DNA of 64,000 bases from Cordylochernes scorpioides (taxonomy: Eukaryota; Arthropoda; Arachnida; Pseudoscorpiones; Chernetidae): contig CP092864.1 in assembly GCA_030710605.1 (NCBI GenBank), positions 145,265,261 through 145,329,260 of the forward strand, written 5' to 3'. Shown here one piece after another: positions 1 through 64,000 of the stretch; the first letter of the stretch is position 1, and every line of letters starts with the position of its first letter. The position numbers and the translations under genes are program-made. The notes under the pieces were generated by a model. It was not told the DNA's origin and made no database searches. It was given only the letters and a program-made list of their open reading frames with translations.

Positions 1-245
1 ATTGTGAAGAGTAATAATGAAGGTAAAAATAAAGTGTCCAGGGGTGGGAATCGAACCCAAAGTGTTCCGCTTACCGGGCTTATACCATGTCCACTAGGCT
101 ACCCTGGACATATTTTTTCGTTCGTAAATAAATATGGAGTAATATTTAATTCAATATAATGGGGTTTATAATAATAAATTTCGATTTTTCGTTCAAAAGA
201 AACATTAGCTGGATAATATTGAAATGTCGTTTCTACAATCATAGT
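1..245 (-). repeat. tRNA-related SINE-like copy (family 1)
   Basis: A dispersed repeat whose second copy lies at 22820-23235. Both share the tRNA-like block (here 36-110), the flanking AAGAGTAATGAT-type sequence and a distal block ending near TTCGTTCAAAAGAAACA and a run like ATGTCGTTCTACAATC. On the minus strand the tRNA-like block has an A-box-like TAGCCTAGTGG and a B-box-like GGTTCGATTCC, and its ends pair as an acceptor stem (TCCAGGG with CCCTGGA). The anticodon arm is poor and lacks U33, so a functional tRNA is unlikely. A tRNA-derived SINE is the best reading. Confidence 0.5.
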
Positions 246-364
246 CAGAATCATATTGTATTATATTTGATATTTTGAAAATTATACCATATAAATGATT
301 ATTTGTTTGTTCAAACACATTGAATATATTTTCCATAATAATTGATTAGAAGATAATAGAATTG

Positions 365-1350
365 TCGTAATTTATAAAAGGTAGGTTCAATTCACCATAT
401 CAAACAAATAAGAGGAGGTACAAGAAGGTTCCAGTCACCATATCAAACAGACAAGAGGAGGTACAAGGAGGTTACAGTCACCATATCAAACAGACAAGAG
501 GAGGTACATGGAGGTTCCAGTCACCATATCAAACAGACAAGAGGAGGTACAAGGAGGTCCCAGTCACCAAATCAAACAGACAAGAGGAGGTACAAGGAGG
601 TTCCAGTCACCATATCAAACAGACAAGAGGAGGTACAAGGAGGTTCCAGTCACCATATCAAACAGACAAGAGGAGGTACAAAGAGGTCCCAGTCACCATA
701 TCAAACAGACAAGAGGAGGTACAAGGAGGTTCCAGTCACCATATCAGACAGACCAGAGGAGGTACAAGGAGGTCCCAGTCACCAAATCAAACAGACAAGA
801 GGAGGTACAAGGAGGTCCCAGTCACCATATCAAACAGACAAGAGGAGGTACAAGGAGGTTCCTGTCACCATATCAAACAGACAAGAGGAGGTACAAGGAG
901 GTTCCAGTCACCATATCAAACAGACAAGAGGAGGTACAAGGAGGTTCCAGTCACCATATCAAACAGATAAGAGGAGGTACAGGGAGGTTCCAGTTACTAT
1001 ATCAAACAGACAAGAGGAGGTACAAGGAGGTTACAGTCACCATATCAAACAGACAAGAGGAGGTACAAGGAGGTTCCAGTCACCATATTAAACAGACAAG
1101 AGGAGGTACAAGGAGGTTCCAGTCACCATATTGAACAAACAAGAGGAGGTACAAGGAGGTTCCAGTCACCATATTGAACAAACAAGAGGAGGTACAAGGA
1201 GGTTCCAGTCACCATATCAAACAGACAAGAGGAGGTACAAGGAGGTTCCTGTCACCATATTAAACAGACAAGAGGAGGTACATGGAGGTTCCAGTCACCA
1301 TATTGAACAAACAAGAGCATCTAAATGGACGTTCTACTCACCATATCTAT
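365..1350. repeat. 43-bp minisatellite, about 22 units
   Basis: Tandem array with a 43-bp period; units contain TTCCAGTCACCATATC and AGACAAGAGGAGGTACA. Units differ by scattered substitutions. A decayed continuation lies at 2500-2925 on the other side of a Penelope-like insertion. Because 43 is not a multiple of three, the open frames across it are fortuitous. On the minus strand each unit contains ATGGTGACT, a good 5' splice-site match (see exon 2929-3033). Confidence 0.95.
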
Positions 1351-1500
1351 ATATATAAAAATGAATGTTTGTATGTTTGTCTGTCTGTCTGTATGACCCC
1401 TATACAAATTCGCAGTAGTTCACTAATTCAAACCAAAATTTCCATACATAGGTAAAAAATAACGGGGATGACGATAGGCTATTTTAAAATATATATAAAT
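1351..1500. repeat. TA/TGTC microsatellite and low-complexity stretch
   Basis: Short TATATA run followed by a (TGTC)n-like run near 1370-1395 and AT-rich DNA. It lies at the left edge of the Penelope-like insertion. I see no gene. Confidence 0.5.
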
Positions 1501-1529
1501 CAATTATTAAAACTATATTAAAAACAATA

Positions 1530-2495
1530 ATAAGCATTAAGAGGAGCCTCTTGTGTAAATTTCTTTAATACCGCAAGCTTTCGAACACAACGTTCTTCAA
1601 CGGGCGTGGATAGTAAAAACCGTACTAACATGCTATTAGAGGAGAAAAACTAATATATACACCAATAAATTTACATACTAAAGAGATAATAGCGTAAAAA
1701 GAATACAACATAAATATTTAAAATTGAAATTTGCATATTACAAACGTGACGACGAAAAAATATGCAATAAACTTGAATGAGACTAAAAACTAAGGTAAAA
1801 ATTATTAAAACGGCGACATTCTTACACTAAAAGAACATAGAATAAAACGGTATATGGAAGTTAAAATCCACAAGGCCAAGGCAGGGGAAGGGAGGGTCCC
1901 ACCCAGTGCTACCACTATCTTTGAGATATAAGAGGGGGGGGTGAAAGAAAGGCTATTTATAGAGTATCTGGTAAATGTCTGGGAGGTCTATTCTACGGTT
2001 ACAGCTATTGTTTTGCGTGGAAATAATAGATTCTAGGCAGAGTCTGTGATGTTTGTTATGTATGTGTCGGTATTTAACTTGAGGATGGTCGAAATCAAAA
2101 CTATGGCCTGTTTGCGCTATATGTGTGAAAATTAAGGATTTAGGATCTTTATTGCGGATGTTGCGTCTGTGTTCTGAAATACGGATGCCAGTGGTTCTGC
2201 CTGTTTCCCCAACATAAGAAGTTGGGCAATTCAGGCACTGTACGGAATAAACTGCACCGGTAGAGTTTATGGGTAGGGTGGGTTTATCAGATTTGGTGAT
2301 GTGATGTCTAAGGATGGTGGCTAAGTTGGGGGGACTATTGTAGAGAACTTTTATGCCGTATGGGCGTAGGACTCTGGATATAGATACTATGGCAGGGGAG
2401 AACGGGAGCCAACATGTTACCCTATGAATTGTAGTGGTTCTGTGGACACATGGATCAAAACCGGGCGTTGCCCGGGTCATTCGGCTAGTAATAAA
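1530..2495 (-). mobile_element. 5'-truncated Penelope-like element
   Basis: The 43-bp array is interrupted here by a block that encodes a GIY-YIG domain on the minus strand (1953-2480). Downstream, at about 1571-1595, it carries a motif (GAAAGCTTGCGGTAT on the minus strand) that recurs in the foldback elements at 4770, 4905, 5375 and 14880. No reverse transcriptase core is visible, so only the 3' portion is present. Exact insertion boundaries are uncertain because both flanks are repetitive. Confidence 0.7.
1953..2480 (-). CDS. GIY-YIG endonuclease domain of a Penelope-like retroelement (fragment)
   Basis: Open frame of 175 codons. Residues about 76-140 match the C-terminal GIY-YIG endonuclease of Penelope-like elements: GAVYSVQCLNC supplies the cysteine pair of the linker, YVGETGR is the diagnostic YIG-type motif, followed by R and EH (ISEHRRNIR) and a THIAQTGHSFDF segment. 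In complete elements this domain nicks target DNA for retrotransposition and follows a reverse transcriptase. The N-terminal 70 residues look like the linker region, and the RT itself is absent, so the first ATG is probably internal to a longer ancestral frame. The frame is intact but likely not a functional gene by itself. Confidence 0.8.
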   Translation of the reverse strand: MTRATPGFDPCVHRTTTIHRVTCWLPFSPAIVSISRVLRPYGIKVLYNSPPNLATILRHHITKSDKPTLPINSTGAVYSVQCLNCPTSYVGETGRTTGIRISEHRRNIRNKDPKSLIFTHIAQTGHSFDFDHPQVKYRHIHNKHHRLCLESIISTQNNSCNRRIDLPDIYQILYK

Positions 2496-2499
2496 TACA

Positions 2500-2925
2500 A
2501 GAAGAGATAAAGTGTGTTTCCAGTCACTATATCAATATACAAGAAGAGGTATAAAGAGATTTAGGTCATAATATTACAGACAAGAGTATTCCTACTCAAG
2601 GAGGTTCCAGTCATCATATCAAACAGACCAGAGGAGGTACAAGGAGGTTCCAGTCACCATTATGAACAAACAAGAGCATCAGCAAAGAAGAGGTAAAGTG
2701 TGTTTCCAGTCACTATATCAATATACAAGAGGAGGTATAAAGAGATTTAGGTCATAATATTAGAGAAAAGAGTATTCCTACTCAAGGAGGTTCCAGTCAT
2801 CATATCAAACAGACAAGTGTAGTTACAAGGTGGTTCCAGTCACCCTATTAAACCGACAATAGAAGTCATCATGAGGTTCCAGTCACCATATTTGAAAGAC
2901 AAGAGGAGGTACAAAGAAATTCCAT
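2500..2925. repeat. Decayed 43-bp minisatellite next to a splice donor
   Basis: Diverged units of the 365-1350 array, partly organised as a larger duplication (2500-2690 resembles 2690-2860). The last recognisable unit (about 2876-2920) ends within about 8 bp of the donor site of the exon at 2929-3033. Confidence 0.8.
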
Positions 2926-2928
2926 TAC

Positions 2929-3033
2929 CATGTCCAACAGCCGCTTGACAAGGAATGTCACCGGGTTTCCAGCATTCCTTATCAATTCCACGGCGGTTTC
3001 ATGCGTAGAATCCCGAACGTCTTGGTTTTCCAC
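2929..3033 (-). CDS. Coding exon: C-terminal half of a PDZ domain, MPDZ/Patj-like protein
   Basis: A 105-nt exon (35 codons, phase 0 at both ends) bounded on the minus strand by TTTTTTTCCAG before GTGGAAAACC and by ATG followed by GTAATG. It reads VENQDVRDSTH and then ETAVELIRNAGNPVTFLVK, the alpha-2 helix and last beta strand of a PDZ domain; the A-E-IR-AGNPV pattern is typical of MPDZ/Patj (InaD-like) domains. PDZ domains bind C-terminal peptides, and these scaffold proteins organise apical junction complexes. It continues directly from the exon at 9930-10076, which ends in GDRILE in phase 0. The intron downstream starts almost at once with the 43-bp minisatellite. Family assignment is from memory of the motif pattern, not from a search. 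Confidence 0.8.
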
Positions 3034-3149
3034 CTGGAAAAAAAGTAATGTCAACTGTAATAATTCTCGGTCAGTCAAGACATTCTTTCTAACTCTCTAT
3101 CACATGGTTTAGCTTTAATTGGTTAAAAACCTTCGGTCACAATCAGAAT

Positions 3150-4150
3150 CAACAACAAGTATCCAAGGATAAATATCTCCTTTTATTACCACCAATTCCT
3201 CAAGCTTTGGGTGAACGACTCTTCTACAGGAATATCGAATATGATATCATTCTTAGCTTTTCAATAGATTTATACATAAGTGATATTTACATGACTTCAA
3301 ATGACAACTATTTAACATATATGACTTAATTTTACAATTGAATACAAATTAGAAGAAAACTAAAATTTCTATTGTGGACAAATTATGAATAAGATAAAAA
3401 ACTATGAATATAGATTTTCGTTATAAGATTCAAATGTGTCTATCAATATTCATCTAACAGTGTTCCCATTGCCAGGTATTTAAGAAAATTTGGTATCGGA
3501 ACCTTTTATGTAAACACCTCAAACAGAAACAATATTAAGAAGCCTCATTACCAAAACAATATTCCCAATTCTCCATTCTATAATAGTCGTTCCGTATACT
3601 CCATAAAGTTTTCTCAGTGTGATAGTTTGTATATTGGCGAGACCGGTATACAGGTTAAAGATAGGATTGACGAACATCACTGAAACATAAGTACATCAGT
3701 ACATTAAATGTACATCTTTTAGTACATCAAATAGACAGCACAAGCCACAGTTTCAACTTGTCAGATCCCCAAACCTTTTATTCAAATATTAATAGTATGT
3801 ACAGGAGAGAGTTCTTGAAGCCTTAGTCTCCATTAAGTACATCAACAGACATATAAAAATCCCAGATAATAGTTTAATACAGAATCTTTATTCATAGTTT
3901 TTAATCTTTCTTTTAATTTGTCTACAATAGAACTTTTAGTTTTCTTCTAATTTGTATTCAATTGTAAAATAAAGCTAAATATGTTAAATAGTTGTCATTT
4001 AAAGTTATGTAAGTATCACTTGTATATATAAATCTATTGAACAGCTAAGATTCATTTCATATTTGATATTCCTTTAGAAAGGTTGTTATACCTGAAAGCT
4101 TGATGTGTTGGTAATAAGACATTTATACTTGGAGACTTTTTGTTGATACT
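3150..4150 (+). mobile_element. Penelope-like foldback element with long inverted ends
   Basis: Left arm (about 3170-3400) and right arm (about 3890-4130) are imperfect inverted repeats of roughly 200 bp: for example TTTGTATTCAATTGTAAAAT at 3951 corresponds to ATTTTACAATTGAATACAAA near 3330. Each arm carries a CAAGCTTT-type motif and a CTTCTACAGG or decayed counterpart. The centre holds a broken GIY-YIG coding remnant. Inverted terminal arrangements are known in Penelope-like elements. Confidence 0.65.
3470..3860 (+). pseudogene. GIY-YIG remnant of a Penelope-like element
   Basis: At 3591-3680 the plus strand reads SVYSIKFSQC and then LYIGETGIQVKDRIDEHH before a stop, the same motif order as the intact GIY-YIG frame at 1953-2480 (YVGETGR, then R and EH). 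Upstream sequence (about 3475-3590) looks like the preceding linker in shifted frames, and downstream coding similarity is broken by stops. It is a decayed copy and not expected to make protein. Confidence 0.7.
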
Positions 4151-4734
4151 GATGGTTTAATATTGTTTGGAAGGTGTACATACCATACATATTTTATATA
4201 TCACTACGTGGAAAATTAGGGAAGACCAACTTCGGGATGACACGGCAATTTATTTCAGGCAAGAACAAACTATCAATGATAAACAAAAGATAAGGAATGA
4301 GGGAAGTGTACAGAGTAGCAAATTATAAACATAAAAATGACCACTCTGTTAACAAAAATAATAAAACCAATAAATACTTTGTTGAATATTTTCTTTCGTT
4401 CATTCATCTTTTGTATATCTGAAAATAAGCATTATCGTGATAATACCTACCGATATAAAGAAAAAAGAACATAGAACCGATGTTGCTCTTGGAGTGGAAC
4501 ACAGATTCTCTTTTTGATATACACAACTCGGTATCGAATCCCATATTGAAATTTTTTTCTTCTTCAATAGCGGATGACTCTATAGTATTACCTCTTACCT
4601 ATCAGTAAGTTTAAATTCTCTTATTTATTCTATTCAAAGAAATTTGGAGATTTAAGAGATATGTTATCCACCGAAGTACTACAAAATTATCAACTAGGTA
4701 TACATATACAATTCAAAGTCAAATTAGTAAAAAA

Positions 4735-4935
4735 TAACGACGATTGGAGTGTCTTATAAGAATTTTATTCGCAAGCTTTCAGACGTCCTTCTACAGGCTT
4801 TACAATGACAGAAAGAAATATTGAAATGAGTATTAATAGAACAAGATATCAATCTCAATATTTCTTTTTGTCATTATAAAGCCTGTAGAAGGACGTCAGA
4901 AAGCTTGCGAAATAAAGTTATTATAAAACACTCCT
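4735..4935. mobile_element. Short foldback element of the Penelope-associated type
   Basis: Inverted arms of about 80 bp around a centre near 4835: left has CGCAAGCTTTCAGACGTCC and TTCTACAGGC, right has GCCTGTAGAAGGACGTC and GAAAGCTTGCG. The same motif pair occurs at 1571, 3215, 5375, 14880, 15565 and 61190, so this is a recurrent non-autonomous family. No coding sequence. Confidence 0.6.
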
Positions 4936-5199
4936 CTTTAATCGAGCATGCTGGGGACATGGATTTCATAATACACAACGGCCTGTCCGAACTCAAGGCG
5001 GCTTTGAACTACTAATGAAATCCAGACGTCCCTCCGTCTGTTGTATATATTTCTCCCTATTTTAAATATAACTGTAAACCTTCTCCCTACTGTTGACTAG
5101 ATGTCAATATACTGTTTTTAATTGTCAATTGTCACTACTCTTCAATCATCGTTATATTTTGTTATTTTTATTCGAAAAGTTCAATTTAGTCGATTTTAA

Positions 5200-5530
5200 C
5201 AAAGTTAACTTTGAGCATAAATAGTAAAAAATGACTCTTTGTTTAATAGTTATAATATATTTTACTATTTATGCTTAAGGTTATATGAACAATAGTTACC
5301 CAGAAAACTTTGACAAAGGAAAAATAAAAATTAGGTGAAAAGTTTCATTTAATTTTGAATTTGCAAGCTTTCCAGCAAATATACTGCTCTTAGAGTATTA
5401 TCCCGTTGAAGAGCAGTATATTTGCTTGAAAGCTTGTGAATTCAAAATTGAAAGAAACTTTTTATCTGATTTTTTTCCCTTTTCAAATGCTTAAAGTTAA
5501 CTAAAGTTTACTATTTATGCTTAAATTCTA
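5200..5530. mobile_element. Nested foldback element
   Basis: Inner arms 5325-5392 and 5405-5485 are inverted repeats (GCAGTATATTTGC on the right against GCAAATATACTGC on the left) with the CAAGCTTTC motif in each. Outer arms near 5205-5235 and 5495-5525 share AGTTAAC and ATAAATAGTAAA in inverted order. No coding sequence. Confidence 0.55.
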
Positions 5531-5565
5531 TAATATTTAATTTTTTACACTATTTATATATAAAA

Positions 5566-5706
5566 ATACGGGGCTCTGGCACATTTGTAAGTGCAAAAGT
5601 CGAACTGCTTTATACATGTGTAGACATGTGGTACACTTACAGTAAAAGCAGTCGCCTACTTCTACCCACCAGGATTATCATGGCCTGTACCACGTGTACT
5701 AGGGAT
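5566..5706 (+). repeat. SINE-like family 2, truncated copy
   Basis: Matches the reverse complement of the copies at 18545-18865 and 49290-49605: GGGGCTCTGGCACATTTGTA, AGCAGTCGCCTACTTCTACC and ATTATCATGGCCTGTACCA. The tRNA-like head is missing. A further tail fragment is at 7968-8025. Confidence 0.65.
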
Positions 5707-5744
5707 AATAATAATTAAAAAAAGATTGAATTTGGACAATATTT

Positions 5745-5856
5745 TGTAATAATAAAAAATAAATCAACGATTAATTAATATTTCTTCCGAAAGATGGCGC
5801 AAGCCATCAGCAACTTTTTGTTTCACAATCAGATGCCTTTTTAATAATCACTTATA
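5745..5856. repeat. Fragment of the hammerhead-bearing foldback family
   Basis: GATGGCGCAAGCCATCAGCAAC and following sequence matches one arm of the elements at 11720-12300, 20850-21120 and 49140-49262. The ribozyme centre is absent. Confidence 0.55.
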
Positions 5857-5861
5857 AATAG

Positions 5862-6198
5862 TGTTGGAAAAGAAGGAGTTCGAGGCAGCCAATAGGAAGC
5901 CGACGGAGGGGGCTACGGGGATGCAGCGGCTGGAATGAGGAAAACAAAAGCAGAAGATCTTGCAAACAACTTTCGAACGAGAGGATTTACCCTGATTCCC
6001 CGATTCTCACACACACACACACATAGTGTAAATACATTTGAATATATATTTCATTAAATAATCCTTTACTATTTTCTTAATTGATAATAAATATAATTTT
6101 CCCTCCTGTTTTCGTCGTTTATTTTAAAAGTGGTACAAGCAGCGACAACCCCGCCGACCAAGAATAGAGACTCCATCTATAGAACTGTCGTTACAACA
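5862..6198 (+). mobile_element. Candidate solo or fragmentary LTR
   Basis: A 337-bp segment starts TGTTGGAAAAG and ends GTCGTTACAACA, giving TGTTG/CAACA inverted ends. It is followed five bases later by TGGCGTTGGTG, which looks like a primer-binding site, but no retroviral coding sequence follows. Contains an (AC)n run near 6009. No second copy is in the window, so the call rests on these end features only. Confidence 0.4.
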
Positions 6199-6489
6199 CA
6201 GAGTGGCGTTGGTGAAATCACAATAAATAGCTTCAGAAACATACATTTTTTGTTCTTCATAAATAAAAATACTTTCATAATAATTTTAATATCTAGGTTG
6301 AAATAGAAAATTACATTTCAAGGTTGAGGTAACTTGAAAAAGAGAAATTGTTTGACACATAAAATATTAGAAATTAGTAGAAATGGTAAACAAATTAACC
6401 AAGTTAAGATAATTTATCCTAATTAAGTTAATTGCTTGCTTCGGTTTGAAATTCTCCAGGGGTGTGAGATCAACAGACACATTTCTATA

Positions 6490-6785
6490 TTCCTTAGTGC
6501 GATGCATTAGCTCGCCATCTGTTATGAAAATTCGAAACTATTATAGACGCGTATGATTTTTATAAATATTAAACAATTTCTACTGTCCTAACTGTAATGG
6601 AAAAAATAATGGGCATGGTATACCAGCCGTATGGTAGATTAAACTGACCAAACCACTAAGAGGGTTCAACACTATTGAGCCAGGCCCTCCAATACTTTTT
6701 TTCATTGCAGCAAAGGCAGTAGAAATTATTTAAATTTTAAAAGAATCATACAGGTCTATTATAGTTTCGAATTTTCATTCCTTAT
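6490..6785 (+). mobile_element. Foldback element with decayed hammerhead-like core
   Basis: About 100-bp inverted ends (ATTCGAAACTATTATAGACG at 6530 versus TCTATTATAGTTTCGAAT near 6753) enclose a short centre, 6625-6690, homologous to the kissing hammerhead cores at 9681, 11317 and 62353. Here the catalytic segments are mutated: the CTGATGA element reads CTATTGA and the GAAA element reads CAAA. Confidence 0.65.
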
Positions 6786-6859
6786 TGCGTTTATCTTGTT
6801 TCTTAGTGAATATTCTTAAATATCTCGTCTCTGTGATTGCAGATTATTTTTCGTATAAA

Positions 6860-7345
6860 ATATTGACCCATGTTATGGGGATTTTTTTGTATTATTATAT
6901 GACACAAAGAACAGATTTCTCCATGGATACCAGCCCATGTTGGAATAGAGGGCAATGAATAGTCTGATGGCCTAGCGACGGAAAGACGAAAACTGGAACT
7001 GGAAACCAATTCAATAACATTGAAAGACGGAAATACAATAGCAAAACTCATTATAAAAACTAAATTAACCCAGCCTATATGCAATCTCAACATTAACAGA
7101 GAATTAACAACAATTTAAAGAATCAGAACAGAACATTTTAAAGGAATGAAGATAAACCCAGACATGAATAGATCCCACAGAAACTGTAATAACTGTCACA
7201 ACATCCAACTCACTCCGGACAATATATACTCGACCATCCTTGCAGCCCTCTATATGGCAGACATCAATCCAGAAGAGGACATCCATACGGACAAGGCACC
7301 TCATTTGACCGGTATTGTGATCAGGGTGCACTGACGGATCTGATC
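6860..7345 (+). pseudogene. LINE ORF2 fragment: RNase H end and C-terminus
   Basis: On the plus strand 6924 onward reads WIPAHVGIEGNE, then a stop, then SDGLATERRKLELE, the C-terminal RNase H motif of non-LTR retrotransposons. It continues to a Cys/His segment (NRSHRNCNNCHNIQLTPDNI at about 7168-7230) typical of the LINE C-terminus. Stops interrupt it. A similar C-terminus occurs on the minus strand at 10520-11040. Confidence 0.65.
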
Positions 7346-7445
7346 TGCTCCATGGAAAAGACACCATCACCTCATTTGACCAGTATTGTGATCAGGGTGC
7401 ATGGACCGATCTGATCTGCTCCATGGACAAGACACCATCTCCAAA
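7298..7445. repeat. Two-copy tandem repeat of about 71 bp
   Basis: CTCATTTGACCGGTATTGTG at 7300 and CTCATTTGACCAGTATTGTG at 7371, each followed by GATCAGGGTGCA and GATCTGATCTGCTCCATGGA. It sits at the 3' end of the LINE fragment. Confidence 0.8.
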
Positions 7446-7499
7446 TTTCTCAAAATAACGGATTGTCTTTAATCATCAATATATTTTATCACCCTTTAT

Positions 7500-7600
7500 T
7501 TATATAAAACAAGGCATATATTGAATTGAATAAAAAAATATTTTTCAATATTTCGGTTGGATGTGCGCCAACTTTTCAAGGTTGTGCATTCTGTATAAAT
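7500..7600 (-). repeat. Penelope-type terminal motif fragment
   Basis: On the minus strand CTTGAAAAGTTGGCGCACA is followed by CCAACCGAAATATTG, which can form a GGTTG/CAACC-type hairpin followed by GAAA. The fragment at 13130-13205 has the same layout (CTTGATAAAGGTTGGCG, then TGAAATATCGG). These look like degenerate hammerhead-like ends of Penelope-like elements; the CUGAUGA segment is not intact. Confidence 0.35.
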
Positions 7601-7967
7601 AATCTTAGAACCGCATAGCGTCATTATATTACAGTTAAAATTTATAACAGATAAATTTTGTTGATAGGTGGCAATTGATCTTAGATATATTAAAGTTAAA
7701 ATATATATTTTTTTTAATATAAAAAGGTGGAAGGGGGGAGTAAATTTGTGTATGGAATAATTATTATAAAAATTCTACCGTTATCTTTTATATACACCCA
7801 TTGTTATAAAGATATAGTTAATGGATCTTATCAAACTCTTCACCTCTTATTGCCCTGCCTAGAAGTCCTTTACGTGGCGGGCGGGAGAAGCAGCACAATT
7901 AAGGTACTGCCTTGTAGGGCAAAGTACGGTGTCGTGAGCCCCGAGCCTCTACAGTAACCGTTTTTTA

Positions 7968-8025
7968 AAATTATCCCTAGTACATGTGGTAGAGGCCATG
8001 ATAATCATGGTGGGTAGTTAGGCTG
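7968..8025 (-). repeat. SINE-like family 2, tail fragment
   Basis: TATCCCTAGTACATGTGGTA and CATGATAATCATGGTGGGTAG match the tail ends of the copies at 18550 and 49300. The stretch from 8026 to 8420 is AT-rich and I see nothing in it. Confidence 0.6.
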
Positions 8026-8424
8026 AAAATATTGTAGCCAAAGTATGTATTATGTTATTAGCAGAGTATCATTTTTTGTTTATATTTTACTAATCTGTAA
8101 ACTTTCCTCTTTGCTTATCTTTTTGTTTATCATTCATATTTTGTTCTTACCTTAAATAAATTGCTGTGTCATCCTAGTTTGTCTTTCTTAATTTTCCTCG
8201 TGGCAATATTATTATTTTCTCAAACACAAAATCTTTATCAGCAAATGAATCTCTAATATTTTTGAATGGTTTTAAATTTCACTGAAGAGATATCGTATAT
8301 ATTATTTTAAGAACTTAAATACAAAATTGCAATCAAATATCTAAATTGTTAATAAACAAATCAAACTCCTTTATCTTCTATTTCAATATATTTTTCTTTT
8401 CTTAAAATTCCAACAGAATTTTAA

Positions 8425-8790
8425 TATATTATTTACAGAATATTTATTATTTTATTCACAGAGAATATTAATTATATTATCCACAGAATATTTATTATTT
8501 TATTCACAGAATATTAATTATATTATTCACAGAATATTTATTATTTTATTCACAGAGAGAGAGAGAGAGAGAGAATATTAATTATATTATTCACAGAAGA
8601 GTTATTATTTTATTCACAGAGAGAGGGAATATTAATTATATTATTCACAGAATAGTTATTATTTTATTCACAGAATATTAATTATATTATCCACAGAATA
8701 GTTATTATTTTATTCACAGAGAATATTTATTATTTTAATCACAGAATATTTATTATTTTATTCACAGAGAGAGAGAGAGAGAATATTAAT
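8425..8790. repeat. AT-rich tandem repeat with GA microsatellites
   Basis: Imperfect tandem units built from TTATTATTTTATTCACAGA and ATATTAATTATATTATTCAC, with (GA)n expansions at about 8555-8573, 8620 and 8768-8781. Confidence 0.85.
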
Positions 8791-9034
8791 TTGGATATTC
8801 TATTACTCAGCAATATTATTTCCTTGCCTCTATTTAATCTTATGCAAATAATTTGTTAATTGTTTTGATCAAATAATAAATTGGCTTGTCATTCTGATGT
8901 TTGTATTTACTCTTTTAAAATTGAAAATGAAAAGAGTTTCTCATTCTATTCGACCGTGAATACGCCATTTTGAAATTTTAATAAGCGTATATCGTTTTAA
9001 GAATAGGAATTATCAAGAAAGATTGAAAGTTACG

Positions 9035-9135
9035 AGCAGTAAAGGCAGTATAAACTACTTAATTTTTAAAAGAATCATACGCGTCTAAAATAGTTTCGAA
9101 TTTTCATAACAGATGGCGCGCTAATGCATCATAAT
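9035..9135. repeat. Arm of the 6490/62165-type foldback family
   Basis: Carries AAAAGAATCATACGCGTCTA, ATAGTTTCGAATTTTC and GATGGCGCGCTAATGCATC, the same terminal arm as at 6760 and 9790. No ribozyme core adjoins it. Confidence 0.6.
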
Positions 9136-9149
9136 TGTTCTAATAAAAG

Positions 9150-9375
9150 ACTCAATTTGATATTATTTGATACGCGTTTCGCGCTGCTGGCGCTATTCAG
9201 TGTGGAGCAGGCTGTACCAGGAAAATGGTTTGGCCGAATAACAGGGAACAGATTAAATCAATGTTTAGTTGATTTCTGTTCCACTAGATGGCTCTATGAC
9301 ATCTAAAAAGCACATGTGCTCCTGGTCAGGATATGCCTTATTTATTTTAAATATCAACACCTGATTTTTTTATTA
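9150..9375 (-). mobile_element. Foldback remnant with decayed hammerhead motif
   Basis: The right part (TTTCTGTTCCACTAGATGGC, AAAAAGCACATGTGCT) matches the arm of the element at 14045-14500. At 9171-9212 the minus strand retains a stem-II-like GCGC/GCGC hairpin and GAAACGCGT, but the CTGATGA segment reads CTGAATA and helix I does not pair. A decayed relative of the ribozyme at 14192-14231. Confidence 0.5.
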
Positions 9376-9589
9376 TAACTTTTTCTATTACATTTCTTAT
9401 ATATATATATTTATATAATATATAGCATATAGGGTAACGGTAAAAATTGCTCGAAGCAATTATATATTTATATATTCTGAAAATAGAGCAATCCATATTG
9501 TTATATTTGTTCATGAAGGGCACATCTTATATATATTTTTTTTCCAATCTATATATATATTTATAAATGTATGTAATTTTGCTGTCCTT

Positions 9590-9870
9590 AAAGCTTATGT
9601 CCATAGTTCATCTAAAATACCCATTCCAAGAGTCTAACAACAGCATCACTATAAAAGGAAAACCAAAAATGCAATATAACAGCGGTATGGTGGATTAAAC
9701 TTGCTAAACCGCTGGGAGGGTTCACCACTGATGAGCGAGGCCCTTCCATTAATTTTTCCATTGCAGTAAGGACAGAATAAATTGTTTATTTTTAAAAAGA
9801 ATCATACTCGTCTATTATAGTTTCGAATTTTGAAAACATATGACGCGCTAATGCATCACAATAAAATAGT
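9590..9870 (+). mobile_element. Foldback element carrying hammerhead-like core (copy B)
   Basis: Terminal arm with TCTATTATAGTTTCGAATT and AAAGAATCATAC on the right, and CTGTCCTTAAAGCTTATGTCC on the left. It shares about 190 bp of internal sequence with the element at 62165-62510. The ribozyme-like core is at 9681-9747. The element ends about 60 bp from the PDZ exon at 9930-10076. Confidence 0.65.
9681..9747 (+). ncRNA. Hammerhead-like core in permuted strand order (copy B)
   Basis: Same layout as the copy at 62353-62419: AGCGGU/ACCGCU hairpin, UGGU/ACCA and CUUGC/GCGAG loop-loop helices, and CUGAUGA intact at 9727-9733. The GAAA element here reads UAAA, which should abolish hammerhead activity, so this copy is probably inactive. 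Helix II differs from the 62353 copy at its middle pair and keeps pairing through a G-U. Confidence 0.45.
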
Positions 9871-9929
9871 AATTGTAGAAAGATACAACAACGTGGAGGG
9901 TGATTAGAGATAACCAAACATGGCGTTAC

Positions 9930-10076
9930 CTCAAGAATGCGATCCCCGGGGTAGAGTCCGTCAGATCTGCCAGGAGTGACATGCTTGATGAAGATTCCTG
10001 AGACGGCATGCTCTGGTTCCAGGCGTCCATACACGATGGTGAGTCCTAGGGACCCTCCTTCGCAGTCTCTCCACAC
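9930..10076 (-). CDS. Coding exon: N-terminal half of a PDZ domain, MPDZ/Patj-like protein
   Basis: A 147-nt exon (49 codons, phase 0 at both ends). On the minus strand the acceptor is TTGTGTCACAG and the donor is GAG followed by GTAACG. It reads VWRDCEGGSLGLTIV, the carboxylate-binding GLGF-type loop (here SLGL), then GIFIKHVTPG and LYPGDRILE, the classic beta-C and alpha-1/beta-D segments. With the exon at 2929-3033 it forms one complete PDZ domain of about 84 residues. The upstream exon 16005-16204 ends in GPERRVK in the same phase, which is the usual lead-in to a first beta strand. The intron on the 3' side is about 6.9 kb. The MPDZ/Patj assignment rests on motif resemblance; other multi-PDZ scaffolds are possible. 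Confidence 0.85.
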
Positions 10077-10194
10077 CTGTGACACAACATATCAGGTGTT
10101 AGATGGACTCTGATGTGTTCTGTAGTTGTCCTGTTAGCAACCAAGATCTGTTTGTGTCGAAAACCTCTATCTTCAACTATGAAAAACATTACTC

Positions 10195-10690
10195 GAATGT
10201 TGTTGTTGTTGTGTCCAATGAAGCGCCTCAGATGTCTCCATACACCTCTATCACAGCAGTTGCAATGTCCACTATCTTGGGTGTGTATACTGTATTGTTG
10301 TTGTTGTCATGTCCAATGAAGAGCCTCAGATATCTCCATGCATCACTATCACAGCAGTCGCAATGTTCACTATCTTGGGTGTGTATGCTGTATTGTTGTT
10401 GTTGTCGTGTCCAATGAAGAACCTCAGATGTCCACATGCATCTCTATCACAGCAGTCGCAATATCCACTATCTTGGGTGTGTATAATGTATTGTTGCTGT
10501 TGTTGTGTCCAATTAAGAGCCTCAGATGTTCACATATATCTCTATCACAGCATTTACAATGTCCTCTATCTTCGGTGTGTATACTGTATTGTTGTTGTTG
10601 TCGTGTCCAATGAAGAGCCTCAGATGTCCCCATGCATTTCTATCACAGCAGTCTCGATGTCCTCTATTCTGGGTGTTCAAAGCTGCTGCT
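10195..10690. repeat. Tandem repeat of about 97 bp, five units
   Basis: Units contain GTGTCCAATGAAGAGCCTCAG, TCTATCACAGCAGT and CTATCTTGGGTGTGTAT, each starting with a short (GTT)n run. They lie at the 3' end of the minus-strand LINE fragment 10520-11040. Open frames on either strand follow from the repeat. Confidence 0.85.
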
Positions 10691-11040
10691 TTGAGTCCAA
10701 TGTCAATTTTCTGCAAGGCTGCGGCCATTGCTGGGCATAAGAATATGTAGGTAGGTGTTAGTTCCACACCAGGACAGTTGTTGCATGTCCTATAGGTTCT
10801 TGTGTCATCTGTATGTATTGTCATTCTTTATAGTGTTTCAATATGAGGTTTGTTATAGTTGTTTTTATTCTTCCCTCAGAGTTTATTTCGCTTATGTGAT
10901 CTTTTCCTATTTTTTTAAAAATTATCTTGTATTTTGCCAAAGCATCAGCGTCAAATAATGACATCTGTTCCTTCCTTTGGCTCAACTTTCTGGCTTCATT
11001 TGCCAATTCATCTGCCATCTCATTAACCCCCGATCCCAAT
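10520..11040 (-). pseudogene. LINE ORF2 C-terminal fragment
   Basis: Minus-strand frames read GVNEMADELANEARKLSQ (11030 downward), an RNase H C-terminal motif, then in a shifted frame DDTRTYRTCNNCPGVELTP and YIFLCPAM, the Cys/His C-terminal domain of a non-LTR retrotransposon, then DRNAWGHLRLFIGHD, which runs into the 97-bp repeat. At least one frameshift separates the two frames, so it is a dead fragment. Confidence 0.65.
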
Positions 11041-11199
11041 ATGGGCAGAATTCAATTGTAAAATGCAGTTCTTCTCCAATAGTTCCATTTGGGTAACTCG
11101 ATTCAAAATATTGAAAGAAATTGAATCTCAAAATGAAAATACCTTGAACTCTAATAAGTGATATGAAAAAGATAATAATGAAAAAATATTTAAATATAA

Positions 11200-11475
11200 T
11201 TTTACTGTCCAAAAAGCTTATGTCCATTGTTTGCTAAAATACCACTTCTAAGATTCCACCCTTCAGTGTAGCATATAAAAACAGAATGATCCAATACAGT
11301 ATTAGAGCTCTTAAGAAGCGGTCTGGTAGATTAAATTAGCGAAACCGCTGGGAGAGTTCACCACTGATGAGCCAAGCCCTCCCAATATTTTTTTTATCGC
11401 AGTAAGGACCATAGAAGTTTGATTTATTTATGAAAAAAGACATTCGCGTCTTAATGTTTTCATTTGTTGTATTAT
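11200..11475 (+). mobile_element. Foldback element carrying hammerhead-like core (copy C)
   Basis: Shares AAAGCTTATGTCCATTG and GCAGTAAGGACCATAGAAG with the elements at 9590 and 62165. Terminal arms are more diverged here. A related arm recurs at 11600-11700. The core is at 11317-11382. Confidence 0.6.
11317..11382 (+). ncRNA. Hammerhead-like core in permuted strand order (copy C)
   Basis: All conserved hammerhead nucleotides are present: CUGAUGA at 11364-11370, GAA plus the pairing A at 11341-11344, and GUC at 11321-11323. Helix III is AGCGGU/ACCGCU (11317-11322 with 11344-11349), helix I UGGU/ACCA (11324-11327 with 11360-11363), helix II UUAGC/GCCAA (11336-11340 with 11371-11375, one mismatch). 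The outer pair of helix II is U-A here but C-G in the copy at 62353, a compensatory change. The order of the three strands is not that of a known hammerhead type; see findings. Confidence 0.5.
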
Positions 11476-11714
11476 ACAATAAATGGCCAATAGGACACAA
11501 GTTATATTATAATCAGTTACTATTTTTCATAATTTCCGACAATATAGAAATTAATTTTACTATTCAATTATTTTATATACAAATTGGGGTGAATATTTTT
11601 TTCATCTTAGTAAGGGCAGTATAGTTTAATTTATTTGTGAAAAGAAACATTCGCGTTTTGGTATTTCATTTGTATCATATTAAATTTTGTCAATGTATTG
11701 AACAAATAATTTAC

Positions 11715-12300
11715 AGAATTATATTAAGAAAAAGGCATCTCCTTATCGTGCAACTGAAAGTTGCTAATTGCTGTCGCCATCTGTCGGAATAAATATCAAC
11801 TATTCTCGTTGATTTTTAATTATTCCAGAATTGGCCAGCTGGCGCCAGCCATTAGCAACTTTCAGTTGCACGATAAGGAGATGCCTTTTTCTTAATTTAT
11901 GCACCTTATCCCAGAACAATGTTACATTTGTACTATTTTTTCACATTGTGTAGCGTCCTCACGCAATTCTGGCCTTAACTACCCGTTTCATGATTTTTCA
12001 GGATGCCTTAATGACCAATTTTTTGGTCGTTGAGGTTCAGCTTGCACCACGCTGATGAGGGCCAACAGCCCGAAACGCGTCCGTGGTTAGCTTTTCTTGA
12101 TTAATCAAGAATGGGTATTTGGCCAATTCTGGAATAATTAAAAATAAACGAGAATAGTTGATATTTATTCCGACAGATGGCGCCAGCCATCAGCAACTTT
12201 CAGTTGCACGATAAGTAGATGCCTTTTTCTTAATTTATGCACCTTATCCCAGTACAATGTTACATTTGTACTATTTTTTCAGAATTATATTAATAATTAA
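11715..12300 (+). mobile_element. Non-autonomous foldback element with canonical hammerhead ribozyme
   Basis: Arms share TGCAACTGAAAGTTGC, GGCATCTCCTTATCGTGC and TATTCCGACAGATGGCG in inverted order (11727-11830 and 12100-12235), plus a direct copy of the right arm end (TATGCACCTTATCCCAG at 11899 and 12238). The ribozyme lies between arms at 12046-12087. Deleted copies occur at 20835-21120, 49140-49262 and 62770-62860. Penelope-like elements and retrozymes are known to carry hammerheads; no protein is encoded here. Confidence 0.65.
12046..12087 (+). ncRNA. Canonical hammerhead ribozyme, minimal helix III
   Basis: Order is standard: helix I strand ACCACG (12046-12051), CUGAUGA (12052-12058), helix II GGGC/GCCC around loop CAACA (12059-12071), GAA (12072-12074), helix III from the self-complementary ACGCGU (12075-12080), C17 (12081), helix I strand CGUGGU (12082-12087). 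Cleavage is expected after 12081. Helix III has no room for a loop within one molecule, as in the minimal hammerheads of Penelope-like elements, which are thought to act best as dimers. Confidence 0.85.
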
Positions 12301-12498
12301 ATATTTCCTCTATCTCTCTGGACATTTATTCTGATCCCATATTAAAAATATAAGGAACTTAAAATAATCTATATAAATTTGATATCAAAACGTATATTTA
12401 ATTTTCTTTAAGCAATTTTAACTTAATTTAATATTTAAATATAGTACAATTATCATTCAAAAGATTAATTTCTAACGTAAAAACTGTACTGATTGTTT

Positions 12499-12699
12499 TA
12501 CACCTATCCCTCGATTTACACGGTACTTGTTTTACACGTTCTCGCTCTTACACGGTTTTCCAAATAAGTTTTTTTTTGTTTTTATCGCACTATACTAAAT
12601 GCTACTGTGATTGAACACTGTGTCTGTATTTCTAATTTTAGATTTACACGTTTTTCTCAGGAACGTATCTACCGTGTAAATCGGGGGATAGGTGTACTT
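12499..12699. mobile_element. pogo/Tigger-like MITE, copy 1
   Basis: Terminal inverted repeats begin CACCTATCCCTCGATTTACA on the left and mirror GTAAATCGGGGGATAGGTG on the right, with TA on both outer sides as expected for a TA target duplication. Interior has repeated TTTTACACG motifs as in Tigger-type ends. Second copy at 13339-13620. No transposase. Confidence 0.75.
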
Positions 12700-12960
12700 T
12701 CTCTCTCTCTCTCTCTGATCGTCACTGTCGATGACCCACATATATTGGAGTTGCCGAGCCGTGCGACCCCTGCTTCGGGAGGTGTTCGCCTCCTGCGAAG
12801 TGCCCTTGGATCTTCAGGCCTGGCTGTTCGGTGTCGGCCTCCATCCCGAGGCAATAAATATCACAAGTGTAGCGAAGGCTACCATCTACAAGTACCATCT
12901 TGGTCTTGAGGTGGGTAAAACCAGCCATTACATCGACCTGCCCACTCTGTGAACTCTCGC
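12700..12960 (+). pseudogene. LINE C-terminal zinc-binding-like fragment
   Basis: After a (CT)n run, the plus strand (12731-12952) reads MTHIYWSCRAVRPLLREVF, which resembles the C-x-x-x-RPL segment at the C-terminus of many LINE ORF2 proteins, followed by LFGVGLHPEAINITSVAKA. It is GC-richer than its surroundings and has no upstream RT. A LINE fragment is the best guess; a host exon cannot be excluded but I see no splice sites. Confidence 0.4.
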
Positions 12961-13129
12961 AGTCCATCGGTGGTGGAGTCTTTCCCGCGGTGGGCGCCAC
13001 CAATGAAGACCTTGTATATATTTCATATGTATGTATCTTTATTATTCATTTTATATATTTATATATATTTACTCATATATTAATCATTAAATAATTATAT
13101 TTATTCATATAATTTTTTAATTAAAAGGC

Positions 13130-13205
13130 ATATATTGGATCAAAATATCATTTATTTACCGATATTTCAGTTACTGAACGCCAACCTTTATCAAGGTATT
13201 ATAAC
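13130..13205 (-). repeat. Penelope-type terminal motif fragment
   Basis: Minus strand carries CTTGATAAAGGTTGGCG and TGAAATATCGG, matching the fragment at 7500-7600 in layout. Probably a degenerate Penelope-like end. Confidence 0.35.
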
Positions 13206-13338
13206 ATATTAATGTGGTATATCATTGCAGTAAGGTCTGTAGATATAATATTCGGTGATATTATGTAAAAGAAACACATTGCCAGTAAATTTACAAGTTA
13301 CACATTTCAACGATAGATGGCAATTAAATTTATAAATA

Positions 13339-13620
13339 CACCTATCCCCCGATTTACACGGTACTTGTTTTACACGTTTTCGCTTTTACACGGTTTTCCA
13401 AATAAGTTTTTTTGTTTGTTTTTATCGCACTATACTAAATGCTACTGTGATTGATCACATGCGCTGTGTGCACATTTCACGAGGAATCCCGAGCTTATGT
13501 GTTGACTACATATTTTAACCTGTCAATGCATTTTATTTTTATTTCTGTGTACACCTATCCCCCGATTTACACGTTTTTCTCAGGAACGTATCGACCGTTT
13601 AAATCGGGGGATAGGTGTAT
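13339..13620. mobile_element. pogo/Tigger-like MITE, copy 2 with duplicated end
   Basis: Same termini and TA flanks as the copy at 12499-12699. It contains an extra internal end (CACCTATCCCCCGATTTAC at 13553) about 68 bp from its right terminus, so it is either a nested insertion or an end duplication. Confidence 0.7.
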
Positions 13621-14044
13621 TAACGTGTGTCAACAAAATTTATTTATATATGTTATATTAATAAAAAATATATTTTCTGCTTGATTTTTTATTATCTTGA
13701 GGATTATGCTATGTTAATGCAGTCTTGGTTGAAAATCTTGAAAGTATAATAAATAAAATAGTTTTGATCAGTAATTGCTTTAATTGAGCTATGGGATATA
13801 TAAAAACATAATTTGATTAAAGTACTGCCTGGCTTAAGGCGTAAGAATAGAAAAATGAAAAACTTATTTACATATGGAACAAAAGATTTGAGCCGGCCAT
13901 CGGGAAAAAACAACAATGAGTTTTTTGGGGGGAAGCATGACCTCTGACGGTCGATTTAACAGAGTATTTGAATCTATGAAATATAATTTTTTGAATAAAA
14001 TAGAGTTTAAATATAACATATATATATATATATATATATTAAAA

Positions 14045-14500
14045 ATAAAGAAGGCATCTCCTGACCACAAGCACATGTGCTTTTTAGATGGCAGAGCGCC
14101 ATCTAGTGGAGTAAAAATAAACTAAACGTTTATTTAGCTTACTCCGAGATATTTGGCCAACCCAAATTCTTGGTAAATCAAGAAAAGCCATCCACGAACG
14201 CGTTTCGCGCTGTTGGCACTCGTCAGCGTGGAGAAGGCTGTAACCACTGCGACCAAAAATGATTTTTGGTCCCAATGGTTTCCCGAAAAATCAAAAAATG
14301 GGTATTTAAGGCCAAATTTGCGTAAAGACGCTTAACACATGAAAAAACAATAGAAAATATCTCGGAGTAAGCTAAATAAACGTTTAGTTTATTTTTACTC
14401 CACTAGATGGCGCTCTGCCATCTAAAAAGCACATGTGCTTGTGGTCAGGAGATGCCTTCTTTATTTTTAATATCAACACCTGACCCACTTATCTTTTATT
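14045..14500 (-). mobile_element. Foldback element with canonical hammerhead ribozyme
   Basis: Near-perfect inverted arms of about 105 bp (14048-14155 and 14360-14462), for example AAGCACATGTGCTTTTTAGA on the left and TCTAAAAAGCACATGTGCTT on the right. The centre of about 205 bp carries the ribozyme on the minus strand at 14192-14231. A decayed copy is at 9150-9375. No protein is encoded. Confidence 0.75.
14192..14231 (-). ncRNA. Canonical hammerhead ribozyme, minimal helix III
   Basis: On the minus strand: helix I CCACG (14231-14227), CUGACGA (14226-14220), helix II GUGC/GCGC around CAACA (14219-14207), GAA (14206-14204), ACGCGU as helix III (14203-14198), U17 (14197), helix I CGUGG (14196-14192). 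All conserved positions are present. The loop CAACA and the ACGCGU stem match the ribozyme at 12046-12087, so the two are homologous although the arms of the host elements differ. Confidence 0.85.
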
Positions 14501-14846
14501 TTTTTTCTATTGTTTTTTCATATATATATATATTCTGTATTTAACCTTATATAGTCTTATATGAACATTGAAATGAGATAGTTTTAATCTCAATCTCTCT
14601 CTCTTGCTTTCCATCGGTGGCGAAGTCTTTCCCTCAGGATAAAGCTAAGTTTCTCGTATAATATTATTTCTCTTTGCTTTCGGTCTAACATGCGCTTCAA
14701 CACTAAAAACTAGAAGTATAACTTCTATCTAACTATACAAGAGACGTATCATGATATACTTTATTATGTTTTTATTGAATTATAATAATTTAGAATTATC
14801 GACTTAAAATCCTTTGATATTTAATAGAAAAATAAAATAAAATCAC

Positions 14847-15635
14847 TAAGGATGAGTATCTTATATTTAATGTTCACCTTTCAAGCTTTCGGTATAAACG
14901 ACCTTTTTACAGGAATAAGAACTATTGAATGAATCTAGATGGATCAAATGGTTATAAACATGCATATATAATATGGCATAAAACAGGTATGTAAATATTA
15001 TATATGTGTGGGAAGGTTGCGTGCGTGTTGATGTGGCTTGTGGAAAGGCCGCTGATAAAATTATAATTATAAGGATTAGAGTCCCGGATGCCGCCCGCGC
15101 ATGCGTACTGCCCGTATGTGTAGTGAAGCTTTGTCCCAGTTCGCGCTCGCTGAAGCAAAGTGTGGTCGCCACATATGTATGTTTATAACCAGTTGATCCA
15201 TCTAGAGTCATTCATTAGTTCTTACTCCTGTAAAAGGCTTGGAGTCGTTCTACAGGATTAACAACTAACGAATGAATCTAGATCTATATCAACAAATTAA
15301 ATGTACCAATATTTCACCCTACGTATTACTTTCAAAAATATCAGTAAACAAATCTAATCAATAGCTTACTATAATTTTTTTTAGATCTTCATTATGTAAG
15401 GACCAGTCAACAAGAGAATGACTTTGAGACGAAGAGTAAAGCCAGTTTAATTTCCATTTCACTACCTATATAAATAACACAAGATGATTATTACCTTACC
15501 CAATTGGGAGAATATGTATGGGAAAAGTCCCTAATGAAGGCTTTTGTGTTTGTGTATGTGTATTCCTGTAGAAAGGTCGTTTATACCCGAAAGTTTGGAA
15601 ATTAAACATTAAATATAAGATACTCATTTTTTTGG
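14847..15635. mobile_element. Penelope-associated foldback element
   Basis: Ends are inverted: GATGAGTATCTTATATTTAA at 14850 and TTAAATATAAGATACTCAT near 15608, followed inward by CAAGCTTTCGGTATAAACGA and CCTGTAGAAAGGTCGTTTAT respectively. The interior carries another inverted pair (TCCATCTAGA and TCTAGATGGA) around a GC-rich repeat (15005-15185). Confidence 0.6.
15005..15185. repeat. GC-rich dispersed repeat, copy 1
   Basis: Shares GGAAAGGCCGCTGATA, AGTCCCGGATGCCGCCCGC and ACTGCCCGTATGTGTAGTG with the segment at 17220-17550 in the same orientation. Function unknown; probably part of a mobile element. Confidence 0.7.
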
Positions 15636-15654
15636 TGATTCAACTTAGAATTGT

Positions 15655-15972
15655 TTTATATTGAGTATATAACTTCACCTTTGCCGATCCCAAGCCCGGA
15701 TGAAAAAGGAGGAGAGGGAGCAGTAATAAGCTCAGTAAAAAACCTGGACTCAGTTGGCCCGGCTGATAGTACCCTGTAAGGGCTTCAGGGATACAGGATG
15801 AGCAGTGTTTGTACTCCATGTTAGGAGTGACTGCACATGGTGTCTGTTACTCATTTCAGAGGTGACCATTTCTTTTGGAGCTAAGTCAGCCTGCCACTGA
15901 GTAGTGCTCCCAGTCTTGATGACAAAGACATTCTACTTCACCCAGTGTGGAGATAAGAAAGAAGACATTGAG
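15655..15972 (+). repeat. Dispersed repeat of about 300 bp, copy 1
   Basis: Second copy at 48525-48850. Shared blocks include GGCTGATAGTACCCTGTAAG, CAGGATGAGCAGTGTTTGTA and TGCCACTGAGTAGTGCTCCC. Both end in GAGATAAGAAAGAAGA, a GAA-rich tail that suggests the 3' end of a non-LTR element or SINE. Confidence 0.7.
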
Positions 15973-16004
15973 TATATAATGGTGGGGACTTAAATATAAC
16001 AGAC

Positions 16005-16204
16005 CTTCACCCTTCGCTCTGGTCCCCAACGGACTTCCTGGAACTGTGGCGGTGGCACGGATAGGAAGCTCGGACTTCCAGCTTGATCTGTGGGTTCCTC
16101 GTCCAGCATTTCTTCGTCCTCGGACTCGGCGACAGTCCGGGTTGTCAACCTACGGTCGGCTGAGGATGTCAAAGTGGGAGAGGACGTCGCACTGGGCTGA
16201 AACT
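16005..16204 (-). CDS. Coding exon: acidic linker before a PDZ domain, MPDZ/Patj-like protein
   Basis: GC-rich exon on the minus strand. The donor is GTGAAG followed by GTCTGT at 16004/16005, phase 0, compatible with the PDZ exon at 9930-10076. The start is chosen at GTTCAG before AGTTTCAG (16204) because it begins with two bases of a codon and so fits exon 19028-19209, which ends with one; an alternative acceptor at 16226 is in phase 0 and would need another exon between. The product is a low-complexity linker rich in Ser, Thr and acidic residues (ESEDEEMLDEEPTDQ), then FQEVRWGPERRVK leading into the PDZ domain. Confidence 0.6.
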
Positions 16205-16229
16205 CTGAACCACACGGCCACTTAGTCTG

Positions 16230-17115
16230 GTACATCAGTTAATGTACAATAGTTGTGGAAATTTGCTCCATCTAGGTTTCAAATACTCCATTATGATAAC
16301 GAATGGACATATAAAACTTAAAATAGAATATTGTAACAATGATAAGGCACAATTTGGATTATAGATTATAAACACAAGGTTTAAGAGACAATTTAAAGAA
16401 ACATTTTTCATTCAAATGAAATGTGCTACAATTAACATAATGGAAGAAAGAAGAAATATCAATGATATTTATAGATATGCTTTTAATAATATCTAAAAAA
16501 TAGGGTTTTTCCACTTTTAATTCTAAGAATAATTATCTGTGTTTCTCAGAAAATTATCTTCTTCTTATCTGCTATCCTGTTTACATACTTGATAACAGTA
16601 ACTATTTAAACCATGCTGTGGTAAAATTTCTCATTCAGTAATTTTGTCGGAAGATGGTAAAAACGCTGTTACCTAAACATCACAAACTATTTATTTGGAT
16701 TTGGTCTTATTACCTTGTGTTTGATATTGTAACTAAGTATTTATTATTTTATTAGCAGAGTATTATTTTTTAGGTTTATATTTTTCTATACTCTGTACAC
16801 TTCCCTCTTTATCATTCATAGTTTGTTCTTGCCTGAAATAAATTGCTGTCTCATCCTGAAGTTTGTTTTCCCCTAATTTTCCATGTAGCAATATACTGTT
16901 TAACAGTATGTTTCTATTTATTCTTTAATCGATCATATTATACAAGGTCATTCAGTCCATTTATACATTGGTTCATTTTAAGTTACGTTGAGGAATATGA
17001 TACAATTCCTATATATAAATTTGATTATTACAAGTATTACGTGTATCATTAAATGGGATTAGGTTTTTAATTTTCATAATTTCCATTTTCAAACTCCATG
17101 CATAAGACTATATAT
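16230..17115. other. AT-rich intronic stretch without recognised features
   Basis: No coding, RNA or clear repeat structure seen. The segment around 16735-16880 resembles 8040-8210 (TAGCAGAGTAT and CCTGAAATAAATTGCTGT-like blocks), so it contains an old dispersed repeat. Confidence 0.5.
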
Positions 17116-17219
17116 GTTAATAAAGGCTTTTTGTGTGTGTTTGATTATGATTCAAGTCTATTTTAATTATAAGTTCAAGACTTCTATGGCCAGAATTAAA
17201 ATATGTGTGGCGACCACTT

Positions 17220-17550
17220 ATCCCAAATTCGTAGGATGGTTGCGTGTGTGTTGGTGTGGTTTGTGGAAAGGCCGCTGATATAATCATTTTTATAAAATAA
17301 ATTAATTTATTTGAAGCCCCGAAATATATAGAGAGGAAAGAAGTAACGGCCGCTGGAAGCAAGCCTTGTTGTTCGAAAAACGCGCGTGCGAAGAGTCCCG
17401 GATGCCGCCCGCGCAGGCGTAGTAAGGTGTTCTCCCAGCTCGCGCTTGCCGAGGCGTAGTGAGGTCGCCACACTACTGCCCGTATGTGTAGTGAAGCTTT
17501 GTCCGCGCTCGCTGAAGAAAAGCGTGGTCGCCACAGATCTATATCTGACC
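17220..17550. repeat. GC-rich dispersed repeat, copy 2
   Basis: Matches 15005-15185 (GGAAAGGCCGCTGATA, CCCGGATGCCGCCCGCGCA, CTGCCCGTATGTGTAGTG) but with about 60 bp inserted or retained between blocks and an internal duplication of the GAGGTCGCCACA-like segment. Minus-strand open frames across it are not supported as genes. Confidence 0.65.
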
Positions 17551-17599
17551 ATAGATTTGGCCCAGCCACTTTGCCAGCTAAACACCTCTTTGGCAGATT

Positions 17600-17835
17600 T
17601 TTAAGATTCCATTAGATCCCGTGTGGATCTAATAAAATAAAATCCGCCCTAGGCTGACGAGGGCCAGTATCTCGAAACCATGGTCTCTAGGTGGACGCTT
17701 TTCAGTTTGCCAAAGCTGGTGTTGTGGCTTTGTCACCGACCTGAGGCCGCTAGTTTGCGGCGACGGTCAATAGAGGGCGTCAGGTTTTGACGTTTATTTT
17801 AACGGGAGTGGCGCCCTATGCTTCTCTGGATTAAT
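17600..17835 (+). mobile_element. Element with canonical hammerhead ribozyme (third family)
   Basis: Contains the ribozyme at 17648-17691 and a GC-rich tail (GCGACGGTCAATAGAGGGCG). The neighbouring sequence is unlike the two other ribozyme families, and I could not define element ends. Confidence 0.45.
17648..17691 (+). ncRNA. Canonical hammerhead ribozyme with palindromic helix III
   Basis: Helix I CCUAGG (17648-17653), CUGACGA (17654-17660), helix II GGG/CUC with one G-U (17661-17663 with 17671-17673), GAA (17674-17676), self-complementary ACCAUGGU helix III (17677-17684), C17 (17685), helix I UCUAGG (17686-17691, first pair G-U). All conserved core positions are present. Confidence 0.75.
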
Positions 17836-18119
17836 TTCCTCCCGGAAAATTTTCCATCAATTTAAATTTTGTACTGATTTTATAATTATGGAGAAATTTT
17901 ATATTTTACTGACTAACATGATTTCTAAATTTGGCAATTATAATTTCTTCAAAAGAGAGTTAGTAATTTGATATTATTAGAACAAAGGAAGGAAGGAGTT
18001 GAAGCATGTTTTGAATCACCAAAGGAAAACAATCTATATCTCACCTAATTAGAATGAATAAATAGATTTAGAGAGGAGGTTCCTTACCTCAAGACATGCT
18101 ACAAAGAATTGCACTTTTA

Positions 18120-18262
18120 TTTTTCCGTTCATCATTACACTTCACAATTCATCCTTTCATACTTCATCCCTAAGGATAGAAATAGTCGTTATTTCTCGTT
18201 AAAATAAATTACGATATTTCGTTCAAAAGAAACATTTCCAGTAAAACTTGTCAAACGTCGTT
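18120..18262 (+). repeat. SINE-like family 1 body fragment
   Basis: TCATCCCTAAGGATAG, AGTCGTTATTTCTC and TTCGTTCAAAAGAAACA match the body of the copies at 1-245 and 22820-23235. Another fragment is at 21880-22045. The tRNA-like head is absent. Confidence 0.6.
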
Positions 18263-18544
18263 TTACAAAGAATTAGAAATTTGTGAACGTTACGAACTGT
18301 CAGAGGATGCTCAAATGGTGCTAAAAGGAACACCAAATATTTGGTAGAAAATATTTCAACCAGAATTATTGCTTTTCTTTCTACTGTTTATACATAAGTA
18401 ATTAAGGAGAAAATATCATGCCATTAGGGATACGTTTCTTTTACAAATTTTAATTCAAATCTATAGCTTTGAGCTTCAAAGATTTGAATGAATATTTTAA
18501 AAATAAACATTCATGGACGCATGTTGTTTTCACCTTAATATATT

Positions 18545-18865
18545 TTTGTTTATCCCTATTACACATGGTACAGGCCATGATAATCATGGTGGGTAGAAGT
18601 AGGCGACGGCTTTTACTGTAAGTGCATCACATGTTTACACATGTGAAAAGCAGTTCGACTTTGCACTTACAAATGTGTCAGAGCCCCATTTGATTACTTC
18701 CACTCGCTGGTGGGGTTGGATTTTTGCAATAATTGGGGGCCATTAGGAGAATTATTTTTAAATAAAAAAAAGTGCCCAATGCGGGAATCGAACCCGGGTC
18801 ATAACGGTCGAAAATCAACGGTTTAGACCATCCTTCCACCGATCCCTCACCGTAATATTGATATA
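18545..18865 (-). repeat. tRNA-related SINE-like copy (family 2)
   Basis: Full-length partner at 49290-49605. The tRNA-like head (18770-18850, minus strand) has a B-box-like GGTTCGATTCCC, and an anticodon-type hairpin with five pairs (CGGTT/GACCG) around GATTTTC, which puts TTT in the anticodon place but lacks U33. The body contains an inverted ACATGTTTACACATGT and the tail ends near TATCATGGCCTGTACCA. Confidence 0.55.
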
Positions 18866-19027
18866 AAAGGATTATTTTAAAGGATACACGGTCTTTCCCT
18901 GTCCATGGTAACAGGATGACCTGGATTATAATAGGAGTTGGTATAAAGAGGAACAAGCGTCCATCACAGAGAAGATTTTGCGTCATGTGGGCATGAATAT
19001 TGAGGAGTGAGTTTATGTCCGAGTTAC

Positions 19028-19209
19028 CTGGAGGTACTGGTAGGGAAGAAATGTCCGGAGAAGGTGGTGGACTCTCCCCGCGGGCAGATAGACTGTCCAA
19101 GTGGGCGAAGGAAAGGTCCGTGGAGACAGAGCTGGGAGTGGGGAAAGTCTCTGAGCAGCTTAGTTCTTGGAAAGGCCGGGGCTGTTCGGTGTCCGAGAAA
19201 TGGGGCGAC
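19028..19209 (-). CDS. Coding exon: Ser/Pro-rich linker, MPDZ/Patj-like protein
   Basis: A 182-nt GC-rich exon on the minus strand. The acceptor is GCTGTCTACAG and the donor is CTCCAG followed by GTAACT, both near consensus. It enters in phase 2 (one base completes a codon) and leaves with one base, giving 60 full codons. The entry phase fits the exon ending at 47573, which leaves two bases. The product is a disordered Ser/Pro-rich segment (SPHFSDTEQPRPFQELS to ESPPPSPDISSLPVPP). No domain recognised. A 49-bp minisatellite begins about 50 bp upstream of the acceptor. Confidence 0.65.
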
Positions 19210-19257
19210 CTGTAGACAGCATATCTAGAGATGTATCTATATTCTGATAGGATCATG

Positions 19258-20210
19258 TGAGACATCAGAGAGATGAGAATTGAAAAGGTACCCCGTTAAG
19301 TCAACATGGGACATCCGCGAGATGATAATTGAAAAGGTACCCCGTTAAGATCACATGGGACATCCACAAGATGAGAATTGTAAAGGTACCCCGTTAAGTC
19401 AACATGGGACATCCGCGAGATGATAATTGAAAAGGTACCTCGTTAAGATCACATGGAACATCCGCAAGATGATAATTTAAAAGGTACCCCATTAAGACCA
19501 CATGGGACATCTGCGAGATGAGAATTGAAAAGGTACCCCGTTAAGTCAACATGGGACATCCGCGAGATGATAATTGAAAAGGTACCCCGTTAAGATCACA
19601 TGGGACATCCACAAGATGAGAATTGTAAAGGTACCCCGTTAAGTCAACATGGGACATCCGCGAGATGATAATTGAAAAGGTACCTCGTTAAGATCACATG
19701 GGACATCCACAAGATGAGAATTGAATAGGTACCCTGTTAAAAGATCACATGGTACATCAGCGAGATGAGAATTGAAAAGGTACCCCGTTAAGATCAAATG
19801 GGACATCAGCGAGATGAGAATTGAAAAGGTACCCGTTAAGATCACATGGGACATCCGCGATATGAGAATTAAAAAGGTACCCCGTTAAGATCACATGGAA
19901 AATCCATGAGATGAGAATTGGTAAAGTACCCCGTTAAGTCAACATGGGACATCCGCGAGATGAGAATTGAAAAGGTACTCGTTAAGATCACATGGAACAT
20001 CCGCGATATGAGAATTAAAAAGGTACACACCCCGTTAAGATCACATGAAAATCCACGAGATGAGAATTGATAAAGTACCCCGTTAAGATAACATGGGACA
20101 TCCGCGATATGAAAATTAAAAAGGTACACACCCCGTTAAGATCACATGTGACATCAGCGAGATGAGAATTGAAAAGGTACCCCGTTAAGACCACATGGGA
20201 AATCCAATTT
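19258..20210. repeat. 49-bp minisatellite, about 19 units
   Basis: Units contain CATGGGACATCCGCGAGATG and GGTACCCCGTTAAGATCA. Subgroups of units alternate, and a block at 19300-19450 is repeated at 19545-19690. It lies in the intron just upstream (minus strand) of the exon 19028-19209. The minus-strand open frames come from the repeat. Confidence 0.95.
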
Positions 20211-20290
20211 TTCCTTTGCAGTAAAGCAGTAGAAATTATTTAAATTTTCAAAAATAAACATACACGTCTATAATAGTTTTAAACTTTAAT
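20205..20290 (+). repeat. Arm of the 6490/62165-type foldback family
   Basis: CAGTAGAAATTATTTAAATT and CACGTCTATAATAGTTT match the right arm near 6716-6765. The rest of the element is missing. From 20291 to 20700 I see only AT-rich DNA. Confidence 0.55.
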
Positions 20291-20699
20291 TTCATAAAGA
20301 TTCGCCTTGAGCACAAAATGGCTTTCTGAATTCAATCCACACAAACTTCTTGGTACCATTTTTGGTTTAGAATGTTAAAAAAACAGGCACTTTCACTAAG
20401 CAGTAATTCCTTGTTACTAAGAGATCTATAACCATTCAGTAAGTTGTTTACCATGGACTATAAAACCAAGAAAATTTCAAGCCCACAATAAAAACTTTAT
20501 AGTCTTCCACGAGCAACAATGACTCAATAAAGACTGTTTTATACACTGACGAGATGATAATGGTTATTTTATTTCCACAGTTTAATTCTTTTTATTCTCC
20601 GTAAGTTTCGTGACTTTACAGAGCAATGGTAGAAAATGAGGTGTTTCTATTAATGTAAAATCAATGCGAGACATGATTATCATTACCGTAAAGATAGAC

Positions 20700-21200
20700 G
20701 CTACCTGGCCCGCATTCTTAGCTCTTAAAATTAAAGATACTTCGGCCAGTAAATCTTTTTATTATCTTGACGTTTCGACTTTGTCCTCGTCAGGAGCGAA
20801 CAAAAAATTAAAAATTATTTTTAACGCTTTGCCAAATTAAGAAAAAGGCATCTCCTTATCGTGCAACTGAAGGTTGCTGATGGCTTGCGCCATTTATAAG
20901 AATAAATATCAACTATTCTCGGTTATTTTTAATTATTCCAGAATTGGCCAAATACCTATTATTGATTAATCAAGAAAAGCGCGCGTTAACCACGGACGCG
21001 TGATTTATTCCGATAGATGGCGCAAGCCATCAGCATCTTTTAGTTGCACGATAAGGAGATGACTTTTCAATAATTTATGCACCTTATCCTAGTACAATAT
21101 CACATTTGTACTATTTTTCACTTTCCCAAATTTTTAATTTTTGTTCGCTCCTAACGATGACAAAAGATATTTTATCGGAACGTCGAAATATATATATTTA
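20700..21200. mobile_element. Nested pair: hammerhead-family foldback inside another foldback
   Basis: Outer arms CTTTGTCCTCGTCAGGAGCGA at 20777 and TTCGCTCCTAACGATGACAAA at 21143 are inverted; a relative is at 25290-25560. Between them, 20835-21120 is a deleted copy of the 11715-12300 element: both arms are present but the ribozyme is cut down to the ACCACGGACGCGT segment (20979-20991), lacking the CUGAUGA strand. Confidence 0.6.
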
Positions 21201-21214
21201 TTATTATTATTATT

Positions 21215-21775
21215 ATCCCATGGGTAAAATTACATCAGGTCATGAAGGTTAAAAGCAATAATATTTTATACTATAGTTTTGGAGTTGTTGTATAGGTCTT
21301 AGCTCCAATACAGTCCAGGATATGTGCTTGGGTTGTTGTATAGGTCTTAGCTCCAATACAGTCCAGGATATGTGCTGGAGTTGTTGTATAGGTCTTAGCT
21401 CCAATACAGTCCAGGATATGTGCTGGAGTTGTTGTATAGGTCTTAGCTCCAATACAGTCCAGGATATGTGTTGGGGTTGTTGTATAGGTCTTAGCTCCAA
21501 TACAGTCCAGGATATGTGCTGGAGTTGTTGTATAGGTCTTAGCTCCAATACAGTCCAGGATATGTGCTGGAGTTGTTGTATAGGTCTTAGCTCCAATACA
21601 GTCCAGGATATGTGCTGGAGTTGTTGTATAGGTCTTAGCTCCAATACAGTCCAGGATATGTGTTGGGGTTGTTGTATAGGTCTTAGCTCCAATACAGTCC
21701 AGGATATGTGTTGGGGTTGTTGTATAGGTCTTAGCTCCCTTAAAATCCAGGATATGTTCTGGATTTGAAGTGGAT
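21215..21775. repeat. 48-bp minisatellite with about 10 units, plus its left flank
   Basis: Units contain TTGTTGTATAGGTCTTAGCT and CAATACAGTCCAGGATATGTG. The left flank (21217-21285, CCCATGGGTAAAATTACAT and GGTCATGAAGGTT) is also found at 50395-50450 left of the large array. With a 48-bp period several frames stay open on both strands; these are not genes. Confidence 0.9.
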
Positions 21776-21879
21776 TTGTAGCTCGTCGAGATAATACAAA
21801 TATTTACTGGCTGAATTATCTTTAATTGTAAGAGTTATGATTGTAAAACGACATTTGAAAGGGATTTTGAAAGGGATTC

Positions 21880-22045
21880 CCATCCCTGTACACTTTATTT
21901 TCCCGTTCATCATTACTATTCACAATTCATCCATTAATACTTCATCCCTAAGGATAGGAATAGTCGTTATTTCTCCTTAAAATAAATTTTGATTTTTTAT
22001 TGAAAAGAAACACATGCGGGATAATTTTCAAATGTCGTTCTACAA
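21880..22045 (+). repeat. SINE-like family 1 body fragment
   Basis: Contains TCATCCCTAAGGATAGGAAT and GAAAAGAAACACATGCGGGA, matching the family body. From 22046 to 22610 no gene is seen; a GC-richer block at 22270-22500 is unassigned. Confidence 0.55.
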
Positions 22046-22614
22046 TCACAAGACGCATTATATTGTAGTATAGTTATGATTATCATTCGGTTTTAATAGG
22101 TTATTTATTCATTACTTACACACACAAAGCCTTTATTAAGACATTAGTCTTATACAGATTCTCCGTACAAGGTGCAATATCAGGAAAAGAGCAGCACAGG
22201 AAACCAGTAGTTCCGCAACTATATACAATTATTAGTAATAAGAAAAAGTAAGATTTAATATGAAAGGTCAACGCCATCTCCCCAAGTCTTCAATTCCATA
22301 AGCGCGGAGCAGAAATAGGAACTAAGTTATTTAGTTCGCCATAAATATAGCATCCAGACACAAAAAAGGAGGTTTAACTCCAGCACAGCCATCCATATTA
22401 CCAGCTCCGCAATCTCATCGTCGACCAACACGATGGCCCCTCGATGTTTCGTCATCATTCTGAGGTGTAAGAACAATAGCTTCCAAGTTCTCTTTTCTCC
22501 CTCTTTACACCTACTGCCATGTAAAAATTCATTACCATAATAGAATATTTGTTATTATAATATTAACATTTTGGTAGTTTTAATAAAGTTGTAATCACAA
22601 ATGATAAAACTGTG

Positions 22615-22800
22615 TTTTGTGTGAAGAGAGAGAGATTTGGTTGTGTTTTCTTTGATAATGCTGTCGAAAGGCATTCAAAGAATAACAATCAAAACCTGGA
22701 TTATTTACAATTACTTCTGAAATTTCGAAAAAAAAATCATAAAACTTGGAACAATGAATACAAATACTGCATTTCTAAAAATTCAAATGTATTCAAAAAT
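22615..22800. repeat. Dispersed repeat unit, copy 1 of 3
   Basis: GGTTGTGTTTTCTTTGATAA, AATAACAATCAAAACCTGG and GGAACAATGAATACAAATAC recur at 23410-23590 and partly at 23890-23965. The open frame here is AT-rich and not supported as a gene. Confidence 0.65.
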
Positions 22801-22819
22801 AATAAACATACACGAAGAT

Positions 22820-23235
22820 TGTAGAACGATATTTAAAAATTATCCCGCATGTGTTTCTTTTGAACGAAAATTTGAAATTTATTTTAAGGAGAAATAACGA
22901 TTATTTATATCCTTAGGGATGAAGAATGAAAGGATGAATTGTAAAGAGTAATGATAAACAAAAAAATAGAGTGTCCAGGGATGGGACTCGAACCCAACAG
23001 TGTACCGCTTACCGGGCAGATACCATGTCCACTAGGCTACCCTGAACATATTTTACCGTTCGTTAATATTATATAAAGTAATTTATAATAAAATATAATG
23101 CGGCTTATGATTACTTCATCCATAAGGTTAGAAGTTATCGTTATTTCTTCTCAAAATAAATTTCGGTTTTTCGTTCAAAAGAAACAAATTCGGGATAATA
23201 TTCAAATGTCGTTCTACAATCAAAACCGCTATATA
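22820..23235 (-). repeat. tRNA-related SINE-like copy (family 1)
   Basis: The tRNA-like block at 22972-23047 has GGGTTCGAGTCCC and TAGCCTAGTGG on the minus strand, matching 36-110. The body appears on both sides in opposite orientation (22830-22930 against 23110-23225), so two body copies flank the tRNA-like part. Confidence 0.5.
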
Positions 23236-23334
23236 ATCATAAGAAATTGAAAAAATAAATACAAATACTGCAATTCGAAAATTTTAAAATATTAATATGC
23301 AAATACACGAAGTATAATTACCTATTTAAATCAT

Positions 23335-24145
23335 GAATAGAGTCGGGGACGGATTAAGCAGGGATGTTTGCCACGCTGATGGGTTAAGTGGATAGGGCCC
23401 TTCAGAGATCTGATTGTGTTTTCTTTCATATTGCTATCGAATGCCATTCGATGAATAACAATTAAAACCGGAAATATTTGCAATTACTTCTGAACTCTCG
23501 ATATAAATAATAAAACTCGGAACAATGAATACAAATACTGAAATTCGAAAATTTCAAAATATTAATATGCAACCTACACGAAGTCCGAGAAAAAATAATT
23601 AGCGATAGAATTGTTTAATTTTCATAAAGCGTTAGAGATCAAGGTAATCTTTAAGAACTAAAATTACAGAACAATTTCCTTCCATAGTTGATTTGTATAG
23701 TTATGTTGAATACTTTGATTTCCTTTTAATTCTCCCTTCTCTCCTTTGTTTATGTTTTTTTCTATTTCTCCATGAAAATGATGTATAGCGAGTCCTTACA
23801 GGACGGAAATGTCCTAATAAGCGTTTGCTGTTGAAAAGAGTCGGGGGCGGATTAAGTAGGGATGTCTGCCACGTTGATGAGCAACATGGATGGGGCCCTT
23901 CAGAGATCTGGTTGTGTTCTATTTAATATTTCTATATATGGCATTCAAAAAATAACAATTTAATAATGTTGTAATCGAATGATAAACCTATGTTGTGAGT
24001 GGAGATTATTTTTAGATTTGATGTCTTTATTGGTCTGAATATGCTTGTATTCATCCAATCAAATCTGCTGTTAATTTTAACAATTAGAAAAGCAGGAGGT
24101 TTTTCTACGATAGAATCAAAACTTGGTTGATTTTTTCGAATCATT
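23335..24145. repeat. Two further dispersed repeat units with conserved 75-bp leader
   Basis: Leaders at 23340-23415 and 23837-23912 share GAGTCGGGG, CGGATTAAG, GGGATGT, GCCACG and GGGCCCTTCAGAGATCTG. They resemble the permuted hammerhead cores (CACCACTGATGAG and GGCCCTTC) but no GAAA strand pairs correctly. Followed by the repeat body seen at 22615-22800. Confidence 0.55.
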
Positions 24146-24169
24146 TGTCATATTCTCGTAGTCTAAGTT

Positions 24170-25280
24170 GTACGTGGAGAGATAGAGAGAGAGAGAGAAA
24201 ATTTTCTGAATCATATTTTCAACAGAAAGGCTTTATTATATAGGGCCCTTTGCTCTGTATGGATTCGCCATACAACAACAAAACAATACAGTAATTCCTC
24301 TCCCTTTCCCCATGTGCACGTGAGCCTTTGTTTGAAAAGGGATTTATTTACACATCTGTTCTAAAACTTTCCTCACTACCTCTTTTGGGTATGAATTTTT
24401 TTACAATTAATCTGTAGAAATTATATAGTTCTATTGCTACAATTAATAATATTTTTTGTTAATTTTTCGACGTAAATCTGAGGCAGATATCCCAAAAATT
24501 AATTTATAATCTATATGTGTATCGATATCTCAAAATTAACATTGATAGGTGAATACTAATAGTTGAGAATAGAAACAAGTGAACAAATGGGTTTGTTGAA
24601 GGTTGTTGAGGTGTTTACCCATCAGTTATGAAGTAATATTCATTGAAACCCCTTGAAACGAATCTGCCACAAAATATCATTATTTTTTCTTATCTTTTTA
24701 TTATTTTAAATTAGACAAAATCTTGTTCTTTCAGAAACATTAAAGACCAGCTTTTGGACATGTAGATACAGCTGCAACTCGATGTTGAGAATCAACAGTC
24801 AGGTTTTATTGAACAATCAAGAAATTGTATTTGGATAATACTTGAGTGACAGAATATCAATGGTTGTTAATTATTTGCCCCTAATTCTTGCAAAACAAAA
24901 CCCCAGCATTGAGATCATGGAACCAAATGTCTAACTGCGGTGGTGGATATCCTGGACTGTCATGGATTCAAAAGCTACCATTCTTGGATTATCTTTCCTT
25001 AAAGTGTCCTTTTTTTCCTTAAAGGACAAATATCTTTGTTTTCTATTATTCGCTGCACTACATTCTTGTTGTGAATATTTGTCTGTTTAAGCGCATCCAG
25101 CTTTTTTCTTAGTCATCTGGGTTATATTATTACAAAGAATAAAACAAAGATCAACCTCTATACATTTATTGTGAAATATTAGAAAAATAATTTTATTATA
25201 TTTTTTTATTATACCCTTAGAAATATTTGAACCTAGCTAAATATAACACACATATATAATAATAGAAATACCTTTTGATA
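24170..25280. other. Intronic stretch without recognised features
   Basis: AT-rich apart from a short (GA)n run near 24180 and a slightly GC-richer block at 24230-24330. I see no gene, RNA or clear repeat. Confidence 0.5.
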
Positions 25281-25289
25281 TCTTAAAGA

Positions 25290-25560
25290 TAGAAGCTGCC
25301 TGGACAGCATTCGTATTTCTTGAAATTAAAGATACTTCGGCCAGTAAATCTTTTTATTAACTTGATGCTTCTACAAAAAGTTTTGTCTTCGTCAGGAAGA
25401 AGCAAAAATTAAAACATTTAGCAAGGCTTTAATAATTATTCTAAGGTTCCAAGTGCTTTCACACGCCCTTGCTAAATGTTTCAAATTTGTTTGCTCCTGA
25501 CGGAAACGAAAGATTTTTGTTGAAACGTCGAGGTAATAAAAAGAATTACTGGCCGAAGTA
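25290..25560. mobile_element. Foldback element related to the outer arms at 20700-21200
   Basis: CTTCGGCCAGTAAATCTTTT at 25333 and AAAAAGAATTACTGGCCGAAG at 25538 are inverted ends, with TTTAGCAAGG and CCTTGCTAAA inside. No coding sequence. Confidence 0.65.
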
Positions 25561-25599
25561 CAATTTGATATATATGATTTTTACAAGTAATGAGCACAT

Positions 25600-26220
25600 T
25601 GAGAAGCGAATGTTTCTATTCACAAATAAATCAAACTTCTACTATCCTAACTGCGATTAAAAAATATTGGGAGGGATTGATTTATAAGAAATTTGATTTA
25701 TTTGTGAAAATAAACATTCCAGTCTTATATATAATATCTCCATTCCTTTTATTTAGATGGCGCGTTGCACTTTTAGATTTTGTCAATGCCAGAAACATTG
25801 GACCTAGTGCGCAAATATTGTCTTTATTTCGTGGCAATTCTGCTTCAATATTCAAATCTTACTTAGTTGGGTGTATATACCTCTCCGCATATTTTCTTGG
25901 ATTACCTGATGAAAAGCGTTTATCTTGAAAGCTTGTATTTTTAATAAAAAGAAACTCACAACGTTATATTTTCGTTTTCTCTTTTAACTTTTAAAACGTG
26001 GCTAAAATATGCCTGATTGACTTTATGAAACTCGTAATATTTTTAAGGTATGAATTGAATAATCAATCTCTCGAATATTGTCTCCTGATTATCAATTTCA
26101 TATTTAGGAATGAGCTTTTAAATATACTACTTGATGCGATTAAGTTCCATTTTGGTCGACGTCCTATTTAACTCACTCGTGCCCTATACAAGTCAGGGAG
26201 TTGTGGCTTGCAGAAACACT
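25600..26220. other. AT-rich intronic stretch with an old foldback arm
   Basis: 25630-25760 contains degraded arm sequence of the 11600-type family (CTACTATCCTAACTGCGAT, TTTGTGAAAATAAACATTCC). The rest shows nothing I can name. Confidence 0.45.
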
Positions 26221-26224
26221 ATCT

Positions 26225-28552
26225 ACTTAATGGTTGCACTACAAGTTAGATAACAGGATAAGAGTTATCATAGACAATACCACTCACGGGTAGTTTTACA
26301 CGTTACCTGGCTGTAGATATGGTCTTAAAGACAATGTCCACTCACCAGTAGTTCTACAAGTTACCTGACAGTAGTTATGTTCCTACAGACATTGTCCACT
26401 CACCAGTAGTTCTACAAGTTACCTGACAGTAGTGATGGTCCTACAGACATTGTCCACTCACCAGTAGTTCTACAAGTTACCTGACAGTAGTTATTTTCCT
26501 ACAGACATTGTCCACTCACCAGTAGTTCTACAAGTTACCTGACAGTAATGATGGTCCTACAGACATTGTCAACTCACCTGTAGTTCTACAAGTTACCTGA
26601 CAGTAGTTATGGTTCTACAGACATTGTCCACTCACCAGTAGTTCTACAAGTTACCTGACAGTAGATGAGGTCTACAGACATTGTCCACTCACCGGTAGTT
26701 CTACAAGTTACCTGACAGTAGTGATGGTCCTACAGACATTGTCAACTCACCGGTAGTTCTACAAGTTACCTGACAGTAGTTATGGTCCTACAGACATTGT
26801 CAACTCACCGGTAGTTCTACAATTTACCTGACAGTAGAGATGGTCCTACAGACATTGTCAACTCACCGGTAGTTCTACAAGTTACCTGACAGTAGTGATG
26901 GTCCTACAGACATTGTCCACTCACCAGTAGTTCTACAAGTTACCTGACAGTAGTTATGGTCCTACAGACATTGTCAACTCACCAGTAGTTCTACAAGTTA
27001 CCTGACAGTAGTTATGGTCCTACAGACATTGTCTACTCACCGGTAGTTCTACAAGTTACCTGACAGTAGTTATGGTCCTACAGACATTGTCAACTCACCA
27101 GTAGTTCTACAAGTTACCTGACAGTAGTTATGGTCCTACAGACATTGTCAACTCACCAGTAGTTCTACAAGTTACCTGACAGTAGTTATGGTCCTACAGA
27201 CATTGTCAACTCACCGGTAGTTCTACAAGTTACCTGACAGTAGATGAGGTCTACAGACATTGTCAACTCACCAGTAGTTCTACAAGTTACCTGACAGTAG
27301 TTATGGTCCTACAGACATTGTCAACTCACCAGTAGTTCTACAAGTTACCTGACAGTAGTTATGGTCCTACAGACATTGTCAACTCACCAGTAGTTCTACA
27401 AGTTACCTGACAGTAGATGAGGTCTACAGACGTTGTCCACTCACCAGTAGTTCTACAAGTTACCTGACAGTAGTGATGGTCCTACAGACATTGTCAACTC
27501 ACCGGTAGTTCTACAAGTTACCTGACAGTAGTTATGGTCCTACAGACATTGTCAACTCACCGGTAGTTCTACAAGTTACCTGACAGTAGTTATGGTCCTA
27601 CAGACATTGTCAACTCACCAGTAGTTCTACAAGTTACCTGACAGTAGTTATGGTCCTACAGACATTGTCTACTCACCGGTAGTTCTACAAGTTACCTGAC
27701 AGTAGTTATGGTCCTACAGACATTGTCTACTCACCAGTAGTTCTACAAGTTACCTGACAGTAATGATGGTCCTACAGACATTGTCCACTCACCAGCAGTT
27801 CTACAAGTTACCTGACAGTAGTTATGGTCCTACAGACATTGTCCACTCACCAGTAGTTCTACAAGTTACCTGACAGTAATGATGGTCCTACAGACATTGT
27901 CCACTCACCAGTAGTTCTACAAGTTACCTGACAGTAGTTATGGTCCTACAGACATTGTCAACTCACCTGTAGTTCTACAAGTTACCTGACAGTAGTTATG
28001 GTCCTACAGACATTGTCCACTCACCAGTATTTCTACAAGTTACCTGACAGTAATGATGGTCCTACAGACATTGTCAACTCACCTGTAGTTCTACAAGTTA
28101 CCTGACAATAGTTATGGTCCTACAGACATTGTCCACTCACCAGTAGTTCTACAAGTTACCTGACAGTAGTGATGGTCCTACAGACATTGTCAACTCACCG
28201 GTAGTTCTACAAGTTACCTGACAGTAGTGATGGTCCTACAGACATTGTCAACTCACCGGTAGTTCTACAAGTTACCTGACAGTAGTGATGGTCCTACAGA
28301 CATTGTCAACTCACCGGTAGTTCTACAAGTTACCTGACAGTAGTTATGGTCCTACAGACATTGTCAACTCACCGGTAGTTCTACAAGTTACCTGACAGTA
28401 GTTATGGTCCTACAGACATTGTCTACTCACCAGTAGTTCTACAAGTTACCTGACAGTAGTTATGGTCCTACAGACATTGTCAACTCACCGGTAGTTCTAC
28501 AAGTTACCTGACAGTAGTTATGGTCCTACAGACATTGTCCACTCACCAGTAG
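26225..28552. repeat. 58-bp minisatellite, left arm, about 39 units
   Basis: Units contain GTTCTACAAGTTACCTGACAG, TATGGTCCTACAGACATTG and CACTCACC(A/G)GTAG. A minority of units have the shortened GTAGATGAGGTCTACAG version. The outermost left units are degenerate. The array is cut by the LTR element and resumes at 33439. On the minus strand each unit carries two 5' splice-site-like sequences, GGTGAGT and CAGGTAACT. Confidence 0.97.
28548..28552. repeat. 5-bp target-site duplication, left
   Basis: AGTAG immediately before the left LTR, repeated at 33439-33443 after the right LTR. Because the target is a tandem repeat, part of the match could be fortuitous, but 5 bp is usual for BEL/Pao elements. 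Confidence 0.7.
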
Positions 28553-28911
28553 TGTTGAGATTACGAGAGGTTAAGATTGAAGAACCTTCTCCCAACAAGT
28601 AAGACCCTCACCTAGAGTCTAGATATCAGTTTGGACTGCCTTGGGTGATCAAGCCAGGAAGGAAAACAACGCAGGCAGAAACCAGCGGCTACTACACGCA
28701 GAAGATCTCGCTCTAGTAAGACACTCTCAGAAACTCTAAGAAAACTCTTTATTTCCACAACACGGCTCAGTTATATACAAAAGAAAATTTACATAATAAC
28801 AATTCATTCAAAATATATTTGACATAATAATAATTAATTTAAAAGAAATTTACATTCCAGGTTATACACTCAAAAGAGATATTTACATAGTCTATGCCAC
28901 GACTTTTAACA
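28553..28911 (-). mobile_element. LTR (3' LTR of the minus-strand element)
   Basis: 359 bp, starting TGTTGAGATTACG and ending CTTTTAACA on the plus strand. I find no difference from 33080-33438. In the element's sense it begins TGTTAAAAG, has a TATA-like TGTATATAAC and a polyadenylation signal AATAAA (near 28748). Just inside the element lies a polypurine tract (AAAGAAAGGTGGGGGTA on the minus strand, 28912-28928). Confidence 0.92.
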
Positions 28912-28994
28912 TACCCCCACCTTTCTTTTTTGTAAAAAGAAAAAATCCGGCATACTGCGGCACCCTCTCCATACACACCACCGGAGGTTGCCCC

Positions 28995-30935
28995 TTAAGC
29001 GTCCATCTTTCTCCTCCAAAGAAATCGGAGGTAGTCCCAATCATTTTCCTTGATGGCCATTACCTGGAAATATCTCCTCATGTCGGCCAAAACTCCGTAC
29101 TTATTTTTCCGAAGTTTTATCCCTATTTCCGGGATTCTCCTCAGTAGAATGGGTCTCCTCCTCAAATACCGTCTTAAGGCGAGTGCGCCGTGTTCTCGAC
29201 AGGAAGCGTCGCCAAATACTGGTCGCATAGGCGTAGCCCTGGACCCATTCCTAAACAAAAGGTGACGAGGCCAATAGTATCCTTCCACCTTTGATTCAGT
29301 ACCTTGTTCTGCATCTAGGTTTTCTTCCACCTTTAAATCAGTACCCTGTTCTGCATCTAGCTTTTCTTCCACTTTTGGATCAGTACCCTGTTCTGCATCT
29401 AGCTTTTCCCCCACCGTCGAATCAGTACCTTGTTCTGCATCTATATTTTTCGCTTCATTTCCATCATGATCTGTTCCCTTGTTGTATTTATCGTCCTTAC
29501 TCTTAGCAAAATCAGATTTATTTATGGTTTTCAAATCTTGGGATTCTGTTTCTTTATAATTATCCTTTATTTTAAATTCCGCATCTCTCGTTGGTCCTAC
29601 TTTCACCAATTTCCTCGATGCTGGAACTCTGACAACTCCTTCCTCATTTTCCTCATTATCATCAATCGATTCAGTTTCATCTGAAATCTTTACTTGGTCA
29701 GCGCCTTCAGCTACCGCTCTAGAATTGTTTACCGGTTCATAACCTTTAATTGCCGTCTCAGAATCCTTCACTCCATCGCCCTTAAGCTTCGCTTCAGAAT
29801 CTTCCCTATCCTTTAAATTTGCATCTTCATATTTTTCATTGGCATTATTTCTACCAAATTGCCCCCACCTTGAGAGCCAATCCCCTGGGTTGCCCTTAAG
29901 TTTTTGTAGATCTCCCCTATTCTTTATCTTAGATTCCGTATCTCCAGTTGGTCTTGCTTCAGAATCATTTACTCCGTCGCCCTTAAGCTTCGCTTCAGAA
30001 TCATTTACTCCGTCGCTCTTAGGCTCATCTTCAGAATCCTTTTTTCCGTCGCCTTCATCTCCTGCTTTTTGACCTTCAGATTCTTTTACTTGATCTCCTT
30101 TATCTCCGTCTTTAGAATTCACTTCAGATTCCTTTACGCCTTCGCCCTTAGGCTTCGCTTCAGAATCATTTACTCCGTCACCCTTAAGATTCGCTTTATC
30201 AGGTTTTGCTTTCGCTTCATTTGCTTTGTTTTTAGCCTCAGCTTCCCTCACACCTACATAGCTATCAACTGCAGTTTCAGAATCCTTCACTTTATTGCAT
30301 TTAACTGCCACATTCAATTCCTTTTCTTTAATAGCACTCACAGCACCCTTTTTGCCCTCATATTCAATATCTATTATAGAGGGAGCTGAACAAGCTTCCT
30401 TTAGCATTCTAGCTTTAGCTTGAGCAGGCTTCACCTCCGTAGCTCTAGCAGTTTTTACAGAATCCTCTTTTTCCACGCCTTCAATTTCATTTTTCATGGA
30501 CTCTTCCGGGCTTTTCGATAGAGACGCAGAAGTAGTCTGAAGTTTGATAACTTTCTGATTATTGGTTTCTGAATTCGGAGAGGCACTAGACGCCCCTGGT
30601 GGAATTTGAGAAGTCTTGGCCTGAGCATCCCTATCCTGCTCACGCATTTCGCGAATTCTGGCCTTTAAATAATATCTCTCCATGATGTAGACTTCACACT
30701 CCTCAAATTCTTTATCAATTTCATCGTCAGTCGCCTCAGCTTTGGCTAATAAAATTTCCTGGTATTGTTCGTTCAATACCACCAGCTCCAAATAGAGAGC
30801 TTCCAATCTATCAAATTTGGCATATATGCCACTTTTGTCAATAAGAGGATTCCTTAACTCTGTATTCATATCATTTACCACCTCGGTAAAAACGCCTCTT
30901 ATCGCCTCTCTCCGCCTTCTGCTAACATCCTCCAT
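28995..30935 (-). CDS. Gag-like N-terminus fused to a reverse-transcriptase fragment (non-autonomous BEL/Pao-like)
   Basis: 646 codons, ATG at 30935, stop at 28995. Residues 1-110 are charged and helical (LEALYLELVVLNEQYQEI, then FEECEVYIMERYYLKARIRE), resembling the N-terminal gag region of BEL/Pao polyproteins. Residues about 150-545 are Lys/Glu/Asp-rich with degenerate repeats (DSEAKLKGDGVND types) and four tandem DAEQGTD units. The last 95 residues resemble the BEL/Pao RT start: YYWPRHLLF, RPVFGDASC, then VLADMRRYFQVMAI and DYLRFLWRR; the frame ends there, before the catalytic YxDD, so it cannot polymerise. It may serve as a packaging or structural protein, or simply be a deletion product kept open by chance. 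BEL/Pao assignment is from motif resemblance. Confidence 0.7.
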   Translation of the reverse strand: MEDVSRRRREAIRGVFTEVVNDMNTELRNPLIDKSGIYAKFDRLEALYLELVVLNEQYQEILLAKAEATDDEIDKEFEECEVYIMERYYLKARIREMREQDRDAQAKTSQIPPGASSASPNSETNNQKVIKLQTTSASLSKSPEESMKNEIEGVEKEDSVKTARATEVKPAQAKARMLKEACSAPSIIDIEYEGKKGAVSAIKEKELNVAVKCNKVKDSETAVDSYVGVREAEAKNKANEAKAKPDKANLKGDGVNDSEAKPKGEGVKESEVNSKDGDKGDQVKESEGQKAGDEGDGKKDSEDEPKSDGVNDSEAKLKGDGVNDSEARPTGDTESKIKNRGDLQKLKGNPGDWLSRWGQFGRNNANEKYEDANLKDREDSEAKLKGDGVKDSETAIKGYEPVNNSRAVAEGADQVKISDETESIDDNEENEEGVVRVPASRKLVKVGPTRDAEFKIKDNYKETESQDLKTINKSDFAKSKDDKYNKGTDHDGNEAKNIDAEQGTDSTVGEKLDAEQGTDPKVEEKLDAEQGTDLKVEENLDAEQGTESKVEGYYWPRHLLFRNGSRATPMRPVFGDASCREHGALALRRYLRRRPILLRRIPEIGIKLRKNKYGVLADMRRYFQVMAIKENDWDYLRFLWRRKMDA

Positions 30936-30949
30936 CTCACCTTGTAGTT

Positions 30950-32597
30950 ATCCTTTCGCCCTGTAGGTATCCTTTTACCCTGTAGGTAGCCTTTCACCTT
31001 GTAGGTATCCTCAACTTCTTTGCCTTTGAGCTCCTTTAAACCTTGAGCTTCCTTAGCTTTCTTGTACCTTGAGCTTCCTTAGCTTCCTTGTACCCTTGAG
31101 CTTCCTTAGCTTTCTTGTACCTTGAGCTTCCTTAGCTTTCTTGTACCTTGAGCTTCCCTAGCTTTCTTGTACCTTGAGCTTCCTTAGCTTTCTTGTACCT
31201 TGAGCTTCTTGTACCCTGAGATTCCTTAGCTTCTTGTATCTTGAGCTTCTTTAGCTTCTTGTACCCTGAGCTTCCCTAGCTTCTTGTACCTTGAGCCTCT
31301 TTAGCTTCTTGTACCCTGAGCTTCCCTAGCTTCTTGTACCTTGAGCCTCTTTAGCTTCTTGTACCCTGAGCCTCCTTAGCTTCTTGTACCTTGAGCTTCT
31401 TTAGCTTCTTGTACCCTGAGCTTCCCTAGCTTCTTGTACCTTGAGCTTCCCTAGCTTTCTTGTACCTTGAGCTTCCTTAGCTTTCTTGTACCCTGAGCTT
31501 CTTTAGCTTCTTGTACCCTGAGCTTCCTTAGCTTTCTTGTACCTTGAGCTTCCTTAGCTTTCTTGTACCTTGAGCTTCCTTAGCTTTCTTGTACCTTGAG
31601 CTTCCTTAGCTTTCTTGTACCTTGAGCTTCCTTAGCTTTCTTGTACCTTGAGCTTCCTTAGCTTTCTTGTACCTTGAGCTTCCTTAGCTTTCTTGTACCT
31701 TGAGCTTCCTTAGCTTTCTTGTACCTTGAGCTTCCTTAGCTTTCTTGTACCTTGAGCTTCCCTAGCTTCTTGTACCTTGAGCTTCTTTAGCTTCTTGTAC
31801 CCTGAGCTTCCTTAGCTTCTTGTATCTTGAGCTTCTTTAGCTTCTTGTACCCTGAGCTTCCCTAGCTTCTTGTACCTTGAGCCTCTTTAGCTTCTTGTAC
31901 CCTGAGCTTCCCTAGCTTCTTGTACCTTGAGCCTCTTTAGCTTCTTGTACCCTGAGCCTCCTTAGCTTCTTGTACCTTGAGCTTCTTTAGCTTCTTGTAC
32001 CCTGAGCTTCCCTAGCTTCTTGTACCTTGAGCTTCTTTAGCTTCTTGTACCCTGAGCTTCCCTAGCTTTCTTGTACCTTGAGCTTCCTTAGCTTTCTTGT
32101 ACCTTGAGCTTCTTTAGCTTCTTGTACCCTGAGCTTCCTTAGCTTCTTGTACCCTGAACCTCTTTAGCTTCTTGTACCCTGAGCTTCCCTAGCTTCTTGT
32201 ACCTTGAGCTTCTTTAGCTTCTTGTACCCTGAGCTTCCCTAGCTTCCCTGTACCCTTGAGCCTCCTTAGCTTTCTTGTACCTTGAGCTTCCTTGGCTTTC
32301 TTGTACCCTTGAGCTTCCTTAGCTTTCTTGTACCTTGAGCTTCCTTAGCTTTCTTGTACCTTGAGCTTCCTTAGCTTCTTGTACCTTGAGCCTCTTTAGC
32401 TTCTTGTACCCTGAGCCTCCTTAGCTTCTTGTACCTTGAGCTTCTTTAGCTTCTTGTACCCTGAGCTTCCCTAGCTTCTTGTACCTTGAGCCTCCTTAGC
32501 TTCTTGTACCTTGAGCTTCTTTAGCTTCTTGTACCCTGAGCTTCCCTAGCTTTCTTGTACCTTGAGCTTCCTTAGCTTTCTTGTACCTTGAGCTTCT
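30950..32597 (-). repeat. 26-bp minisatellite in the LTR element leader
   Basis: About 62 units of 25-27 bp with TTGTACCTTGAGCTTCCTTA and AGCTTTC or AGCTTC; mixes of T and C variants form a higher-order pattern (31250-31450 recurs near 31850-32050 and 32400-32550). Lies between the 5' LTR and the start codon. Confidence 0.95.
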
Positions 32598-33040
32598 TTA
32601 CTCGGGAGACAGCGCCTACAGGTCTTCCCGCCTTCTGTTCCTCGGGAGACAGCGCCTACAAGTCTTCCCGCCTTGTGTTCCTCGGGAGACAGCGCCTACA
32701 AGTCTTCCCGCCTTCTGTTCCTCGGGAGACAGCGCCTACAAGTCTTCCCGCCTTGTGTTCCTCGGGAGACAGCGCCTACAAGTCTTCCCGTCTTGTGTTC
32801 CTCGGGAGACAGCGCCTACAAGTCTTCCCGCCTTGTGTTCCTCGGGAGACAGCGCCTACAAGTCTTCCCGCCTTGTGTTCCTCGGGAGACAGCGCCTACA
32901 AGTCTTCCCGCCTTGTGTTCCTCGGGAGACAGCGCCTACAGGTCTTCCCGCCTTGTGTTCCTCGGGAGACAGCGCCTACAGGTCTTCCCGCCTTCTGTTC
33001 CTCGGGAGACAGCGCCTACAGGTCTTCCCGTCTTCCCCAC
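32598..33040 (-). repeat. 40-bp minisatellite in the LTR element leader
   Basis: Eleven units of 40 bp with CTCGGGAGACAGCGCCTACA and GTCTTCCCGCCTTGTGTTC. GC-rich, unlike its surroundings. It lies next to the primer-binding site. Plus-strand open frames in it reflect the repeat. Confidence 0.95.
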
Positions 33041-33079
33041 TTGACCAGGCCACGCAGCCCACCCGGGGACGCCACTAAA

Positions 33080-33438
33080 TGTTGAGATTACGAGAGGTTA
33101 AGATTGAAGAACCTTCTCCCAACAAGTAAGACCCTCACCTAGAGTCTAGATATCAGTTTGGACTGCCTTGGGTGATCAAGCCAGGAAGGAAAACAACGCA
33201 GGCAGAAACCAGCGGCTACTACACGCAGAAGATCTCGCTCTAGTAAGACACTCTCAGAAACTCTAAGAAAACTCTTTATTTCCACAACACGGCTCAGTTA
33301 TATACAAAAGAAAATTTACATAATAACAATTCATTCAAAATATATTTGACATAATAATAATTAATTTAAAAGAAATTTACATTCCAGGTTATACACTCAA
33401 AAGAGATATTTACATAGTCTATGCCACGACTTTTAACA
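33080..33438 (-). mobile_element. LTR (5' LTR of the minus-strand element)
   Basis: 359 bp, apparently identical to 28553-28911 across its length by eye. Followed on the right by AGTAG (33439-33443), the second copy of the target duplication. Confidence 0.92.
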
Positions 33439-36400
33439 AGTAGTTCTACAAGTTACCTGACAGTAGTTATGGTCCTACAGACATTGTCAACTCACCGGTA
33501 GTTCTACAAGTTACCTGACAGTAGTTATGGTCCTACAGACATTGTCCACTCACCAGTAGTTCTACAAGTTACCTGACAGTAGTTATGGTCCTACAGACAT
33601 TGTCCACTCACCAGTAGTTCTACAAGTTACCTGACAGTAGTTATGGTCCTACAGACATTGTCAACTCACCGGTAGTTCTACAAGTTACCTGACAGTAATT
33701 ATGGTCCTACAGACATTGTCAACTCACCAGTAGTTCTACAAGTTACCTGACAGTAGTGATGGTCCTACAGACATTGTCAACTCACCGGTAGTTCTACAAG
33801 TTACCTGACAGTAGTGATGGTCCTACAGACATTGTCAACTCACCTGTAGTTCTACAAGTTACCTGACAGTAGTGATGGTCCTACAGACATTGTCAACCCA
33901 CCGGTAGTTCTACAAGTTACCTGACAGTAGTGATGGTCCTACAGACATTGTCCACTCACCAGTAGTTCTACAAGTTACCTGACAGTAGTGATGGTCCTAC
34001 AGACATTGTCAACCCACCGGTAGTTCTACAAGTTACCTGACAGTAGTGATGGTCCTACAGACATTGTCAACCCACCAGTAGTTTTACAAGTTACCTGACA
34101 GTAGTGATGGTCCTACAGACATTGTCAACCCACCGGTAGTTCTACAAGTTACCTGACAGTAGTTATGGTCCTACAGACATTGTCTACTCACCAGTAGTTC
34201 TACAAGTTACCTGACAGTAGTTATGGTCCTACAGACATTGTCAACTCACCAGTAGTTCTACAAGTTACCTGACAGTAGTTATGGACCTACAGACATTGTC
34301 AACTCACTGGTAGTTCTACAAGTTACCTGACAGTAGTTATGGTCCTATAGACATTGTCTACTCACCAGTAGTTCTACAAGTTACCTGACAGTAGTTATGG
34401 TCCTACAAACATTGTCTACTCACCAGTAGTTCTACAAGTTACCTGACAGTAGTTATGGTTCTACAGACATTGTCGACTCACCAGTAGTTCTACAAGTTAC
34501 CTGACAGTAGTGATGGTCCTACAGACATTGTCAACTAACCGGTAGTTCTACAAGTTACCTGACAGTAGTTATGGTCCTACAGACATTGTCTACTCACCAG
34601 TAGTTCTACAAGTTACCTGACAGTAGTTATGTTCCTACAGACATTGTCCACTCACCAGTAGTTCTACAAGTTACCTGACAGTAGTGATGGTCCTACAGAC
34701 ATTGTCAACTCACCTGTAGTTCTACAAGTTACCTGACAGTAGATGAGGTCTACAGACATTGTCCACTCACCGGTAGTTCTACAAGTTACCTGACAGTAGT
34801 TATGGTCCTACAGACATTGTCAACTCACCGGTAGTTCTACAAGTTACCTGACAGTAGTTATGGTCCTACAGACATTGTCCACTCACCAGTAGTTCTACAA
34901 GTTACCTGACAGTAGTGATGGTCCTACAGACATTGTCAACTCACCTGTAGTTCTACAAGTTACCTGACAGTAGATGAGGTCTACAGACATTGTCCACTCA
35001 CCGGTAGTTCTACAAGTTACCTGACAATAGTTATGGTCCTACAGACATTGTCAACTCACCGGTAGTTCTACAAGTTACCTGACAGTAGTGATGGTCCTAC
35101 AGACATTGTCCACTCACCAGCTATTCTACAAGTTACCTGACAGTAGTGATGGTCCTACAGACATTGTCAACTCACCTGTAGTTCTACAAGTTACCTGACA
35201 GTAGATGAGGTCTACAGACATTGTCCACTCACCGGTAGTTCTACAAGTTACCTGACAGTAGTGATGGTCCTACAGACATTGTCAACTCACCGGTAGTTCT
35301 ACAAGTTACCTGACAGTAGTTATGGTCCTACAGACATTGTCAACTCACCAGTAGTTCTACAAGTTACCTGACAGTAGTTATGGTCCTACAGACATTGTCT
35401 ACTCACCGGTAGTTCTACAAGTTACCTGACAGTAGTTATGGTCCTACAGACATTGTCTACTCACCAGTAGTTCTACAAGTTACCTGACAGTAATGATGGT
35501 CCTACAGACATTGTCCACTCACCAGTAGTTCTACAAGTTACCTGACAGTAGTTATGGTCCTACAGACATTGTCCACTCACCAGTAGTTCTACAAGTTACC
35601 TGACAGTAATGATGGTCCTACAGACATTGTCCACTCACCAGTAGTTCTACAAGTTACCTGACAGTAGTTATGGTCCTACAGACATTGTCAACTCACCTGT
35701 AGTTCTACAAGTTACCTGACAGTAGTTATGGTCCTACAGACATTGTCCACTCACCAGTAGTTCTACAAGTTACCTGACAGTAATGATGGTCCTACAGACA
35801 TTGTCAACTCACCTGTAGTTCTACAAGTTACCTGACAGTAGTTATGGTCCTACAGACATTGTCCACTCACCAGTAGTTCTACAAGTTACCTGACAGTAGT
35901 GATGGTCCTACAGACATTGTCAACTCACCGGTAGTTCTACAAGTTACCTGACAGTAGTTATGGTCCTACAGACATTGTCTACTCACCAGTAGTTCTACAA
36001 GTTACCTGACAGTAGTTATGGTCCTACAGACATTGTCAACTCACCGGTAGTGCTACAAGTTACCTGACAGTAGTTATGGTCCTACAGACATTGTCTACTC
36101 ACCAGTAGTTCTACAAGTTACCTGACAGTAGTTATGGTCCTACAGACATTGTCAACTCACCGGTAGTTCTACAAGTTACCTGACAGTAGTTATGGTCCTA
36201 CAGACATTGTCTACTCACCAGTAGTTCTACAAGTTACCTGACAGTAGTTATGGTCCTACAGACATTGTCAACTCACCGGTAGTTCTACAAGTTACCTGAC
36301 AGTAGTTATGGTCCTACAGACATTGTCCACTCACCAGTAGTTCTACAAGTTACCTGACAGTAGTTATGGGCTTACAGACATTGTCAACTCACCGGTAGTT

Positions 36401-39400
36401 CTACAAGTTACCTGACAGTAGTTATGGTCCTACAGACATTGTCCACTCACCAGTAGTTCTACAAGTTACCTGACAGTAGTTATGGTCCTACAGACATTGT
36501 CCACTCACCAGTAGTTCTACAAGTTACCTGACAGTAGTTATGGTCCTACAGACATTGTCAACTCACCGGTAGTTCTACAAGTTACCTGACAGTAATTATG
36601 GTCCTACAGACATTGTCAACTCACCAGTAGTTCTACAAGTTACCTGACAGTAGTGATGGTCCTACAGACATTGTCAACTCACCGGTAGTTCTACAAGTTA
36701 CCTGACAGTAGTGATGGTCCTACAGACATTGTCAACTCACCTGTAGTTCTACAAGTTACCTGACAGTAGTGATGGTCCTACAGACATTGTCAACCCACCG
36801 GTAGTTCTACAAGTTACCTGACAGTAGTGATGGTCCTACAGACATTGTCCACTCACCAGTAGTTCTACAAGTTACCTGACAGTAGTGATGGTCCTACAGA
36901 CATTGTCAACCACCGGTAGTTCTACAAGTTACCAGACAGTAGTGATGGTCCTACAGACATTGTCAACCCACCAGTAGTTCTACAAGTTACCTGACAGTAG
37001 TGATGGTCCTACAGACATTGTCAACCCACCGGTAGTTCTACAAGTTACCTGACAGTAGTTATGGTCCTACAGACATTGTCTACTCACCGGTAGTTCTACA
37101 AGTTACCTGACAGTAGTTATGGTCCTACAGACATTGTCAACTCACCAGTAGTTCTACAAGTTACCTGACAGTAGTTATGGACCTACAGACATTGTCAACT
37201 CACCGGTAGTTCTACAAGTTACCTGACAGTAGTTATGGTCCTACAGACATTGTCAACTCACCGGTAGTTCTACAAGTTACCTGACAGTAGTTATGGTCCT
37301 ACAGACATTGTCTACTCACCAGTAGTTCTACAAGTTACCTGACAGTAGTTATGGTCCTACAGACATTGTCTACTCACCAGTAGTTCTACAAGTTACCTGA
37401 CAGTAGTGATGGTCCTACAGACATTGTCAACTCACCGGTAGTTCTACAAGTTACCTGACAGTAGTTATGGTCCTACAGACATTGTCTACTCACCAGTAGT
37501 TCTACAAGTTACCTGACAGTAGTTATGGTCCTACAGACATTGTCCACTCACCAGTAGTTCTACAAGTTACCTGACAGTAGTGATGGTCCTACAGACATTG
37601 TCAACTCACCTGTAGTTCTACAAGTTACCTGACAGTAGATGAGGTCTACAGACATTGTCCACTCACCGGTAGTTCTACAAGTTACCTGACAGTAGTTATG
37701 GTCCTACAGACATTGTCAACTCACCGGTAGTTCTACAAGTTACCTGACAGTAGTTATGGTCCTACAGACATTGTCCACTCACCAGTAGTTCTACAAGTTA
37801 CCTGACAGTAGTGATGGTCCTACAGACATTGTCAACTCACCTGTAGTTCTACAAGTTACCTGACAGTAGATGAGGTCTACAGACATTGTCCACTCACCGG
37901 TAGTTCTACAAGTTACCTGACAGTAGTTATGGTCCTACAGACATTGTCAACTCACCGGTAGTTCTACAAGTTACCTGACAGTAGTGATGGTCCTACAGAC
38001 ATTGTCCACTCACCAGTAGTTCTACAAGTTACCTGACAGTAGTGATGGTCCTACAGACATTGTCAACTCACCTGTAGTTCTACAAGTTACCTGACAGTAG
38101 ATGAGGTCTAGAGACATTGTCCACTCACCGGTAGTTCTACAAGTTACCTGACAGTAGTGATGGTCCTACAGACATTGTCAACTCACCGGTAGTTCTACAA
38201 GTTACCTGACAGTAGTTATGGTCCTACAGACATTGTCAACTCACCGGTAGTTCTACAAGTTACCTGACAGTAGTTATGGTCCTACAGACATTGTCTACTC
38301 ACCAGTAGTTCTACAAGTTACCTGACAGTAGTTATGGTCCTACAGACATTGTCAACTCACCTGTAGTTCTACAAGTTACCTGACAGTAGTTATGGTCCTA
38401 CAGACATTGTCCACTCACCAGTAGTTCTACAAGTCACCTGACAGTAGTTATGGTACTACAGACATTGTCCACTCACCGGTAGTTCTACAAGTTACCTGAC
38501 ATTAGTGATGGTCCTACAGACATTGTCAACTCACCAATAGTTCTACAAGTTACCTGACAGTAGTGATGGTCCTACAGACATTGTCAACTCACCTGTAGTT
38601 CTACAAGTTACCTGACAGTAGTTATGGTCCTACAGACATTGTCAACTCACCGGTAGTTCTACAAGTTACCTGACAGTAGTTATGGTCCTACAGACATTGT
38701 CCACTCACCAGTAGTTCTACAAGTCACCTGACAGTAGTTATGGTACTACAGACATTGTCCACTCACCGGTAGTTCTACAAGTTACCTGACAGTAGTTATG
38801 GTCCTACAGACATTGTCAACTCACAGGTAGTTCTACAAGTTACCTGACAGTAGTTATGGTCCTACAGACATTGTGAACTCACCGGTAGTTATACAAGTTA
38901 CCTGACAGTAGTTATGGTCCTACAGACATTGTCCACTCACCAGTAGTTCTACAAGTTACCTGACAGTAGTTATGGTCCTACAGACATTGTCAACTCACCG
39001 GTAGTTCTACAAGTTACCTGACAGTAGTTATGGTCCTACAGACATTGTCCACTCACCAGTAGTTCTACAAGTTACCTGACAGTAGTTATGGTCCTACAGA
39101 CATTGTCCACTCACCAGTAGTTCTACAAGTTACCTGACAGTAGTTATGGTCCTACAGACATTGTCAACTCACCGGTAGTTCTACAAGTTACCTGACAGTA
39201 ATTATGGTCCTACAGACATTGTCCACTCACCAGTAGTTCTACAAGTTACCTGACAGTAGTGATGGTCCTACAGACATTGTCAACCCACCGATAGTTCTAC
39301 AAGTTACCTGACAGTAGTGATGGTCCTACAGACATTGTCAACCCACCAGTAGTTCTACAAGTTACCTGACAGTAGTGATGGTCCTACAGACATTGTCCAC

Positions 39401-42400
39401 TCAACAGTAGTTCTACAAGTTACCTGACAGTAGTGATGGTCCTACAGACATTGTCAACTCACCGGTAGTTCTACAAGTTACCTGACAGTAGTTATGGACC
39501 TACAGACATTGTCAACTCACCGGTAGTTCTACAAGTTACCTGACAGTAGTTATGGTCCTATAGACATTGTCTACTCACCAGTAGTTCTACAAGTTACCTG
39601 ACAGTAGTTATGGTCCTACAGACATTGTCTACTCACCAGTAGTTCTACAAGTTACCTGACAGTAGTTATGGACCTACAGACATTGTCAACTCACTGGTAG
39701 TTCTACAAGTTACCTGACAGTAGTTATGGTCCTATAGACATTGTCTACTCACCAGTAGTTCTACAAGTTACCTGACAGTAGTTATGGTCCTACAGACATT
39801 GTCTACTCACCAGTAGTTCTACAAGTTACCTGACAGTAGTTATGGTTCTACAGACATTGTCGACTCACCAGTAGTTCTACAAGTTACCTGACAGTAGTGA
39901 TGGTCCTACAGACATTGTCAACTAACCGGTAGTTCTACAAGTTACCTGACAGTAGTTATGGTCCTACAGACATTGTCTACTCACCAGTAGTTCTACAAGT
40001 TACCTGACAGTAGTTATGGTCCTACAGACATTGTCCACTCACCAGTAGTTCTACAAGTTACCTGACAGTAGTGATGGTCCTACAGACATTGTCAACTCAC
40101 CTGTAGTTCTACAAGTTACCTGACAGTAGATGAGGTCTACAGACATTGTCCACTCACCGGTAGTTCTACAAGTTACCTGACAGTAGTTATGGTCCTACAG
40201 ACATTGTCAACTCACCGGTAGTTCTACAAGTTACCTGACAGTAGTTATGGTCCTACAGACATTGTCCACTCACCAGTAGTTCTACAAGTTACCTGACAGT
40301 AGTGATGGTCCTACAGACATTGTCAACTCACCTGTAGTTCTACAAGTTACCTGACAGTAGATGAGGTCTACAGACATTGTCCACTCACCGGTAGTTCTAC
40401 AAGTTACCTGACAGTAGTTATGGTCCTACAGACATTGTCAACTCACCGGTAGTTCTACAAGTTACCTGACAGTAGTGATGGTCCTACAGACATTGTCCAC
40501 TCACCAGCTATTCTACAAGTTACCTGACAGTAGTGATGGTCCTACAGACATTGTCAACTCACCTGTAGTTCTACAAGTTACCTGACAGTAGTTATGGTCC
40601 TATAGACATTGTCAACTCACCGGTAGTTCTACAAGTTACCTGACAGTAGTTATGGTCCTACAGACATTGTCAACTCACCGGTAGTTCTACAAGTTACCTG
40701 ACAGTAGTTATGGTCCTACAGACATTGTCAACTCACCGGTAGTTCTACAAGTTACCTGACAGTAGTTATGGTCCTACAGACATTGTCAACTCACCGGTAG
40801 TTCTACAAGTTACCTGACAGTAGTTATGGTCCTACAGACATTGTCAACTCACCAGTAGTTCTACAAGTTACCTGACAGTAGATGATGGTCTACAGACATT
40901 GTCCACTCACCGGTAGTTCTACAAGTTACCTGACAGTAGTGATGGTCCTACAGACATTGTCAACTCACCGGTAGTTCTACAAGTTACCTGACAGTAGTTA
41001 TGGTCCTACAGACATTGTCAACTCACCGGTAGTTCTACAAGTTACCTGACAGTAGTTATGGTCCTACAGACATTGTCAACTCACCAGTAGTTCTACAAGT
41101 TACCTGACAGTAGTTATGGTCCTACAGACATTGTCTACTCACCGGTAGTTCTACAAGTTACCTGACAGTAGTTATGGTCCTACAGACATTGTCTACTCAC
41201 CAGTAGTTCTACAAGTTACCTGACAGTAATGATGGTCCTACAGACATTGTCCACTCACCAGTAGTTCTACAAGTTACCTGACAGTAGTTATGGTCCTACA
41301 GACATTGTCCACTCACCAGTAGTTTCTACAAGTTACCTGACAGTAATGATGGTCCTACAGACATTGTCCACTCACCAGTAGTTCTACAAGTTACCTGACA
41401 GTAGTTATGGTCCTACAGACATTGTCAACTCACCTGTAGTTCTACAAGTTACCTGACAGTAGTTATGGTCCTACAGACATTGTCCACTCACCAGTAGTTC
41501 TACAAGTTACCTGACAGTAATGATGGTCCTACAGACATTGTCAACTCACCTGTAGTTCTACAAGTTACCTGACAGTAGTTATGGTCCTACAGACATTGTC
41601 CACTCACCAGTAGTTCTACAAGTTACCTGACAGTAGTGATGGTCCTACAGACATTGTCAACTCACCGGTAGTTCTACAAGTTACCTGACAGTAGTTATGG
41701 TCCTACAGACATTGTCTACTCACCAGTAGTTCTACAAGTTACCTGACAGTAGTTATGGTCCTACAGACATTGTCAACTCACCGGTAGTGCTAGAAGTTAC
41801 CTGACAGTAGTTATGGTCCTACAGACATTGTCTACTCACCAGTAGTTCTACAAGTTACCTGACAGTAGTTATGGTCCTACAGACATTGTCAACTCACCGG
41901 TAGTTCTACAAGTTACCTGACAGTAGTTATGGTCCTACAGACATTGTCTACTCACCAGTAGTTCTACAAGTTACCTGACAGTAGTTATGGTCCTACAGAC
42001 ATTGTCAACTCACCGGTAGTTCTACAAGTTACCTGACAGTAGTTATGGTCCTACAGACATTGTCCACTCACCAGTAGTTCTACAAGTTACCTGACAGTAG
42101 TTATGGTCCTACAGACATTGTCAACTCACCGGTAGTTCTACAAGTTACCTGACAGTAGTTATGGTCCTACAGACATTGTCCACTCACCAGTAGTTCTACA
42201 AGTTACCTGACAGTAGTTATGGTCCTACAGACATTGTCCACTCACCAGTAGTTCTACAAGTTACCTGACAGTAGTTATGGTCCTACAGACATTGTCAACT
42301 CACCGGTAGTTCTACAAGTTACCTGACAGTAATTATGGTCCTACAGACATTGTCAACTCACCAGTAGTTCTACAAGTTACCTGACAGTAGTGATGGTCCT

Positions 42401-45400
42401 ACAGACATTGTCAACTCACCGGTAGTTCTACAAGTTACCTGACAGTAGTGATGGTCCTACAGACATTGTCAACTCACCTGTAGTTCTACAAGTTACCTGA
42501 CAGTAGTGATGGTCCTACAGACATTGTCAACCCACCGGTAGTTCTACAAGTTACCTGACAGTAGTGATGGTCCTACAGACATTGTCCACTCACCAGTAGT
42601 TCTACAAGTTACCTGACAGTAGTGATGGTCCTACAGACATTGTCAACCCACCGGTAGTTCTACAAGTTACCTGACAGTAGTGATGGTCCTACAGACATTG
42701 TCAACCCACCGGTAGTTCTACAAGTTACCTGACAGTAGTGATGGTCCTACAGACATTGTCAACCCACCGGTAGTTCTACAAGTTACCTGACAGTAGTGAT
42801 GGTCCTACAGACATTGTCTACTCACCAGTAGTTCTACAAGTTACCTGACAGTAGTTATGGTCCTACAGACATTGTCAACTCACCAGTAGTTCTACAAGTT
42901 ACCTGACAGTAGTTATGGACCTACAGACATTGTCGACTCACCAGTAGTTCTACAAGTTACCTGACAGTAGTGATGGTCCTACAGACATTGTCAACTCACC
43001 TGTAGTTCTACAAGTTACCTGACAGTAGATGAGGTCTACAGACATTGTCCACTCACCGGTAGTTCTACAAGTTACCTGACAGTAGTTATGGTCCTACAGA
43101 CATTGTCAACTCACCGGTAGTTCTACAAGTTACCTGACAGTAGTTATGGTCCTACAGACATTGTCCACTCACCAGTAGTTCTACAAGTTACCTGACAGTA
43201 GTGATGGTCCTACAGACATTGTCAACTCACCTGTAGTTCTACAAGTTACCTGACAGTAGATGAGGTCTACAGACATTGTCCACTCACCGGTAGTTCTACA
43301 AGTTACCTGACAGTAGTTATGGTCCTACAGACATTGTCAACTCACCGAGTAGTTCTACAAGTTACCTGACAGTAGTGATGGTCCTACAGACATTGTCCAC
43401 TCACCAGTAGTTCTACAAGTTACCTGACAGTAGTGATGGTCCTACAGACATTGTCAACTCACCTGTAGTTCTACAAGTTACCTGACAGTAGATGAGGTCT
43501 ACAGACATTGTCCACTCACCGGTAGTTCTACAAGTTACCTGACAGTAGTGATGGTCCTACAGACATTGTCAACTCACCTGTAGTTCTACAAGTTACCTGA
43601 CAGTAGTTATGGTCCTACAGACATTGTCAACTCACCGGTAGTTCTACAAGTTACCTGACAGTAGTTATGGTCCTACAGACATTGTCTACTCACCAGTAGT
43701 TCTACAAGTTACCTGACAGTAGTTATGGTCCTACAGACATTGTCAACTCACCTGTAGTTCTACAAGTTACCTGACAGTAGTTATGGTCCTACAGACATTG
43801 TCCACTCACCAGTAGTTCTACAAGTCACCTGACAGTAGTTATGGTACTACAGACATTGTCCACTCACCGGTAGTTCTACAAGTTACCTGACAGTAGTGAT
43901 GGTCCTACAGACATTGTCAACTCACCAATAGTTCTACAAGTTACCTGACAGTAGTGATGTTCCTACAGACATTGTCAACTCACCTGTAGTTCTACAAGTT
44001 ACCTGACAGTAGATGAGGTCTACAGACATTGTCCACTCACCAGTAGTTCTACAAGTTACCTGACAGTAGTGATGGTCCTACAGACATTGTCAACTCACCG
44101 GTAGTTCTACAAGTTACCTGACAGTAGTGATGGTCCTACAGACATTGTCAACTCACCGGTAGTTCTACAAGTTACCTGACAGTAGTTATGGTCCTACAGA
44201 CATTGTCAACCCACCGGTAGTTCTACAAGTTACCTGACAGTAGTTATGGTCCTACAGACATTGTCAACTCACCAGTAGTTCTACAAGTTACCTGACAGTA
44301 GTTATGGTCCTACAGACATTGTCTACTCACCAGTAGTTCTACAAGTTACCTGACAGTAGTTATGGTCCTACAGACATTGTCAACTCACAGGTAGTTCTAC
44401 AAGTTACCTGACAGTAGATGAGGTCTACAGACATTGTCTACTCACCAGTAGTTCTACAAGTTACCTGACAGTAGTTATGGTCCTACAGACATTGTCAACT
44501 CACCGGTAGTTCTACAAGTTACCTGACAGTAGTTATGGTCCTACAGACATTGTCTACTCACCAGTAGTTCTACAAGTTACCTGACAGTAGTTATGGTCCT
44601 ACAGACATTGTCAACTCACAGGTAGTTCTACAAGTTACCTGACAGTAGTTATGGTCCTACAGACATTGTCTACTCACCAGTAGTTCTACAAGTTACCTGA
44701 CAGTAGTTATGGTCCTACAGACATTGTCAACTCACCGGTAGTTATACAAGTTACCTGACAGTAGTTATGGTCCTACAGACATTGTCCACTCACCGGTAGT
44801 TCTACAAGTTACCTGACAGTAGTTATGGTCCTACAGACATTGTCAACTCACCGGTAGTTCTACAAGTTACCTGACAGTAGTTATGGTCCTACAGACATTG
44901 TCCACTCACCGGTAGTTCTACAAGTTACCTGACAGTAGTTATGGTCCTACAGACATTGTCCACTCACCAGTAGTTCTACAAGTTACCTGACAGTAGTTAT
45001 GGTCCTACAGACATTGTCAACTCACCGGTAGTTCTACAAGTTACCTGACAGTAATTATGGTCCTACAGACATTGTCCACTCACCAGTAGTTCTACAAGTT
45101 ACCTGACAGTAGTGATGGTCCTACAGACATTGTCAACCCACCGGTAGTTCTACAAGTTACCTGACAGTAGTGATGGTCCTACAGACATTGTCAACCCACC
45201 AGTAGTTCTACAAGTTACCTGACAGTAGTGATGGTCCTACAGACATTGTCCACTCAACAGTAGTTCTACAAGTTACCTGACAGTAGTGATGGTCCTACAG
45301 ACATTGTCAACTCACCGGTAGTTCTACAAGTTACCTGACAGTAGTTATGGACCTACAGACATTGTCAACTCACTGGTAGTTCTACAAGTTACCTGACAGT

Positions 45401-47566
45401 AGTTATGGTCCTATAGACATTGTCTACTCACCAGTAGTTCTACAAGTTACCTGACAGTAGTTATGGTCCTACAGACATTGTCTACTCACCAGTAGTTCTA
45501 CAAGTTACCTGACAGTAGTTATGGTCCTACAGACATTGTTGACTCACCAGTAGTTCTACAAGTTACCTGACAGTAGTGATGGTCCTACAGACATTGTCAA
45601 CTCACCGGTAGTTCTACAAGTTACCTGACAGTAGTTATGGTCCTACAGACATTGTCTACTCACCAGTAGTTCTACAAGTTACCTGACAGTAGTTATGGTC
45701 CTACAGACATTGTCTACTCACCAGTAGTTCTACAAGTTACCTGACAGTAGTGATGGTCCTACAGACATTGTCCACTCACCGGTAGTTCTACAAGTTACCT
45801 GACAGTAGATGAGGTCTACAGACATTGTCCACTCACCGGTAGTTCTACAAGTTACCTGACAGTAGTTATGGTCCTACAGACATTGTCCACTCACCAGTAG
45901 TTCTACAAGTTACCTGACAGTAGATGAGGTCTACAGACATTGTCCACTCACCGGTAGTTCTACAAGTTACCTGACAGTAGTGATGGTCCTACAGACATTG
46001 TCAACTCACCGGTAGTTCTACAAGTTACCTGACAGTAGTTATGGTCCTACAGACATTGTCAACTCACCAGTAGTTCTACAAGTTACCTGACAGTAGTTAT
46101 GGTCCTACAGACATTGTCGACTCACCAGTAGTTCTACAAGTTACCTGACAGTAGTTATGGTCCTACAGACATTGTCAACTCACCGGTAGTTCTACAAGTT
46201 ACCTGACAGTAGTTATGGTCCTACAGACATTGTCAACTCACCGGTAGTTCTACAAGTTACCTGACAGTAGTTATGGTCCTACAGACATTGTCTACTCACC
46301 AGTAGTTCTACAAGTTACCTGACAGTAGTTATGGTCCTACAGACATTGTCAACTCACCTGTAGTTCTACAAGTTACCTGACAGTAGTTATGGTCCTACAG
46401 ACATTGTCCACTCACCAGTAGTTATACATGTCACCTGACAGTAGTTATGGTACTACAGACATTGTCCACTCACCGGTAGTTCTACAAGTTACCTGACAGT
46501 AGTGATGGTCCTACAGACATTGTCAACTCACCAGTAGTTCTACAAGTTACCTGACAGTAGTGATGGTCCTACAGACATTGTCAACTCACCTGTAGTTCTA
46601 CAAGTTACCTGACAGTAGATGAGGTCTACAGACATTGTCCACTCACCAGTAGTTCTACAAGTTACCTGACAGTAGTGATGGTCCTACAGACATCGTCAAC
46701 TCACCGGTAGTTCTACAAGTTACCTGACAGTAGTGATGGTCCTACAGACATTGTCAACTCACCTGTAGTTCTACAAGTTACCTGAGAGTAGATGAGGTCT
46801 ACAGACATTGTCCACTCACCAGTAGTTCTACAAGTTACCTGACAGTAGTGATGGTCCTACAGACATTGTCAACTCACCGGTAGTTCTACAAGTTACCTGA
46901 CAGTAGTGATGGTCCTACAGACATTGTCCACTCACCAGTAGTTCTACAAGTTACCTGACAGTAGTTATGGTCCTACAGACATTGTCCACTCACCGGTAGT
47001 TCTACAAGTTACCTGACAGTAGTTATGGTCCTACAGACATTGTCTACTCACCAGTAGTTCTACAAGTTACCTGACAGTAGTTATGGTCCTACAGACATTG
47101 TCCACTCACCAGTAGTTCTACAAGTTACCTGACAGTAGTTATGGTCCTACAGACATTGTCAACTCACCGGTAGTTCTACAAGTTACCTGACAGTAGTTAT
47201 GGTCCTACAGACATTGTCCACTCACCAGTAGTTCTACAAGTTACCTGACAGTAGTTATGGTCCTACAGACATTGTCCACTCACCAGTAGTTCTACAAGTT
47301 ACCTGACAGTAGTTATGGTCCTACAGACATTGTCAACTCACCGGTAGTTCTACAAGTTACCTGACAGTAGTTATGGTCCTACAGACATTGTCTACTCACC
47401 AGTAGTTCTACAAGTTACCTGACAGTAGTTATGGTCCTACAGACATTGTCAACTCACCGGTAGTTCTACAAGTTACCTGACAGTAGTTATGGTCCTACAG
47501 ACATTGTCAACTCACCTGTAGTTCAACAAGTTACCTGACAGTAGATGAGGTCTACAGACATTGTCC
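33439..47566. repeat. 58-bp minisatellite, right arm, about 243 units
   Basis: Same unit as 26225-28552. Rare unit variants recur at spacings of about 5.39 and 5.7 kb: CCAGCTATTCTAC at 35117 and 40505, TTGTCGACTCACC at 34472 and 39858, ACTAACCGGTAG at 34532 and 39921, GGTAGTGCTA at 36045 and 41777. This shows large segmental duplications of about 93 units. The right end runs directly into the splice donor of the exon at 47573-47650. Confidence 0.97.
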
Positions 47567-47572
47567 ACTCAC

Positions 47573-47650
47573 CGGTAGAACTTGGGGAACACCCTGCCGC
47601 ACACAAACTGTGGATTAGGCGACAGCACTTTCGGGTCTTCAGATGTCGGG
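47573..47650 (-). CDS. Coding exon (approximate 5' end), probably the same MPDZ/Patj-like gene
   Basis: GC-rich segment at the right edge of the 58-bp array. On the minus strand the donor is TTCTACCG followed by GTGAGT, leaving two bases of a codon, which fits the entry of the exon at 19028-19209. The product would read PTSEDPKVLSPNPQFVCGRV then FPKFY. The 5' end is uncertain: the acceptor at 47650/47651 (GGAAG) lacks a clear pyrimidine tract, and internal AGs (for example after ATCCACAG) are alternatives; a stop limits the frame upstream near 47673. No domain recognised. Confidence 0.5.
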
Positions 47651-47954
47651 CTTCCATTGTTAACGTGCCCCAATCAATGAAACACCATTCAATAGAATCA
47701 ATTGGAACAAACAGCATTTTCACCATAATTTTTTTTGTCTTACTATTTATGACATTTTTCCATATATTATTACAGAAGCACGAAATCTATCAGACTTTTG
47801 TGCTATATTAGAATTATTTACATATATATCTTTAATTATTTACACAATGAATTAGTAGTGATTTATAAATCTGTGTACAAATAGTTCTAAACTTGCCAAA
47901 GTTTTCATAAGATTGAGTATATACAGAAAGATGGCATTATGTCAAAGTAAGCAA

Positions 47955-48515
47955 GTACAATTTGGTTAGTTCGAGGGCAAGCCAACAAAAGATGGTGTTT
48001 CAACATCTAGACAGCATTCACATGTTGGAACATTTATAAATCTCAAGTCAAATAGAAAACTTAAAAATGGTCGTCTGCCTGTGAAGAACAAAGTAGTGGA
48101 ATCACAAGGAGTAATGAAGCTTGGTACTTTTTTCGGAAAAAAATTATTGGACGTTGCATTTTTTTGAGAAAGATAAAATATTAATTTTGTATTGATATAT
48201 ATTTTATTCAACTCATTCGAAAAGGGCTTATTTAGTGTTTGGTCTGTCAGAGAATTCTTCATATTGTATCTAATTAGTGATAATTCAAGGTAGTCGGTTA
48301 GCATGGGAGTTTTCGCTAGAAAATGAGTAATGTAAGAAGATGAACTTTTGTAAGCATGAATGCACCTAATTAAAATTTGGTACTGTATAGAATTTAATTT
48401 TGAACGCTTTGATTAATTGATAAAAGGGAACCAGATATTTGATGCATAGCTTAACATAGGACGTATCACCGTTTTGTATAAAATTATTCTGCGCTTTGAA
48501 TAAATTCCCTAAGTA
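47955..48515 (-). pseudogene. LINE ORF2 fragment: end of reverse transcriptase
   Basis: Minus strand from about 48505 reads RIILYKTVIRPMLSYASNIW, the conserved segment after the RT palm in non-LTR elements, then a stop, then SIQYQILIRCIHAYKSSSS and TPMLTDYLELSLIRYNMKN. A 112-codon open tail follows (48304-47966). The N-terminal RT and endonuclease are missing. Truncated and probably dead. Confidence 0.7.
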
Positions 48516-48524
48516 CGTGTCCAT

Positions 48525-48850
48525 TCAAGCTCAGTAAAAAACCTGGGTTCAGCTGACCCGGCTGATAGTACCCTGTAAGGGCTCCTAATCCAGGGATACA
48601 GGATGAGCAGTGTTTGTACTCCATGTTAGGAGTGGCTTCACATGGCGTCTGTACCTCATGTCAGAGACGGCCATTTCTTTTGGAGCTAAGTTGGCCTGCC
48701 ACTGAGTAGTGCTCCCAGTCTTAATGACAAAGGCAGACACATTCTACTTCACACAATCATGGTAGTTGTCAACAGACACCATCAACAAGCTTTACAAGCT
48801 TGACACCCTAATATGATTGAGTGGAGATAAGAAAGAAGAAGAAGAAGTTA
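48525..48850 (+). repeat. Dispersed repeat of about 300 bp, copy 2
   Basis: Matches 15655-15972 and carries extra internal sequence (48745-48815, including ACAAGCTTTACAAGCTTG). Ends in (GAA)n near 48835-48847. From 48851 to 49135 the sequence is AT-rich with no features seen. Confidence 0.7.
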
Positions 48851-49137
48851 GCTTTGTTAATTATATTGCCAACGTTTGGTACAAACTCTTTTTTTTTTCT
48901 TCGGTTACGAAAAATAACTCCCAAAATCTTTATAGTTTCTGATGGCTGAATATTTATTCCGTCATATTTATGTCACAGCTCAGAGAATGAGTTCATATAT
49001 CATAGTTCGATAACAATTTCAGTTTCTATTATATTCCTCTATGTATTAAATAGAAAATATCAAAATATTCAAAATGATATATATTATGAAAAAAGGTACA
49101 AATGTGACATTTAATGGGATAAGTTTAACAAATTAAT

Positions 49138-49262
49138 ATAAAGGCATCTCCTTATCGTGCAACTGGCTTGCGCCATATTATATTTCAAGTTGATATTTAT
49201 TCCGATAGATGGCGCGGGCCATCAGCAACTTTCATTTGCACGATAAGGGGATGCCTTCTTTT
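49138..49262. repeat. Collapsed hammerhead-family foldback (arms only)
   Basis: AAGGCATCTCCTTATCGTGC on the left and GCACGATAAGGGGATGCCTT on the right form inverted ends around about 85 bp with TTATTCCGATAGATGGCGC. The ribozyme centre of the 11715-12300 family is deleted. Confidence 0.65.
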
Positions 49263-49289
49263 CAATTGATATATATATTATATTCTTTT

Positions 49290-49605
49290 TTTTTCCTATT
49301 CCTAGTACACGTGGTACAGGCTATAATAACCATAGTGGGTAGAAGTAGGCGACTGCTTTTACTGTAAGTACACCTCATGTCTACACATGTGAAAAGCAGT
49401 TCGACTTTGCATTTACAAATGTGCCAGAGCCCCGTTTGATTACTTGCACTCGCTGGTAGGGTTGGGTTTTTGCAAGAATCGGGGGCCTTTGGAGCATTTT
49501 TTTTAATAAAAAAAAAGGTGTCCAATTCAGGAATCGAACTCGGGTCGTAGCTGTCGAAACCCAACGTTTTAGACCATTTTTCCACCGACCTTTTATATTT
49601 TATTC
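49290..49605 (-). repeat. tRNA-related SINE-like copy (family 2)
   Basis: Matches 18545-18865 along its length; the tRNA-like head is at 49520-49600 (B-box-like GAGTTCGATTCC on the minus strand). Tail shared with 5566-5706 and 7968-8025. Confidence 0.55.
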
Positions 49606-49614
49606 TTTTCTGCA

Positions 49615-50390
49615 TAAAATTATTGTAAATATGTATAAACAACTGTGTAAACATACATGTATGACAACGCAAGTGTCTCAAGGGGGACATAGAGCTTTAA
49701 TTTGATATTAAATTGATTCTTCGCCCACTTTATTAGATTTGCGAATAATATTGATAATATTTTCCAATGTGGTTTGCATATTAATTGAAGGTAAATTGAT
49801 TGTAAATGCATTATAATGTTCTAATACGTATCTCTCCATGTTCCATTTTTATACCATTTTGTCTTTTACACATATTTTATCGAAGAGACACCTTTTACTG
49901 GATTGTCTAGTTTTTCAAGATTACAGAATCGAGAATAATTTAAAAGTAACAGTTCCAAGAATTTTCATTTCCAGTAAAGGAATGTATATCAAATTCAATA
50001 ACCTTTGAAGATATTTTTTTAATTATATATCAACAAATATGTTTTAAGAAACTGATAATTTATATTATGCTTACTGTAAATATTGCCAGACATTTCTTTA
50101 TTTGTACCTAGGTATTTTCTCGTTTTTTTCTCTCATTCACATTCTTAACATCATATGACTATTCTATTAACGACCTAAAATTATTAAATATATGTATAGA
50201 CAAATGTAAAGACATATATGTATGACAGCGCAAATGTCCCTAGGGGGACATAGCGCATTAAATTGAAATAAAATAAAAAAATATCGAAGAGACAAATACT
50301 ACATTAATTCATGCATTCATGTTATAATAAAACTGCATTGATTTGAAAAATGAAGAAATAGAATGAGAATTTATTACAATTTTTGAAAAT
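49615..50390. other. AT-rich stretch with two copies of a short repeat
   Basis: 49630-49710 and 50195-50275 share TGTATGACA, CGCAA, TGTC and AGGGGGACATAG-type blocks, which look like 3' ends of an unidentified non-LTR element. Otherwise nothing recognised. Confidence 0.5.
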
Positions 50391-50391
50391 T

Positions 50392-53300
50392 ATCCCATGG
50401 GTAAGATTACACCAGGTCATGAAGGTTGAAAGCAATATCCACTATAGTTTTGTTGTATAGGTCTTAGCTCCAATATAGTCCAGGATATGTGCTGGAGTGG
50501 AGTTGTATAGGTCTTAGCTCCAATATAGTCCAGGATATGTGCTGGAGTGGAGTTGTATAGGTCTTAGCTCCAATATAGTCCAGGATATGTGCTGGAGTGG
50601 AGTTGTATAGGTCTTAGCTCCAATACAGTCCAGGATATGTGCTGGAGTGGAGTTGTATAGGTCTTAGCTCCAATATAGTCCAGGATATGTGCTGGAGTGG
50701 AGTTGTATAGGTCTTAGCTCCAATACAGTCCAGGATATGTGCTGGAGTGGAGTTGTATAGGTCTTAGCTCCAATACAGTCCAGGATATGTGCTGGAGTGG
50801 AGTTGTATAGGTCTTAGCTCCAATACAGTCCAGGATATGTGCTGGAGTGGAGTTGTATAGGTCTTAGCTCCAATACAGTCCAGGATATGTGCTGGAGTGG
50901 AGTTGTATAGGTCTTAGCTCCAATATAGTCCAGGATATGTGCTGGAGTGGAGTTGTATAGGTCTTAGCTCCAATACAGTCCAGGATATGTGCTGGAGTGG
51001 AGTTGTATAGGTCTTAGCTCCAATACAGTCCAGGATATGTGCTGTGGTTGTTGTATAGGTCTTAGCTCCAATACAGTCCAGGATATGTGCTGGAGTGGAG
51101 TTGTATAGGTCTTAGCTCCAATATAGTCCAGGATATGTGCTGGAGTGGAGTTGTATAGGTCTTAGCTCCAATATAGTCCAGGATATGTGCTGGAGTGGAG
51201 TTGTATAGGTCTTAGCTCCAATACAGTCCAGGATATGTGCTGGAGTGGAGTTGTATAGGTCTTAGCTCCAATACAGTCCAGGATATGTGCTGGAGTGGAG
51301 TTGTATAGGTCTTAGCTCCAATACAGTCCAGGATATGTGCTGTGGTTGTTGTATAGGTCTTAGCTCCAATACAGTCCAGGATATGTGCTGGAGTGGAGTT
51401 GTATAGGTCTTAGCTCCAATATAGTCCAGGATATGTGCTGGAGTGGAGTTGTATAGGTCTTAGCTCCAATATAGTCCAGGATATGTGCTGGAGTGGAGTT
51501 GTATAGGTCTTAGCTCCAATACAGTCCAGGATATGTGCTGTGGTTGTTGTATAGGTCTTAGCTCCAATACAGTCCAGGATATGTGCTGGAGTGGAGTTGT
51601 ATAGGTCTTAGCTCCAATACAGTCCAGGATATGTGCTGTGGTTGTTGTATAGGTCTTAGCTCCAATACAGTCCAGGATATGTGCTGGAGTTGTTGTATGG
51701 GTCTTAGCTCCAATACAGTCCAGGATATGTGCTGGAGTGGAGTTGTATAGGTCTTAGCTCCAATACAGTCCAGGATATGTGCTGTGGTTGTTGTATAGGT
51801 CTTAGCTCCAATACAGTCCAGGATATGTGCTGGAGTTGTTGTATAGGTCTTAGCTCCAATACTGTCCAGTATATGTGCTGGAGTTGTTGTATAGGTCTTA
51901 GCTCCAATACAGTCCAGGATATGTGCTGGAGTTGTTGTATAGGTCTTAGCTCCAATACAGTCCAGGATATGTGCTGGAGTTGTTGTATAGGTCTTAGCTC
52001 CAATACTGTCCAGTATATGTGCTGGAGTTGTTGTATAGGTCTTAGCTCCAATACAGTCCAGGATATGTGCTGGAGTGGAGTTGTATAGGTCTTAGCTCCA
52101 ATACAGTCCAGGATATGTGCTGTGGTTGTTGTATAGGTCTTAGCTCCAATACAGTCCAGGATATGTGCTGGAGTTGTTGTATAGGTCTTAGCTCCAATAC
52201 TGTCCAGTATATGTGCTGGAGTTGTTGTATAGGTCTTAGCTCCAATACTGTCCAGTATATGTGCTGGAGTTGTTGTATAGGTCTTAGCTCCAATACAGTC
52301 CAGGATATGTGCTGGAGTTGTTGTATAGGTCTTAGCTCCAATACAGTCCAGGATATGTGCTGGAGTTGTTGTATAGGTCTTAGCTCCAATACAGTCCAGG
52401 ATATGTGCTGGAGTTGTTGTATAGGTCTTAGCTCCAATACAGTCCAGGATATGTGCTGGAGTTGTTGTATAGGTCTTAGCTCCAATACAGTCCAGGATAT
52501 GTGCTGGGGTGTTGTATAGGTCTTAGCTCCAATACAGTCCAGGATATGTGCTGGAGTTGTTGTATAGGTCTTAGCTCCAATACAGTCCAGGATATGTGCT
52601 GGAGTTGTTGTATAGGTCTTAGCTCCAATACTGTCCAGGATATGTGCTGTGGTTGTTGTATAGGTCTTAGCTCCAATACTGTCCAGTATATGTGCTGGAG
52701 TTGTTGTATAGGTCTTAGCTCCAATACAGTCCAGGATATGTGCTGGAGTTGTTGTATAGGTCTTAGCTCCAATACAGTCCAGGATATGTGCTGGAGTTGT
52801 TGTATAGGTCTTAGCTCCAATACAGTCCAGGATATGTGCTGGAGTTGTTGTATAGGTCTTAGCTCCAATACAGTCCAGGATATGTGCTGGAGTTGTTGTA
52901 TAGGTCTTAGCTCCAATACTGTCCAGTATATGTGCTGGAGTTGTTGTATAGGTCTTAGCTCCAATACAGTCCAGGATATGTGCTGGAGTGGAGTTGTATA
53001 GGTCTTAGCTCCAATACAGTCCAGGATATGTGCTGTGGTTGTTGTATAGGTCTTAGCTCCAATACAGTCCAGGATATGTGCTGGAGTTGTTGTATAGGTC
53101 TTAGCTCCAATACTGTCCAGTATATGTGCTGGAGTTGTTGTATAGGTCTTAGCTCCAATACTGTCCAGTATATGTGCTGGAGTTGTTGTATAGGTCTTAG
53201 CTCCAATACAGTCCAGGATATGTGCTGGAGTTGTTGTATAGGTCTTAGCTCCAATACAGTCCAGGATATGTGCTGGAGTTGTTGTATAGGTCTTAGCTCC

Positions 53301-56300
53301 AATACAGTCCAGGATATGTGCTGGAGTTGTTGTATAGGTCTTAGCTCCAATACAGTCCAGGATATGTGCTGGAGTTGTTGTATAGGTCTTAGCTCCAATA
53401 CAGTCCAGGATATGTGCTGGGGTGTTGTATAGGTCTTAGCTCCAATACAGTCCAGGATATGTGCTGGAGTTGTTGTATAGGTCTTAGCTCCAATACAGTC
53501 CAGGATATGTGCTGGAGTTGTTGTATAGGTCTTAGCTCCAATACTGTCCAGGATATGTGCTGTGGTTGTTGTATAGGTCTTAGCTCCAATACTGTCCAGT
53601 ATATGTGCTGGAGTTGTTGTATAGGTCTTAGCTCCAATACAGTCCAGGATATGTGCTGGAGTTGTTGTATAGGTCTTAGCTCCAATACAGTCCAGGATAT
53701 GTGCTGTGGTTGTTGTATAGGTCTTAGCTCCAATACTGTCCAGTATATGTGCTGGAGTTGTTGTATAGGTCTTAGCTCCAATACAGTCCAGGATATGTGC
53801 TGGAGTTGTTGTATAGGTCTTAGCTCCAATACTGTCCAGTATATGTGCTGGAGTTGTTGTATAGGTCTTAGCTCCAATACAGTCCAGGATATGTGCTGGA
53901 GTTGTTGTATAGGTCTTAGCTCCAATACTGTCCAGTATATGTGCTGGAGTTGTTGTATAGGTCTTAGCTCCAATACTGTCCAGGATATGTGCTGGAGTGG
54001 AGTTGTATAGGTCTTAGCTCCAATACTGTCCAGGATATGTGCTGGAGTGGAGTTGTATAGGTCTTAGTTCCAATACAGTCCAGGATATGTGCTGGAGTGG
54101 AGTTGTATAGGTCTTAGCTCCAATACAGTCCAGTATATGTGCTGGAGTGGAGTTGTATAGGTCTTAGTTCCAATACAGTCCAGTATATGTGCTGGAGTGG
54201 AGTTGTATAGGTCTTAGCTCCAATACTGTCCAGGATATGTGCTGGAGTGGAGTTGTATAGGTCTTAGCTCCAATACAGTCCAGGATATGTGCTGGAGTGG
54301 AGTTGTATAGGTCTTAGCTCCAATACAGTCCAGTATATGTGCTGGAGTTGTTGTATAGGTCTTAGCTCCAATACAGTCCAGGATATGTGCTGGAGTGGAG
54401 TTGTATAGGTCTTAGCTCCAATACAGTCCAGTATATGTGCTGGAGTGGAGTTGTATAGGTCTTAGCTCCAATACTGTCCAGGATATGTGCTGGAGTGGAG
54501 TTGTATAGGTCTTAGCTCAAATACAGTCCAGGATATGTGCTGGAGTGGAGTTGTATAGGTCTTAGCTCCAATACAGTCCAGGATATATGCTGGAGTAGAG
54601 TTGTATAAGTCTTAGCTCCAATACTGTCCAGGTTAGTGCTGAAGTGGATTGTATAAGTCTTAGCTCCAATACTGTCCAGGATATGTGCTGGAGTGGAGTT
54701 GTATAGGTCTTAGCTCCAAAACTGTCCAGGATATGTGCTGGAGTGGAGTTGTATAGGTCTTAGCTCCAATACTGTCCAGGATATGTGCTGGAGTGGAGTT
54801 GTATAGGTCTTAGCTCAAATACAGTCCAGGATATGTGCTGGAGTGGAGTTGTATAGGTCTTAGCTCCAATACAGTCCAGGATATATGCTGGAGTGGAGTT
54901 GTATAAGTCTTAGCTCCAATACTGTCCAGGTTAGTGCTGAAGTGGATTGTATAAGTCTTAGCTCCAATACTGTCCAGGATATGTGCTGGAGTGGAGTTGT
55001 ATAGGTCTTAGCTCCAAAACTGTCCAGGGTATGTGCTGGATTGGAGTTGTATAAGTCTTAGCTCCAATACTGTCCAGGATATGTGCTGGAGTGGAGTTGT
55101 ATAGGTCTTAGCTCCAATACTGTCCAGGATATGTGCTGGAGTGGAGTTGTATAAGTCTTAGCTCCAATACTGTCCAGGATATGTGCTGGAGTTGAGTTGT
55201 ATAGGTCTTAGCTCCAATACTGTCCAGTATATGTGCTGGAGTGGAGTTGTATAGGTCTTAGCTCCAATACTGTCCAGGATATGTGCTGGAGTGGAGTTGT
55301 ATAGGTCTTAGCTCCAATACAGTCCAGGATATGTGCTGGAGTGGAGTTGTATAGATCTTAGCTCCAATACAGTCCAGGATATGTGCTGGAGTGGAGTTGT
55401 ATAAGTCTTAGCTCCAATACTGTCCAGGATATGTGCTGGAGTGGAGTTGTATAAGTCTTAGCTCCAATACTGTCCAGGATATGTGCTGGAGTGGAGTTGT
55501 ATAGGTCTTAGCTCCAATACTGTCCAGGATATGTGCTGGAGTGGAGTTGTATAGGTCTTAGCTCCAATACTGTCCAGGATATGTGCTGGAGTGGAGTTGT
55601 ATAGGTCTTAGCTCCAATACTGTCCAGGATATGTGCTGGAGTGGAGTTGTATAGGTCTTAGCTCCAATACTGTCCAGGATATGTGCTGGAGTGGAGTTGT
55701 ATAGGTCTTAGCTCCAATACAGTCCAGGATATGTGCTGGAGTGGAGTTGTATAGGTCTTAGCTCCAATACAGTCCAGGATATGTGCTGGAGTGGAGTTGT
55801 ATAAGTCCTAGCTCCAATACTGTCCAGGATATGTGCTGGAGTGGAGTTGTATAGGTCTTAGCTCCAATACTGTCCAGGATATGTGCTGGAGTGGAGTTGT
55901 ATAAGTCTTAGCTCCAATACTGTCCAGGATATGTGCTGGAGTGGAGTTGTATAAGTCTTAGCTCCAATACTGTCCAGGATATGTGCTGGAGTGGAGTTGT
56001 ATAAGTCTTAGCTCCAATACTGTCCAGGATATGTGCTGGAGTGGAGTTGTATAGGTCTTAGCTCCAATACTGTCCAGGATATGTGCTGGAGTGGAGTTGT
56101 ATAGGTCTTAGCTCCAATACAGTCCAGTATATGTGCTGGAGTGGAGTTGTATAGGTTTTAGCTCCAATACAGTCCAGGATATGTGCTGGAGTGGAGTCGT
56201 ATAGGTTTTAGCTCCAATACAGTCCAGGATATGTGCTGGAGTGGAGTTGTATAGGTCTTAGCTCCAATACAGTCCAGGATATGTGCTGGAGTGGAGTTGT

Positions 56301-56334
56301 ATAGGTCTTAGCTCCAATACAGTCCAGGATATGT
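50392..56334. repeat. 48/50-bp minisatellite, left block, about 119 units
   Basis: Two interspersed unit lengths: 50 bp (GGAGTGGAGTTGTATAGG) and 48 bp (GGAGTTGTTGTATAGG), both followed by CTTAGCTCCAATACAGTC and CAGGATATGTGCT. Long runs of 48-bp units (51660-53980) keep frames open on both strands; runs of 50-bp units do not. A block at 52040-52510 recurs at 52955-53425. The left flank (50392-50450) matches that of the array at 21215. Confidence 0.97.
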
Positions 56335-57202
56335 AAACCCCGGAGTTTCGTTTGCTGGAACGGGCGCCCTTGGTCTTGGGCGGGAGGAGGTCCTGGACCT
56401 CCTCTCCTCGAAGACCAAGGCGCGAAAGCGCAGTCAGCATCTAACCCCTCCGCAGAGCAATGCTCTTGCCGGCCTAATAAACCAAATCCTCGACCTAAGG
56501 CCCGGAGTAAATAGCAACATTTATAAGGTCTTGCGACAGGTCTTGTCAGAGCTGAGGACCGGTCCAGCCGCAGTGCCCCCTATATCCACACCGCCTGCGC
56601 CTCGACCATCTCATCCAACGCCGCTCACTTCCAACAAGCTGACACCTGCTTTGATTACACCCCCGCCGCCCGCCCCGACGGAGATGGAGGAGGACGTTCC
56701 GATGACGGAAGAAGAGCGCTGTGTACCCCCACTGCCTGCGCCTCGGTTTGCTGAGCCAACACCGCCCACTCCCCAGGGGCAAAAGACGACACCAGCCACG
56801 ACTACACCTCCGCTTTCACCGCCTGACCCGATGGAGGACGACGACGACCTGATGCCGGAGTTAGATACAACCTTCAATAAAATGATCGCTGAACCCGGCT
56901 TTGGGCCCCTGCTGGAGCCTGGGATTTCCCTGGATGCCGTCATGTTTGCGGTCTTATACCGCGAAGATAGATTGGATCTACTCGGGGATCTCTCACCTGA
57001 GCAGGGGAGTAACCTCGCGGGCTTCCTTGACGCTGCTTTCGAGCGAACTCGGAACAGCCATCCCACCATTCGCAGGGGAATTCACAAGCTAAGGATAGCC
57101 TTGCCCTCCTGATCAATGTACATTGTTTGCCCTTTTGACTCCTCGTGAGTAATTGTTGACCAGCGGTCAATAAAAATTATTTAATTGTCAAAAAAAAATT
57201 GT
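56335..57202 (+). mobile_element. 5'-truncated GC-rich retro-insertion
   Basis: About 868 bp of GC-rich sequence interrupts the array. It ends with a polyadenylation signal (AATAAA at 57169) and an A-run (57190-57198), and the 15-bp CAGTCCAGGATATGT occurs on both sides (56320-56334 and 57203-57217), as expected for target-primed reverse transcription. An open frame fills it from the 5' boundary. Source unknown: processed host mRNA or LINE ORF. Confidence 0.7.
56336..57112 (+). CDS. Unrecognised 5'-truncated Pro-rich open frame in retro-insertion
   Basis: The frame is open from the left insertion boundary to a stop at 57110-57112, about 258 codons. The first ATG is well inside, so I treat the 5' end as partial. 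It reads a short N-terminal part (FAGTGALGLGREEVLDLLSS), a likely helical segment (ALAGLINQILDLRPGVNS, then VLRQVLSEL), a long Pro/Thr-rich linker with acidic patches (PTEMEEDVPMTEEE, DPMEDDDDLMPELD), and a C-terminal helical domain (FNKMIAEPGFGPLLEPG, AVMFAVLYREDRLDLLGD). I do not recognise the family. GC content and codon use differ strongly from the surroundings, and no stop has accumulated. Confidence 0.5.
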   Translation, partial: NPGVSFAGTGALGLGREEVLDLLSSKTKARKRSQHLTPPQSNALAGLINQILDLRPGVNSNIYKVLRQVLSELRTGPAAVPPISTPPAPRPSHPTPLTSNKLTPALITPPPPAPTEMEEDVPMTEEERCVPPLPAPRFAEPTPPTPQGQKTTPATTTPPLSPPDPMEDDDDLMPELDTTFNKMIAEPGFGPLLEPGISLDAVMFAVLYREDRLDLLGDLSPEQGSNLAGFLDAAFERTRNSHPTIRRGIHKLRIALPS

Positions 57203-57980
57203 CAGTCCAGGATATGTGCTGGAGTGGAGTTGTATAGGTCTTAGCTCCAATACAGTCCAGGATATGTGCTGGAGTGGAGTTGTATAGGTCTTAGCTCCAA
57301 TACAGTCCAGGATATGTGCTGGAGTGGAGTTGTATAGGTCTTAGCTCCAATACAGTCCAGGATATGTACTGGAGTGGAGTTGTATAGGTCTTAGCTCCAA
57401 TACAGTCCAGGATATGTGCTGGAGTGTAGTTGTATAGGTCTTAGCTCCAATACAGTCCAGGATATGTGCTGGAGTTGTTGTATAGGTCTTAGCTCCAATA
57501 CAGTCCAGGATATGTGCTGGAGTGGAGTTGTATAGGTCTTAGCTCCAATACAGTCCAGGATATGTGCTGGAGTGGAGTTGTATAGGTCTTAGCTCCAATA
57601 CAGTCCAGGATATGTGCTGGAGTGGAGTTGTATAGGTCTTAGCTCCAATACAGTCCAGGATATGTGCTGGAGTGGAGTTGTATAGGTCTAAGCTCCAATA
57701 CAGTCCAGGATATGTGCTGGAGTGGAGTTGTATAGGTCTTAGCTCCAATACAGTCCAGGATATGTGCTGGAGTGGAGTTGTATAGGTTTTAGCTCCAATA
57801 CAGTCCAGGATTTGTGCTGGAGTGGAGTTGTATAGGCCTTAGCTCCAATACAGTCCAGGATATGTGCTGGAGTGGAGTTGTATAGGTCTTAGCTCCAATA
57901 AAGTCCAGTATATGTGCTGGAGTGGAGTTGTATAGGTCTTAGCTCCAATACAGTCCAGGATATGTGCTGTAGTGAAGTTG
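57203..57980. repeat. 48/50-bp minisatellite, right block, about 15 units
   Basis: Continuation of the array after the retro-insertion, nearly all 50-bp units. The right edge decays at about 57965-57985 and meets a LINE fragment. Confidence 0.95.
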
Positions 57981-57984
57981 GAGT

Positions 57985-58480
57985 ATTTTGAGCAGACAGG
58001 AAAAAACCTTTTTTCCTTCCATGAACATAATGGTTCTAGTATGTCCAGTCTTTAATCTTGTAAATTTTGTGGCTTCGTTTCTTGAAAGCTGTGATGATAT
58101 TGAGTCTCCAGGTCTTGTCCCTTCATACCAGTGGTGGGCCATACTATTGATTCATTATTTGGATATATCTCTATTCTGTTGTATCCATCTATATTATCTA
58201 TGTTTTCAGAAGATAGGATAGCTGCTGACTTTGCTAAGCCATTGACATTCCCCCTAATGCCTACATGCGATCGGATCCACTGAAATCTGCTGTCATAGTG
58301 AAGTGAGTGAATATTTTTGACAATTTATCTCAAAATTTGTAAGTTACTTGTATAGCAGATTTCTATAAACTTTAGGACTTATAGTGAATCTGATAGAAAG
58401 ACAAAGTCGTGAGGAGCTGCTTTATCCAAATGCTCTAGAGCAAAATTGATTGCATGTAACTCGGCAAGCCAAGGAGGATA
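57985..58480 (-). pseudogene. LINE RNase H fragment, inverted partner
   Basis: On the minus strand this matches the plus-strand fragment at 61430-61960: TTACATGCAATCAATTTTGC, TTGGATAA, GCAGCTCCTCAC and TATCAGATTCACTAT occur in both. Here the frame has stops (for example after SDSL). It encodes the end of the RNase H domain and C-terminus of a non-LTR retrotransposon. Confidence 0.65.
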
Positions 58481-58805
58481 TCAAGTATGAGTTGATTTAT
58501 TGCAATTAGCTTCAATAACACTGACTAACACAATTTGTTGTTTTTTTAAATTTAATATACTTTTTTTAATCGTACCTATAAAATTATATAGGGTTAATAT
58601 ATATTTAAAAAGTAAAATAAATATTATTTTCATTAGAGGAATCCCACTGATGGTCATCTGGTATGATGTCACGCCCTGAAGTCGGACAGATCTCCCCGAC
58701 TATTGCCATGTCGAGGAATAGCTTCAGAACAGACCTCTGCTAAGATGACAGGTATTCTCTGCTAGAAGAGAAGACTATCTCCTCCCTATATATATATATA
58801 TATAT
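58481..58805. other. AT-rich stretch ending in a TA microsatellite
   Basis: No gene seen. 58670-58780 is a moderately GC-rich block of unknown origin. The (TA)n run at 58788-58808 is the left flank of the ORF1-like element. Confidence 0.5.
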
Positions 58806-58987
58806 ATACGTTGACCGTGCGGACGCGCGTCGCACGAGCTCCGCGTATTTCGCCTTTTTCATCCCGTAAACTCAATTCTTACTTAACTAATTTCATATCA
58901 TCTTGTTCGCCTTAATTCGGGCATCACTTCAAACCATCTCTCAGAAAATCTCATCAAATTTCATATTTTCCTGTTTTTCATAATTTA

Positions 58988-59012
58988 GCAAAGCTACAAG
59001 TCGTAGCTTTGC
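58988..59012 (+). promoter_or_regulatory. Perfect hairpin just upstream of the ORF1 start codon
   Basis: GCAAAGCTAC pairs perfectly with GTAGCTTTGC around AAGTC, ten base pairs, ending nine bases before the ATG at 59022. It could affect scanning or start choice, or be a structural signal of the element RNA. Role inferred only from position. Confidence 0.5.
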
Positions 59013-59021
59013 ATCATTGCC

Positions 59022-60695
59022 ATGGCAACGGCCAAGTTGGTCGTTGCGTCACCAAACACGTCATCTGCTGCGGTAGTCTCATTGGTTGCTCACCCTCATG
59101 AAGAAATCTCATTTACATCAAAGCCATCAATCGCTAAATTACCATCTCAAAAGAAAAACAAACAGCAAGACAATTTGCATACCCAAAGAAGACAATTTTC
59201 GCCTCAAGAGTGGAAAAAATTTGAAGAATCTCGAAAAGAAACATACGAAAAAAGAAGTAAAAACATAAACTCCACCATCCAATTCACCGCCCTCTCAGAG
59301 TGCAGTGCTGAGGAGCACCTATCCTCTATAGCCAAAATCATTGGACACGAAAACATCCACTCGGTTGGAAAGATGAATGGCCAGGCCGTTGTGTCGGTTG
59401 CCGATGGTGAACAGGCCCTACTACTCATTAACAACGGCTTTGCTGTAAGAGGCAACACCATCTACCCAACACCCCTATTCAACCCCCCAAAGAAATACAT
59501 TCTCTCAGGAATACTTGCCTTCATCCCAGATGAAGAGGTCACCAAAGCCCTGGCGCCATTCGGAGAGATCCTCAGCATCAGGCCCCTGCCTTTCCCCACC
59601 GAGAACCCACTATTTAAACACCTCTCATCTCTTAGAAGAGAGGTCGTGCTGAAGAGAAGAGAATCAACCGACATGCCGGCAATCATCCCAATCGACTACA
59701 TGCAAAGGACCTTTAAGGTCTTTGTGGGCGAAGACACCATCTGCCTGAGATGTAAGAGACATGGACATATTAAATCCAAATGCCCATTCAACCCGGAAAT
59801 CAGAGCCAACATCACAAGAACTTATTCAGAAGTCATCAATCCCACAGCCCCACCCGCTGTGCCAGGCCCATCAGGAGAAACAGTTACAGTGAAAACCACC
59901 GCGAATGATGAAACCTTGGGCAGGAAAAGAACACTGTCTGAGACGTCTAACGACAACACCGTAGAGGAGTGTACTGACCAGGGCAAAAGGCCAAAACCAA
60001 GTCCACCAACAATCGAAACCCCACTTCCCAAGAACATCTCGATGAATATTGAAGTGAAAAGGATTAACGTCGCTAGTTCTGCTGAGGCTGACAATCTCGA
60101 GACTCCCCCCAGCGAAATCCCTGTCGTACAATCCATTCTAATGAAAGACGGAAACGATTCAGATGACGACGCTCTTTCCACCAAGTCCGATTTATCAATG
60201 ACGTCCTCGCAATTCGAAACCGAATTCTGCGAAGAAACAAAACCAGTCCCCCCTGGTGGAGGAACAGCCATTCACCCGTGTTCTGAATCGAGGACCGACG
60301 CAGGAACCGAGGACTTTGACGAAGACACATCAGCCAGGTGCTCACAGTGGTCGATGGACTCCTCTCAACTCCAGAGGGAGTTGATAGACTGCCAGCACAG
60401 AGACAACCCTAAAATGGAAAGGATCATCGCGTTGGTATTCAAAAGGACAGGTACTTCTAGACAGACCAAGGTCTGTCAACAGCTTGAACTGCACCCCGAC
60501 CTGAAGTATAGGACCTCCTGCTACCTCAAGAAATGTGAAGATTTTAAGTCAAAAAACTTCAGAGACCTCAATACCGACCAAAAAAGAGCACTCAACGATA
60601 AAATAGGCAAATTGAGGCTAATTCAAACGGAGATCGACAAGTATGATGCAATATACGATGCAATCCTCGATGCAAAATATCCGACGAAGAAGTGA
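59022..60695 (+). CDS. LINE ORF1 (Gag-like RNA-binding protein) with CCHC zinc knuckle
   Basis: 557 codons, intact. The start is the first ATG after the hairpin, in good context (GCCATGG). Residues 50-85 are basic and helical. Residues about 85-235 look like an RNA-binding fold, with RRM-like wording at 159-190 (YILSGILAFIPDEEV, APFGEILSIRPLPF). A single zinc knuckle follows: C241-x2-C244-x4-H249-x4-C254 (CLRCKRHGHIKSKC). Residues 270-450 are a Ser/Thr/acidic linker, and the last 90 residues form a charged helical domain (ERIIALVFKRTGTSRQTKV to IGKLRLIQTEIDKYDAI). LINE ORF1 proteins bind element RNA and form the particle used in retrotransposition. Which LINE clade is unclear. No ORF2 is adjacent. 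Confidence 0.75.
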   Translation: MATAKLVVASPNTSSAAVVSLVAHPHEEISFTSKPSIAKLPSQKKNKQQDNLHTQRRQFSPQEWKKFEESRKETYEKRSKNINSTIQFTALSECSAEEHLSSIAKIIGHENIHSVGKMNGQAVVSVADGEQALLLINNGFAVRGNTIYPTPLFNPPKKYILSGILAFIPDEEVTKALAPFGEILSIRPLPFPTENPLFKHLSSLRREVVLKRRESTDMPAIIPIDYMQRTFKVFVGEDTICLRCKRHGHIKSKCPFNPEIRANITRTYSEVINPTAPPAVPGPSGETVTVKTTANDETLGRKRTLSETSNDNTVEECTDQGKRPKPSPPTIETPLPKNISMNIEVKRINVASSAEADNLETPPSEIPVVQSILMKDGNDSDDDALSTKSDLSMTSSQFETEFCEETKPVPPGGGTAIHPCSESRTDAGTEDFDEDTSARCSQWSMDSSQLQRELIDCQHRDNPKMERIIALVFKRTGTSRQTKVCQQLELHPDLKYRTSCYLKKCEDFKSKNFRDLNTDQKRALNDKIGKLRLIQTEIDKYDAIYDAILDAKYPTKK

Positions 60696-60999
60696 CCGCT
60701 TAATGCGTCTCAGCACGACAACTCTGACCAACAAGAAGACAGGAACCTAGATAAAAAAACCTAAGCCCACTCCCCTAGAAGTGAAGACAACCCCTCCGCC
60801 ATGTATAGAAATGGAAATAGACGGAAAGACTACAACAGATAGATCAACTCCTTCTTGATACCCCTTCCCCTCTGACTGCCGACTGTATTTGCCTCTTTTA
60901 ACTGAATAAAGACCGTTTTTCGCGTATATATATATATATATAGATAGATAGATAGAGAGATCGGTATAATGTGATAATTCGATTTACATTGAAATTTTA

Positions 61000-61430
61000 T
61001 TGCTAAGGATTTGATATATATTTCTTTGTAGTGTTGATGCATTATATCAAGAAATGTTGTCCGTTTTTCTCTATCAGCTCTCGTTTTAGATACATACTCT
61101 TCGATTAGATCAATCAAATATAAATCTCCGAGGATAAGTTTCTTTATTAACACTATTAACGAGTTTACAAACTAGGGATATAAAACGACCCTTCTACAGG
61201 TCCTCTTCATAAAAATATTTAGCTGTAGAAGGGTCGTTTTATATCCCTAGAGTTTGTAAACTCGTTAAAAGTGTAATAAATAAACATATCCTCGGAGATT
61301 TATATTTGATTGATCTAATCTAGGAGTATTTATCTAAAACGAGAGCTGATAGAGAAAAACGGACAACATTTATTGATTTAATGCATCAAACTACAAAGAA
61401 ATATATATCAAATCTTCGGCAACAGATTTG
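61000..61430. mobile_element. Large foldback element (near-palindrome)
   Basis: Arms of about 200 bp meet near 61205: left AAACTAGGGATATAAAACGA and CCCTTCTACAGG, right CTGTAGAAGGGTCGTTTTAT and CCCTAGAGTTTGTAAACTCG. Outer parts also match (GAGAGCTGATAGAGAAAAAC on the right against the left arm near 61070). It carries the CTTCTACAGG motif of the Penelope-associated foldbacks. No gene; the minus-strand open frame is part of the arm. Confidence 0.75.
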
Positions 61431-61960
61431 TGTTGGTCAGTGTTATTGAAGCTAATTGTAATAAATCATCCTTGGTGTCCTCCTTACCTTGCTGAGTTAC
61501 ATGCAATCAATTTTGCTCTTAAGCATTTGGATAAGGCAGCTCCTCACCACTTTGTATTTCTATCAGATTCACTATCAGCCCTAAAGTCCATAGAAAACTG
61601 CTATGCAAGTAACTTACAAATTCTGAGGGAAATTTTCAAAAATATCAACTCACTTCACTATGACAGCAGATTGACATTTCAGTGGATCCCATCTCATGTT
61701 GGCATTAGAGGGAATGAAATTGCCGATGGCTTAGTAAGGTCAGCAGCTATCCTAGCTCTGAAACCTGGATAATATAGATGGATACAACAGAATAGATATA
61801 TATCCAAAGAATGGATCAATAGTATGGCCCACCATTGGAATGAAGGAACAACACCTGGATATCATCACAGCTTTCTAAAAAGGAAGCCACAACCAAGATT
61901 AAAGACAGAACATACTAGACCCATTATGTTCATTGATGGAGAAAAGGTTTTTCCTGTTTG
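61430..61960 (+). pseudogene. LINE RNase H fragment
   Basis: The plus frame 61428-61772 reads YLAELHAINFALKHLD, FVFLSDSLSALKSIEN and LTFQWIPSHVGIRGNEIAD, the E, D and HxGxxGNExAD motifs of the LINE RNase H. After a stop at 61770 the C-terminal region continues with frameshifts to about 61960 (TATGTTCATTGATGGAGAA). RT and endonuclease are missing. Inverted partner at 57985-58480. Confidence 0.75.
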
Positions 61961-62164
61961 AATTGATATTTTATTAATCTAATTGATACAGAGGATTATA
62001 AATCTAATAATACATACTCTTCCTAACATTAAGGAGCATTCTAAAATAAGTAGTTATCTATTTTTTTTTAACAATAATAATTTTAAAAATTAAGAATAGG
62101 TTTATAAAAATATTCAACTAATTTTATTTAATTAAATCATTGATACCTATCATAGATAATATAA

Positions 62165-62515
62165 ATAGTATAATGCATTAGCGCGCCATCTGTAATCAAA
62201 ATTGGAAACTATTATAGATGCGTATTATTCTTTTAAAAATTAAACAATTCTACTATCCTCAAAGCTTATGTCCATAGTTCATCTAAAATACCCACTCCAA
62301 GAGTCTAGCATCAGTATCACTATAGAAGGAAGATCTAAAAATGCAATATAACAGCGGTATGGTAGATTGAACTGGCGAAACCGCTGGGAGGGTTCACCAC
62401 TGATGAGCCAGGCCCTTCTATTAATTTTTCCATTACAGTAAGGACAGTAGAAATTGTTTATTTTTGAAAAGAATCATACCTGTCTATAATAGTTTCGAAT
62501 AATATAAATATGATC
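62165..62515 (+). mobile_element. Foldback element carrying the best hammerhead-like core (copy D)
   Basis: Inverted ends of about 75 bp: GAAACTATTATAGATGCGTA and ACAATTCTACTATCCTC on the left, GGACAGTAGAAATTGTT and GTCTATAATAGTTTCGAAT on the right. The interior of about 170 bp is shared with 9590-9870 and holds the core at 62353-62419. No protein is encoded. Confidence 0.7.
62353..62419 (+). ncRNA. Hammerhead-like core in permuted strand order (copy D, intact)
   Basis: Three segments carry every conserved hammerhead position. First, AGCGGU-A then UGGU (62353-62363): helix III, cleavage-site UA, helix I. Second, CUGGC-GAA-ACCGCU (62372-62385): helix II, GAA, helix III. Third, ACCA-CUGAUGA-GCCAG (62396-62411): helix I, core, helix II. 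Each helix abuts the core exactly as in a true hammerhead. The order of the last two segments is swapped relative to all standard types, so the fold would be two adjacent hairpins (helix III; and a GGGAGGG/CCCUUCU stem at 62386-62392 with 62413-62419) whose loops kiss through helices I and II. Activity is unproven. Confidence 0.5.
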
Positions 62516-62770
62516 AAGGCATATTGTATATAGTAATTTTTATAAATATTGGTTATGTTATTGTTTTTCTAGTTCTATTTGCTAAAGACAATTGTAAATT
62601 TTACATACAGATTTTTATTCTTCTGTTTTATTTAAAGTTTATTTATTCTATTTTGCAAAAAAAAAAGAAGTGGAACCTGAATTAAGTTTTAAAAATATTA
62701 AAGAAATCTTGATTAATAAATACAGTATAATTAAACGACATTCTACACAGTATATAGTATATGGAAAAAT
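62516..62770. other. AT-rich stretch, nothing recognised
   Basis: No gene, RNA or repeat seen apart from an A-run near 62657-62668. Confidence 0.5.
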
Positions 62771-62862
62771 AGTAGAAATGTGACATTGTACTGGGATAAG
62801 GTTCATAAATTATTAAAAAGGCATCTCCTTATCGTGCTACTGAAAGTTGCTCAAAAGGATAT
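62770..62862. repeat. Hammerhead-family foldback, one arm only
   Basis: TGTGACATTGTACTGGGATAA and AAAGGCATCTCCTTATCGTG match the terminal part of the 11715-12300 family on the opposite strand. The rest is missing. A TA-rich run follows (62872-62945). Confidence 0.6.
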
Positions 62863-62949
62863 GTTGCTGATATATACATATATATATTGTAATATATATC
62901 AATATATACCTATATCCCTATATATATATATATATATATATGTAATATA

Positions 62950-63595
62950 GCTATAGTGTAACAACCAAAACTGTAAACAAAATTCCAATCGCCAGTTTGG
63001 TCATCATGTAATACCAAAACGAAATAATAATATTATATTGAGTGACAGCCGGCGCCTGACAGGAGAAAAGTATACGATTACACGGTCGGTCCGAAAAACA
63101 TGTCGAATTCCCAGATGTGCCCCCTCAGAAATAGACCAGTCTCTCTCGGACACTAGAATAGATCAGACCCCCTCGACCGGTGTCCAATTGCCATCTCTCT
63201 GAAGACATCCAACATGTCTCGTCCTTTTGTGGAATTCATTAACGCCTGAAACCACTCTGATCATTGTGGCCATCACGAGCTTATCTATTCAACAACAGTC
63301 ATCCGACAGGATAAACACATCACTACATATATATATATATGTGGTAAAACGGGTGAAATAATGTTTTGAGTGATTGATAATTGTTGAGGTGTTGGCGCAG
63401 TCGTTGGTGCTGAGTGGACAGGTGTTCACAAAAGGGGAAAATAACGAGGGCAAAAAATTGATTGGGTTGAATAAAGGCAATTAATCGGAGGAGAGAAGGA
63501 TTTGAGAGGTTGAGCGGAATTGACTATTGGCTATAACTGTTCACATGGTGGTAGGATTGACTTATCTGAAGGGTTGAGCGGATGAGGATGACTCC
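62950..63595. other. Moderately GC-rich stretch, unassigned
   Basis: No open frame or motif I can identify. A (TA)n run lies at 63326-63341. It may be the edge of a gene or element that continues beyond the window. Confidence 0.4.
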
Positions 63596-63604
63596 AAAAT
63601 GGTC

Positions 63605-63872
63605 TCTATCGCGGCGAGCTCCGGACTTAACTCGGTGCGGTCCAGCTCTCAACTACAGGTGCTAACTCGATGGTGCCGAGCTCCTAATTGCAGGTGCTAA
63701 CTCGATGCTGTCCAAATGCTAACTCGGTGCGGTCCAGCTCTCAACTACAGGTGCTAACTCGATGGTGCCGAGCTCCTAATTGCAGGTGCTAACTCGATGC
63801 TGTCCAAATGCTAACTCGGTGCGGTCCAGCTCTCAACTACAGGTGCTAACTCGATGGTGCCGAGCTCCTAAC
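63605..63872. repeat. 92-bp tandem repeat, about three units
   Basis: Units contain AACTCGGTGCGGTCCAGCTC, TCAACTACAGGTGCTAACTC and GATGGTGCCGAGCTCCTAA, with an internal half-repeat (AGGTGCTAACTCGATG twice per unit). Confidence 0.9.
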
Positions 63873-64000
63873 TTCCTATTCTGTGTTCTCGATTTAAGAA
63901 GAAAGCTCTTCTTCCTTTTCATTGGTTGAACATTCGTGACGTATAAGCTCGCTATAGGTTCTTGACTAATGAGCTACTCTCTGATTGGTCTTTGCTACGT

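Follow-up and report, generated by a model that had tools for sequence, protein, structure and literature searches.

A putative hammerhead ribozyme with a non-canonical strand order was found at positions 62352-62418 of the stretch examined, a 64,000-nt window of the genome of Cordylochernes scorpioides, in whose numbering the coordinates below are given. The ribozyme lies within a repeat that occurs at tens of thousands of places in this genome. The repeat is probably a non-autonomous, retrozyme-like retroelement of C. scorpioides, and its ribozyme a type-SGC (non-circularly permuted) hammerhead.

Layout of the ribozyme

The strands run in the order III-UH-I, then II-GAAA-III, then I-CUGAUGA-II, with the cleavage site (S), GAAA (G) and CUGAUGA (C) blocks following one another on the forward strand. 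This S-G-C order is not the canonical circular order C-G-S of types I, II and III. The S block (62352-62363) consists of the 5' side of stem III, the UH dinucleotide U62358 A62359 and the 5' side of stem I, and the hammerhead layout predicts cleavage between 62359 and 62360. The G block (62372-62386) holds the 3' side of stem II, GAAA (62377-62380) and the 3' side of stem III, and the C block (62396-62411) holds the 3' side of stem I, CUGAUGA (62400-62406) and the 5' side of stem II. Stem III pairs 62352-62358 with 62380-62386 (7 bp including U16.1-A15.1), stem I pairs 62360-62363 with 62396-62399 and stem II pairs 62372-62376 with 62407-62411. All three stems abut the conserved strands exactly. 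Pairing counts and fold prediction indicate a fourth helix, 62387-62392 with 62413-62418, which ties stems I and II together and whose 5' side follows stem III with a link of zero nucleotides.

A scan of both strands for the SGC layout gave this copy as its single match in the window. The layout was absent from all 100 dinucleotide shuffles of the window, relaxed stems included, a control that applies to the SGC order alone and does not extend to a free choice among block orders. An earlier note on this DNA had described the strand order with its abutting stems, and for this copy the description holds. It makes no mention of the fourth helix, of the tandem and palindromic arrangement of the repeat, or of the flanking duplication and the inverted left arm of the carrier described below.

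Nested minimum-energy folding predicted the stem III and fourth-helix hairpins in four of five copies, without the pseudoknot, and the fold z-scores of the five copies were weak (−0.86 to −2.57). In most copies of the repeat, stem I has 4 bp and an A-C mismatch. A G-C pair replaces this mismatch in 13 of the 39 copies of the beta family (see below), giving a helix of up to 9 bp. Stems I and II are linked by 3 nt in copies with a 9-bp stem I and by 8 nt in the others, unless the A-C mismatch is bridged. The outer G-U pairs of the extended beta stem I compete with the fourth helix.

Rfam hammerhead models follow the classical strand orders. The Rfam scan at 62353 found no hammerhead match at the gathering score or up to an E value of 10, as expected for such models, and elements of this kind can therefore escape standard annotation. 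RF00163 had no match over the whole genome, but its control likewise matched nowhere, which makes this negative uninformative. Three sub-threshold microRNA matches from Rfam all fell on palindrome centres and were discarded.

Other copies in the window

Three more copies were located on the forward strand. The beta-family copy at 11316-11386 keeps the core and has a single mismatch, A-C, at the central pair of stem II (UUAGC/GCCAA). An alpha-family copy at 9680-9750 no longer has G12 (TAAA) and, judged by its sequence, should be dead. The other alpha-family copy, at 6624-6694, is decayed, with G12 lost and CUGAUGA partly lost. Three of the four copies are damaged, and 62353 is the only intact ribozyme in the window.

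The claim of the earlier note that all copies retain every conserved nucleotide is correct for 62353 and for the core at 11317, but fails at 9681 and at 6625. The U-G wobble that it reported for the middle pair of stem II at 9681 is real, but sits in a copy without G12. Its replacement of the outer stem II pair C-G by U-A, with pairing kept, proved genuine and is fixed between families.

Families and covariation

A profile search of the window and 132 genome loci yielded 215 matches, 176 of them nearly full length. Identical cores and those running off their locus were dropped, leaving 126 rows, to which the window copy (62345-62425) was added (n = 127). The loci are not a random sample, many being the best matches of four queries. 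Based on flank motifs, the copies were divided into the families alpha (42), beta (39), gamma (28) and epsilon (15), with three unassigned.

The covariation score of the structure was 0.141 against 0.089 in shuffled alignments. The proportion of paired cells was 89.8% against 87.0%, and cells with both sides changed numbered 106 against 35.9. None of 500 shuffles reached any of these three values, a test that kinship among the copies inflates. Slid structures scored at most 0.076. On two further counts, pairs with double changes and pair types, the structure did not exceed the shuffles, of which 89 and 166 out of 500, respectively, reached its value. The earlier note had proposed a covariation check of stems I, II and III; in these 127 copies stems I and II covary, but stem III does so weakly, with 82.7% of its cells paired, few double changes and an outermost pair that is unpaired in 89 copies.

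Individual pairs differ by family. Stem II pair 34-82 is C-G in 38 of 42 alpha copies, U-A in 38 of 39 beta and all 15 epsilon copies, and A-U in 21 of 28 gamma copies. Stem I pair 23-69 is G-C in all 42 alpha and 35 of 39 beta copies and A-U in 14 of 15 epsilon copies. Pair 54-89 of the fourth helix is G-C in 29 of 42 alpha and 34 of 39 beta copies and A-U in 14 of 15 epsilon copies; it is mixed in gamma (G-C in 10 of 28) and A-C in nine of the 42 alpha copies. Among the four family majorities, substitutions in paired columns are confined to three pairs, one each in stems I, II and IV, and each is compensated. A further paired column shows a one-base deletion in the gamma and epsilon majorities. 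Judged from these alignments, the compensated changes are few independent events, each of which restored pairing. CUGAnGA, GAAA and UH are the majority state in each of the four families, with many single copies damaged.

Counts over the whole genome agree with the stem II exchange. A 40-mer spanning from one side of stem II to the other was present 13,344 times with C..G, 16,950 times with T..A and 333 times with C..A, the three combinations tallied, and its reversed controls were found nowhere. Covariation and genome-wide counts together make a hammerhead core of non-canonical order well supported, including the joining of two hairpins through stems I and II that the earlier note had drawn.

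Abundance in the genome

The 17-nt core piece GGTTCACCACTGATGAG has 77,290 exact copies in the genome and its reversed control none. An alpha 65-mer matched at 22,669 places with up to three mismatches, against none for its control; the 100 places listed were all perfect and all within the first 49 Mb of C1. The 30 places at which the 17-mer first occurs along C1 comprise eight intact copies, two near-intact copies and 20 that are neither; these places span about 0.56 Mb with some duplicated stretches, which makes the intact share a rough figure. Among these 20 are decayed copies and also subfamilies, themselves repeated, that lack the S or the G block.

Such subfamilies retain the C block. 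The S block is absent from those at L040, L053, L055, L060, L063 and L067, and both the S and G blocks are absent from those at L042, L047, L051 and L062. Subfamilies without an S block would be unable to self-cut and may ride on the machinery of intact copies. As subfamilies that lack one or other of these blocks have increased in number, some amplification goes on without cleavage.

Outside the animal, 21 word matches of the 17-mer in prokaryote genomes (about 30 expected, 2 × 257 billion / 4^17) and 20 word matches of a 16-mer in viral contigs were read as chance.

The carrier element

The intact ribozyme is carried by a putative retroposed element copy of the alpha family in fold-back form, at 62168-62498 on the forward strand (repeat block 62165-62500). 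It is delimited by a 12-bp direct repeat, the presumed target-site duplication ATAATATAAATA, at 62156-62167 on the left and 62499-62510 on the right. The inverted left arm, at 62168-62252 on the reverse strand with an approximate inner end, is the reverse complement of the 3' tail, as seen from inverted repeats and an alignment of 20 alpha copies. A TATA-like motif, TATAGAAG, is located at 62321-62328 on the forward strand, where the majority sequences of alpha and beta have TATAAAAG; it may serve as a promoter. Conserved islands upstream of the ribozyme, AGCTTATGT-CATAG and TATA(T/A)AA (for example at 62265-62328), were observed in the four family majorities, imperfectly in gamma and epsilon, and are perhaps an internal promoter. 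A pol III reading of TATA, ribozyme and T-run was dropped since epsilon has no T-run.

Comparison of the four family majorities gave identical columns at 57 of 67 ribozyme positions; upstream the figure was 41 of 130, and downstream 40 of 110. Between one alpha and one beta unit, 63 of 67 positions are identical inside the ribozyme and 211 of 327 outside it. By this measure, sequence conservation within the repeat is centred on the ribozyme.

The repeat also occurs in tandem. Units of 372 bp form an array at L016 (3.9 copies, 98% matches, cores intact), and units of 371 bp one at L150 (2.7 copies) without an inverted arm of its own. At C1:7156396-7161964, the beta 40-mer has ten exact matches on the minus strand, spaced at multiples of 372, which face four on the plus strand, and further arrays are visible among the alpha 65-mer and beta 40-mer matches listed. 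Head-to-head palindromes were found at L016, L151 and L152. Several of the 20 aligned alpha copies have inverted arms, with the 3' tail at their outer ends and the variable 5' side in the centre; in this alignment 5' sides and junctions are variable, and 5' sides are truncated. On C11, a 73-bp minisatellite flanks a beta array on both sides (L016:913-1053, L153:270-600), and the array seems to be inserted into it.

An initial set of end points was too scattered to serve as element ends, and repeat blocks were analysed instead, 70 remaining out of 86 once those with identical flanks were removed. Direct repeats of at least 9 nt flank 17 of these 70 blocks, at least two pairs of which look like copies of one duplicated place, against 3.1% of 1,366 mismatched pairs. 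Repeats of at least 10 nt flank 13 blocks, against 0.9% of mismatched pairs. The remaining 53 blocks have no flanking duplication of 9 nt or longer. Where found, the duplications vary in length from 9 to 13 nt. No candidates came from a DNA search that used the AT-rich tail as its query and that passes over common words.

Proposed mechanism

Three features point to target-primed reverse transcription of circular or multimeric RNA: duplications of variable length, truncation of the 5' side and a constant length of the tandem unit. Multimeric transcripts would self-cleave in every unit on the 3' side of H17, which is A in alpha and C in beta, gamma and epsilon, and a host RNA ligase would circularise the monomers to RNAs of about 371 nt. 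The circles would then be copied through target-primed synthesis by a non-LTR reverse transcriptase going round each of them more than once, and this would account for the three features. The palindromes could result from fold-back or from two-sided priming on the same 3' tail.

Alternative explanations

A real type-SGC ribozyme might instead sit in a MITE-like DNA transposon that is moved by a transposase, the ribozyme just processing transcripts. Long inverted arms (for example 6513-6613 and 6689-6789) and the interspersion of copies on both strands would fit such an element. The duplications of 9 to 13 nt, not fixed in length, would not, nor would the constant length of the tandem units, the truncated 5' sides or the variability of 5' sides and junctions, and terminal inverted repeats are not in every copy, as the L150 tandem array without its own arm illustrates. 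This origin is considered unlikely. Less likely again is a hammerhead assembled from neighbouring units of a multimer, or from two RNA molecules, in the canonical block order, with a monomer that is not SGC-folded. Tandem arrays do exist, and the S and C blocks with the G block of the next unit would give the type III order; such a fold requires loops of some 300 nt, however, and 79-81 nt suffice for cleavage by published type-SGC ribozymes, each a single short transcript (PMC10085705).

The ribozyme could also be a relic that once cut, the copies of today having spread in some other way and the motif persisting by copying alone. The multiplication of subfamilies without the S or G block agrees with this, as do the 20 of 30 sampled places that are neither intact nor near-intact and the damage to three of the four window copies. 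Eight of the 30 sampled places are intact, however, 22,669 places lie within three mismatches of the alpha 65-mer (100 perfect among those listed), and tandem arrays of 98% similar units have intact cores, so that a relic appears improbable. Least credible is a chance resemblance of two ordinary hairpins to a hammerhead. Both hairpins do appear in the minimum-energy fold of four of five copies without any pseudoknot, and an Rfam hammerhead match is absent up to E 10, but covariation is seen in the two stems (I and II) through which the hairpins are joined, the full core and the UH rule are kept in the four family majorities, and no shuffle out of 100 produced the SGC layout.

Comparison with type-SGC hammerheads

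The likeness of the retrozyme-like repeat to type-SGC hammerheads was drawn from their published description. This non-circular permutation, with the HRIMA-1 motif and its variants, was described from environmental RNA by Eckert et al. 2023 (PMC10085705), who report in vitro cleavage, disruptive and compensatory mutants, and covariation. The earlier note was right that the order is not a circular permutation of types I-III, and according to that description the SGC order itself is not new but was published in 2023. Shared features are the S-G-C order, CUGAnGA, GAAA, UH, stems I-III and a helix that ties stems I and II. The zero-nucleotide link to stem III, which the earlier note had held to be a steric worry, is discussed in the same paper (PMC10085705), and a few of the natural type-SGC ribozymes published there have such a link. 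The linker between stems I and II is typically three nucleotides in type SGC (PMC10085705); stem I sets the C. scorpioides repeat apart, with 4 bp and an A-C mismatch in most copies and 9 bp in part of beta. The host differs as well: the 583 type-SGC sequences are described as including none from the genome of a known organism (PMC10085705), whereas the repeat occupies tens of thousands of places in a named animal genome.

Within the full-text literature searched, which leaves most subscription papers outside, type-SGC and HRIMA hammerheads were traced to PMC10085705 alone, and a non-circular permutation of the hammerhead ribozyme to that paper and two structure-alignment tools. No report of a type-SGC hammerhead in an animal was among the best literature matches listed for pseudoscorpion, arachnid and retrozyme topics.

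Comparison with retrozymes and Penelope-like elements

Metazoan non-LTR retrozymes were described by Cervera and de la Pena 2020 as tandem repeats of 150-450 bp with low G+C, duplications over 4 bp and type I hammerheads, expressed as linear and circular RNA (PMC7229834). In terms of that description, the C. scorpioides repeat resembles them in its tandem units of 371/372 bp with one hammerhead per unit, its low G+C content (34.2% and 37.4% in one unit each, against 39.1% in the window) and its target-site duplications of more than 4 bp (9 to 13 nt, 17 of 70 blocks). It differs in its hammerhead, which is of type SGC and not type I, and in its palindromic arrays, a strong feature here unlike in metazoan retrozymes. 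By analogy, it fits a metazoan retrozyme with an SGC in place of a type I ribozyme; strict membership fails because of the hammerhead type.

Penelope-like elements are presented as a strong candidate engine of metazoan retrozymes, and these elements and Terminons carry minimal type I hammerheads and occur in tandem (PMC7229834). They share with the C. scorpioides repeat the presence of hammerheads in tandem-occurring retroelements but, unlike it, are autonomous and coding.

Neighbouring features of the window

A large tandem array of a 58-bp unit was detected from 26151 onward (279 register positions of a 300-nt reference), and a 646-aa ORF at 28995-30935, with no Pfam match, seems to lie inside it. 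Inverted repeats of 210 nt, at 58284-58493 and 61463-61672, enclose a 557-aa ORF (59022-60695). This ORF has no Pfam match and resembles C. scorpioides proteins with mobile-element-like names; a protein search gave eight matches, all from C. scorpioides, the best with 87% identity over 53%. The region 58284-61672 is probably a transposon. A weak tRNA match on the minus strand at 22973-23046 (30.7 bits, cut-off 29) was found within inverted-repeat arms at 22817-22989 and 22832-22968, and is perhaps a tRNA-derived mobile element.

Significance

We lean towards the view that an animal genome houses a retrozyme class built on the SGC hammerhead, and that the orphan SGC RNAs of metatranscriptomes descend from this class or are its sister. 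With its very large number of covarying copies, a named animal would provide a host, a likely carrier and test material for the permuted ribozyme. If the proposal is true, the permuted hammerhead, like the classical one, occurs in free RNA replicons as well as in animal retroelements, and a double-pseudoknot hammerhead does the job that type I does in other animals. With several diverged families in one genome, the origin of such permutations would become testable.
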